Part shown: in pieces, positions 1 to 64,000 of the stretch
Position numbering within the stretch: position 1 is the first letter of the stretch
Layout: each line of letters begins with the position of its first letter
Source of the DNA: Caenorhabditis elegans
Lineage: Eukaryota; Nematoda; Chromadorea; Rhabditida; Rhabditidae
NCBI RefSeq assembly: GCF_000002985.6
Contig: NC_003284.9
Span: 3,596,001 to 3,660,000 of the forward strand
Length of the DNA: 64,000 bases
Direction of reading: 5' to 3'
Notes under the pieces: model-generated
The model's input: the letters and a program-made list of their open reading frames with translations, nothing else
What the model was told of the DNA's origin: nothing
Database searches by the model: none
Program-made: the position numbers and the translations under genes

Positions 1-351
1 GAATGTCGTGTTGTCATCGAGAATCGGGTCAATCATTTGTGAATAGTGACAGTCTTCGCGCTCAATTTCAGCAATGCCGACTGGGATGTTGACCCAAGGA
101 TACAAGTCTTCAACTGTTTCGCAAGACAAATCGAATACCACATCCTGACGCTTTTGACCTACAGATTCTACCATTCGAACAGCCAATTCTGTTGCTGCAG
201 CCTGGAAATTTTGATAGATATGTGATATTATCAAAAAAGCGTGACTTACTCGTTTTGGGCATTCTATTCTAAAGTTATCAAATGGCGATGATACAAAAAC
301 ATTTTTACAGGCTACCGTAGACACCAAGGTTAGAAGCAAGAATAGCTTCAT
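1..351 (-). CDS. Predicted secreted protein, 5' part only
   Basis: Two exons are visible: 250-351 (start codon at 351) and 1-201, which runs off the left edge. They join in phase 0 across a 48-base intron with donor CGA|gtaagt and acceptor ttccag|GCT. The N-terminus MKLFLLLTLVSTVAC is a classic signal peptide with cleavage likely near Ala14/Cys15. The mature part seen so far (about 85 residues) contains Cys31, a Cys in LSCETVEDLYPW and a Cys in EREDCHYSQM, so disulphides in an extracellular protein are likely. I do not recognise the family. Upstream DNA to about 770 is GC-richer and probably holds its promoter. Confidence 0.8.
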   Translation of the reverse strand, partial: MKLFLLLTLVSTVACKNVFVSSPFDNFRIECPKRVSHAFLIISHIYQNFQAAATELAVRMVESVGQKRQDVVFDLSCETVEDLYPWVNIPVGIAEIEREDCHYSQMIDPILDDNTTF

Positions 352-592
352 CGCTGCAAAAATTGGCACGATTGTCGATTGGCAAATTGGATGCCGCGCC
401 GATTTTTAAAGGATCGTAAATGTGAGGAAAAAAGTGCTGTACAGGATAGGAGATACGGATGGAAAACCAGGAGATAGAGGGAACAAGATAGATGGACAGA
501 TAACGAAAGAGAAAGGCGGAGTGAGGGTGCTTGGTGGCCGAGAAAAAGTTGTGCGAGCGCTACTTGCCCTGTGGGCTTTCTAGTGAAATGTG

Positions 593-627
593 GATGATGA
601 TGATGATGATGATGATGCTGATGATGT
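593..627. repeat. GAT/ATC trinucleotide microsatellite
   Basis: About eleven GAT units run in a row with one GCT interruption. On the minus strand they read CAT and create a polyhistidine run in a spurious open frame just upstream of the secreted-protein start. Confidence 0.85.
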
Positions 628-1310
628 CGGGGAGTGTCCAGATTCGAGACGACGACGCCGCGGACGGATGATAACAGGCCAAACGCGGTCAGTTTATGCG
701 CGTTCCGCGTAAACACATGATAATCGGCGACGCAAGGGATGATGGAGAAGCAACTGAATAGAATCAAAGCATTCTTGGATATTTGAGAGAAATAGATGAA
801 TATGGCACTTCAATCAAATTTATAGTGAATGAGTGATATAACAAATTTGATATGTATCTTAAACGTAGGATGATGTGAAATTTGGTAGAAATAGATTTCA
901 TTACTACGTTAATTTTTGAATTGCTAGTGAATCTATTCCTTGTAACAAACAAAACAGAAACAAAAAGAAAAATTGAAAATCTAAAAGCTGAGTATCGAAA
1001 CCACTTGAAACTGATTAATCCTTAATACCAAATGATACTATTTTCTGGGTCACAGTTTTCCTCCTCTCGGGAAGTGATAGATAGGGAAAAAATGTGGTCA
1101 CAGGTGAATTGGAAGGATGCGAAAGTTTCATGAAAGCGAAACTTGTCTGATTGACCCGGTTAAAAAGGAAGATGCTGCGGTTGCCGCGCATCGGGGGTCA
1201 ATTATACTTTTGTCGGGAAGAAAGAGTTCATCACCTTTCTTGCGTTAATCATTAATCAATTTGAACTTTCGATTTCTATATTAAAACCTTTATTCACAGA
1301 AAACCGAGTT

Positions 1311-1316
1311 TTTATT
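1311..1316 (-). terminator. Poly(A) signal AATAAA of the CRAL-TRIO/GOLD gene
   Basis: The plus strand reads tttatt, so the minus strand reads AATAAA. It lies about 105 bases past the stop codon at 1421-1423, a normal 3' UTR length for this genome. Confidence 0.65.
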
Positions 1317-1420
1317 CATTTTACTCATTTGATTCACAACCTTAAAATGTCAGTGATATATAAAAATTCCCAATTACAAAACAAAAATGATAGGACCATA
1401 ACAGTTATGAAATCTATAAA

Positions 1421-4400
1421 TTATTCCAAGACAATCTTATACTTCACATCTTTGCCGAAGAATGTTCCATGCGAATTGTTGAAAATGAACACATATTCCC
1501 CAGTTTCCTCAATTTTGAAGGATCCAATTTCCGGATGAAACTCTGTGAGGCAGCGGAAAACTGGCCAGACCTGAAAATTAAATCATTGTGCAAAAAAAAA
1601 TGTTAGCAAACAGGCTAATTCTACATTGATAAGAAATTGTGACTATGACTTTCAAAAATATATATTGGTCATGCTCTTGTCCACATGCAGAGTGGACAGT
1701 GAAACTTGTCGAATCTTAATGTAAATATGATAAGCAAATGGAAATTAAAACTGACTACTCGGCCGTCCTTCTCAATGCTAAAGTCGATGTCTCCACTGCT
1801 AACACGCCATAGCCAATGGAAATACTTTCCGCTTTCTCCGTACATTTTTATCTGAAAATAAAAAAACAGTTGTGCGTGTCTTGAAGAATTTGGTTAACCT
1901 CAGTTTTCGACCTCGCTGGAACAGCAATTTTGGTTCGGTCTCCTTCAAGTTTGTGAGAGTCAGCATACCTAAAACATGAAGTGCTTATACAGTGGTAAGA
2001 CTAAACGCGGTTTGAGATAGACCTGTGTTTTTTTAAGTAGACGGTTATTACTAATATTCAAATTTTAGATTTCTTAACGAACGTTTATAACAAAGGTAAC
2101 ACGGAAAAGTTTGGAAAATTGCAACAAAAACTATCCAAAAATCATGCGGAATAGACTGAAAATGATTTAGTTTCAATATTTTCGCAAATGACTTTAAGTG
2201 GGAACTCAAGTTTTTTTTTATCTATATACACGTAATTATACGATCTGTTTATACGTAATCGCACCACTTTTCTTGCAGGTTTGAAATGTTTAGAATGTTC
2301 AAGATCGGGCTCCTCACTGTTAAAATAACTGTTCACATTCACTACACTTTCTTCAAAATTAATTTAAAGTTAACTTAACTATTCCGATCGAAATTAAAAT
2401 CCAAAAATTGATTGATTTGGTAAAACTTTGTGTTCTAATTTTAGTAATAAGTACCACAGTACAAATATCCACAAATTTCTATACTTTTTTTCCACATACC
2501 ACAAACTCTCTGGCACTTTTCCTCCCATCCGAATATCGCCACATGGATGTTCGTGTTTTTTGACGCCTCCCCAATGCATGAAGATGTTCTCCTCGCCAAT
2601 CTCCTCGATCAGATGATTTTTCCAATCTTTATCCAAAAATCGGACCTGTCGAGACAACATAAAAACTCGAACTGGCTAAGAATGGCAAATACCTTTTCCC
2701 TTGTTTGAGACGACAAAACAGGCGATACCATCGCGTAAACCGCTGACATCATTGCGGGACAGTTGATTATATAAATTCTGCGAGCAAAGTCGGGGAAAAT
2801 GTTCTAAAAGTGCAATGATGCAAGGGATGATAAAGAAAAGTACAAAAATAAACAATACCTGCAACATGGTAAGCAAGCTCATGTACACTTTAAGAGTAGG
2901 AGTGTACAAAAGATCCATGCTAAAACCATCAAGATCCATGATAATGATCACACCCATTTTACGTTCGGTTTCTTGTTCGGTTTGGCGAATTATTTTGAAT
3001 GACATTTCGGTTTCAGAAATACAGAGTTGGAAGAGTTGCGAAGTGGGCCCGGCTTTCACGAGGGTTTTTGGATGCGCCTAAAGTTTTTTTTTATAATGTT
3101 TGTCAAACTCAATAAAGTATTCAATTTTAAAAAAAGTTTTTTTTTTCAATTCTGAAGTGCTCTTTAAAATTTTTATACCGAAATTTGTTTGTGCTATTTT
3201 CAATAGTAACTTTTGTTTAAATAAAGGAGATTTTTAGGCTTTTATTGGTGATCAGTGGATAATTGACTCCTTTTTTCCATAAATTGTTTCGAAATGACCA
3301 AATACAGTGATAAAATTTTTAAAAAGTTTTTTTAAAAGTTTTTTCGAGTCAAAAAGCTGTGAAAACTTTTTTCCCAATTTTTTGAAAACCTCGATTAAAA
3401 AAATCACGTATTTTTATGAATTGATTACGTTGATTACGATGATGATTATTTCATATTCCGATACTGTATGGGTTTGAATATGCGGCAATATCTCGAAAAG
3501 TTGCGCAGTTTCAGTTTTCACGCCATTTTGGTTTTTTAAAAAGTTTTCATAAGTTTTGTTGTCACTTTCGGACATTTTAGCTCCATAGCAATTATTTAAA
3601 AAAATTTTATACCCGAATTGCCTCAAAGTAGCTCCAAACACAACATTTTCTGATTCAAATTCAATTAAAAATAAATAAAATTTCAAAAGCATAAAAATTA
3701 AATTGATTATTAAATTTTGTCATGAGCAAAGTTACAAATACATATAAAACATTAGGTAAAATTTGAAATTTTTTTTCAAAACTTCGAAGTGTCTTAAAAT
3801 TTTGAGGATTAATTCAAACAATTTCGTCTTGAAATTCAGTCCTTTCAAGTTTCGTAAGTTTTTCTGAGTTTATTAATGCACAAAATTCTGATTTGTAAAT
3901 TCCTCTATTAGATTTCACAATATCTTTTTTGTTTCAAATATCTGGATAACATGTCTGAGAAATTTTTTATTGCGATCTTATTCCAACAAACAAACCTTTG
4001 CCATAGCCTGCATGTAGACCACATCACCTCGTTTGCTCTTTCCCATTATACCCCCGGGAAAGTACTCGGCAACAGCTGACATGTTTTTGATGTCCCTATT
4101 TATTTGATCGACGCTTGTTGTCTGCTTGTTGTTCATTCCAAGATTTACCAGTGTTTCCACAGCATATCGCATTTTTGGAACAATGACGTCTGAGGAAAAT
4201 TTAATTTTGTATTTTGTAGGTTTTGTAGGCCTCACCAATTTTGTAGTCCCAACCCATAAGCCAGCGAAGAAGCGAGAAATCGGTGTCATACTCGGGATAT
4301 CTAAAAAAAAAACAAATTGAAATATAGAACTTTAAAATTAAAAAAAAAACCTACGTTGCCAGGATATCTTTAGTTTTTGATCTTAACTCAGCAATTTTAT

Positions 4401-4740
4401 CTTTTTGATGGGCGGTAAGCTCATTCAGATGCGGATAATGATTCTCGACGACCATGTCTGAAAACGAGAATTAATGAAAAAACCAAAAGACAAACATGCA
4501 TATTCAACTATGAATAGAGCACGCTGAGAAAAAACTGATAACTGTGAAATTGTATGGTCAGGCCAAAAATGTTTTATCAGTAATCATGGATTGAAATTTT
4601 CCAAACAAAAACCAGAGACACTAGACGGTGTCACAATTTTGATAATTTGGAGTTTAATTATTAGATCAATTGACAAGAGTTTGAAGTTTTTTGTTGAAAA
4701 GTAGTAAACTAAACAAACCTGTTGAGGTACTACCAAACAT
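1421..4740 (-). CDS. SEC14-like CRAL-TRIO and GOLD domain protein
   Basis: Ten exons join in frame: 4719-4740, 4355-4457, 4236-4300, 3996-4189, 2859-3077, 2693-2803, 2500-2645, 1899-1968, 1759-1851 and 1421-1570. The product is 390 aa, close to vertebrate SEC14L proteins. Residues about 8-65 are the CRAL-TRIO N-terminal helical part (DFSLLRWLMGWDYKI). About 95-265 are the lipid-binding CRAL-TRIO fold (GVIIIMDLDGFSM, then RIYIINCPAMMSAVY). About 288-388 are a GOLD beta-sandwich (KIAVPARS, WLWRVSSGDIDFSI, IEETGEYVFIFNN). Such proteins bind a hydrophobic ligand or phosphoinositide and act at Golgi or endosomal membranes. There is no signal peptide or TM segment, so it should be cytosolic. The ligand cannot be read from sequence. 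It may be one of the worm ctg-type genes, but I cannot say which. Confidence 0.9.
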
Positions 4741-5839
4741 TGTTTGATGTAGTGATGCACAGTGCACAAAAGATGATATCAATAAAACTGAAATGAAAAT
4801 TTGAAAAAAAATCATTCAAAAATGATAAGTAATTTCAACCGAAAAAAATCTTCCGGGTTGGGAGGCCCTTTTTGGTGAGTTTTTTTTTCATGTAACAAAA
4901 ACGGGAGACAGAAAGAAATAAACGGAAATGTATCTAGGAAACAGAATAAAATTAAATATTTGAATTTGTATTTCATATTTTTCAGCATTTGGAAAAAAGT
5001 TTAGACTACCAAATGAACCCTATTTTATTCTAAAAAGAAGCTTTTAAATATATCTCTACAAAAAAAACTAGCAGCTGAGGAGCACTCTGAACAAAATTAA
5101 AAGTCGATTTGAAAATATTTCAGTGTATTTTTCGCTACTTCCTAGGCCTGTGAAATTGCTCCAAAGGTGAATTTTTGAAGTTTCAGATTTTTTTTGGAAA
5201 AAAAAATTTAACATATTGTGAACGAACATTTTTAGTCAACAATAATTATTTTCTCATAAATACTGGCAGTATCATTTTATCGCAAGAATGGCTGTATTAC
5301 ATAAGTAAAAAATGTTCAAGTTATTCCGATTGAAAATTTAAAAAAAAGCTTAAACACGTAAAAAATAGTATAAGTACATGAAAGGAAGCATATAACTTTT
5401 TCTTTTCGGTTTTCGAAAGTTTAAATCTGAGCTACTGAGCTGAAATACTTTCCCTGTAAGGATTCAAATTTGAAAAATAATTTTGTTTGTATTTTGTTCA
5501 TGCAATGTGGCACCTTTTTCCCCTTCCTTTGTTCGTTCACATTTGCATATCAAAAATCTTCGTCCAGGTAGAGATGTATGGTTCCCATTGTATCATCATT
5601 TTCTTACTCTTTTCCTTCCACAACTCTCCCACTCATCGAGCAGCTAGATCTTTATGTTTCGAGCGCCTCTTCTTCTCCTCCATCCTACACGATCAATTTT
5701 TTTAGCTGCCGTCGTTTTCCTTCAACTCGATGAGAGTGTAAAAATGCCAAACGTTTGGCCAGTTTCTTTTCACAATCTTTCTTTTCCTAGCTACTTGCCA
5801 CACAACTCATCCGCTATTTCATTTTTGCAGACGATCGAA
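4741..5839. other. Divergent intergenic region
   Basis: The start codons at 4740 (minus) and 5840 (plus) face away from each other, so this 1.1 kb should hold both promoters. It is mostly A/T-rich, with a pyrimidine-rich part at 5500-5830. The sequence atttttgcag at 5821-5830, ten bases before the plus-strand ATG, looks like a splice acceptor. It suggests either an upstream non-coding exon or trans-splicing to a spliced leader. Confidence 0.5.
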
Positions 5840-8147
5840 ATGGAATTGCTCACATCTCCATCATTCCACCATATCTCGCCACTTACACGGTCTAGAAGCG
5901 ATGTTCGTTCAGCTGCAATGAGAAGGTAAATGAACCAACGATCACAAATTAAAATTGGTTACCGATAAGCTATCTAAAAGTCAAAAGTTGCTGCTTTCTA
6001 GTATAGTGTAGTGTTGATAGAGGTCTTGTTTTTAAACTTCGATATTAAAATGTTCACTTAAAAATCATATGAATATTTTTGTACTCTAGTAATAGTGAAA
6101 ACGTCAATTAAGAGGGAGAACATTTTCTATAGATCAGAATCGAAAAAAAAAACAGAAAAAAACCTAAGATTAGCCAAGACCAAGCTTTTATATTTTTGAA
6201 AGTAATACGATGGAAAAGAAATTGTTAATAAAAAAATCATAGATGCAACTAGAAAACAAGTTGATTCAAAACACTAATACCAATTTGGTCATCTTATAGT
6301 AAAAACCTTCACCATCAAAAGTTCCAGATCCAACTCTTTCTCCGGAGTCACCCGATCGACCTCCAGCAACCGGTTCTCTCGTCCCGAATATGGATACGGT
6401 GGTGGCTATATGGCCCGTTCAATCAACAAATGCGGTAGGCAACCTTCTTATGTGATTGAAAGCGCGTGCTTCATCGTGCTTGTTATTTTCATCGGAGTCA
6501 TTGGCTTCTTCTTTTGTGTTCTAGCCGTTTGACACTCATCTCCTCCTATCCCAATAACGTACATGTCCTTCATTCAACTTTTTGTCACATCCAGGGTTCT
6601 GGATAATCTATGCACTTTTTGTCGGGTTGTTGTTGCCATCGCGAGTAAAGTTTTTTCTTGATGTCTTGTTTTCACACAATCTGGTGATTATCAATGCCAA
6701 AAATGCGACACAATATGTATGAAAACTTTCATAAAGAGAAAAAAAAATGAATTGCAATTCATTTTTATCATCTCTTTTCTCACTCTATCTGAGCCAGCTG
6801 CTCATTGCTCGATTTACACCCACGCGAGTTTCAAGAGAGAGAGAGAGACACACTTTCTTAGAAAGCGATATCAAGAACTACGTTCTAATAAAAAAAAACA
6901 ACTTGTTGAATTTCAGGTGGATCTATCTTTGGAAGATCTCTCGCTGCATCGGCGCTCACCACAACTCCACCATTCCACAGCGTTGGAGTTCAGCGTAGTA
7001 CCCCACATTACACCGACAAGTACGTTTACAGCACATAATGAATATGAAGCTATATTTTCAGATACCCATATGTTCGATACAGCTATGGAAACACTGACAC
7101 CGGACTCGGCATTTTGACTCAATCGGAATCGGTAAGTTTTATAAGTAGTTCCAATTTTTACAGAATCAGTATCAAATCTCACTATTATTTCAAAAACTCA
7201 TCTTCAGGTCTACGGCCACCACTCTGGAATTCGTGATATTGGAACTAAGCGTTGGCTGGAGGGAAAGCTCAATGCCTATAACACCTCTCTTTTCACCCGT
7301 CCCGACTACCAAAAACGTGTTGAGAGACCACTAGCATCAGCAAGAAGCTACGTCCGATATATGCCAGTTGATGACGCCTTGGATATGTACAAGAAGAGAT
7401 GTATGACAGTTGGAACGTTGTCGAAGGTAACGCAATTTTTTAGACTACTGTTGTATTTTCTCCATTAGTCTTGCATTTTCGAGTTTATTAAATATCTTAG
7501 CAGTTTCTTGTAGGCACCGCATAAATTAAGAAATCCATAGAGTCATTGAATTTTGAAGAAAAATATAATTCGGTTTTTTATCCTCAGTCAGTTGAAAATG
7601 TATTTTGCAGTTTCTAGAAAATTAAAAATAAAGCTTGATGGCAATATTCATTCAATAGGAGTATTGAAAAACATGCTTTAAGTGAATTACAAATTAATAT
7701 TTCTTTTTCATTAATTTGATTAGTTTTGGCGATACATATTTGTCTTTTGTATTATTCAAAAATTGATTACTGGCTGAACTAAAAATATGTATTATCCAGT
7801 TTTCTAGAGTTTTGTATATACTCATTTATTTCTTACTCACACTTGAGCCTAGATATAATCTTTTAAAACTCAATTTAAAAAAAAACCAAAATTCGGGTTT
7901 ATTAAAAGCCTCACAACTGGATACTCACTCTGCACAAGTATTATTTTTTAATAAAATGAAGTGCAATCTATTTTAGTACTGGCTTTCACCAGCTACTTGG
8001 GCTTCCCGTCGCGAGAAGGAGCTCAACCTCTCGTCATCTCTCAGCCGTGGAAACTACTCTTACTCTAGCCGATTTGACAGGTACTGAGGTTTTAGTTTTT
8101 GGTAAATTAATTATTCTTAATTCAGACTTGGAGGACGCGTTTATTAA
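5840..8147 (+). CDS. 236-aa Tyr/Arg/Ser-rich protein, unassigned
   Basis: Seven exons join in frame: 5840-5925, 6328-6434, 6917-7019, 7062-7131, 7208-7426, 7977-8080 and 8126-8147. The product is 236 aa, basic, with no signal peptide or membrane segment. The first third is Ser/Arg/Gly/Tyr-rich (RPEYGYGGGYMARS). The centre carries repeated aromatic-basic motifs (YPYVRYSYGN, RSYVRYMPVDDALDMY). The C-terminal part reads KYWLSPATWASRREKEL. Spacing of Y-x-R-Y, DD, KKR and P-x-TWA-x-R reminded me of the WYR module of arthropod flightin, a thick-filament protein. This comparison is from memory and weak. The acceptor beside the ATG may be trans-spliced. A clean poly(A) signal follows at 8340. Function unknown. 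Confidence 0.8.
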
Positions 8148-8339
8148 ATTTTCTAAAACCTTCTGATCCATTTCATCGACTTCAACATTTTTCCATCGCG
8201 ATTCAACATTCACGATATGTTCTTTCTACACGACTTCTTGACGCCGTTTTCGCATTTTGTTTGGTGTTTAACAAAGTGCGATGAGCAGCTCGGTTCAGTT
8301 ATTCTTTTTTTTCTTGTTTTATACTTTAATTGATATTCC

Positions 8340-8345
8340 AATAAA
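8340..8345 (+). terminator. Poly(A) signal AATAAA of the 236-aa protein gene
   Basis: AATAAA lies about 190 bases past the stop at 8145-8147. It sits in the 362-base gap between this gene and the convergent WBP2-like gene. Confidence 0.6.
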
Positions 8346-8509
8346 ATCAAAATAATTACATTCATTCAGTAAATTAAACATCACCGTTGTATATAAACAT
8401 GCGGGGAGACGGACAAAGCGAGGACGGGAATCATTGGATTGAAGAGTCGAAAAGCCACGAACTTTTGAAAAATACAAGCTCATAAGCTTTAAGCGGATAA
8501 ATTAAAACT

Positions 8510-9734
8510 TTACAACGGTCCATTTTTGGATGGAAGTGGTGGAGCTTCTTGGTAAGCATTGTAGGCTGGTGGCTGAGCGCTAGATTGTTGTTGAATATTG
8601 TTATAATCTGGAAGAGTAGAAGGATGAGGAGCAGCTCCTTGTCCGACGTTGAATCCTCCCTGCGGTGGTTGATTAGTTGGATAAGGATGGTATTGTCCTG
8701 GCTGTTGAGGTTGTCCAGGGTACGCCCCAACATTCTGGTACTGGACGGTTCCGACTGGCTGGAATTGTCCGGCAGGATACGGCGTGGTTTGTCCGATTCC
8801 TGGGTATGGTGGAGGCATGTCGTAAACGTAGACGTTTTGTGCTGGAAAACAATTTGTTTCGAAGAAATTACTACGTCATAAATCTTACCAGGTGGGCGCT
8901 CAGGAAAAACGTTCGTCGGAGCTTGGAATCCTTGGTATGTCCCTTGCACCAAGTAGTATGTCGGTGGAGCAGCATAGTACGTAGTGCCTGATTGCTGTTG
9001 CATATTTCCACCATATGCTGGTGGAGCAGCAAATGGACGAGCTCTAGATGCTGAAACAGAACCAAAACATTGATGGGAACTATTCAAGACAATCGTACCC
9101 ATGTCAGCAGCGCGAAGAAGTGCCTCTCCAAACTCGATGCATCCTCCTTTCGGGAAAGACAAACGCCATTCCGGACATCCATCAAAGTTGCCTCCAGGCA
9201 TTGGTTGAACCCATCCCTGAAAAATTAAAAATGTGACTGCAAGTCATTTAAGATTGAAAAAAAAACCTTGAGATAGTTTGGGGTGAGAAGTGGCTGTTCA
9301 AGTTTCACATCTCGCACTGAATTGAATGGCATCGCGAAGGATTTGAACTCATCTTTCTTGCTCTCGTTCATGAAAATTATCTGAAAAAATAAAGTTGAAA
9401 TATTTGAAATTTAGGATCAAACGTTTTGGTTTTCAGCTAAAATGAAAAAAAAAACCTATCCAGAAATGAAAATTTGCAACTCAAAAACTTTAAAACTCAC
9501 TCTGTGTGAAGTGAGATAGAGGGCTCCCGACTTGGTGGACTTGAACGCAGGAACATTGTACTTCTCGAACTTCAGCTTTACATTTGTTGTGTAGAGAAGA
9601 ATCCTGAAATTATAAAAACTTATTTCATAATTTGAAAAGAATCAGTTTTGAGAAAGAATTTAAAAAACTTACATTTCTCCATTATAAATCAAAATGCCTT
9701 GGCCATCGGGTGTGTGCGACGTGTTGAGCGACAT
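8510..9734 (-). CDS. WBP2-like GRAM-domain adaptor with PPxY motifs
   Basis: Six exons join in frame: 9673-9734, 9501-9603, 9267-9380, 9099-9216, 8889-9050 and 8510-8841. The product is 296 aa, slightly longer than vertebrate WBP2. Residues 1 to about 130 match the WBP2-type GRAM/PH-like domain (LYLTSHRIIFMNESKKDEFKSF, then QPLLTPNYLKG and FGEALLRAA). The rest is Pro/Gln/Tyr-rich with four PPxY motifs at about 142-145 (PPAY), 161-164 (PPTY), 196-199 (PPPY) and 277-280 (PPAY). PPxY binds WW domains of YAP/Nedd4-type proteins, so the role is probably a cytoplasmic or nuclear adaptor or transcriptional coactivator. The strong GRAM match and PPxY run make the family call secure; pathway membership is inference. 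Confidence 0.92.
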
Positions 9735-10878
9735 GGTGCTGCTGAAGAACAAAAAAAAATCAAAAATACTGCTTTTTAAGGAGGAAAATGGAATTAATGA
9801 GCAGATCGGGAATTGCGAAATACACGAAATCGACGAAAAACGGCATGGAATGGCGTGATGGCAACGTTTTCATACGGCGAGGGTAGCCAACACTGACTCA
9901 CGACCCCGAGACCCGCAATGGAGCGCGTTTTCCATTGCCTTGTTTTCTGCGTCTCTCACAAGTCATGGCTCTCTAGTGAGTGGTGAGTGGCGAAAGACAA
10001 ATAGTGTTTGCCATTAGATAGAGAGGGGAGTATCGATGCCATTAATCATGAATATGAAGGTTTATTATTATAAGGGCAGAATTGCCGGGAAATAAAGGTA
10101 ATTAGGCAACGAGCTACTTTTGGAAAATTTTGAGTCGATTTTGGTCGTGTATTTAAACATTTCTGGAAAAAAAACAAGTAGTTGTATTAATTTGTTGAAC
10201 AATTTGTGGTGAAAGTTAAAATAAATAAATAAGAGAACATTTATTATGTTAATTTGAAAGACTCTTAAAAATTTGGTGAATTCATTTGAAACTTTTCTGG
10301 TTTTTAAAGTAGATGTACTCCAAAGTATTCAAATGTTTCTTTTTTGTTTCTGTATAGTTCAACACATTATTATCCGGCCTAAGCTCCAAAAAGTTCGAAT
10401 GTTATGTTCACAATTTTAATTCACTTTAAAATGAGTATCATCATTTGCTTTGAATTTTAAGGAACTTTTGAAAGTGATAGTATCTATCAATCTAGGCTTT
10501 CTCTGTACACTTTGAAAATTAAAATTTCCTGAAATTCGTTTTATACACTAGGTAATCATATTTGTAAAACTTGACACTTGTAATAGCGTTCCTCTTAACT
10601 GATATGTCGAAATTTCTAGAATTTCCTATAATATTATTTGTATTTTTGATTTAAATATCAATGAACAATATTATTCTGCCAAAAATTATATTAGTTCCTT
10701 AGCGAAAAGAAATGAAGCTGAAAAACAAAAAAAACGATTGATAGGGAATGTTTATCGAGTCGCGTTGGATAAAAATGTTAAGTCGAACAATAAATACAAA
10801 ATGAGTGGATCGGAGATTAAATTGAAACCATTGAATCAGAAAACACAAATAATAATACTAATAATAATAAATTGTTTT
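9735..10878. other. Intergenic: promoter of WBP2-like gene, 3' flank of GTPase gene
   Basis: Positions 9735 to about 10030 are GC-richer and contain the presumed promoter and 5' UTR of the WBP2-like gene. From 10040 to 10878 the DNA is A/T-rich. It includes an AAT microsatellite (about 10846-10872) next to the GTPase stop codon. No exon was supported here. Confidence 0.5.
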
Positions 10879-13800
10879 TTAATACAACACTTTATCAGCA
10901 AACACTGGAGCTTGTTCGACTTTTTGTCCCTTGTTGTGTCGGAGGATGGCAACTAGTGGGTGGACAGTTTCTTGCAAATCCTGAAGTGAAAGATTTAATA
11001 AGGTAGTTTCAGAAGCATAGATAATAAGCTGACCTATCAAAACCGCAAAAATTAATATCATCTCTCACATTCGAACATTATTAATACAATTTTGAAAAGT
11101 GAGTTAATATGAGTTAAAAACTTGATATGAAAAAAGCTTAGAACTAAACCGAAAACAAAAATATATAAATATGTTTAAAAAAATTATTTAAATGTTCATA
11201 AGCACATTTGAAAAATTTTATGTCATAATTACTATAAAAACCGGAATAGTTTTCATGGAAAGTTTTCTATTTTGAATATTTGAAAGCCTTCCCATACATA
11301 TGAAATAAATTAAAATTATGCTGAAGTTGGAGTTCAAAATATGTTAAAGTTTCATCAGATACAGTTTTTTCTGCATACGTTTTTCAATATAAGTTTGAAT
11401 TGAATTTGATCCCGGACGGGTTGAAAAATAATCTTGAGACGCCTCAATTTATACTTATGTTCTTTGCTTTCATGTGATGATTTTTGAAAGATGATTTTTG
11501 AAAGCCAAAATTACTTTTCAAATAAAGTGTACTATTTTCAGTTATTTTCAACTAAACCGAGTTAAATACGCAGACTGAGACACCTAGTATTTTCAGTTTT
11601 AAATTTCACTTCCCCAACCCATAATATTTACTCTGAAAAGATTCTCCAACGAAGCTGTTCCGTGTGTCCAGTAGAGATTATGTTGAAGTTTGGAAATTCC
11701 TGTTGGGAGTGGTGCGAATCCCGAGTTGTTAACTTTGTAGTATTCAAGGAAAGAAATGTTGGCCTGTGTGAGACTTTTGATGGCAATTGGCTGTGGGAGA
11801 ACTTCAGAGTTGGTGATAATCGGCAGAACGTTTGTTTTCAAATCGTCTCCGAACATTCTCTTAACATCAGCCAACTCATAAATGAACGGCCATCCCAGTT
11901 GATTCTCGTCGTGTCTCAAAACAATTGAGATTGCATCAAGACGGAAGGATCCAGATTTGAGAAGCTCCTAAAACGTGAAATTTAGAATTTTTTGCAAAGT
12001 TTCAATAGTTCACCTTCTCAAACCACTGCTTGATAAGTCGCGAGACCGTCTTGTTGCCCATTTTGTCCTCAACCCCGGGTGTGTCAACAACAGTGACGTT
12101 ATAAGGAAGAACAGTGTTGTTGAAAACGTAGGCGGTGAGTCCAGTGGTTGCGTTCACATGCTCGTCCAAAACAAATCTGAAAAAAGAAGAATAATGAACA
12201 TTATAACATTGAAAATTAAAAAATTAAGTTACCGGAAATCATTCTCCTTCTTAACATCATACAAATAGTTCATCATGCTGGTAATAGCAGAAGTCTTTCC
12301 AGAATTAACTGGACCGAACAGGAGCAGAGTCTTGTCATCGTCACTTGGTGGAGCATCTCCTCCAATGATAACCTTGTTGATCTTGTCATTCTTGGAGAAG
12401 TTTTCAACAACATAGTATTGTGGAACAACGAGCTCGTATTTTCCGCTGCTTGCAATCTAATAATTTTTAAGAATATTAAAATAATTTTCATATGAAAAAT
12501 AAATGACTTACATGTTCTCCTGCTGCCTTTTGTTTAGCAGCTAGTGGGCTGACACGAGCTTCCTCCTCTTCGTAGATGCTTGAGTCCACGCTCTCTTAAA
12601 TATTCGATATACGCAATAGAAAATTTAAATAATATGTTTTACATAGAAGTTCGCACAGAAAACGTTGATTGTACTCAGAAAATTGAACAAACAGAAAATT
12701 GAAAACTGCCACACATTTTTGCAGGTGCATGGTTTTTTTTCTTTTAAATAATTTATACACTTTTGTAGAGTGTGTGCAGTACACCTGGCCCGAAAGTTTT
12801 AACCATTTTAAAAATGTTCGTGATTTTTTTAAATCTACATTAGGCATGGGATTAGTGTTTCCTGAGCTTAAAAATGCAAATGTAGTTCAAGTTTTGATTA
12901 TATTATCATTTTTGAAAGAAACGACTGAAAGCGTATTGGATAATAGTTTTGGGTATGGTATACTACACAAGTTCCTCTAGAGCATTGTGATCTTTTCGGA
13001 AGTGTTTTGGAAAGCCTCAAACTTTTGTAAAGCTTCTAACATTTTTGAAAGATTTGAAACAATTTTACACTTTCAAAAAAAAAAAAACTATCACGGTTAT
13101 GTCAGCAAACCGCAACCTCTTCAAAAGCTCTATATCAAATTTTACGAAAACTACAGTAATCCTACCGTACTCCTGCAGTACTCCTACGGTACACTCACTT
13201 CGACCTCAGAAAAATGAAGCCTGATTATCTTGTTATTTTGGCAAGTTTGAGTGTTTGTTAAGACCGTGTTTATAAGTCTAATTAAATTCTCTAAAACTTA
13301 CTTGAAGAATGGCTGGATTTCGGCTGTGGCGGCAAATGATGATGATCGTGCTCATGGCTGTACGAGCGAACGTGGTAGCCTTGTGGCTTCGCACCTTGTC
13401 CAATTTTGTTGACCTTCAATGAAGCTTCACGAGCCAAATTAGCATGAGTCATGCGGTCATTGTCAGCGCGTTGACGGTCAACTTGATGAGAGAGCTGAGC
13501 TTTTTTCGCGTGAGCATCTTCAACTTGGCGTTGAAGATTTCTCAGCTTCTGGGTTCCACCAGTGTGGAACGAAGCTTGGGTATGGGAAGAGTACACACTT
13601 CCTGGTGACTGTAAAAAGACTTTATTAATGATAATGAAGATTTTTTTGATAATTTTCTCACGCTGAGCTCAGAACGTGGGCGTTCATATGCCACTTCGTC
13701 ATGATGAAGGTTGATTTCTTCACCATGGTAACGGTCATGCTCATCGTGAACATCGAATTGTCCGAAACGGCTTTCAGCAAACGATGCGGAGCTATCGATG

Positions 13801-15090
13801 GTGTTGGAACGATCACGGTGTGGTTGTGCTAAAATAACTTTTTTAAACATACATTGATTATATGCAACTTTTTTTAAAACTAACTAGTACTATTTCGGAT
13901 ACACTTACGACCCGCTTGAGTATAAAAATAGTCAAACATTTTTGAGCAGACAAGAGTATGACTAGTTATGTTCAATGTGCATAACAAAAGCCTACACCAC
14001 TGTTCACTCCTCAATAACTGACTCATAGCAGAAATATGACCGTTGCAACTTATTTACATGCTTCTACAATTTTTTTTATTTCCGTCTTGAAAAGTGACAC
14101 TCACCCGTTCTGATTGGATATTGATGATTCAGATTGAAGTGGTCACTTCTCTCGTCTTCATAATCCGGCTGCGGCTCAGATCCGTAGGCGTCGTAGTGCT
14201 GAAAATTACGAACTTACTTTGAATTCAAAACAATCTATTTTCAACACAATGCAAATAACTTGCATAGCTTTGAGAATTGATATTCAAATCGTTGAAAACA
14301 TTGTTCACGACGAGACTTCCAGTTCGTGCAGCGGCATGCCTCTAAAACGGACCAACTTACCCGAATAGTTCCTAAAAATTGAAATTTACCTTGGCAGATC
14401 CGTTTGACACTACGCTTGCGTTTTGTGGGTGATGTTCGCTTGCATACTGATTTCTGTGCGAGCTAACATGAGATGTAACATGTGACGAGCTCACATGGCT
14501 TGGAGCTTGAAATGGTGGCTCACTGACGATGGACTCGTGATCCTCACCATACAAAGCTTCGTCGAGATGACGGAGAGCATCGTCATGTCCTCCGTGCAAG
14601 TTGACAGTTGGCAGTGTCACAGCGGAAAAGACCTTTAAAACGTTGTTGTGAAAAGTGGTTCAGTTAAAAATATAGTTACCGAGTTCATCAAATCGTCATT
14701 CACTGGAGTTGCATCGTAGTAATGCGAAATTGGGGTGACATTGACTGGTGGTGGTGGAGGTGCAGATACTGCATGTGGTGGATGGGACACCACAGTTGAT
14801 GTCGCATGTGATCGGATTCCGTTTCCAATCTGGAAAAGTTTACAAGTATTATGAGCTCTATACCATAATGAACTCTTACCGGAACCTCTCTCACAGTGGA
14901 TACACTCGAAGCAGTTGTCTTGCGGCTTCTATTTCCAGACTGAAATTATTTTCAAAATTTATTGGAAATACAAAAATTCTGCGAAATTTTTGGTTACCTC
15001 GGAAGATTTCACGTTGGTGGCAGATGTCAACGCTGGAAGGTTGCCAAAGACGTCATCCAAGTTGATGCTGACAGCCGTGCTTCGCGACAT
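10879..15090 (-). CDS. 699-aa protein with C-terminal P-loop GTPase domain
   Basis: Thirteen exons: 14998-15090, 14880-14939, 14680-14829, 14390-14632, 14264-14341, 14105-14198, 13662-13828, 13302-13608, 12512-12594, 12233-12456, 12014-12176, 11632-11967 and 10879-10980. All junctions keep frame if intron 5 is a GC-AG intron (TAT|gcaagt). Residues 1 to about 300 are low-complexity and Ser/His/Pro-rich. About 300-370 form a short coiled coil ([18 protein letters not shown]). About 426-690 are a GTPase-like domain with P-loop GPVNSGKTS (473-481) and Walker B/G3 DTPGVED (531-537). This resembles AIG1/septin-like G proteins. No standard NKxD is visible; NSE in PIITNSE sits near the expected place. 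No signal peptide or TM. Cellular role unknown. Confidence 0.85.
12595..13301 (-). other. Intron 9 of the GTPase gene, repeat-bearing
   Basis: This is the longest intron of the gene (707 bases). It contains two sequences that look like dispersed worm repeats. One is a tract at about 12855-12920 that also occurs in altered form near 56635 (gagcttaaaaatgcaaatg type). The other is a cluster of tactcct/taccgta units at about 13155-13195. No extra coding exon was seen. Confidence 0.5.
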
Positions 15091-17396
15091 GTCTGTACAA
15101 AAGACACAATAATAGGAGTTGTTAAATTGTGGGAATGGAAAAATCGAGAACGATAAACAGTGAGAATTAAGAAAAATAGCAAAACAAACTTATGCTACAT
15201 ATAAAATATGATTATTTCTGCAAACTTTGCTCAACTATCATCAAAGACAAACCATTCCTATTGTACTCCCCGTGAAATTATATTTGAAACAGAAAAACCT
15301 GGCTGAAAACGGAGATGATTGACCGTGACGAAAGATCGGTAAAAGGCAAATTGCACGGTGTAATGGAGTGCAAAGACAGAAATGGCAGAGCACTGCTTAA
15401 AAGTTTCCTGTCAAACCGTGTCGCTTATCAATGCGTGCCACGCATTACACCTTCTCGCGTCAGGCGCCAAAAACGTATTGTATATGCAGCTAACAACCGT
15501 AACAATGGAACGAGAGTATTGACGAGTTAAATCAAAATAAAAAATCGGTGGAGAGCGCTGAACTGAACTGAGAGTGAGAGGGGATAAAAACAAAGTTCGC
15601 GTGTTGTTTGCCGAGACTAGCAGATGGTTGGGTTTTATTTCTACAAAAATGAGTAGATGCCATCATAATTTTGGAACGGGTCAAATTTTACAATACATCC
15701 CAATTGAAGGACATAATAGTTTACAGTTTAATTTGACTAGAAAATGGAACGAAAGTTCTTAAGATACAATCTTTTAGTGAAAAAAAAATCAGTTTCCAAG
15801 GCATTCCTCGATTTGAATCCAAAATAGATTTAAGAAAACTTTTTTGTTTTACCTGAAAGTTCAAAAGTTCAAAAAAAAAGAAAAGAAAACATAGCTTCAT
15901 TATTCTTTCAAAAATTGAAAATGTAAAGAGTGGAATTTCTTCTTTGTGATAAGTTTCTTTCCAGTTATAGAACCCTGAAAAAACATGATAAACCACACGC
16001 ATATCAATTCTCTGCCAGTTAAGTTTCAGGACTGTTTGCTCGCATGTAAAGGACTGAACACATTATTGCTTTTATTGAGAACAACATTGCATAAGATTGA
16101 ATACTTTTGAAAAGAGGGGAAAAAAGAGATGCTGAACAAAAAAACGTGAACTGAAATTGGAAGAAAAAGGTGAAACCCATCAAATACATGTCTAGCGGAG
16201 GAAGGTTGGAAAAAAATACAAGCGAAAACAATTGAAAAATGAATAAGATTCTCCCGAGTTGATACCTTGCATTTGCGCATTTTTTTTTGATAGAAAATGT
16301 GTTTAATAATCTAGCATGAGAACACAATTATTTAAAAAAAAAAAACTCAACAAAAAAAATTAAGACCATGGTTCTTAATTTTTAGGTACCCAATGAGTAA
16401 GCACTTTGTTTCAAAAAAACGCAGGATTTTTTTTAGTTTTGAGTTCAATTAAAATAAATTATAATTTCAAAACAAAACGGTTCCATAGGAAAAAAGTTAT
16501 TTTCACAATTGCTTTCGTTGGTCATAATTTTATTAGAAAATAAATTCAGTTTCAAATTTTTCAAAGGAATACTAACAAGCCGTGGTGATGACGAATAATG
16601 TAAAAATGACCTGAAATGAAAAAATGTGCTGAACAAAAACAAATTCAAAAATTTTCATGGCTTTTTATTTTATTTTTCAATTTAACTAAAGTTAGTTGAA
16701 TTTTGTTTGAAATTTTGAACCGCCATAAAAATTCTTTACACGAAATAGTTACAATTGAGCATATTCTGAGTCTATTCGTTCAAAATACCCAGAACCGTCA
16801 GTCCTATTTTTTGAGCAAAACGCAAATGCAAGATAGGCAAAAGATCAGTACAGTAGATTGCATGAAGGAGGTAAGGAAAATGATTTGTGCAAAAATTATA
16901 TAGTTTAGCGGGAAAAAAGAAAACAATCAGTGGGAGATGCTTATACAGTTTGAGATACATTTTATAAAATTTGTTCAGGTCTTTTAGTTATTAAAATTGA
17001 AGTAACGCCAATAGGAGTTTTACCAGAAAATGCACCAAAAAAAATACCCAACATGGGTCAAAAATAAGAATTCTAAGTTTTAGCAAATATTTAAAATTGA
17101 AAAAAAAAGTTGCACTTGGATTTTCAAAAAGTTTAAAGTCGGAGCAACAAAAACGTGAAAACTGAGTTTTTTAAACTTCCACTATTTGGCACTACTTCAC
17201 AATTTACACAATTCTTTAACATGTTTTCAAAACATGAAAAAATGAATCAGGAAACTTTTCTGTATAAAAAATTATCTCAAACGTTTAAAACACACCCCAC
17301 CATTCAATTTAAAACTAAATTATACCTGAAGCTGCCCGCAACAGCCATACATCAGACAGTTCATATGGTTGCCACCATGCAGCTCCAGTCCTCATG
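15091..17396. other. Intergenic: promoter of GTPase gene and downstream flank of DEG/ENaC gene
   Basis: Positions 15091-15620 are GC-richer and are the likely promoter of the GTPase gene. They include a GATA-type site (cttatca near 15425). From 15700 to 17150 the DNA is A/T-rich with no supported exon. About 17160-17396 is probably the 3' UTR of the channel gene. Confidence 0.45.
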
Positions 17397-20300
17397 TCAT
17401 ATGGGAGGCGTCGTTTCTGATGTGTGCGTCGTTACCATTTCCACATTTACCACCTTGCCGTTGCCGTTCCCATTGTGCGGTTTCGGTGTTGACCGACTGT
17501 GTGACGTACTATTTCTGCGACGTCGTCGCATGTCGCGTCGTTGACGAGCCTCGTGGGCTTCTCGTGTCTCTCGACACCTCCGCCGTTGGCTTTTCAACCC
17601 GCAGAACCTACAAACATTATTATTCGTTGATATTTATATTGATATTATTCGAGAACAATGTTTTGATCAGTTCTTTCTATTTAACGCAAATCTGAACGCA
17701 AACATAGATTTTATCAGGTATTACTTTGTAGGATAGAACACAAATATTTGGTTTCGATTCATCAAACTGATTTCGATTTTTTCGCTCTACTTCAAACCCT
17801 AAATATGACGGTTTACGAGACAAGGCAGCAACAATTCCTGTACATTGCTCCTTATCAGTTTTATCGCTTTTGTCATACAAAATGATAATTTAAGACACGT
17901 ACTTGTGCATAACGTATCGGACAGAGTAGATGACAATTTGACACAGTGAAATGAGGGATCCACCGGCGAACAGAGAGAATTGACCTGGAAAACGACAATT
18001 TTAATATTGCAATACACTAACTAACAGTTGGTATTTTTAAATTTTTATAAAGCTGTTAATTTGCAGTTTTCACCTATCGTAAATATAGAGGTTGACAAAA
18101 AAATATTTTCTACATTTTTAATATTCTAATTATGCTTTATTTTTCATTTAAACACCTCAGGCATTGTTTGTAAATGACGCATTTCTTGGAAAACTGTTAG
18201 TTTTTGAAAACTTCGGTCATATAAACTATGTCAATCTTATTAAGACAAAGTCCCTACTACCGCGATTCAAATTTTAAATTTACTGAATTATGCAACTTTA
18301 ATCGAGGAGAGGATTCACAAATTCTTATCATTATACAATCATCATACAACTATGTAATTTACTCAAATTTTTTAAGAACTCACCTCCAATTTGAGCAATA
18401 AGGCTTGAGAGTGGCATCGCTATGACGTGCTTAATAATTGTGTAGTCCAATTCGGAATAGTATATGTCAAGTATAATTTTTCGTTTCATTTTCTCCCACT
18501 CCTCTCTTGGTAATAACTTTTTGCTCTGCAATTTTTCTTTTGTTAATTTTAAATATCTGAAATAAATATAACTTACGGCTTCACTTGGAATGCTCGAGTA
18601 GCTGACTTGCTTATTGTAATTCCAGGCATGACACGGTGCTTTACACTCCTTCTTACAGGCATCCACAATGGCTTTTGAGAGGTTGCTGTCCTCGGGGAAC
18701 AGTTTTGTGAAGAAGCAGTGGTACAATTGTGTTGCCGTGCAAAGTTTATCTGGATATGCTGGGTTTTGTGCGGCTGCCGGCGAACACTGGCACGTTTGCT
18801 GAGCATCCAATGTTAGGCAGTCTTCAAAACAATGTACGCGGCTGTAGTTCCCGTGTGGATCCTCCTCGCACTCATAACGAGGTGGATCATTCATAAATTC
18901 AAATTGTGTGCCCAGTAGAGGCATTATTGCATGAACACCTTAAAAGTTTAGATATTCGATAAAGGCAACCAAAAAAATGTGTAGTCCAAGATGGGGTGAA
19001 CTTTTGTTTCAAAATGTAGTACTCGAGTTGAAAACACTTCCATTATTGCAGAAAAAAAGCTAGGAAAATCTGTTACAATCAGCTTGTTTAGGTGAAAGTT
19101 TAAAAAATTAAAATTTAACTTTTAAAAACCTAGGATTATTCGGAATTTTATTCTGTTGTGTATTGTATTTTAGGCACTATTTTTTGAAGCCAATATGGCC
19201 TAGAAGTCGTGTCGTGGCCTACGATTAATTTGCGCACAAAATCAACTTCTGCGACTTTTTTTCGATTTCCATCTATTTTATTTTTAGTTATTAGAAAATT
19301 TGCTCACCCGCTGGTAAAAAAGTCAGATCGTTGTCAATACCCTGTCCACGTTCTGCTAGCTTAATGATCACACCACTATTGATCATTTGATTAATACCCG
19401 GATTATAATATTCTTCAGGAAGATCGATAACATAACGGTCTCCATTTCCAAAACCTGCTATTTCCTGTAAGTTTACAAAAAATATAATTAAATTTATAAA
19501 CATCACATTGAAAAACTTACTTGTTTGATACCTGCCATTCGAAAACATTTCCCAGCAGACGTCATTATTTCAGTGGTATTTGCACACCTCCTCGAGTCTT
19601 CAAAAAATGCTTCGCAATTAAGTGAGGCTTTCCGTAAAAATTGTGCGTATGTCATATTGTTTTGTTCGAGTAGGATTTCAATTTGAAAATCTAATGTATC
19701 AATTTTAGAAATAATCTCTTCCTGTTGTTGTTGAATATTCTCGAAAGGCAGATCCATGGACGGAAAGGAAAGTTCTAAAAATTGCGCTAATTCAAATGAA
19801 ACATTGTTTGCTTCGATAAAGGATCTGTTGAGACGATTGTAAGGACACACAACAACATCCGGTACCCAAATTGACTCTGAAATCGATACAAAATATCATA
19901 TATAGTAAAATCAGTGCACTTACGGGCTTCCTGTATAAAATAAGAAACAACTATCCTCCTCATCGAATACTCGTCCATGATTTGATAGCAGCCTTGGAAT
20001 GTCATAAAAAGAGCCAAAATAACAATGAGCACCCAAACCATTCGCAGACGTCCTGATGAGGAGAGCATGACGTCTCGAAGGCCATGGAGTGTAGATGTTT
20101 CTCGTAATAGATATAAGCTGTCGTCATTGTCATCTGAACTGTCACTAAGGCTTGAAGCATCTGTCGGATCGTGAGATCTTGTGGAAGCTCTAAAATAGAA
20201 GGAAATTTTAGTTGGCATTATTGTCTGCCGACTATTTTCTGGGAAACAATTCTACACGATGCGCCATGTTGTTCTAAGATTTTTCAATAAAACTTTATAT

Positions 20301-21378
20301 ATATGAAGTGCTTAAAAATGGTCTTGAACTTGCCAATTTTCGTTATAATTTGATAATCGACAATTGGCAGCTCGCAGGTCAGTTTTTAACATTTTTTCTA
20401 GAATTTTCAGCTTAAAAAATGATATTTTCAGATAAACCAAGTGATTTTTTATATTTTGACACTTTCTTACTTGAAGAAATGTGTGAACAAGGCGCAAAAG
20501 GTCATCATGTGAAAAAAAATCGGAAATTTTTTGAATACTGAAACTCTATATATATATCTCTATATAAGTATACTAAGCTAATTTTTCTGAAAAGGAAACG
20601 GGAAATGTTAATTATGTGGGTGAAACATCCTCTGAAAAAGTAACTGATTTTCTAACTCAACGACTAAAAATTTACGGCACATTTTAAATTGTACCCAACA
20701 TAAAATTAGAAAAAAACTTGAATTGGCCGGGTAAACCTTCTTCTACTTGTAAAAATGCCATTTTATTAAATATAGAACGCCAACATTTTGAGCGGTAATT
20801 TAAATTTTATGGTATATTACCCTCACCCACAACTATTTATTTGAACGGTTGAGGAATTTAAAATTATACAAAGAACTTTGACGTAACAATATTCTTTCCC
20901 AAACCATATGAATGTTTTATTCTCACAAATAGTAATAAAATATCATTTGCCTGTTAACTTTAACTTGTACCGTTTAGGATTTCTCACAATGCATTTTAAA
21001 TAATGATACAAAGTATTAACAAATGTTCCAAGAATTTTTTTATAACTTACGAAAGAATCACATATGTTCTGAAAGGCATTTGTGAGAGTAAAAAAACGCG
21101 GGGTTCAACAAGTCGCGTAACTCCTTTTGAGCATGAATTAAAAACACGACTAACCTGCTCCTCCCGGACCAGCGCCGAGATAACGTCTTTTTCAAACAAT
21201 GGTTTTCTTTTTTCAGCCGTCGGATTGCAGATTCTGCCGAATCGCTGAGCGACTGACTTTGCGTCAGCGAATGACTTCGGACCACGGTGGTCTCGGGAAA
21301 ATTTCCATTCATGTACATCACACAGCTGGCTTCATCGAATCGCGTTCTTCGGATTGTCGATCTTCTCTGATGATCCAT
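17397..21378 (-). CDS. DEG/ENaC-family sodium channel subunit
   Basis: Eight exons join in frame: 21155-21378, 19924-20189, 19521-19876, 19308-19464, 18577-18938, 18384-18525, 17903-17984 and 17397-17607. The product is 599 aa. Residues 1-124 are cytosolic and Ser/Asp/Arg-rich. TM1 is about 125-142 (VWVLIVILALFMTF). The extracellular domain of about 360 residues has a Cys-rich knot (ECEEDPHGNYSRVHCFEDC, QTCQCSP, ACKKECKAPC). TM2 is about 505-528 with the family's G-x-S pore signature (GGS, 510-512) and SVRYV. The cytosolic tail is very Arg-rich (RRRRRNSTSHSR). These subunits form trimeric amiloride-type channels for mechanosensation, acid or peptide sensing. It is a compact ASIC-size subunit. 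C. elegans X carries several del genes (del-9 is a possibility), but I cannot identify which one this is. Confidence 0.92.
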
Positions 21379-24300
21379 AATCAGTTATATATGTATTGGG
21401 ATGAAGCAGAAAAAAACGAAGCTAAGATGACAGGAAACACAAAGGGCAAAGATGAATTTTTAGTCAAGAATGAATAAGGAATACCAGAATTCGGCAATGC
21501 TCTTCTCACTAAATGTGAAGAGGGTCCATCAAATATTTGTTGTCTTTCTCGCGTTTGTCAAGTAGATTCAAAATAACTGCGGCGGAAAAATGACGATCAG
21601 TTGAAATAAATGAGTAGGAAGAAAAATGAGGGTGTATGCATGTGCCGTATAGGAAGTATGGAGTCACTGCATTTTAAAACTAGATAAAAAAGTTCAGTTT
21701 TAATTACTATCTCCCACTCTGACTTTTAAGTTTTCATTATTTTGTCATATCGGAGAAAATATAGAAAATTCACATAGAAAATAAAAAATAATTGACTATG
21801 CACATCATCTTTTTTTAGGTTTGTTAAATTTAAAAAAATGTATTGTTTAAAAAAAATGCACTCAGAATGGTCTATCAAAGGTTTGGCAAATTGGAAAACT
21901 TTTGGAAATTTGAAACTTTCTCAATATTTTGAGTTTTGATTGTGTGTGTTTTTGTTGATTTGATTGAAGTTTTCTGTACCCATAAATTTTTCCAATAACT
22001 AAAATCTTGTGGTCATCAGAGCGAAAAATATGTTTTTAGAATTTTGTTCATTTTAAAAGGCTATAAAAGTATTCCTTACGTAATACTAAAAATTAAAAAA
22101 ATTACTTTTTAATTAAAAAAAATTAATGAAAACTTCAGGGCCAGAAATTTTCTAAATGCATACTCGTTCAAAATTTTGAAAATTGAAAATTTTGAAAATT
22201 TATCACTTTTTGACGAATTAATTATTCTTGTTTTACTACAACATATTGTCCAATTCTCCACAGAAATTCGCTGTACTTTTTTTCTTTTTTCAAGTTTTGA
22301 ACTAGTCATACAGGGAAAATTCTAGCACGTGTCTATCTCAATTTTCATTCAGATAGAACTTGCTCAAAAAAAGAGCTGACAAATTTTCGTTATATTAAAA
22401 TTTAACAACTTGAAAATCGTATCCGAGAATAACACCTTTTGAGATATATCCAACAAATTTTTCATGTCAATAGCTCAGTTGTAATTACTTTTTTCAATTC
22501 AAAATTCGAGGAACAACTTGAAAAGATGAAAAGATGAGCAAGTTCCATGAAAACTGAAAAAAAACTGAAACGTTTTTTTTTTCAAAACTTTTTTCAAGTC
22601 TTTAAGGTTTTCAAGATAATATTTGGCTTTAATTTTTATGAATAAAAATTGTGCGGTTTTTTTCGCAAGCTTGGAAACAACTGTTAAATGTTTCTCATTT
22701 TTGAAAAAAAAAGTATTTGTTTTTCTTTACACCTTTGAAGTGATTGACCTCGCGTGCTTGAGAACCTTTGTCAATTGAAATAACGTCAGTAGATGAGCCA
22801 AATAATGGGAAGTTTTTGCTAAAGATGTTACAACAAAGTTGTATGTAACAAAGATACTAAGAATAAAAAAATAAATTGAACAGCTAAAATTCAAAAAGCG
22901 AAAAAAAGTGTAGTGTCCTTAATTTGAACGGATTCGTTTAACTGAGAGGTCCAAATTATTGTGCATTTACTTGGATCCGGCCCAATTTGTTTAGATTAAA
23001 TGTTTGAATGAAAAATCATCGGTCAGTGTGTGGTTGGAGGGGGAGAGGGGCTAAATCAATTCATAGTGAAAACAAATTAGATTCACGTCCGAGAGAAAAA
23101 GTGCATGAAGGGTCCCATCTTTACACTCTGCCCTGGACACAAAGGCGGCTAGGTTCTGATGTCTGCAGAACGGCGCGGCAAGGTGAGAAGTTCTACGACT
23201 TGAGCATACCAACAAAAGTGTCAAACGTTTTTTCACAAGAAATTGGATATCAGTGCAGGATATTTTTTGACATTTTTGAAAACGGATGAACGGAAAAAAG
23301 TTGACGTGTTAGTTGAAGCAGGGTGCCAGGAAAAACCAGGCCGAAGTGTATTGATACGTCAACTTTCAACTTTGAGCTAGAAGTGGGCTACAACCAAACA
23401 AAAATTGCCAAATTTCATGATAAAAATTTTAAAAGTTTCGAAAATTTTTTTATTTCGAGTCAGAGTCAACAGTAGTGAAAAGGAGAAATGTTCATGTTCG
23501 AACCCCAACACTGTTGATAAAAGTTTCGAACGCAATTAAAACATTAACTAGAAAACATTTATTTTTTTTATCTACGAATTCCATAAATTAATGAACACCG
23601 CTTTTTGATTCAAACTGAAAAATTTTCAAAACTTTTTGAGTAAGGATAATTAGACATTTTGTACCAAAAAAGTATGATTTTTAATAAGTTCCCAACATGC
23701 CGTAGACCACCTTTAAAGGGAAAAAAGGAAAGAATATTAACTCTTGGAAATAACAATTTCTAGTACCTAAAAAATCAAAGCAATAAATCCCAAACGATAT
23801 CTCCGGCTATTTTAAAACTGACTAGTAACGTGACATGTCATTGCACTTTGTCATACAATACAGAGGTAACTTGATCTTGCTCAAGGAGGTCATGTAGATG
23901 GAAAAATTGTAGACGGAAAAAAGAAAGAAATCAAAAAACGGTTGAGATATAGTTGTCCAACATTTCATCGTTGATATTGAACAGCTGTCGTCGCTGTGTG
24001 TATGAAGTGTAGTTGAAACTTAGGTTGAATGTTTGCTAAAATGGGATTTCATGAAATACAAACAAAAAATAATGCACATACATTCCATATGAAAGAGTTC
24101 TTAATGCACTCAAATTTTTTTTTCCTGAAAAACATAGGCAATATATTATTTCTTAGTTAATGCTCTTTCTCCAGGAGAAAGTCTTGTTTTCATTTCTGTT
24201 CTAATTTGAATTAATAATAAATAAACAATTACATTTTGTTTTTTTTTTTCGTAGAAAAAACAAACGATTCTAATGATGCATATTTAACGTAATTTTCAAA

Positions 24301-25207
24301 GAAATTTTTTTAATGATTGATGTGATTACAAATTGTCACATTTTTGGATTTTAGATTTAAAGACTATGCAAAGAAGAAATTCAGTAAATAGTAAAAAGTG
24401 AAAAAGATAAAAAAAACGTGCATCATTATCTTAGTCCTGACAAGGTCCACGATTTATCAAGCGACCGTTTTATGTCTTAAAAAATCCAAAAATTAACGAC
24501 TACTTTCACCTAATTTGAGTTAAATTTTTCAGACTTCAAAATGAGGTTTTTCAGTTGTTTGTGTACTGAAATAAAAAAGGTTTATAGTTTCTTCTCTGTT
24601 CTTTAAATAACTAATTACTAATTTAAAAATACACTCAAAAAATTTGCCAAAAAAAATTGAATAAATCAAAGAAGGACGAGCGCTCAAAGTAATTTTATTA
24701 TGCTACAAAAACCAAATATCAAAATAATTGATTTTCTGACATTTTTTTATTTCGAGTCAAAACGCGGTGTAAGTTGAGTTTTCGCAACGTTCCAAAAATA
24801 TCTGAGCATTGTCGCGTGCTTGAATCCCTCTTATATTGGAATACGATTATTTAAAACATAATTAAAACATAAAACTCAAAGAAAACTTTTTTCTGATCGT
24901 CGACTTCAAAAAGTAAGTGGAAACTGAGCTTTCCTAGATTTTAAAAAGATTTAAAAAAGAATAAAAAACATTTCAAAAAATTTTTGAACAGGTTGTTTTA
25001 AAATCATATCAGGTCATTTTAGTACCATAGAAATTATTAGCCGTGTTCCACCTTTAACGAACCGGGAAAAACACGAGTAAGTTGAAAAAGTGACAAAAAA
25101 TGCATACGTTATTGTCCGAGAGGAGTACTATATTAAATGCTAATTTTTCAAATATATATTTATCAGTATTCAGTTTTCTAAAAAAATTTTTTTAAAAACT
25201 GGTACTA
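21379..25207. other. Gene-poor intergenic stretch, left part
   Basis: No exon was supported over 3.8 kb. Positions 21379 to about 21660 are the likely promoter of the channel gene. A GC-richer island at about 22975-23240 has open frames on both strands (93 and 61 codons), but I could not connect splice sites into a gene. The remainder is A/T-rich with homopolymer runs. Confidence 0.45.
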
Positions 25208-25499
25208 TGAAACTAAAAAAAGGATTAAAAAGGATTAAAGGACGATCCGTTCTTCAAGTGCTATGCACTGCGGATCTGGGATTCAGGTACACTGCCTGGT
25301 GGTGATCCCTCTGGGCTGTAATTTAAGCCACGTCCTAGCCGGGGACTGTGGCCGATAATCCAGTCGTGGATTGCTCCACTTCCCAATAGAGGCTGGGTGA
25401 ACCTAGGGGGTGAGGCCGGACTTGAACTCGTGACCTCCAGACTGCTAGCGGCCACCACTACCGACTGAGCTATCTGCCCCCGAAAATTGAAACTAAAAA
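25208..25499 (-). mobile_element. tRNA-derived SINE with perfect 12-bp target-site duplication
   Basis: Read on the minus strand, the element (25220-25487) starts with a tRNA-like head GGGGGCAGATAGCTCAGTCGG. It has a polymerase III A box (TAGCTCAGTCGG, 25461-25472) and, about 31 bases on, a B box (GAGTTCAAGTCC, 25418-25429). A GC-rich body unrelated to tRNA follows. It ends in a short tandem tail of AATCCTTTTT-type units (25220-25240). Identical 12-base direct repeats TGAAACTAAAAA flank it at 25208-25219 and 25488-25499. The T-arm does not pair properly, so it is not a working tRNA. The structure is that of a SINE mobilised by a LINE reverse transcriptase. Confidence 0.85.
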
Positions 25500-27852
25500 T
25501 CGGAAATCAATAAAACTATTCAAAACATTGCGCAATAACTCTAAAATCAAGCCAGATAGTTCATCTGCGGCAACATTAGAACTCTTTTTTAATAATTGAT
25601 GATTGGGTGCGAATAGTCTGATAGTGGGGCAAACTTATCACCTGACATAAAATTCCTCACACTCTCCAACCCACATGATAAATCGCTGGTCCTCTTTTTT
25701 CGACAGATTGGAGTTTGAATGCGTGATCGGATGTAGGTGAAGAGATGGAACTCATTGAGAAAAGTTTCTCTTTTTATTTTGCTCAATCTATACTTATATC
25801 GACCACACATACATCATCCCCTTTTTTGTTGTGAGAAAAAATATGTCAATCTTCGTAGAGATTGAACTTAGTAGATAAGTATTGTTGCAAGGATTTTCTA
25901 CATGATTTTTCTAAATAAATTCACAACAAAAACAATTTTTTCTTATGCTTTTTTCAAAATAAAGCGGAAAAGTGAAAAAGAAAAACGACATGGTTGGTTG
26001 GTCAACGGATTTCTAGGACTACCTCATTAATCACTATTGCTTCCTGATGTACTCGACAAATCTCCTGAAGCAGCTGTATTCTGGTGGTTGTTGAAACGAG
26101 ATCTACCAATTAATACCGAAAAATAATGCATCTAGAAGAGCACAAGGAAGTGGAGCAGTACTACTCTAGTGTAGAATCCAGAGAGTAATTTGATTATCAT
26201 AGTCTCATGGTCGGGAAGAGCAAGAAGTTGAGAAGTTATGAGAAACCAATTGTGAAAGACTCTGTGACACACTGGTCTACTGGGACCAAACGTGTTCGAA
26301 ATTTGAGCGAAAAAACGAAAGAAGAATCGAAGAAGAGCCGAGATTTTTCTGAACAGATTAAGGTCAATGCAGAAAAACGGAACAGAAATAAGAAAAATTG
26401 TTTTCAGCATATCATCCTCACCATTGTTTTTTCTAGGTTCGTCATGCAAATGAGGAGTCCGGGAGAGCTTTTGTCGTTTTTTTCTTTTTTGGATGAAAAA
26501 TATGAAGTGACCGGAGTAGGTGATAAACAGGTCCCTGGAGAAAAATCAGGAGCTTCAGCCTCCAGTCTTTCAGGAGCAAAAGTGAAGGACACGTTTTGGA
26601 CATGATGCCAGAAAACTTGCAGGCATCGCAACATTTTTCTTTTTCCGCTGTTTTTTTTGTTTTTTTTTCACATCTTTTGACAGAAATACATTGGTGTCTT
26701 TTAACTGTTCCGAGGGAATTGAAACTTTCTATCCTTTCGTTTCGAGTGATTTGTCCTTTTTGTCTCCAAAAACATAGAACGAAAAATTTCAAAAGATTTG
26801 GGATACGTACACTATCGGGACTGTGATTTCTCCAGAAAGTGAAAAACAAAAACTATGACTGTATTTATGAACATTTCAGAAAAATATAAGTGTACGGGCT
26901 CAACTTTTTGTGAGCAATATTCTTAAATGTTTTGGTTAATGAATTTGTTTTTTTTTAATTTTTGTTCATTTGCAACGTTTCTATCAGAAACGTTGCAGTA
27001 TGGGCATTGTTTCAAGAATTTCCAGGAACTTTTTTTAAAAATATTTCAACATTAAGTTTCAAAATACTAATCAGATTCACATAATAAAAATTGAAAAAAA
27101 ATTTTGGGACCTGCTACTACATCGTTCTGTGAATCCGTGGAACCGAAGACTCGGAGCTTTTTTTTTGGTCGTTCTCAGTTTTCAGTTACGGATCTTGAGT
27201 CTAATTTTTTTTGCCCAGCAAAACATTCTACAAAATTTTGTCAGCTCGTTTTTTTCACAATATTTTATTAACTCAACTCAAAAAAAATTAAAGCTGATGA
27301 CATGTCGCAAGTTTATTTCTAACAAATATGTGTGCAACTTTTAATAAATTGGGTTTTTTTTCGAAACAAGTTTCACTACTGAAATAGTCTATGCGATGAG
27401 ACTGCCCCGCCAGAACTTTTTTTTGAAACTTGTTGATATCAATTTGGCGACAGCAAAAATGTAAAAAATATTATGCACAAAATTTCCGTCGTTAAAACTT
27501 TTTTCCCAAAATCCGCAGTTTTCAAGTTATAATATTAGGAAAAATTGGAAAATCACCCAAATACAGAAAGCAAAAACATCAAATTTGTTGTTCAAAAGTT
27601 ACACCGATCGACTTTTGATCACTACTGTGTGTTCAGGTATGTTACATACATTACTCATATTTACTAGATCTATACCTGCATTTCTAGAATGGAGAACAAC
27701 TCTACGATTTTTGTGCGAGATTAACCGAGATCGCTTCACGTGGGTGACAGATTTATCCGCCCGCATATTCATTCAAAATTGTACCTGATCACAGTAGATC
27801 AATACCAAAAAAGAGATTAAACTACTTTCAAAGAACGCATCTCTCCGCCTTC
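25500..27852. other. Gene-poor intergenic stretch, right part
   Basis: Both strands are open over 26130-26850 (up to 135 codons). At 26030-26100 a minus-strand segment is open in all three frames. I could not join these into a phase-consistent gene, so they are left as a possible relic. The remainder to 27850 is A/T-rich. It contains a short inverted repeat (caacgtttc, tatcag, gaaacgttg) at about 26974-26998 and the promoter of sulfotransferase gene A. Confidence 0.4.
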
Positions 27853-30800
27853 ATGAAAGTACCATTTCATTTCATTGTTCGCAAATTTTCATTCACAAAA
27901 TTATCGCGTTTGAAAATGACCAATATTGTTCCGAGAATACTTGGTTTTGTCCTATTTGTACTAGGAGCTGCTATTTTTTTGACGGAAGTCATGCATTCTT
28001 ATCATCGATTTGTGAAACAATCCGAGGAATATTCAATATCTAACTCGAATACCGACGATGCTCCAACGAAGAAAAAACAGATGAAGGCATTTTTCAGTTT
28101 ATACCACAATATGGATGAACTAAAAGCGCAAAACAGTGACGTAAGTTTTAGATTTGAATTTTGGGAAGCTGTTCTTTCAATAATGTGTTGGGTAGAAGCC
28201 GTATCAAAAAGTGAACATTTCTAAACACGGAAGTTCAATTTTTTTATTATTGCATAGGTTTAGAATAAAAACTTCATAGCCTAAGCTGAAAGTTATCCAG
28301 TATTAATGTTTTAAAGATACCGCCCATTGGTCTAAATACACTTGTAGTCTAACATGTCCGAATATTATATGAAAATACTTTAATTTTTTTCCAATTTCAC
28401 AAACTTATAATTGGCGAAATTCCCATCAATGTGAGCTTTTTGAAAAGCTTCGAGCATTGCCGCAATCTCTATAATGTTCAAATGAAAATAAGTAAAACAT
28501 AATTAGATCATAAAAATCTTTTAAAAAAGTTCTGAACAAACTTAACGGAAAATGAAAACTGAGTTTACACCTTTTTTGATGGCACTTAAAAATATTTCAA
28601 ACAATTTTTGAAAATGCTTGAAAAATATACCTATTTTTGAGGTCAAGAATTTCTTGGAAACTCAGAAATTCGTGTCTAGGAAAATATTAGCATCACACAT
28701 ACTTGAACAGGTCATGTTTTTGGCGTCGCTTCTAGAGATCAAATTGAGAGGGTACAATGTGAATGCAATAACCCTGTTAAATTCTTCACAATATAACTAT
28801 AACACTGCCAATTTTTTTGGGTAATCTCCTCCTTACAAAAAAATTGGGCACACTGTAGAGAATGGCTGAAAAAATTGGAAAAAAAGAGCTAGTGTAGATA
28901 TTTCCAAAATTTGTTTTTTAATGCCACATTTTACAAAAATTTGAATTTTGTGAGTAAACGTAAGAATTTGGAAATTCAAATAATTGAAACATTATTAAGT
29001 TTTTGAGCAACTGCTTTCACTTCCAATTGTTTGACCTAACTATTTTACAGACACCCAATACATTTGTTTTTCAAAACGCTCTTCAAATATATTATAGGCA
29101 CATTTCAGGTAGTTCAACCACGTGTTTTAAAAGGAACCGCTCGAGAGTTTTGCAACAACACAGATCACTGTATTCGCCCATTTTTAAACCATGAGACCAG
29201 ATATCGAGTGAGACACCAATGCAAAGATCATAATTCTAACTTTTATGTTAAAGGTCGCGCCGGATTACAAAATGGCCCACTGTGTAGTTCACAAGAGTAT
29301 GTCTACGGTTATAACCGGGATCTGGTGTTATTTGTTCAATAGAAACCGTTTTGTGAGAGTCGATAAGCAAATGAACATGTCCGAATGGGATAAAGAATCG
29401 TGAGTGAGGGAGCAAAGATTGAAGATTTGAAGATTGTTTAAGAGTGAAAAACTATTTAAAAATTTAAGGCTCTGCCGAGGCGACAACACATTTCGTCATT
29501 TGAAGAGTCTTCAGAAAAAATATAATGCGAGTGAAATGACTGGATGGAGTTTGTCAATGATAACACGAGATCCCATTGACAGATTCATATCGGGTTATGT
29601 GGATAGATGCATAAGGTTCGTCTAAAAGTCCAAGTCCACAACAACTTCTTCCCCCATCAACTACCCTCTCACCCCTCTTTACTTTTTCTTCTTATTGTCA
29701 CATTGCAGAGTGGCTGAGGGACCGAGTCCGTGCAACGGATGCGATAAGAATATGACATGCTTCATTTTGAGCGAGTATGAAAGATTCAAAAAGCAAGCCC
29801 ACAAAGGGGTTCTCACAAACACTTTTGAGGATCGACACTTTTATCCGCAGAATTGGTGAGAGGAAGACTATTGAATTATTAAGATTCTCGCGTTTTTCTG
29901 AATGATACCCACAACAAAGAAAAGGGTAAAAACGTCAAAGAAACTTTTTGTGTGGAAGGGTTTGTCGTAAAAAATCAAAAAACGCGAAAAGTTTTGCATT
30001 AGAAATCTAACAACATATTTCTATGAACGCGCTTTTCTAACACTACCATGTTTATTCTATATTAACATGACTGCAATATTAATTTTGAGACACGTTCTCG
30101 CGCGCAATACTCATAGAGAGTACAAACTGACAAACATTCACTTGAAAACAAGTAAAATCCAAAATTGTTTCAGACATTTGATATTTCCCATTTTGTAATA
30201 AAAACCACATTTTCCTTATAACTAATTTGTACTTTTGTTCATAGTATAATTTTGAAAAAAATTTGACGCAACAGTCTGAGAAAATGAAATAAGTAGTCTC
30301 ACATTCAATTAAATTAGCGATCGACCTGTGTATGATCACTAAAAAAGGATTGAAGTTTAACATTTCAAAAAAATCCCATTTTTGTAATTTTTATGGAAAA
30401 ATATCAGCAACTCCGTTAGTCATGTCAAAATTTCTTTAAAGCGACAGTACAATCTTAAATATTAGTAGTGAAGCCGAGTACTGGTCACCAGCACAAGTGG
30501 GAATGTTTCATGACACTCTAGGAGATTTCAGGAAAAATGGATGGTTTAAAATTTAATGAAAGAGTTCTAAGATAATCTCAAATTGTTTTAAAAAACAGGA
30601 ATACCACCAGTGGATGTTTTTTTTTCAAAATATACTTTACAGACAATGTGAAATCAAAAAGACACTTTTTAAATCCAGTCAAAGTTTTGGCAAGTTATGA
30701 TAGTCTCAGAAAGTTTGGACATTTTCACTTAAAAACTTTTGCTGATTATTTTCCAAAATCACGATGTATTTTAATTGATATTCCGACTGCTTTATGAAAG

Positions 30801-32089
30801 TCTTTTAAAAAGTTTAATGTTGATATTGTATACTTTAGCATTACTGGTGATACTCCACATTTCAAATATGTATCAAGTGTAAGCGAATTTATAAATTATG
30901 ATACTTGTGTATTACATGCCCTCATTTTCAAATTAAATTATATTTTACTAATTTCACCAATTAAATTAAACATGATATACATTTTTCCTTTTTAAGCTTA
31001 GAAAATGTTGTTTCCTAAGCCTAAAAATATAAAATTGTGGTTCACGTCTTTATTTTTCATAACTTGAAAAATTACTTTAAAAGTGAGGGCATGTAATACA
31101 CAAGCACCTAAATTATTTTGGGCGATATTTCAGTAGCAGTGCACACACATTATCCTAACTTTTACAAAGCATGAATCGATTTCTCGGATTTCTCAAATTA
31201 AAAATAAAAATATCATTTGAATATAATACACCTAGAGTAAGACTCTGATTTTTCTATAAAATTACAAAAAAAATTTCAAAATAACAACGTACAAATTTTC
31301 CAGGAGATGTGATATCAAGACAATGCGAAATAAATATGAATTTATCAGATATTCAAGTGATGCATCGAAAGAACTCATGGAAGACTTATTCAAAATTGCT
31401 AGACGTCAAGGGGTGAGTGAGGTTGAAAATACCGGCCGGCTCATTAAAGTTATGAAAATAGTTTGTTTTGGAACACAAGCCGTGATGAAGCCACTTTTCG
31501 TTATTTTTTTATACTGCGGGTTTTGTGGCAGCATGAAAAAAATGCTGAGATGAAGATAAACATCAAATAACAATTCACTTTTATGGTCATGAATTACATT
31601 TTTGTTTCACTTATGCTTTACCTTTTTATTTTTCAGATTCCAGAAAAGGAGTTGGAATATATTGAAAATGAACTAACCAAAAACCGAAAAACTTCACATA
31701 CGACCGCTTATTCGCCGGCCAGAGAGTTTTTCCAAAGGAGGTAGGTATGCAAAATAGGAGGAAAATGACATTTTGTCCGAAAAGTTGTGGTGAACTTGTG
31801 ACTCGGCATGGTGGTGCGGAAATAAGAAGCATCTCAGAAATCATGACATTATTTGACGCTTTCTTTTTCCGGCGATTCACTATTTTCTGGTTCTAAAATG
31901 CAGATGCTTTACCCTCGGTAATGGGTGGTACAATTTGGGGGGTCTTCGTCTTTATGTGAAATTCAAGAATGTGCCTCACGAATTTGTTTTTGCAGACTCC
32001 GAGAGAGCCCACTGTTAATGGAATACGTGGTGCGAATGTTCTACCACGACTTTGTCATTCTCAATTACCCATTGCCGGAGGGCTTCTAA
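27853..32089 (+). CDS. Golgi carbohydrate sulfotransferase (tandem copy A)
   Basis: Eight exons join in frame: 27853-28140, 29109-29207, 29254-29399, 29469-29615, 29709-29855, 31304-31412, 31637-31740 and 31996-32089. The product is 377 aa. It is a type II membrane protein: short cytosolic N-terminus, signal anchor at about 28-46 (ILGFVLFVLGAAIFLTE), then a lumenal catalytic domain. The 5'-phosphosulfate loop of PAPS binding is CVVHKSMST (139-147). The 3'-phosphate motif is RDPIDRFISGY (211-221). The family is the chondroitin/HNK-1-like Sulfotransfer_2 group, which moves sulfate from PAPS onto glycans; the acceptor cannot be inferred. A Met at codon 22 could be the start instead. Gene B begins 227 bases downstream on the same strand, so co-transcription is possible. 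Confidence 0.9.
30904..31104. mobile_element. Short inverted-repeat (MITE-like) element in intron 5 of sulfotransferase A
   Basis: Perfect 21-base terminal inverted repeats lie at 30904-30924 (CTTGTGTATTACATGCCCTCA) and 31084-31104, about 160 bases apart. The inside is A/T-rich with no open frame. A clear target-site duplication was not found. It lies in a 1448-base intron, the longest of the gene. Confidence 0.75.
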
Positions 32090-32315
32090 TAGCCAAAAAA
32101 TACTATATTGGATTACCATATCCCAATGTGCCATATTTATTGTAAAAGTCTGATAATGTGCCATTCAGTTACCAAGTATGCACCAAATTCGTTTTTTTTC
32201 TCAATTTTGTCATCGATAAACCCTTTTTTGGCTAAAACGTCACACAGGTATTACCACAAATCCCACACAATCCTTTCATAATTTGGTACTTTGGAAGTTT
32301 CATTTATTTTCAATT

Positions 32316-35011
32316 ATGTTCGCCCCACACACGAATATCATGTCGATTGCAAGAGTTCTTATCATAATAGCTTCGATTTCTGTAATTTGTATAACATTAT
32401 TCATATCGCGACCTGTTACACGTGAGAGTTCAATTATAATTGCTCCTAAAACACGGGATATGCGAGCTGAACAAATTCGCCTGTTTGCATTAAATGCGAT
32501 GGTTAAAGCCAATTCTCATGTGAGTTTTTTAAAAGTTAATCAGGTAACAATTTGAAACATTTAGACAAAGAAACCTTGTTCCTACTCCGAAACTAGCCGT
32601 ATATTGTTAATGAACTATGTAATAGACATGATACAAAACAATTTCCAATTAATTCTGAAATTAAAAGGTTTGCCAAAAAATACCTTTATATTTTGACATT
32701 TACTTCTGTCTCGCTCACAGTAAGAATAACGTTTTTGGACTTTTTTTACTTCCGTACACCTAAAATAACCACAAAAAGTAAAATTTAGACATAGCTTTCG
32801 AAAGTTGTTTCAGAGTTTTAAAAATGAAATATGCAAGCGTTATTCGTTTTTGTTTTGTGACATCTAGTATAACTATTGCTACTCCGTGTAGTGTACAAAA
32901 TTGCTACTGATATTTAGAATTCATATATAGTGTTTCTGAACGAAGTTTGAAAACTATTTGATAACAGTGCTGAAAAATCAATATTTTCAAGAATGAATAG
33001 ATTTGAACAAAATAGATTAATTCTAAGATTTATAGTAGCGTTTCTACCAACAAACCCTTCAAAATTGAAGCTTTGAAAATATGATTTTTTAGTACGGTTG
33101 ATCTCTTTCCCATTTTTAAAAAATATATAATTCATTCTCGTTATTACAAAAATTAAATAACATCACAGAATAGTCAACGGGAAGAAGGAAAAAAATGGTA
33201 AAGTGATACTATAAACCATCAAATAGTTAGGGGGATTAAGTTGGGAGAATAAGTTTACAAAGGTGAATCACATTCAAACGGAACGCAAAAATCAAACGGT
33301 TTCACGTAGAAAGCTGCTATTTTGGGCTCCAATAGGTTTCAGCATAAAGGGATATCTCGTTGATTGAGTTTCAGGGACAAATGGCGTAAAATAGTAATTG
33401 CCGGAAATAATATTATGATAGGTTCTGAAGATTTGTAGAAATTTGTAGAAGTGACTTATGTTGAATAGATTTCATATTGGCTTGAGCAAGACGATCTTCA
33501 TCAGATGAATGTGGAATGTTACATGTTGTTGTTTTCTTGAAAATCTCTGCAAAGTACCAACTTAGGTCTTGTTCGTAAATAGTTTCTTATCTACTATAGA
33601 AAATAAAAAATTGAAAAAAAAAACAGAAAAAGGTAAAAAAAATTGTTTCGAAATTGTATGATTTTTCAGACGCTCCCACCACGAAGTAAGAACATTTCTG
33701 CCAAAAACTTATGCAGTCGTCGGATGACATGCGCACCGCACAACCGAAGATATGAAACAATGTTGAAGGTTTGTCTTGATGAGTTTATTTTTCAAAAATC
33801 TTCCATTTTTAGGTGTCGCCAAAGTATAAAATGGTCAATTGTGTAGTTCAAAAATCCATGTCTACAATGATGACGGGGGCCATGTGCTATTTATACGATG
33901 AGAAAGCTTATGCTGACTCCGGGAGAACTTTTGATGACGAATTCAGTACTAGGTATTGTAAATTGACAATTATTTAACGGTTAACTCATTTCAGGTTTTG
34001 TAAAAATAAGAATGAGTTTTCAAGTGTAAACGCTGTACGCGATGCTTATAATATTTCATTTGTCAAAACGGATTGGCTATTTTCCATGATAACAAGAGAC
34101 CCTATTGACAGATTTGTGTCAGGATATGTAGATAGATGTGTCAGGTTCGTTTTTTTTTTGTTCAATTAAAGTTTTAAAAACTTTTTCACATACAGAATAT
34201 CGCAGAAAAACGAAACTGGTCAGTGTAACGGGTGCGGATTAAATATGACATGTTTTATTGAAAATGAGTACAAAAGGCTGATGGAAATCTCGTTCAAACG
34301 AAAAACCCATCGAACTATGGAGGATGCCCACTTTTTTCCACAGATCTGGTAAGACGGTTTTTTGTTGCAAGGTCTCGACACGACCTAAAATTCCAAGTGC
34401 TGGCTGCAAAAAACAGTTATGCATCTTTAAACAGTACTATTTTCAAAATCTGTCTTCTGGGTCGAGTCCTAGTCAAATCAAGTGATTTTCAAAACTTTCT
34501 AGCTTTAAAGTTGTAAGGCGCAAAATGTTTGTTTCTCGCCTCAAATTGAAAAATGTGGGACAAATTCCAAAGACTTTGGCAATAGACTCATCAAATATTT
34601 TATTTTGCATTCAGGCATTGTGATCTCAATGAAGATTTGGAATTTTTCGAGTTTATTCAATATTCCAATAATCCAGAAACCACAATGATGCCACAACTAG
34701 AAGAAATGCTGAAACGGCAAAAAGTAAAATATATTTAAAAAATATTTATTGTAAAACATAATTATATTTTCAGGTACCAAGTGACTCGATCAGATTTATT
34801 AAAAATGAATTACTATATAAAAAGTCGAGTCATTCTACCACAGGGACACCAGCAAGCCGCTTCTATCGTTCCAGGTACTCATAATTTGAACTTAACGTTT
34901 TAATATTAGTTTTTCAGATTGATGAGCTCGCCGTATTTACTGGAGTATATTGTTAAAATGTTCTACTATGATTTTATCAGATTTCACTATCCTTTGCCTC
35001 CTACTTTTTGA
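32316..35011 (+). CDS. Golgi carbohydrate sulfotransferase (tandem copy B)
   Basis: Eight exons join in frame: 32316-32519, 33670-33768, 33813-33952, 33995-34144, 34196-34348, 34615-34723, 34774-34874 and 34918-35011. The product is 349 aa. The signal anchor is about 11-30 (IARVLIIIASISVICITLF). The PAPS loop is CVVQKSMST (about 111-119) and the 3'-phosphate motif is RDPIDRFVSGY (182-192). Exons 2, 6 and 8 have exactly the same length as in gene A (99, 109, 94), and all intron phases agree, so the two arose by tandem duplication. Differences are concentrated in the stem and in exons 3-5. HKS in A is QKS in B. Acceptor glycan unknown. Confidence 0.9.
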
Positions 35012-35220
35012 TAACGATTATTCTAGTTTAATTTATTTTTAAACGTCTCTGTTATAAAATTCAAAAATTTTTCAAAGAATATATTATTAGGTACTACTAT
35101 TCGGAAAACATTTATGTATTACTTTCAATTTGTGAAATGAAGAATTTACAAGAATGAAAAAAGGAATGTTTGTATGCAAGTATAAAGTTGCCTAATTGCA
35201 AATCAATTTTGAACATTAAG
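35005..35220. repeat. Direct duplication, copy 1 (3' end and UTR of sulfotransferase B)
   Basis: The segment starts at the last codons of gene B (tttttgataacgattattc) and continues through its 3' UTR. A closely similar copy lies in the same orientation at 36283-36502. Shared blocks include ctagtttaatttattttt, ttactttcaatttgtgaaat and gtatgcaagtataaagttgc. Confidence 0.88.
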
Positions 35221-36282
35221 TACATATATTTATCTTTGAAGTACGAAAAGAATAATCATTACTTATATAAAAAAAATACTGTCCGTCTGTCCATAGTTTG
35301 TAGTCTGTGACGTCACAGCTTACATAGGCAAGGCGTTTTCGGCTGTTGAAGTGATATTGGTTTGGGGTTAGTGGAGGGATATTATCGGGTTGTCAGTTGT
35401 CACCCAGTTCTCACTCAGTTGTCACCCAGTTCTCACTCAGTTGTCACCCAGTTGTCACCCAGTTGTCACCCAGTTGTCACCCAGTTGTCACCCAGTTATC
35501 ACCCAGTTGTCACTCAGTTGTCACCCAGTTGTCACTCAGTTGTCACCCAGTTCTCACTCAGTTGTCACCCAGTTGTCGCTCAGTTGTCACTCAGTTGTCA
35601 CCCAGTTGGCACTCAGTTGTCACCCAGTTCTCACTCAGTTGTCACCTAGTTGTCACTCAGTTGTCACCCAGTTGTCACCCATTTGTCACCCAGTTGTCAT
35701 TCAGTTGTCACCCAGTTGTCACTCAGTTGTCACCCAGTTGTCACCCAGTTATCACCCAGTTGTCTCTCAGTTGTCACCCAGTTGTCACTCAGTTGTCACC
35801 CAGGTGTTGTCACCCAGTTGTTGTCACCCAGTTGTCACTCAGTTGTCACCCAGTTGTCACTCAGTTGTCACCCAGTTGTCACTCAGTTGTTACCCAGTTG
35901 TCACTAAGTTGTCACATATAATGTCACGCGCGCAATTGAATACTAGGCCACCACGCGATTTCTAGGTCATATTAGTAAACAAAGTATTAATTTAAATGTG
36001 ATTTTTTCGAACTTTAATTTGCTTTTTTTCTCAAAAAGTTCAAGAAAACTGGGAAGAAGGAATTGTATTAAGTATTTTTTCAAAATACAATACCAAAACA
36101 AATAAAAATTCGAAAGATCGTCGTGGCCTAGGATTTCTCTAGTTAATGTTCAAAGATTTTTTCGACTTAAAATGCTGAATGTTAACGGATTTTCCCCTTT
36201 TCTTTTGTAATATTCGTAAGTTCGAGCACGAACACTACATTTTAAACCCATTTTCCCATTGAAGATACTCCTTCTTTAAGGG
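35221..36282. other. Insert between the two duplicated segments
   Basis: It contains a 5' part with tgtccgtctgtcc and gtgacgtcacag (35280-35320), then the 11-base minisatellite. A tail follows with an imperfect inverted pair ctaggccaccacg (35943) and cgtcgtggcctagg (36118). The arrangement (T/A-rich end, tgtccgtctgtc, internal minisatellite, ctag end) resembles worm Helitron-derived elements, but I could not fix the ends. Confidence 0.45.
35393..35919. repeat. Minisatellite with 11-bp unit, about 48 copies
   Basis: The unit is GTTGTCACCCA alternating irregularly with GTTGTCACTCA and GTTCTCACTCA, with rarer single-base variants and two indels near 35812-35822. Because the unit is 11 bases and has no stop in any forward frame, all three forward frames stay open and translate as degenerate SCHPVVTQLSP repeats. 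These frames are a by-product of the repeat. Confidence 0.97.
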
Positions 36283-36502
36283 TTTTTGATGAAGATTATT
36301 CTAGTTTAATTTATTTTTAAACGTCTCTGTTAGAAAAGTCAAATATTAAAAAAAAATATATATATATATTATTAGGTACTAGTATTCGGAATAAATTTAT
36401 ATATTACTTTCAATTTGTGAAATGAAGAATTTACAAGAATAGAAAATGGAATGTTTGTATGCAAGTATAAAGTTGCCTAATTGCAAATTAATGTTGAACA
36501 CA
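36283..36502. repeat. Direct duplication, copy 2
   Basis: This is the counterpart of 35005-35220, with scattered substitutions and an expanded (at)n tract at about 36357-36370. It begins tttttgatgaagattattctag, so it even includes the position of the gene B stop codon. The coding part upstream is decayed or absent. Confidence 0.88.
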
Positions 36503-36554
36503 GAGTATTAATTTCCATCTTAAAAAAAAAGAAAAATAATAATTATGCAATTTT

Positions 36555-37750
36555 TTATGCTTCAGTTTTTGGGCGAGAGTTGATCCACGACTTGATCGAG
36601 TCGATCGCAGTAATTTTTTCAATGAATTCCTGTAGTTTTGGATATTTTCGAAGTGCACCAGGCAAGATTTTGGAGTTCATAAACCAGAAAATGTGGAAAA
36701 TGGCAAGATCGGCGTAGGATATCTGAAATGAGAACACTTTGAAATGAAACAAAATTTGTTGAGTTTCAGTACAGTAGGAACAACATTTTCGGCAATTCTA
36801 TAAGTAGACACCTGCGGATTTACAAAATTTACGGCAATTCAATAATATGGTCATTCAGAAATGCGACAATTAGGAAAATGAACAATTATCAAGTTCAAAT
36901 TTTATTTTAAATGAAAACTTTTTGACGAAGCTGGAACATTTTGTTGAATTAGAAACTAGTTTTTTTAACATTAACGATAATATAAGCTCTGTTTTAGAGT
37001 AAATTTGATGGCACTTTTTTCCACAAAATGTTTTTTCGCAAAACCCCCATCATTACCTACCTTATCACCTACAAAGTAACCGGTTCCATTTGTGACGAGA
37101 ATGTTTTCAAACGCGCTGATGAACGGAATGATTGTGCTTTCGATGAGTTTTTTGAAGATTTCTACCTGAAATTCAAATATTTCCAATTATTTCTCTTTAA
37201 AGTTTCAGAACCTTTTTAGCATTATCTTGTTCTTTGAACCACGGTTGAATTTCGATGAGAAAATCCTCAACACATGCCACAAGCTCATCCATCTTTGCAG
37301 TCTCCCAGTCTGTTTCTCCGGCAAGTCCTTGAAAATTTATAAATTAATTACTTTATTTTTTGTGAGCTTTTTTTTTCCACCACCATTAGATTCAGTTATT
37401 CAAAATTTGATGTAATTTTTGATTATTATTTAACTCACCAAATACCTTTCCAAGATAACGCTCGATAACCCTACTTTGAGCCAATTTTGCACCATCCACA
37501 TATAAAACTGGCAGCTTTCCATGTGGTGTTGCTGAAAAATATAGGTAACCGCGTGCGTATACTCTTAGTTAATTTTCAAGTTTTCAAACCAATATCTCAA
37601 CTTTTCAACTCACGCACTTGCTTTAATTTCCGGCCATGCCGACTTTTCCACTCTTTCATCCGTGTACTGCACTCCTGCGTAGGCGAAGATAAGCCTTGCG
37701 GGCTCAGCTCTTCCCATCATATTGAAATATTGCAGTTTGTACTCCATCAT
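36555..37750 (-). CDS. gst-11: Sigma-class glutathione S-transferase
   Basis: Five exons join in frame: 37618-37750, 37439-37531, 37212-37327, 37061-37165 and 36555-36722. The product is 204 aa, the usual size for nematode sigma GSTs. The thioredoxin-like N-terminal domain reads YKLQYFNMMGRAEPARL, with the glutathione-activating Tyr at position 8. It also has TPHGKLPVLYVDG and the glutathione-binding QS dipeptide in AQSRVIERYL. The all-helical C-terminal domain includes GYFVGDKISYADLAIFHIF. It conjugates glutathione to electrophiles in the cytosol. Two Met codons open the frame; the first was taken. The symbol rests on my memory that gst-11 (R11G1.3) neighbours sax-1 on C. elegans X; the GST call itself does not depend on it. 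Confidence 0.9.
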
Positions 37751-38384
37751 GACTGAATATAGTTGAAATTAACAAAAAAAAAATGTTCCAAACGAAAACG
37801 AAAAGTGGTCCAGGGAAAAGTGTTGGACAATCAATTAGTGGTTGGAAGAGCACTGGGAAAGTGCAATCAAAAAATTTATAGTGCTCTAATGAAAGAAGTT
37901 GCACTATTTCTGAAGTTCAGTGAAATAAATTTGTTGTTATAGTCACGTAGTCAAATACTTGATTTTTCATTAAAACACAATATTCAACAGCACAAAACTA
38001 ACAAATAAAATTGATAGAGATTTGAATACAAACTATTTTTCAAGTTTGTGTGTTTTCTGAAACGGATCAATTTTGTAAAAACATAAAAAAGTTTGCATCT
38101 TGGTCAATAGCTCTAAAAGAGTCAAGAATCTTGACTCAAAATCATACAAAACAACTGTGTAGTTAAATTTATCAAAAGTTTAACTGAAAAGATTTTGATG
38201 TGCCCATGCAGATTGTTTCTGATAATTTAGTATTATTTCAGTTTGTTTGCTCAATGAAGGTAGAGTAAAGTAAAGTAAAAAAGAGCATATTTTTTTCGGC
38301 CTACCTGATATTTTTAATTTTTACCAATTTTTCAGGTCAGAATGTATTGTGCGGTGAAAACAAAGTGTGTAGACGTTTTAAAGA

Positions 38385-38460
38385 TGGAGCAGCGTCAGTG
38401 GGGAATGTGTTAACAATTTCTCCTACTGTCCCAAAATGACCAAATATCACAAAAAGTGAC
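38385..38460. repeat. Half copy of a dispersed palindromic repeat
   Basis: The segment ggagcagcgtcagtgggg, followed by a tract ending aatgaccaaatatcac, matches the arm of the fuller inverted-repeat element at 54973-55276. It also matches another half copy at about 62905-62970. Only one arm is seen here. Confidence 0.6.
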
Positions 38461-41400
38461 AATTACTCTGTTTTTGCCACTCATAATTTTGGAGGCTGTC
38501 CAATAAAAAAATTGTATTACTATTTTAATACTGTAATTCTATTTTAATTATTTGTATTAAAACATTGTAAGGGTCGGAACATGAAACATTGCTTGGGTTT
38601 TCTCAAAACCAAAAATTATGAAAAATCTAAAAACTTTAAAAGTGTTTTATTATGTTACTTGGTCGTTGTGAATTATTCTTAATGTATTTAGATCAAATTC
38701 CCATCTTTAAAAATATTGTATTGAATTTTTTTTTTCAAAAACAAGGCGTTCAAGTCTATGCAATATGAGAACGTTCCAAAATTGAAAACATTTAAAAAAA
38801 AACGAAAAAAAACTCCACAAATAAATTTTTGCAGTGGCGTAGGCGCCTCGACGAATTCCAAAAGTTTCAACGAGAAAAGAAATGAGAGAAGGCGTGATGA
38901 GATGCAATTTTTAAGTGCTGAAATGATTTCGGCAGGCGCCGGAGCGAAATTCAATTAACTACGGCTGCTCGTCTGAACGAGAAAATCGGGCGGGCCTCAA
39001 TCTGACGTATGCCTGCAAGGAGAGCTCACCAACCAAGCACCATCCCCCATCTTTTTGAGCACGAAGACGCCCCCTTTTAGAGAAAAAGAGGTGATGGAAA
39101 TGAAAAAAAGGAAAAAGTTTACGCTGATTGAAAACTAAATGAAAAAAAAACTTTGATTGGATATTTTTGGTTTACTATTAGATTTTGATTAGACAAGCAA
39201 AGCCAAAATGAAAATTTTGAGGCGAAACAACTTTGAGCAGGACAATCTAACGTCTAAACCCAAGTAGTCATTCACTGCAAAAACTTTTCAAGGAAAAGAA
39301 AAAAAACACGAAAAAAAAGACGGAAAGATGGAAAGGAGCAAACTCTATGTTAACAATGACTTTGAAAAAACATGCCTCTCTCTGACGTAGGAGCTCTGTT
39401 CTGCTTGAAAAGTTCGGTAAAACTGAAAAAAAAACGCTACTGATTTTTTAATTATTGTTGTTATTCTTCTACCCGAATATTTTGTTTTGCCAAACAGGCT
39501 GATTACGGAGAAATACATAGAAGATTACTGGTTTTGTCATATCAAATGAAAAACTCGTAAATATGAATATAACATTCAGAAAAAATTCAACTGAGCCCTT
39601 CATTTTTTGAGTATACATTTAAAGCAAAAGAAAGGAAATATTGAAACAAAATAGCCTCATTTGGGTAAAAAACGGAGAAACTATGTATAACTACGTAGGT
39701 GGATTATGGCAAAAAAATGTGAGAATTCTACTCGAACTCATTGCATGAATAATGCACCACACCATATACGACGAAACCGAAAATAGAAAAAAATATTTTC
39801 TAGTTTCTATGTATTTCACTAATGATCAGCGCTAATTGTTTGTCATAGCGCAAATTTGGTCAAAGTTTTGCTGGTTTTTTTTGAGTGATAAGGAATGTAC
39901 CCAAAACAGCCGGAATTATGTGTTTCAGGAATTTCCGAGTTAGGAAAGTCAACAAAATATTTATGCAAAAAAACCTCAAAACGTGGCAAAAAATTTCTGG
40001 AATTACTGGCACAATTGATCTTTTGCGAAAATAACTGGGTTGCAAATGAACATCAATTGTTTGATTTTGAATATATTTCTTGTTTTAAAAACCAGAATAT
40101 GTGGAACATGTACATAGTTAATTTTATTATTTTGTCTGATAAAAAAAATCCATTTACAAAACCTTCAAATGCATGTTTTTACTTCTTCAAATGTTCTAAT
40201 TATTTTTTTGATGTAACGTTAAAAGATACGTACTCACCTATTATATAGTTAAAATTTTGAACAGTTTAAGTTTATTTTAACTTAAAAATTACAAACTAAT
40301 AAAAATTTCCACAGAGTACTACTTGAATGGCAAAAATTCAGTTCAAGACTGTTTGAGGCTGCAATAGTCATAGAGGAAAATTGGTATTTTTTATATATAA
40401 TTTAAATCCTTCATGAAAAACACTATTTTAAAGTGCCAATATATTTTTTATGACTAAATTCTGTAATACAATAAGTAGTTTTATGAGTTACCTATTCAAA
40501 AGTATTTTACAAAATGTATGGCTAACATGTTGCCCAAAAAACACACTTCTAGTATGAGCGAAATAAATTTTTTATCTTTGAAATGTCAAATATCTTAGTC
40601 AGACTAATAAACTTCCCAGGTATTCATCTTACCTAGCAAGTTTATTTATAAATGACTGCTTTTGCCGCAAGGTCAATACTCAATTCGGTTTTTTTTTTTA
40701 CCCGCGCGAGGTAAGCAATGGAGCCGGAGCCATTTTCCGTTCCGAATAGGTCCCAAACGGATAAAAAGTGGTGGCTTCTCGTCACGCTAACTGATTTTAT
40801 TGCCACTTCTAACAAAGTCGTTTGAAAAGATAAGGGCACGCCAAAATGGAAAAAGGGAAATAGTTTTCTCCTTCTCGAATCCCTTTTTCATTCCGTGCAG
40901 TTATTTTTTCTCATTTATTCTCTTTCTCGGAAAGCCCATTAGTTCGATGGAAAATTACTGGCAAAGAAAATAGAGCACAGAACGTAAAACTCAGAAAATC
41001 AGAGAAAATCAGTGCACTCTTCCTTATTACTTTACTTTACTATAATCATGAGAAAATGAAAAAAAAAACGAACAGAATAAGAGGAAAACTGAGAAAAAAA
41101 CGAGATGAGATTGAGTTTGAGTTCTGTGAAGAAGGAAGTGAATCGAAGAGAAAGAGTAAATGTAACTCTCAAATTTTTTGTTGAAATTGTGATGAAAAGA
41201 TGCGAAAAGAAAAAGGAGAGGGTACTTTTCTAAAGCACACTTGACAAGGCAAAAGTTTTCAGGAGTCAATGTATCTTCCAAAGTGAAACTTTCCGAACTT
41301 CTCAAGCACATATGTAGTATAGTTCGGTGCAAAAAAAGACTCCAATCCTGTCGTCCTTGTGCACTTGACAAATGATTCATTTAAGACTAAAAGTTTGTCT

Positions 41401-43495
41401 TGGAAGTGGAAACGTCTGGGGTGGTTGCAAAGTGAAAAAAGAATAGGCAAATGATGAGATATGTGAGCTTTTTTGGAAATTCGAGGAAAAACGTGGATGT
41501 TTGATATAACGAAAGTTGTAGCAATGATGTCACTTATAAGTTTAAGGTCTGAAAGTTTTATATGGAAATTGCTTAAACTATGTAGCCGAATTTTTTCATT
41601 TACAATCAAAAGTGAGTTTTTTACTTTTATTTTCTTCAAATGATATGTTTCAGTAATGTTTTCATTTTTTTTTGTATTTTAACGGTAAAGTTAAGTAAGG
41701 AAACCCGCAAAGAATTTCAAAACTTCTTTAAAAATCCGAATTTTTTAAAAACTTGGTAATTGACCAAAACGTTGTCTGAAAAAACTAATATGTATGTGTT
41801 TACGTATGTGTTTATGTATGTGTATATGTATGTGTTTAAACCATATTCCAAGAGACAAAAATTAATCTTTACAACGACCTCGGTGGTATCGTATTTTCTT
41901 CAATATTTCATGAAAACTTGCCAGTATTTTTTGATATCAAAGGTTATGATCCCCAAATATTCTTAAATATCTCAAAAATAACAGATATTAGGTCAAAAAC
42001 CATAAAATTGTGTATTAAAATGCACACCTCATCTTTCTTCTAAATTTAGAAAAAATTACTTTTTTATATCCGAAAATTTATTTTAAGATAGCTTCAGCCC
42101 GAAAATGTGAAAAAACAAATTAAAACTTTTTAGCACTTTTTTGAAATTTCAATTTATTTACAAGTGAAAACACTTTTACTACAAATCTCATAATACTGGT
42201 TGTCAACGAGTTTTATATTATATATTTTTTTACGCCCTAATTACTTCCATTAGAGAATTGTACAGATTCGAATTTGGAGAAATTCTCCAAATCAAAAAGT
42301 GAAACTTATTCTATTTTGTCAATGTGCTATATCAGTTTGAAAATCTGAAAATATTTGTCTAGTAACAAGAAACATTAGAGAAACAAGTCGTCAGTCAAAC
42401 GCCAAATGAAACAGAATACGATGATGGCAGAAAAGAGGGGGGGAGTGGTGCAAGGCCGGTTGGATAGACAGGAAGAAACGTGGTTGGCTCTTTGAACGAC
42501 AGGAGAAATGTGATATGGACAACACCGCTCAATTTGGAATAATTCAGTGAGCTCCATGGACAAGGGTTTTTCTTGAGAAGGAAATGGCCGGACCCCGGTA
42601 ACATAAAGAGCGTGTACGCCCGATTATTTGTTTTCTGAAAGGGAAATTACGTGCACATTTCTATTTAAAGAACTTGGAATTATATTTTTGATAATAACAA
42701 TTAAAACTACTGAAACTGATCAGAAACATTTCTGATAAATTATTCAAATACGCCTGTAATTTACAGAAGCCCTATGGTACTTTTACCGCTTCTCCACTGT
42801 AATGTAGATAATGTAAATTTTAAAAATGGTGCCAAACATAACTAAAACCTGGTTTTGATGAAATATCAAAAACATACTTTTAATTAACAATTTGTTATTC
42901 GATCATAAATTTTTCGTTATTTCCTACTCCTGAACGTGAGGAATGCAATTTGCCTCAAATTAGAAAGCAGGTGGTTTTTGTAATTTTATGTTAGTTACGT
43001 TTGCATTTGATATTTGTCACTATAAAATGTCTACTTTCAATTTTTGGAATTTAACTGCAAAACATTCTAGCGTGCTGAAAACCAATAACAAGCTTCTCAC
43101 GACATCTTCAAAATTTTCTTGGAAACCGGGAATCAAAGTTTTCTGCGTTGCAAGTCCCTTACGCAAATATTGAAAATAATTTATTTCAAATTGAGGTTTT
43201 TTTTTTCATTAAATCAAGGAAGAGCCCAACTCCAAATGAAAATGATATTTTCTGAATGTTTACTCAGAATACATCTTTGGAGTTTATCCTCCAGTTGAAT
43301 GAATTTTCAAGAATGAACAGGAGGTGAATTTTAAAACTTTTTAGACTATGTTAATTCTAAATTTGAAACAATTGAGAAGTTGAGCAAAACATAACTAGTA
43401 GGAAAAACGAGTTATTTGGGAAAAATTGGGGGAAAATATGAATCAAAAAGAATGAATGACAGAAGGCAAGTGTGAGTTTTTTATGATTATTTTTA

Positions 43496-43501
43496 TTTAT
43501 T
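43496..43501 (-). terminator. Poly(A) signal AATAAA of the SMP/C2/C1 gene
   Basis: AATAAA on the minus strand begins two bases past the stop codon (43504-43506). A second AATAAA lies at 43492-43497. The 3' UTR must be very short. Confidence 0.65.
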
Positions 43502-43503
43502 GA

Positions 43504-46500
43504 TTATAATCCTTCACTGGAAATAAATTCTTCCAATTGATAATGACTGAGGAAGTGAGCCCAATCGACGTCTTTTGCTCTGAATTTACATTTTTAGAAT
43601 TTTTGTAAAATTTTCCCGGATAGTTCTTGAAAACTTACATTTGCAGTTTGGAAACATTACTCTGAGTGCAGAATGCATCGGTTTTGTAGTGACAAGTTTT
43701 ATGGCATACCATTTTGCAGTCTGAAAAAAATTACGTGTATCTAACAACACATTCCACAAAAGTACCTCTGCACTGATAAGCTTGCTTGGAAAAACTGCTT
43801 CGAATCCTTTGCTGGCACACATTGCACGTGGCACCGCTGCAACTAACATTAGTATCGTGTTTTTTGACTTTAACATAAAGTGAAACAGGACAAAGACGAT
43901 ACAAGTGAGGACACTCGAATAAAATTATTACCCTTTTACTTTGACGGCAACAAATGTATGATCGTTGTAGATGTGAAGTTTCTTTCCTTTCCTCATTAAT
44001 CGAGATGCAGCTGGCTCATTGAGCATTGCTGGAGGGATGAGGAAGTATCTGGAAAAGTTTAAGAATAAATTAAAAGTTTAAGAATAAAGTGTTGAAACTT
44101 TTTGGCAAACTTTTAACAGTTTTTGCCAGTTTGGCTAGAGGCGCAAGAGCTCTAAAGATGCTCTGTTTTGCTAAATAGAAGATGCGCCTGCCTTTCCACA
44201 TTCGCAATGCATAGCGCTTACTATTAGGATCGAACTTCAAACCATTCAATTTGAACTGACATATTCTCAGAAAAATTTTTAAACTCAACAAAATAGGATT
44301 TTAAAGAACAATTATTCTTCAGTTCATAATTTACTTTTTTAAAGTTATGATAATGCAACCTTTAAGAAAATGTTGATGTAACCAAACTAATATTTTCTGA
44401 AACTTCTTGTGTAATCAACTCACTTTGCTTGTTTATCCTGATCTAACTCAAGAATAAGTGTGCTATGCTGATACAAACTCTTCGTAGACTCTCCACTTCT
44501 TCCTCCGACCGAATGCGTCTCCCGATATTTGTCGTTTGATGAAACTGCATATCGAGTTCTGCTAGGATCTCTAGATGGTGGTAGAGATACTGCTTCTTCC
44601 AACAGCTGATTATTCTCTACGTCGACTGATTTTGATCTGGAAATTGAACATTACAAAAGTTTCTGGATAACCCTATACCTTTTTTGACTTCTGCCTCGTC
44701 TACCACTGAGCCTATCTTTCAGTTCACCGAAGAATGAACGATCTCGTTTCTCTGTTGGAGCCTTCTTCGACTTGTCTCTGCTCTGTCTAACATCCAGTTC
44801 TTCATGAAACTCGGGTGGCGCTGTTTGATCACGATAATATTGCCCATTGTTTCCATTTTTGGATGGTCTATCTAAAGTACTAGACGCAGACATGCTCTGC
44901 GCAACTGATTGAAGTTTTGCCTCAAGCTCGCGAGTCTTCGGGTCATTGTGGTTTTTGAATTGGCGATCAAGAATTTTCTGCGTTGCCGGATCAACAGCAT
45001 TTTCAAGTGACCCATGAACTGATTGAATAGTAGGCTTTTCCTTGAGAGTCTGAGAGACTGTCTTAACTGTCACAGTGGTAGTTTTTGAAGGTACAATTGG
45101 CTCATGACCATCAAAGTTGTCTGAAATATCTTAGGTACTATATTGGACATAAGTTGTGAGCACTATACCGTGTGGGTCATATATCGGTCTTCTATGCGTT
45201 GTAAGTGTCTCTCGGAATTCAGAACCGTTTGGATTTGTAACTTTAACCGTGTCTGTCAGTTTTCCAGAAGTCAACAAATTTGGGTCATAGAAGAAGTCAA
45301 ACTGAACAGTGATCTCTCCACTGATCGCATCTTTTCGATATGGTCTTCCTTGAAGTTTCAAAGAGTGAACGGTCTCCCCACTTCTTCTGATTTCCTCAAA
45401 GTTAACAATAGCTAGACCCAAGAATCCTTCATCGTCGTTCATGTGAAGCTTGTCATTTCCCTCGTAGATTTCGAAAAGAATTTCTTCAGTTGCAGGGGTC
45501 AAATCGCTGAAACCATATTTTTTTCAAAAAAGTTATTTGGTATTCCATACAAATCAAAAGTTTCCTCCCAAAACGGATTTGCATTGATTCCCTTTGTGGT
45601 TGAGTATTTTTGAGCTGGCTCATCCATTTCAACATTTACAAACGGTTGAGAAACTTCTCTCCCAAGGCGACTTGCTTTGATGACTTTGATTCGCATTTTA
45701 TTTGGAATAGAATTTGTGTTATAGGATGGACTGATCAACTGAAACAACCATTTAAAAAATGAAATTCAATTATAATGGTTAATGGACTTAAAACTCACAT
45801 GAGATTCGTTTAATTTTTTGAACATCTCAGGAACATCCCCAGATGGACTATTGCTTCTATGAGAAGATTGGGTACCATAAGCGTCCACGTGAAGGTTGGT
45901 GTCATAGTTGTTGTACGAGTTGCGCATTGTTCCAGATGGGGAATGGGTCTAAAAAAAATTAAATTTAAATTTAAATTTTTTGGCCTTCCCAATTTTCCTA
46001 GTCTCTCTTGTGAAAATAGTGCTGAGATTGATTGAGCTAGTGCAAAAATCGCTTCATTTTTCAAGAGAACATATATTTAAAAAAACCATCAGTTTATGAG
46101 AATGCCTACTTTCTGGCGAAGCGGAAGCGAGAGAGCGTTCGGCGATGAGAGATTTAGGTCCCCTCGCTACAAGATATTCGCGCGCCAAAATGGTAGGAAT
46201 TATATAATGATCTGATTGTTACTTGCTTAATATATTGTCCAAAACAACTCCTAAATATTTCTTCAACAAAAATACATAACTTACAATTTTGTCAATTTCT
46301 AAAATCAACAATGCCTACTTCCAAAATACAATTTATGTTTTCGGCTTTAACCAATTGTCAAAACTATCTCAGGTGAGAATTTTCGGCAATTATCGAAGTC
46401 CTGGTATTCAAAAAATTGCACCCTGATCACATTTTCATGACTCAAAAATTGGCATCAAAATTGAATCTGATTGTGTAATTGCAAAACAGAAAGTTTTGTT

Positions 46501-48855
46501 TTTCAAATTATGCTCATATAGACATTTTTACCTTTATTAGGTGAGTATAATAAAGTCAATTAACTCACTGGTGGATTATAGATAGTTCTGCTAAAAGTGT
46601 CAGCAAATGTATTTCTCTCTTCTGGCATCTCTTCAGATAAGTTGATATTAGTAACCGCCGACAACAGGCATCTTCTGATGCTTTCTTCAACCATTGGAAT
46701 AGACACTTGATATTGAGCATTCGGATCGGTATTCCTCAATTCTATATCCATTTCCGGTCGTCCACTGAAACAACCCATCAGGTACAATTGGTTTGCAATG
46801 CAAGCCATTCGACATTCCACCTGAAACAACATGGATATCCCGAAAAATTCGAAAATCGCAAACCTCTCCTCTCAAATCGACAATCGAAACGTCGTAATTT
46901 GAAACTATCATTCTCTCGGGAGTTCGTTGTGAAGAGACCAACCGCAGTTTTACACATGGCAGATGCACGTTAGAGCGGACAGTCTTAAAATTCAAATTAT
47001 TAAAAAAAAATGTTTCCAGACGCATAATACTAACCAAATGATCTCGTGGTCCGTGTTCAACTCGCACATTACTAATCTTTGGTGGTTGTAGCACATCGCT
47101 GTGATCTCCAAATCCCTCGAAAAGCACTTCACATTTTGTCTGCAATATGAGAATGTTGTGAAAAACGCGTCAACGACAAACACAGATGTACCGGAGATGT
47201 CACTTTTTTAGCGGCCTCGTTCAATGATTTAATCCACGCATCCATGGGAGCGGGCACTTTGTGAAAGTTTGAGTAAAGCCATGAAACTATTTCGTTCGAC
47301 CATTCGCCGCTTGAGGTATGAGTTCCGCCGTTTGCAACACCGTTTCTGAAAAGATATTCTGAGTACTGTGAGGTTTAAGCAATAAATGTTTTGGGCTGCG
47401 TCCGCAAACATTTTTAATTTTGTTCAACATTTGATATATTTTTTTATCATCCTACACAATTACCTTCTGCGTGTTTTGGTAAACTTTTTTGAATGGTCTG
47501 AAAACAAAATTAGTCTGGTTTCGGAGCATAAAAAGTTTTCAAAAAATTGATTAAAGCAGCAATTTCCAAAAAAAAACCGCCCGACGCATTATGGAAACAA
47601 TTTTTGGCAATTGGCAATTTTAATACAATTTTTAAAAATCTTTTCTCATTTTCAAATCAAAACTGATAGTTCAATCCAATAAAATATTTGACTTTCTTTT
47701 GCCACTATTTCAATAAAAAAGTAATTGACCAACATACCAAAATAGGTCATCTTACAAAATTTCCAAAAAAAAAAAACAACTTTCGCACACCGTTAGTATT
47801 TACTCCTTTTGATACTTACTAGAATAGCATTTTATTAAGCCTGAAACTACAGAAAACTTCCGTTTCAATCCAAAAAATCTACAGCTAAACATTTAAATAT
47901 TGAATACATGTTGACGTTGATGGCGTGTTTTTTCATCACAGATAAAAATTAAAAAAAGACTAATTTGAGTATCTTACTTTTTGTGTTCATGAAACAACAT
48001 TTCAATTGTGATAGTGATATGACCAAGTCCAAGAGACACTTATTACAAACTCTTCATCAAAGTTTTGTCAGTGCTTCTTGTATTTTTGTCAGTGCTTTTT
48101 GTAATTGTGTTTCAACCAGTAGACTTTATCTGTAGACTTCACGTCCTTTTTGATCTCCAACTCTCTCACCATCAAATTGAACGGAGAGTATGTTCTAAAA
48201 GGTGAGACGTTGAAGTACGCGCTGCTCGCATCACCCTGTCTAATATTTGAACAGAGAGCTCGAGCTCGCACTAAATATCGATGCTTGAGCATGGCGGCAA
48301 AATGCTACTACTGGAGCGCTACAATGTTTCAAAAAAGTATCACGTTCAAATTATCACTTACCCAGAGACCGAACTGCCGAATGTGGATGATGTATGAGCA
48401 GCTTCGCCGGTGGATCCAAGATGGTTTAGGGCAAAGTAGCAGAGAACTGCGACAAGACCCCATGAAAGGATCACCCACAGCATCTCTCCAAACAGCCAAC
48501 CCAAAACTAAAATTCTTCTTACTTATAAAAAAATTAAATCAAGACATGCATTTAAGTAAGTTAGTGTAATGTATTTTAAAACAATGAGTACGGATTCAAA
48601 AATAAAACCTTGTAGGAAACTTGTGTAGTATAGGATTTTCCATATAACGCTGCATAGTAGAATAGTAAGAACTACGGATACTAGAACTGCAAGTGGAAGA
48701 ATAAGTTGGCCGTAGGTAGCAAATGTTTCGGATTCGATGGCATCTGTATAGAGTTGAATGGCATAATTATAGGCATTTAACACTTTTTCTTGAAATTGTT
48801 TGGCATGATGCTTCGGACTTTTTAGAAGCGATTCGAATCGTTCTCCCGACAACAT
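43504..48855 (-). CDS. pdzd-8: TM-SMP-C2-C1 lipid-transfer protein, PDZD8-like
   Basis: Sixteen exons: 48609-48855, 48362-48506, 48253-48318, 47192-47345, 47035-47139, 46864-46983, 46569-46820, 45799-45948, 45551-45738, 45169-45506, 44679-45120, 44424-44636, 43932-44048, 43766-43836, 43639-43720 and 43504-43579. The product is 921 aa; exon 3 is the least certain. Two hydrophobic segments lie near 55-78 and 91-112. The SMP lipid-transfer domain is about 155-363, a C2-like domain about 425-560, a basic linker (RLSGRRGRSQKR) near 730, and a C1 zinc domain 837-887 with perfect H-x12-C-x2-C-x14-C-x2-C-x4-H-x2-C-x7-C spacing. This suits an ER protein that moves lipid at organelle contacts. An ATG at 48483 could give a short one-TM form. 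No PDZ is visible. The symbol follows architecture and remembered location. Confidence 0.82.
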
Positions 48856-51244
48856 CTTAGGAACAACGGCCTTTTGGATAAGAGCAAGGCCAGTAAGTGA
48901 TTTCAACCTCCACAAACCTCAAGCTTTCGAGAGGCTACCGATGTGCAAATAAAACTATAAGATCTTTCTACACATTTGAATCAAATCGCACTAGTAAAAT
49001 CGTTAGGATCAGTTTCCTGTGCAACTACATTCTAAAAAGTATGATGACTAAGGTGGGCGCGCGAGGCAAGAAAAAAGAAAAAAAAAAAGAAAAGAGTTTT
49101 GTTTGTGGTCGAAAATGTTGAGATTAGCAGGATAGGATAGAAAGAAAAAAATCAATTGAGTCAATATATTGTTTGAAGGAAAGAGGGCGATGAAGAAGAT
49201 TTCGGGGTGTGCGGTAATACGAGACACCTGATATTCACTGATCACACAGTATTCTCTGAGAAATTTAATACACTAACAATAAGAATATAGTTGATATTTT
49301 AAATTAGAAATAGTTGAAAGTTTACGCTTTCGAATTTTCGGAGAGAATTTGGGTTTATGAAAAACGTTTTCCTGCGTCGAAAAGTGACGGTTACGTATGT
49401 AGTTTATGCATAATGTTCCTTTAAAATGGGTACTTGTGTAGTAGATCCCCACATATTGAGAAAAAAAACTAGTGTTTCTGGTATGAATCTCGAATATTTA
49501 TCTCCATTATTTCTGCCAATAGCTTTAGAAATTATATTTTCAAAATCCTAATAGTGCTACTAGTGTCCAAGTACTTTAACAGTGTACCATACGCAATTGG
49601 CAATTTTCATACCAATTTTGAGCATTTTCTAAAATAGATCAATTAAAATAAATTAACTTTTCGCATAAATATAACGATTATTTTTAAAAATAAACCACCC
49701 ATACTGGAGAAATACAATTTCAACGCGTTTACATAACAATGCTTATAAAAATTACTCGAAATAAAAAAAACTTATATTTAGTTCTATGATGTGGGATACA
49801 CAAACACCGCCTAATACAAGATTTTTTTCATCTAGAACCCTAGATTTCGTGTGCATACAATCGAAGGTAACAGGAAAATTCTTTAATGTAAATGAGCCAA
49901 CTCAAGGATTTAGAAACCTGCAGGGGGATGCACGCACCTGGCATTTTCTCCAAATCATTGGCAGGTTTGTGCCGAAACAATAAATGAAGTGGAAAAGAAG
50001 AATTTCAAAGCAAAAGAGAGAAAGAGAGGCACACAAAGGTTAGTGTCGCGTTTTCATCTGAACATATCCCCACATCCTACTGCTCTGAAGATCGAAGAGG
50101 AGTTTGGCGGGAAGTCGATGGCACGAGAAGGGGGACCGTTGTAATAGTTTGTGTTCTTCTCCAGCTTCTGCAGCAGTCTTGGAAAATCGTTGTGGATGAG
50201 AACAACAACGCGGCGGGGTCCCGTATTCTCTCACAAATATATCTGACAAGTAAAAAAATGATCAGACGGAAGTGTTGAGTGTTGGCAAGGAAAAAGAAAA
50301 AGATGGGAAAAGTGAGATACATAAATATATTTATTGTTGATACATTCTGGTGCGAGTATATAGTTCAGATGGACTGGAAACTGGGAAAAACTTACAAATA
50401 CGGAGAGAGAGAGTAAGAAAATGTTTGTGTGTGTATGACTATAAAGCTAAGTGCACGTTAAAACCCAAAACTAGAGATTAATGAAAATATGTAGATTTGG
50501 AAGGGTTTGGAATTCAATGAAAACGAGACACTGTACCAAAAAAAGAGAGTGGCAGCATTTACAAAGGACATCAAATTGTCCGTATATTACATATGTAGTA
50601 TTTCCATTATAAAACAGATATTAACACTTTTAGGGAAGAACCACATCCATATGTTCAGTCGGATGTACCTTGTTGGCCGCCCTTCTTGTTTTTCTTCGCT
50701 TGCTGAAACTTTTTGAATTATTTTATCTAATAGGTATATTTTAATGATCAAATTATTTCAAATCATAGAAAATTGTAGTTGCATTAAATTTTTCTTGAAT
50801 TCCTAATTTCAATATTATGAGCTTCATACCCAAATATTGTAATTGATAGATGATAGAGAGAAACAACAATTTAAAAAATATAGTTTCAAAACAGTGTTCA
50901 TGATTTTCAGGGCAACTAGAATGCTTCTTAAGACTGTAACCATAATTACGTTAAAGTACCCAGATAGAATAAAAAAATTAAAAAAAAACACTTCATATTT
51001 GAATGCAGAGTCACTTTTTTAGTGGTGGAAGCTCAGATTTAATCTATCATGATTTTGGAAGTTAACCAGAAAATAATTCTGTAAGTTTTATACTTCCTTT
51101 TTATTCCAAACTTCATATTGCTTTCAAAACATTCTAAAGATCCGCTGGTTGTAGTTTTCAATATAAGTTTGAAAATTTGGCAAATTCTTTAACTATTTCT
51201 GAAACAGGGTCCACATTTTAAAATAAAGCGATGTACGCTCAAAT
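48856..51244. other. Intergenic: promoter of the SMP gene and 3' flank of sax-1
   Basis: No supported exon. Both flanking genes are on the minus strand, so the left part is the promoter side of the SMP gene and the right part is the sax-1 3' UTR and flank. A GC-richer patch at about 49890-50240 has short open frames but no splice support. A GA-rich run lies near 50405-50420. Confidence 0.45.
51100..51105 (-). terminator. Probable poly(A) signal of sax-1
   Basis: The minus strand reads AATAAA about 140 bases past the sax-1 stop at 51245-51247. Confidence 0.5.
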
Positions 51245-54135
<2,891 letters not shown>

Positions 54136-54972
54136 AGTTGAGATTTATACCTGAAAATCAATATTTCATCCGAGAAGAAACGGAAAAAGGGGAAGGGCAG
54201 TGAGAATGTAAAATAGTGTATGCGGAGGAATAAACGTCGGGCAAATATTGGTGGACGGCTAACTACACCTTTGACTATAACATACTAGGAACCGCAAAAA
54301 ACTATTTTCTTTTAGGAATGTGTGCTTTGTGACACAACATAATTTTTTTTTTCGAAAGTAGTAAGGCGGTTTTTATGAAAAAATTAAGAAAATTAATTTG
54401 CAAAGATCTATATGAAATTTGAGAAAAAACTTGTAAAATATAATTTTCCAAAAAAAAAACAGTTGAAATGTGAGCGCAGAAAATTTATCATTACAATTCC
54501 AATGAGAAGCAGAACGCAACAATAAGTGAGACCAAAACGCGTCGGTGTGCATACACACGTGACATTGCATCTGCACACAATACACCATATCCTACGACAC
54601 TTTGTCCGCGCAGTGGGAGAAAGTGTCGGGGCGCATAACGGGACAACAATGGCGTGTGAGAGGGCAACCCGGACAGGAAAGAGAACAGTCATTGGTTTGC
54701 AGCTGGTGTTCGGGTCCGCTAAGGTATTGATTTTTTGGTAGACACCGATTTGTAAACATAATTGAAAAAAATAAAGTATTTCCTCATTGTTCCTCAATAC
54801 GTCACTTTAAGCGACTGTATTTCTGCTCATTTTGAACATATTAATATTAATAAATAATAAACTACAATACAATAGAAAAAGAAATTATAAATAGTTTGTC
54901 AGTTGACAATTTTTGAATAGAACAAGCGATAACTGAGATATAAGCTGTCAAATGTGAACAATGGGGTGCATT

Positions 54973-55276
54973 GTGGAGTAGCGCCAGTGGGGATTTTGTC
55001 TAAATACGTTTATAATGATCCAAAACGTCCAAATATCGTAGTAAAAGTATCCAAAAATTTTAAAATTTACCCGCCATCGTTTAAAATTATCAAATTTTTG
55101 GATTTTTTGCTGTTTTTATTCAACTTTCAAAATTATGAGTATCATAAAGTGAGTAATTATTATTGTCTTACAGTAAGTATAAAATTTCCGAAATTGTTTG
55201 AAAAGTTTTATTATGATGCCTAATCATTTTAGCACCATAGGAGTTTTAAACACTTTCCCCAATGACGCTACTCCAC
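54973..55276. mobile_element. Palindromic inverted-repeat element (MITE-like)
   Basis: The left arm GTGGAGTAGCGCCAGTGGGG and right arm (reverse complement GTGGAGTAGCGTCATTGGGG) face each other across about 300 bases. Similarity continues inwards for about 70 bases at lower identity. Half copies occur at 38385 and 62905 in this window, so it is a dispersed family. No open frame and no clear target duplication were seen. Confidence 0.7.
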
Positions 55277-55777
55277 TATTAAATAAATCAAGTTTTCATT
55301 TCTATTCTATAATTTTTAATTACATTATCACTATCTCTACTATAGTTTCAGTTTGGCGGCGTGTTATAGTTACCTTTAGTACAACAAAAAAGACAATATC
55401 AGAAAGAAACTAGTAATTGAATACCTCCGAATTCCCTCAACAAGAAACTATTTGACCTTGCATTCCCTTTGCCTACCACACCTTCAAATCGTTTCAACCA
55501 TTATCAAAACATATCCGCAATGTTTTTAATCCAACAAAGTCGCTTTATGAATAGACTGTGCGCAAGTTTTCAAATTCACAAGATCGTAGTGTTGAGAGAT
55601 TCCTGTTTTTCTACCTCAACCAGCGAGCGACATAGAATTGTATACTATTTTCTTATTTCTTACAAATAGTGTTGTTGTTGTTGATTGAAAAGTTGAATGC
55701 GTTCTTAGAAAAGTTGTTAGAAGAATCTTCTTGAAAAATTGTTGTTTGAATTCAATTTAAATATTTTTCTGTGACTG

Positions 55778-55785
55778 TATAAATA
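55778..55785 (+). promoter_or_regulatory. TATA box
   Basis: TATAAATA lies 24 bases before an ATG (55802) that opens a hydrophobic, signal-peptide-like frame. The same arrangement is seen before the secreted-protein gene at 58923. What it drives is unclear because the frame ends soon after the presumed splice. Confidence 0.4.
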
Positions 55786-56016
55786 CTCCTCAACAAGTGA
55801 AATGACATCATTTGCACTGCACATTGTGCTCTTAGTGGTCGCAACTTATAAAGTAGAAATAAATAAAAAACCTGTTTCTGCAAGTATTTACATACACTCT
55901 TCTATATTAGTGGTGTGGTGGAAAACGAAAAAAAAAAGTTTCAATTTTTTTATGCCAAAACTGATCCTTATTCTGCCTACATATTTTACTCATTTTGCAG
56001 TTAATTGTGTCCGCGG

Positions 56017-57417
56017 ATGGATGATGCATTGAAAGAAGCCGTCAATGATCATTTCGAAGGAATAACTACAGAATTTCAAGAGAATAGGAGTATTATCTCT
56101 GTTCTTCATCAAACAGTTATGGAGGGTGCTGGGTTAATGTATCCGGTAAGCTATTAATTATCAAATAGTAGGAGGTTGTTTAAATTCACTCGAATAGTTC
56201 GAATTGTTCACAAATAGTTTAAAAATAGCCGAACCAAAATTATTTTGTGTCTAATTTGTTAATTACTCAGTACTCTCATAATTTGGCAAGCGATCAAAAC
56301 AAATTTTATTCTACCAATTTTGGTAATGTGTTTTGAATTATTGTATAAAAAACGGTGCGGGTTAGGACATTTTGGTACTTGTGTAGTACACGTGTTTCTG
56401 GCTCGACCCCCCTCTCCAAAGTTTTGGAAAATGGAGGGAAAAAATATTTGAAATCGCAAGAGGAATTTTCACACAGCGCGTTGAAAAAGAGTCTATATTT
56501 GCGCGTGACGGTGTTTGCACAAAATACACCGAGGGGTCGAAAATTTTACCCATTACCCATTTTACCCATTAAATATTACCCATTTGAAAACTTGATTCTT
56601 TTGGTCCATATTAGCTAAGCTAATTAGGTAGTGTTTTTCTAAGCTTAAAAATGCAAATGAAGTTCACGTTTCTCATCATTTTCAAAAAAAATAATTGGAA
56701 AATATTTTCGTTTTTGCGTCGTTTTATTTTAATATTTAAAAAAGTTTTTACTATTGTGCGTATACTTTAAAAAACCCCCCACTTGCCTGACATCACATTT
56801 AAGTTAATTTAAATTGCAGTCAAATTACGATTTCGAAGATGAAAACGAGAATACGGGCGAGGAGGCGAAGCATAACGCAGAAATTCAACGGCAAAAGAAA
56901 GAGAAGGACATTGAAATTGCGGAGGAAGTTGGTATGTGGTTTTTGACTATTTTTAATGATGAGTCAGATCCCACAGAAGACGTTCAGTTTTTTTACTGAG
57001 CCCAACTTTTTTCTCTGTTTTTTTTTTGCTACAGGTAAAACGTTATGAGATCAATTTTTTCTAAGACGATATGCAGTGTGATATAAGTTTCAAAATATGC
57101 GGTAATTTGAACAAAACTTATAAAACATTTTTAACAGCTACAGGTCATCACATTTTGTGTTCATTTATTTATTCTATGAAATTACAAAAATATTTCTGTT
57201 AAAAAATTGTTCGGAATAATATATGTAGTTAAAAAAGGGTAAGAATTAGTTCTCAGCACATTTTTCTTATAATAATTTTATTTTAAATTTATAAATTTTA
57301 ATAAAATAACAATTTTCAGTTGAAAAGGCAACAGTGAAATCAGTTGTTCTTCTGATGGACTCGGATGGTTGGTTTTTCGAAGAAGACGACGACGAAGACA
57401 GCATTGACGACGATTGA
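56017..57417 (+). CDS. Small acidic protein, 112 aa, unrecognised
   Basis: Three exons join in frame: 56017-56145, 56820-56931 and 57320-57417. The start is the first ATG after a strong acceptor (cattttgcag at 55991-56000). An in-frame TAA sits just after that acceptor, so the acceptor is probably a spliced-leader trans-splice site. The N-terminal half is helical (MDDALKEAVNDHFEGITTEF). The middle is highly charged (IQRQKKEKDIEIAEEV). The C-terminus is a beta-like VKSVVLLMDSDGWFF followed by a stretch of Asp/Glu to the stop. No signal peptide. A poly(A) signal lies at 57776. Function unknown. Confidence 0.78.
56340..56600. repeat. Repeat-rich intron segment with ttaccca tract
   Basis: Intron 1 of the acidic-protein gene contains the repeat-like phrase ggtacttgtgtagta, also present near 49430. 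It also has a short tandem run of attaccc/tttaccc units at about 56545-56582. Confidence 0.5.
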
Positions 57418-58883
57418 ACATTCTTCAACTCCCCATATCCCCCAAACCTCCTGCCAATGATCTTATAAACATCCCATTTCGCTTTCTCTTGTCGGCTTTA
57501 TGTTTTCCACCTCCATATTTCATCTCATTCCTCAATCAGCGTGCTTTTTCAGATTTCCCTTTTTTGTAATCCTTTGATATTTCTATCATAAATTTGCCTC
57601 CAATCAGCTGTCATCCGTCCAGACACAGTTCAGGACTGACAATTAATCTTATTTATTACGCTGTTTGAACAATTCATCATCAATACCAGTTCTTGGCTTG
57701 ATAACAAGACATCATAAAAATGATTAGCAACAAGTGAAAATCGGTGGGATAATAGAGTTTGGGCGGGTAGGTTTGAATAAAAACATTACAAAAATACAAG
57801 ATTCTCAAAAAAAAAAAGTGAGATGGTTCATGTTGCAATGTCAATTGCTAATTCGAGATTTGTAAGCATGTCTTTTAACGTTAGGTGTTTCGTGTAATAT
57901 TGTAAATGTAAGACATTGATATCCAAACGTTCAAAGTTTAATAGTTCACATTAAGAAAAATATGTGCTAGTGTATTATAGGAACGCAGTGCTTTCAATTT
58001 TAAATTGAAATTGCATTCAATTTTTTTTGAATGTTAGCAAACTACGGTCAAGATATATCTAAAATTCAAGTAATTTTCCACTTTATAATGCGCAGTCCTA
58101 GACCTGGAGGATGTCTTATAACGGCCTGAAAAGTACAAAAACAGATAGAAGGTCTTTCCCATGAATTCCGGATTTCATCAGACCGTCCTGACATTGGCCA
58201 AAATCTACAGAAGTAAACAGCAAAGGTTCAAATATAATTAATTTATATTAGAAATGCATTCTGTTGGTAACTTTTTTGGAGAAATTAAATAATTATAACA
58301 AATATTTTCCAATTTTACCATTCAAACATAGATAGCAATATGCAACTAGAGGATAAAATTAAAAAAAAAACGATTTTGTCAAGTAAATTTCAAAAATAAA
58401 AGGGTCAAATTACTCGGCAACTGTAATTATTAAATTGTTCCAAATTTTCCAATTTCTTGAATCCCTTTGAAAATTTGTATTTATTGCCGATAAATGGCTC
58501 AATCCAACCATGTTTTATTTTAATTATCTACACCAGGAACTTATTATTTTTCAATCTGTTCTTCTTGTCATTACCCAACTGTTGAATGACCTAGTGTCAT
58601 AATAACATTTTGCACTTGATTGACATGACATCACTATCCTTGATAACATTTTCGGAAGTTCCCCTTTTTCGATTCAACCCCAGCGGAACATCTTCAAAAG
58701 ACGTTCACTTTTATTTCCCACGCGACGAGGAAAGCATTATCAATCAACAAATGCAAAGCAGTGTGACAGAAAGATCTGCGTTCGACTTCTGAAAGATGAT
58801 AGACGAACGTTCAGAGACCGGCAGGTCATGACGTACGCCCTTCTCATATTTGTCTTTAATTAGTCCAGTTTACAGAACAAGTC
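57418..58883. other. Intergenic between the acidic-protein and secreted-protein genes
   Basis: It contains the 3' UTR and poly(A) signal of the left gene, then A/T-rich DNA. A 60-codon frame at 58610-58792 (ends SVTERSAFDF) has near-coding composition but no supported splice site or start context. The right end is the promoter of the 58923 gene. Confidence 0.45.
57776..57781 (+). terminator. Poly(A) signal AATAAA of the acidic-protein gene
   Basis: AATAAA lies about 360 bases past the stop codon at 57415-57417. It is the first clear signal downstream. Confidence 0.55.
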
Positions 58884-58891
58884 TATAAATA
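58884..58891 (+). promoter_or_regulatory. TATA box of the 132-aa secreted-protein gene
   Basis: TATAAATA lies 31 bases before the ATG at 58923. This implies a very short 5' UTR and no trans-splicing, typical of strongly expressed tissue-restricted worm genes. Confidence 0.6.
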
Positions 58892-58922
58892 CCAAATGAA
58901 TTAGGCCGAGATTCCCATTCAC

Positions 58923-59419
58923 ATGATGACTTCTCTAATCACATACATAACGTTTGTGGTGTTTATTAAAGGTAAAAGTTTTAAAAGTTCTGACTTGCTC
59001 AATTTATCAATTTTGCAGAATACTGTGGATTGTCAATTGAAAATGTTTACACTCGGTACATAACTAGCGAAACAATTGATCAGTCAGACACTTTTGGATA
59101 CAATGTGCCGAAACCAATTGGATATAAAGGAGATGAGCCGGTGGGTTTTTTTTGGTTCAACTTTCTAAGTTTACAAATGTTATTTTTATAGATTTGGCCC
59201 AGAAGTTACGGGTATTCGGCTGAAATGTTCTTCGATGAGAATGGAGCCGCATTCCCGGTACATCCTAGGAAAAAACTGGGAAGTATTATTAGACCCCTCC
59301 AACAAGGCGTTCAGAAGTATGATGATGATGATAAAGAAAGCAATGAGAATATGTATGATGAAAGAAAAGCTCTTCGTGAGTTTTATAGAAGATTCAAAGC
59401 AAGAGCAAGACGAAGCTGA
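58923..59419 (+). CDS. Predicted secreted protein, 132 aa
   Basis: Three exons join in frame: 58923-58971, 59019-59140 and 59192-59419. The N-terminus MMTSLITYITFVVFIKEYCGLS is a signal peptide. The mature chain is about 112 residues with no further Cys. It has an aromatic/Pro first half (TFGYNVPKPIGY, IWPRSYGYSAEMFF) and a charged second half with a DDDD run and an Arg-rich end (RRFKARARRS). There are no Gly-Lys-Arg amidation sites typical of neuropeptides, though basic pairs occur. A TATA box lies just upstream and a poly(A) signal 100 bases downstream. Family not recognised. Confidence 0.8.
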
Positions 59420-59518
59420 GGAGAAAAGCTCAAAGTATTCTAAAAGATCTGAAATGATTGAAATAGCTTTAACTTTATCTACCTTCGACTCGGAATTGGT
59501 TCTGTTCTACAATTGAGA

Positions 59519-59524
59519 AATAAA
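59519..59524 (+). terminator. Poly(A) signal AATAAA of the 132-aa secreted-protein gene
   Basis: AATAAA lies 100 bases past the stop at 59417-59419. Confidence 0.65.
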
Positions 59525-60272
59525 TATTAAATAAATAGTTGTGCATTTGAAAAGCTTGAAATATAATTTTTAACATTATATTCAAAATTTTTTCAAAAAG
59601 AGCTTGAAATTTGTAACAAAGTTTCTGAAAGAAACGGTGAAAAAAATTATTTTGAAGTGGTTTAAGAATTTTTAAAGTCTTGAAAATCTATGCTATTGTT
59701 CATTTTCAGATAAAAAGCTTGAAAATGAAACTAAGAAGTGTCTATTTTTATAGTAGACGATTTTCATGGAAGATAACAACTTTCAAAACAAGGCCATCTA
59801 GATTTATTAGCGCCCAGCCGCCTAAAAGCAATATTGGGCCAGTATCATGCGACCTTTTGCGAGAGGAAGAGAACAATTGAACGGGCCCCTGCAATCGCAA
59901 AGAGAGGTCGCATTCACTTGCGCACGCGAGTAATGCCACTGCATTACTACCCACACCAGATGTTGTGTTATCGAGCGCTCATAATTATTTTTCTATAATT
60001 TCTTTTTCTTGGAGTTAAGCGTAAATGTCACATTTTTGTTCACGTTATTTAAAAACCTTGTTTCAAAAATTTGTTAATTGTTTTCAAGTTATCTTCAAAA
60101 CAATACAATTGTTGCTCACAAACTAGCTTTTACCATTTATGTTTATTTGCTCCTTAATATTTGAATATGTATATTTTATCTAAACTTTATCTATCTTTAA
60201 AAAAAACTCTAAAAATATTATCTCTAAATAGACCAATACATTTCAAGTAACAGTTCAAATTTTGTATTCAGC
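59525..60272. other. Intergenic, promoter of the 105-aa protein gene
   Basis: No exon was supported. A GC-richer patch at about 59790-59970 contains cgcacgcgag. The sequence tttgtattcag ending at 60270, two bases before the ATG, looks like a trans-splice acceptor. Confidence 0.45.
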
Positions 60273-61204
60273 ATGGTCAGTCCAAAATCGATACAGCAAA
60301 AAGAGGAGACGACGGAACATGTGGAGGCGATTAAGGAGAAACGCAAGAAAAAGGGATCTCGTGGTGAAACCGTTGCGGATAGGCTCATTGCTTCAGCAAA
60401 GCGAATGGAGCAATTAAGAATTTCTGAAGCAGCAAAGAACACTGACGCTAAAAAAAATGTTGATGATCCTGTGAAGCCCGTGGAAAAAGTTACACTCAAT
60501 ACTAAAAAATGTGTTAAACTTGGTGAGTTGTTTGGCTTCAGAACCTCTGATACGTCAAAGTAAATTTCAGTCAAACTGTAATCTGATTTAAGACATGTGA
60601 GAATTGTAGTATAGAAGAAATATTATTCGAAAAATATCAGATTTTCGGATAATCCTAGCTCCAAGACTTTTCCAAAATTTAAAGAAAATGTAAGTTCGGA
60701 AATGTGACACTCGGTATTATACATATATTTTGTCTCTCTGTGCAGTTTGAAATTTTAAATTTCATAAACAACTTTTTTTTGTGTTTAATAAACAAATCTG
60801 TAAAATTTCGCGCTTTTAGCTACTCACTATCGCTAAATCGTACAGGGCTCACTCGGGAAAACTGCGTGTGCCTTTGAAACTGATAAGTAAAAATTTAGCA
60901 AAATTACAACGTCAGTTTTTTCCGATATTTTTTTTCCAAACTTTTCTAGTTCCACTTTCAGTTTGAATGCCGGTGCTGAAACTAATAGTGTCCAATTTCT
61001 TCGAGAAAAAAAAACCTGAAAGAAGTGGTTATAGGTTCAGATCATTAATTTTTTTGAGCAAATTTACTGTCGACATTTTTGTTTTCAATTTTTAAGATCT
61101 AAATCTGTTTCAGATTTTGACTTCTCTTTTTTTCAGCTACACATGAAATTGACGACCTCTCAGCACTTGAATGGGAAACTTCGTCGGAGCAAAGTGGACA
61201 TTGA
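60273..61204 (+). CDS. Small charged helical protein, 105 aa, unrecognised
   Basis: Two exons join in frame: 60273-60522 and 61137-61204. The acceptor tattcag directly before the ATG implies spliced-leader addition. The chain is Lys/Glu-rich and mostly helical (HVEAIKEKRKKKGSRGE, DRLIASAKRMEQLRISEAAKN). It ends with an acidic tail (HEIDDLSALEWETSSEQSGH). No signal peptide, TM or Cys pattern; KEKRKKK could be a nuclear localisation signal. A poly(A) signal is at 61310. Function unknown. Confidence 0.75.
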
Positions 61205-61309
61205 AGGAGTTCTTATCACACTAATTGTATAATTGCACATTTTTTGTATGAATTTTTCTGACGGCATTCAACTTTTTTGTTCCTGGCATCTTACGAAATC
61301 GCAAAACAC

Positions 61310-61315
61310 AATAAA
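61310..61315 (+). terminator. Poly(A) signal AATAAA of the 105-aa protein gene
   Basis: AATAAA lies about 105 bases past the stop at 61202-61204. Confidence 0.6.
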
Positions 61316-62904
61316 GCAAAATGTATACACACGAAAATTTGTTGAGGTGGTGCTGCTTGTGGTGGTGAGTTTTTGAATGGACATTCAGGGTAATTTTCCT
61401 GGGGGCCACGAGTGGTCAGAGCAAGGACGCAAGGGAGAAAATAGCGCGAGCGTGCGGTCAGATCTCCGAGACTGGAATAAAAGAGCTGTCAACTACTTTT
61501 TGAACACTCTCCCTTTGGCATCCAACTGCGTCTTCTTGGTCAGCTACTTATGCCACAAGTCGTAGTGGTTCCAATGTAGCAATGTTTAGTTCTTTTTTGG
61601 ATGTATTAATATGTTATATTCTTGTACTGCTATATAGACTTGTTATAAAAAAGTAGTAGCTAAAATTAAAAAAAGTTTCTGGTTACTTTTGGTGTTGGAT
61701 CCGTTTCCTGTCACGACCCCCGTAAGAAAAACCTTTCCACTCAGACTTTATACTCTCTTAAAATATTTCATGTATATGTGTGCATGCAAACTTGCTCCGG
61801 AAGTTGCTAAGTTTTTGAATCGCCATTTTTTGAGTTTTCATGTCGGACTATACTTTTTGTCAACCAGTGTTGCAATACAACTGCACAAAACTCCGTCATA
61901 AGATTTATTGGATCTGAAAACTGATTTCTTATAGCTCACTGACGTAATTTATTAAATGTTACGTAGCAAAAAAAGATGAAGCAAGTTTTAAGAGTAGGTC
62001 AAGTGAGTTATTGGAGGTAGACTGAGTGGTCAGAAGCAAGGTCCACCACAAAACGGAAGAGCATAAAAGGCGCACCTCTGTGGGAGGAAAGGCAAGCGCC
62101 CGTGCGGTCATCAATTCTTTTGCTGCCCACTTACCAAAAACTATACTTTTTTTGCCGAATACCACATATGTGTTATCTTTCCTTTGTTAATCATGCTCAG
62201 ATGGTTTCTTTGTTGGTGTTGACTAATAGTTTGTTTCAAGTACAATGACCTTGCGCTCATTTTTTTCTTAGTATAGTTTGAGCTCTCTATTTCTGGATAT
62301 TTCTACTTTGTCCATCCATTTAGGAAGTTCGTAAAATATATGTACTGTATTTACCACTTCACTAAATTTTTTTTCAACTCCCTATCACTTCTTTAAAATA
62401 CGGTCATTTAAAAATTACTTTCTCTTAATTAATCAAGAATTGTTAATGGCTAATTATCAAAAATAGAGGTATATTTGTTCATTTTTCAATTTTTTTTCTG
62501 GTTTATAAAGCTCCTCTGAAATATTTTCCTTGTTAAAAAATTAAAAAATTTATAAAATTTACCGCATTTCATATTGTATGGTTCATAATTGACCTCTTCT
62601 CATAGTCAGATTGGGATTTTACAATTATTTAACAATTTGATATTTATTTGCGTTTAATTAAACTTTAATAACTTTGTACCATTGTTTTTTATTATCAATT
62701 ACTGAGTTTATGCCACTTTTTGAGAAAACTATAGCTTTGCTGCATGTTTGAATCCCTACAATTCTTGAAACATAACTAGATAATACATTTTCAAAGATAC
62801 ATTTTTTTCCGACCGCTTTCAAGAACATTGCAAAAATAAGTAATTACCACTTTTGAAACAATGTTTTTATAAGAAAGCATTCAAAACACGTTTGAAAATT
62901 TTAA

Positions 62905-62970
62905 ATATGATATTTGATCATTTTGGCACGATCGGAGTGGTTTTCAACAATTTCCCCACTGGCTCCACCT
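62905..62970. repeat. Half copy of the dispersed palindromic repeat
   Basis: The segment gatatttgatcattttggca, followed shortly by caatttccccactggctcca, is the reverse complement type of the arm found at 38385 and 54973. Confidence 0.6.
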
Positions 62971-63491
62971 TGAAATGTAAAAACAACTAAAAGTTATTTT
63001 TATACCATCTACATTCTTCCAAAAAAAATTATACTCATTCCCGAAACTTGTTCTTTACTTGAAAGAACTCAGCAAGATTGATGGAAAATGATCGGAAATG
63101 GAGGTTGCGCTCGCTTTCTTTTCTTGTCCCGCAGCCTATCTTCGTGTGTTTTCTTGTTTCAACTCACCGACTATAGTTACTGACGCATTCCAAAGAGCTA
63201 TTATTGCTCATGTAATGGACACTGCTAACCAATTGTTCCAATGTGCACTTTAATCGCTCCTTATACTTTTCCTGTCGTATTACCCGCCTCCCAATCATGC
63301 CAGTATATATATTTATCCGAATAATTTTTGAGATGTTAAAAATTTTATTTTTTTTCTGCAAATTTTAAAAAGGTTTCGAAAAATTTCAAACGCTTACAGA
63401 TCCCAATTGAAAAGATCAACATAATTGGATGAGTGAGACATTCTGATGTTGTCTGCTCAAGAGTACACATGTAACCAGTTCCAGTCTTTCC

Positions 63492-64000
63492 ATGCTGACC
63501 GTCTGTCTATATTTGGTCGTCTTTCCAATTTTTGCTTCTTCGCAGTTTTTATCATATGATGGTAGGTGAAGCTTCAGAAAATTCAATTTCATGTCCCAAT
63601 TTTCAGCAATTCGAATGAGGGTACCAGGACGTTGTATGTTGGGTGACTATGATTGCGGGTTAGGTCAGTGTGTTCCAATTTCTCAATTTCGAGATGGAAA
63701 ACCTGATTGTATGGATGGTAGCGATGAATGTAAGTACATGAAGCAATATGATTTTAAGGTAATTCACGTTTAGGGTGTTTCATCGGTCAAGTTAGTTGTG
63801 GTCCAGTTTATTGTGCAGATTACAAAGATGCACTTCCATGTATTGTTTATCCTAAATGTGACGGTTCATCAAAACAACTTCCATGGTGTTCTACGTCAAG
63901 TGAGTTCATTTTAGGTTTACCTAATAATCTCGATTAGTATATTAGACATTTGAAGGGAGTAACTTCCTGCTAAACAATTGAAAACTGCCATGGAATTTCG
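63492..64000 (+). CDS. Secreted LDL-receptor class A repeat protein, 5' part
   Basis: Three exons are visible and in frame: 63492-63561, 63607-63729 and 63774-63899. The last ends in phase 1 at a good donor (TCA A|gtgagt), so the gene continues past the right edge. The N-terminus MLTVCLYLVVFPIFASS is a signal peptide. Residues about 33-65 form one LDLa module: Cys in RCMLGDYDC, GQCVPIS, KPDCMDGSDEWC, with the calcium-binding D-x-x-D-x-S-D-E. A further Cys-rich segment follows (SCGPVYC, PCIVYPKCDG, PWCSTS) that is not a standard LDLa or EGF. Probably an extracellular or matrix protein; the full product cannot be named. Confidence 0.85.

Follow-up and report, generated by a model that had tools for sequence, protein, structure and literature searches.

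The window (the whole stretch of Caenorhabditis elegans DNA analysed here, 64,000 nt, C6:3596001-3660000) carries at positions 25208-25499 a 268-nt element on the minus strand, lying between two identical 12-mers. With good confidence, this element can be regarded as an intact, young member of a SINE family of C. elegans (very likely CELE45), and it would have moved through a cycle relying on Pol III for its transcription and on the LINE RTE-1 for its reverse transcription. Taken as a find, it is ordinary and most likely already catalogued; its modestly interesting points are the link with RTE-1 and the long duplications.

Structure of the element

The 5' end of the element is at 25487 and its 3' end at 25220. 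Its features, ordered along the window, are the following:

25208-25219, no strand: target-site duplication TGAAACTAAAAA, tail-side copy, exact repeat (12/12 identical to the head-side copy)
25220-25240, minus strand: tandem 3' tail, 8-nt, unit CTTTAATC / TTTAATCC, with an enlarged T-run
25241-25276, minus strand: 3' terminal stem of 36 nt (outer helix GATCCG/CGGATC, inner hairpin, AAGAA bulge, GTC), common to RTE-1-type ends
25277-25413, minus strand: SINE body, GC-rich, without TTTT
25414-25481, minus strand: tRNA-like head, starting at a GGGGG run
25429-25418, minus strand: B box GAGTTCAAGTCC, named by consensus
25472-25461, minus strand: A box TAGCTCAGTCGG, named by consensus
25482-25487, minus strand: six extra nucleotides, ATTTTC, between the head and the 5' duplication
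25488-25499, no strand: target-site duplication TGAAACTAAAAA, head-side copy, exact repeat

The gap between the A and B boxes is 31 nt, and the end of the head (about query position 74) was set by the analyst. The coordinates, the spacing of the boxes, the GC-rich body and the tandem tail all agree with the initial annotation, which had been made from the sequence of the window. ATTTTC is considered as extra relative to the usual start of the family, because most head-reaching copies align only from the G-run: the alignment starts at query positions 7-11 in 34 of these 41 copies and at positions 1-6 in the other 7. An 81-aa frame running across the element has no Pfam match. The element is thus short and non-coding, it is dispersed in multiple copies, and it possesses internal A and B boxes together with, in the window copy, a flanking duplication of 12 bp, as do tRNA-derived SINEs. 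These data support an element that has the anatomy of a SINE, with a tRNA-like head, and whose insertion produced a target-site duplication.

Copies in the genome, age and truncation

The genome searched comprises 100,286,401 bases in 7 contigs, including C6, which we take to be chromosome X. A DNA search using the element as query scored 40 of 372 candidates, every one with at least 96% identity. The 3' junction (up to 2 mismatches) was found at 224 places in the genome, versus 1 for the reversed control, and the head at 184 places, versus 0 for the control. The expectation that SINEs are scarce in Caenorhabditis therefore does not hold for this family, whose copies number in the hundreds and which is most likely known. 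C6 carries 28 of the 78 exact heads though it represents 17.7% of the genome (p = 0.00014).

Over 242 positions, the window copy agrees everywhere with the majority of 40 aligned copies. This alignment, from which one copy of 121 nt (L085) was excluded, is biased by the choice of 30 of the 40 as best matches to the window copy itself. L001 and L003-L008, second loci of places already represented by other loci, were set aside. The 242-nt core is letter-identical in 8 of the 70 copies examined, window copy included. These eight identical cores at separate places imply a very recent spread, and sequence comparison indicates that the window copy is intact and very young. The recent insertion proposed in the initial annotation is therefore retained on the basis of the identical cores; the perfect 12-bp duplication from which it had been deduced says little about age.

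All 30 best-scoring copies extend to the head, which is true by selection. Among 39 other copies, picked from listed exact 3' junctions, the alignment starts at position 11 or before in 11, at positions 12-70 in 3 and at position 71 or beyond in 25. Such a one-sided loss of the 5' part is the expected outcome of target-primed reverse transcription. The T-run behind the first TTTAATCC has 3 nucleotides in 27 of the 67 readable copies and at least 5 in 32 of them; the enlarged T-runs would fit slippage, or an RNA whose end lay at a Pol III terminator within the tail.

Two further observations were made on these copies. A run of at least 12 G precedes the head at 14 places in the genome (for example L018, L022 and L037), 8 of them on C6, and reaches 21 G in the sampled copies; this G-run is possibly a seed of poly-G tracts. 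Two copies, L075 and L076 (C1:11302580-11303730 and C1:11309620-11310770), have identical junctions in opposite orientation and probably belong to one duplicated segment.

A 3' end shared with RTE-1

RTE-1 is described in the available part of PMC1291365 as an element of 3,291 bp that founded the RTE clade, whose members have short repeat tails. Loci bearing a reverse transcriptase (RT) were located in the genome by Pfam RVT_1. The one RTE-1 frame tested carries RVT_1, and the corresponding copy spans about C6:2004952-2008223 plus its tail, which fits the length given for RTE-1. Six of the eight RTE-1 3' stretches read end with GATCCGCAGGAATACCACGAATTCCTGAAGAACGGATCGTC followed by TAAGTATC/TAAG-type repeats; of the other two, L113 diverges inside the stem and L112 is devoid of the end. 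The genome contains 34 ends of the RTE-1 type (up to 3 mismatches), of which 28 match exactly; the reversed control gave 0. For 23 of these 34, a listed RVT_1 match on the same strand precedes the end by 560-642 bp; the 11 others, near which no RT match is listed, may correspond to truncated copies.

The SINE ends with GATCCGCAGTGCATAGCACTTGAAGAACGGATCGTC followed by CTTTAATC repeats. The alignment of its last 36 nt with an RTE-1 stretch scores 37, versus at most 29 in 200 shuffles, and the match is terminal in both elements, directly ahead of the tandem tail. The outer helix, the bulge, GTC and 16 consecutive nucleotides are identical in both, and each 3' end folds into this outer helix plus an inner hairpin. 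For RTE-1 the hairpin is stronger than shuffles, being equalled by 8 of 1000 made from the inner letters; that of the SINE, equalled by 183 of 1000 shuffles of its own letters, is not. Variable cells in the 40 copies amount to 6/1436 in the stem, 54/5206 in the body and 34/2938 in the head; the low variation of the stem carries no weight, because the copies were chosen either by an exact pattern over the last third of the stem (10 of the 40) or by likeness to the window copy (the others).

RTE-1 and the SINE have in common the GATCCG/CGGATC helix, the AAGAA bulge, GTC, a short tandem tail and long flanking duplications. RTE-1 differs from the SINE by its size of about 3.3 kb, by its RT, by its tail unit (TAAGTATC/TAAG) and by the letters of its inner hairpin. 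A likeness of the SINE head and body to RTE-1 was considered and rejected: their comparison with one 1,455-nt RTE-1 stretch (L116, 3' half) gave a score of 22, within the range of 100 shuffles, the best of which scored 28. Like RTE-partnered SINEs, the element has a 3' end in common with an RTE LINE from its own genome, here with a different tail unit (CTTTAATC versus TAAGTATC). RTE-partnered SINEs of other animals, such as those linked to BovB, also combine an RNA-gene-like head with a LINE-like 3' end; their duplications are usually short, unlike those of this family.

The differences in tail unit and inner hairpin leave some room for mobilization by another LINE, for example an RTE subfamily with a TTTAATCC tail, the likeness to RTE-1 then reflecting shared ancestry. 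Thirty other RT loci (L038-L067) were read with flanks of 1.5 kb, which may fall short of some 3' ends; the SINE matched at L041 only, where it is a full SINE copy. Furthermore, the outer helix, the bulge and GTC are exactly common to RTE-1 and the SINE, so that another LINE appears unlikely. RTE-1 is most likely the partner LINE, its protein presumably copying the SINE; the partner, described as not obvious in the initial annotation, can therefore be proposed from the shared 3' end.

At L041/L077 (C1:14247200-14250000), the nearly full SINE lies about 1 kb downstream of the RT domain of the other LINE, on the same strand, and is probably an insertion.

Target-site duplications of the SINE and of RTE-1

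The search for duplications was performed on 69 of the 70 copies (L069, without junction, was dropped), with flanks of 650 bp, and required a direct repeat abutting both the 5' end and the tail. A score of at least 11 was reached by 9 of the 69 true flank pairs and by none of the 545 mismatched pairs. For the window copy the score is 12, which confirms its perfect 12-bp duplication TGAAACTAAAAA, noticed from the outset. A tenth copy, L020, needs a gap; it was missed by this test and counted from a search with 400-bp flanks. Within the flanks searched, a recognisable duplication is therefore present in 10 of 69 copies, L075 and L076 being counted as two, and in 8 of the 41 head-reaching ones. 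The duplications of these ten copies are 11, 12, 28, 29, 67, 84, 127, 148, about 154 and 311 bp long; that of 11 nt (L011) consists of T and A and is of low complexity, and the identity over that of 311 bp is only 93%. Not counted as long duplications were a satellite-like, non-abutting 265-bp repeat (L018), partial flank repeats (L022 and L068) and other local repeats found with 400-bp flanks (L011 and L015-L017). A first search, limited to a 40-base upstream flank and a 45-base offset, gave scores of at least 12 in 5 of 70 copies versus 2 of 686 controls; it reached short repeats only and was replaced by the searches with 400-bp and 650-bp flanks.

No duplication was found in 59 of the 69 copies within the flanks searched (400-650 bp), from which longer ones would escape. 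This scarcity speaks against a simple SINE reading, and the initial annotation had indeed regarded many full copies devoid of flanking duplications as adverse to its proposal. Although this is literally what is observed among the head-reaching copies, it is not taken as a refutation, because the duplications found exceed the control and vary in length, and because RTE-1 also leaves long ones. The missing duplications may correspond to longer ones, to target deletions or to later rearrangements.

Long duplications do flank RTE-1. In four of the six copies compared, the stretch includes the common 5' end, and each of these four shows a flank repeat that scores above the 30 cross-pairs of the control (best score 32). 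One of them (L111/L137/L141, C1:8618300-8623700) displays a perfect duplication, identical over 524/524 bp, that begins directly after the RTE-1 tail and closes at the RTE-1 5' end. Besides this closed repeat of 524 bp, the four comprise a diverged one (about 133 bp) situated near both ends and two that reach the limit of the stretch, one of which is of low complexity. For the remaining two copies, the stretch contains no such 5' end, and one of the two carries a repeat (score 58) that does not abut. The occurrence of long duplications in both the SINE and RTE-1 adds a second argument for a shared enzyme.

Identity of the family

CELE45 is reported, in the accessible part of PMC8457455, as a putative SINE with 583 copies and two dense clusters on the X chromosome; according to the same part, Pol III is found at 95% of the active copies, and CELE45 is induced with age and heat. 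PMC5850821 counts CELE45 among the retrotransposons that have the most insertions in the wild strains of that study, and PMC9071541 repeats this statement. In the available parts of PMC8457455, PMC6873666 and PMC5850821, retrotransposon activity is said not to have been seen in the laboratory.

The element and CELE45 belong to the same species and class, have hundreds of copies and show an excess on X; in particular, the excess of exact heads on C6 agrees with the report of two dense clusters of CELE45 on X. The element is therefore very likely CELE45, a name proposed from the description of that family (class, copy number and X excess). Repeat libraries presumably label CELE45 as tRNA-RTE; in that case, these libraries already imply the RTE link.

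Attribution to another family would leave the mechanism unchanged. Two C. elegans SINEs, SINE1 and CELE45, are named in the available part of PMC6873666, and the element could in principle belong to SINE1 or to an unannotated family; this is quite improbable, as the hundreds of copies and the excess on C6 fit the reports on CELE45. In the portions of the open-licence literature that were accessible, no mention was seen of a link between CELE45 and RTE-1, of the shared stem or of long duplications flanking CELE45 or RTE-1. Should the family be CELE45, its mobility becomes open to testing, in N2 as in wild isolates, thanks to a likely partner that has a defined 3' stem and to a characteristic duplication pattern.

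tRNA likeness of the head

Default ARAGORN called no tRNA in the window, and the Rfam tRNA model gave no match at E ≤ 1 across 24900-25800. ARAGORN at a relaxed threshold of 75% called a tRNA at positions 8-82 of the element. The tRNA nearest to the head is Lys-CTT (alignment score 44, versus a maximum of 35 in 360 shuffles) among the 18 places compared, 17 of which are called tRNA by ARAGORN and which include only Lys, Arg and Ile; this set comes from a genome search in which 63 of 8106 candidates were scored. As for its sequence, the head thus appears tRNA-like in its A and B boxes, and its overall likeness to tRNA is weak; the tRNA-like head of the initial annotation is kept in this restricted sense. 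The only Rfam match across 24900-25800, RAGATH-19 (E 0.74), is far under the gathering score and was judged to be due to chance.

The two boxes and the score obtained with Lys-CTT are also what a tRNA pseudogene or the remnant of a tRNA gene would show, but full-length copies across the genome repeat this head together with this body and this LINE-like 3' end, and the cloverleaf is missed by default tools, so that this origin has a negligible probability. A non-autonomous DNA transposon (MITE) would likewise be short, dispersed and repeated, but it is hardly conceivable here, given the one-sided 5' truncation, the variable duplication lengths, the tandem 3' tail and the lack of an inverted repeat at the element ends among the repeats listed. 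Identity with a known DNA-transposon or tRNA-pseudogene family is therefore not supported.

Proposed cycle of the SINE/RTE-1 pair

We infer each step of the cycle from the anatomy, the copies, the shared 3' end, the variable SINE duplications, the long RTE-1 duplications and the 5' truncation described above. TFIIIC and Pol III would read the SINE from the A and B boxes of its head, and transcription would stop at a T-run of the tail or of the flank. The 3' end of the resulting RNA would bear the stem that the RTE-1 reverse transcriptase uses on its own RNA. The RTE-1 protein would then nick the target and prime reverse transcription from the tail repeats. A nick of the second strand at a loosely set distance would lead to the duplication of a dozen to several hundred bp, imperfect joining to the lack of duplication, and incomplete synthesis to 5'-truncated copies.

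More globally, CELE45 and RTE-1 could be a LINE/SINE pair with a very loose second nick, duplicating from about 10 to more than 500 bp of host DNA; the pair would act as a permanent source of local duplications, and the 5' G-run would seed fragile poly-G tracts. This broader proposal is tentative, its chances being somewhat below even.

Surroundings in the window

Elsewhere in the window, neither the SINE nor the 3' half of RTE-1 has a match (E ≤ 0.001). Among the 8 frames searched between 19.5 and 29.9 kb, family matches were limited to a sodium channel pair and a weak sulfotransferase, and the SINE copy probably lies between genes. The two frames of the pair, at 19503-20251 on the minus strand, match the amiloride-sensitive sodium channel family; the frame at 29626-29859, on the plus strand, has a weak, sub-cut-off match to Sulfotransfer_2. 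A tandem array of about 47 copies of an 11-bp unit, CAGTTGTCACC, with 86% matches, occupies positions 35394-35915.
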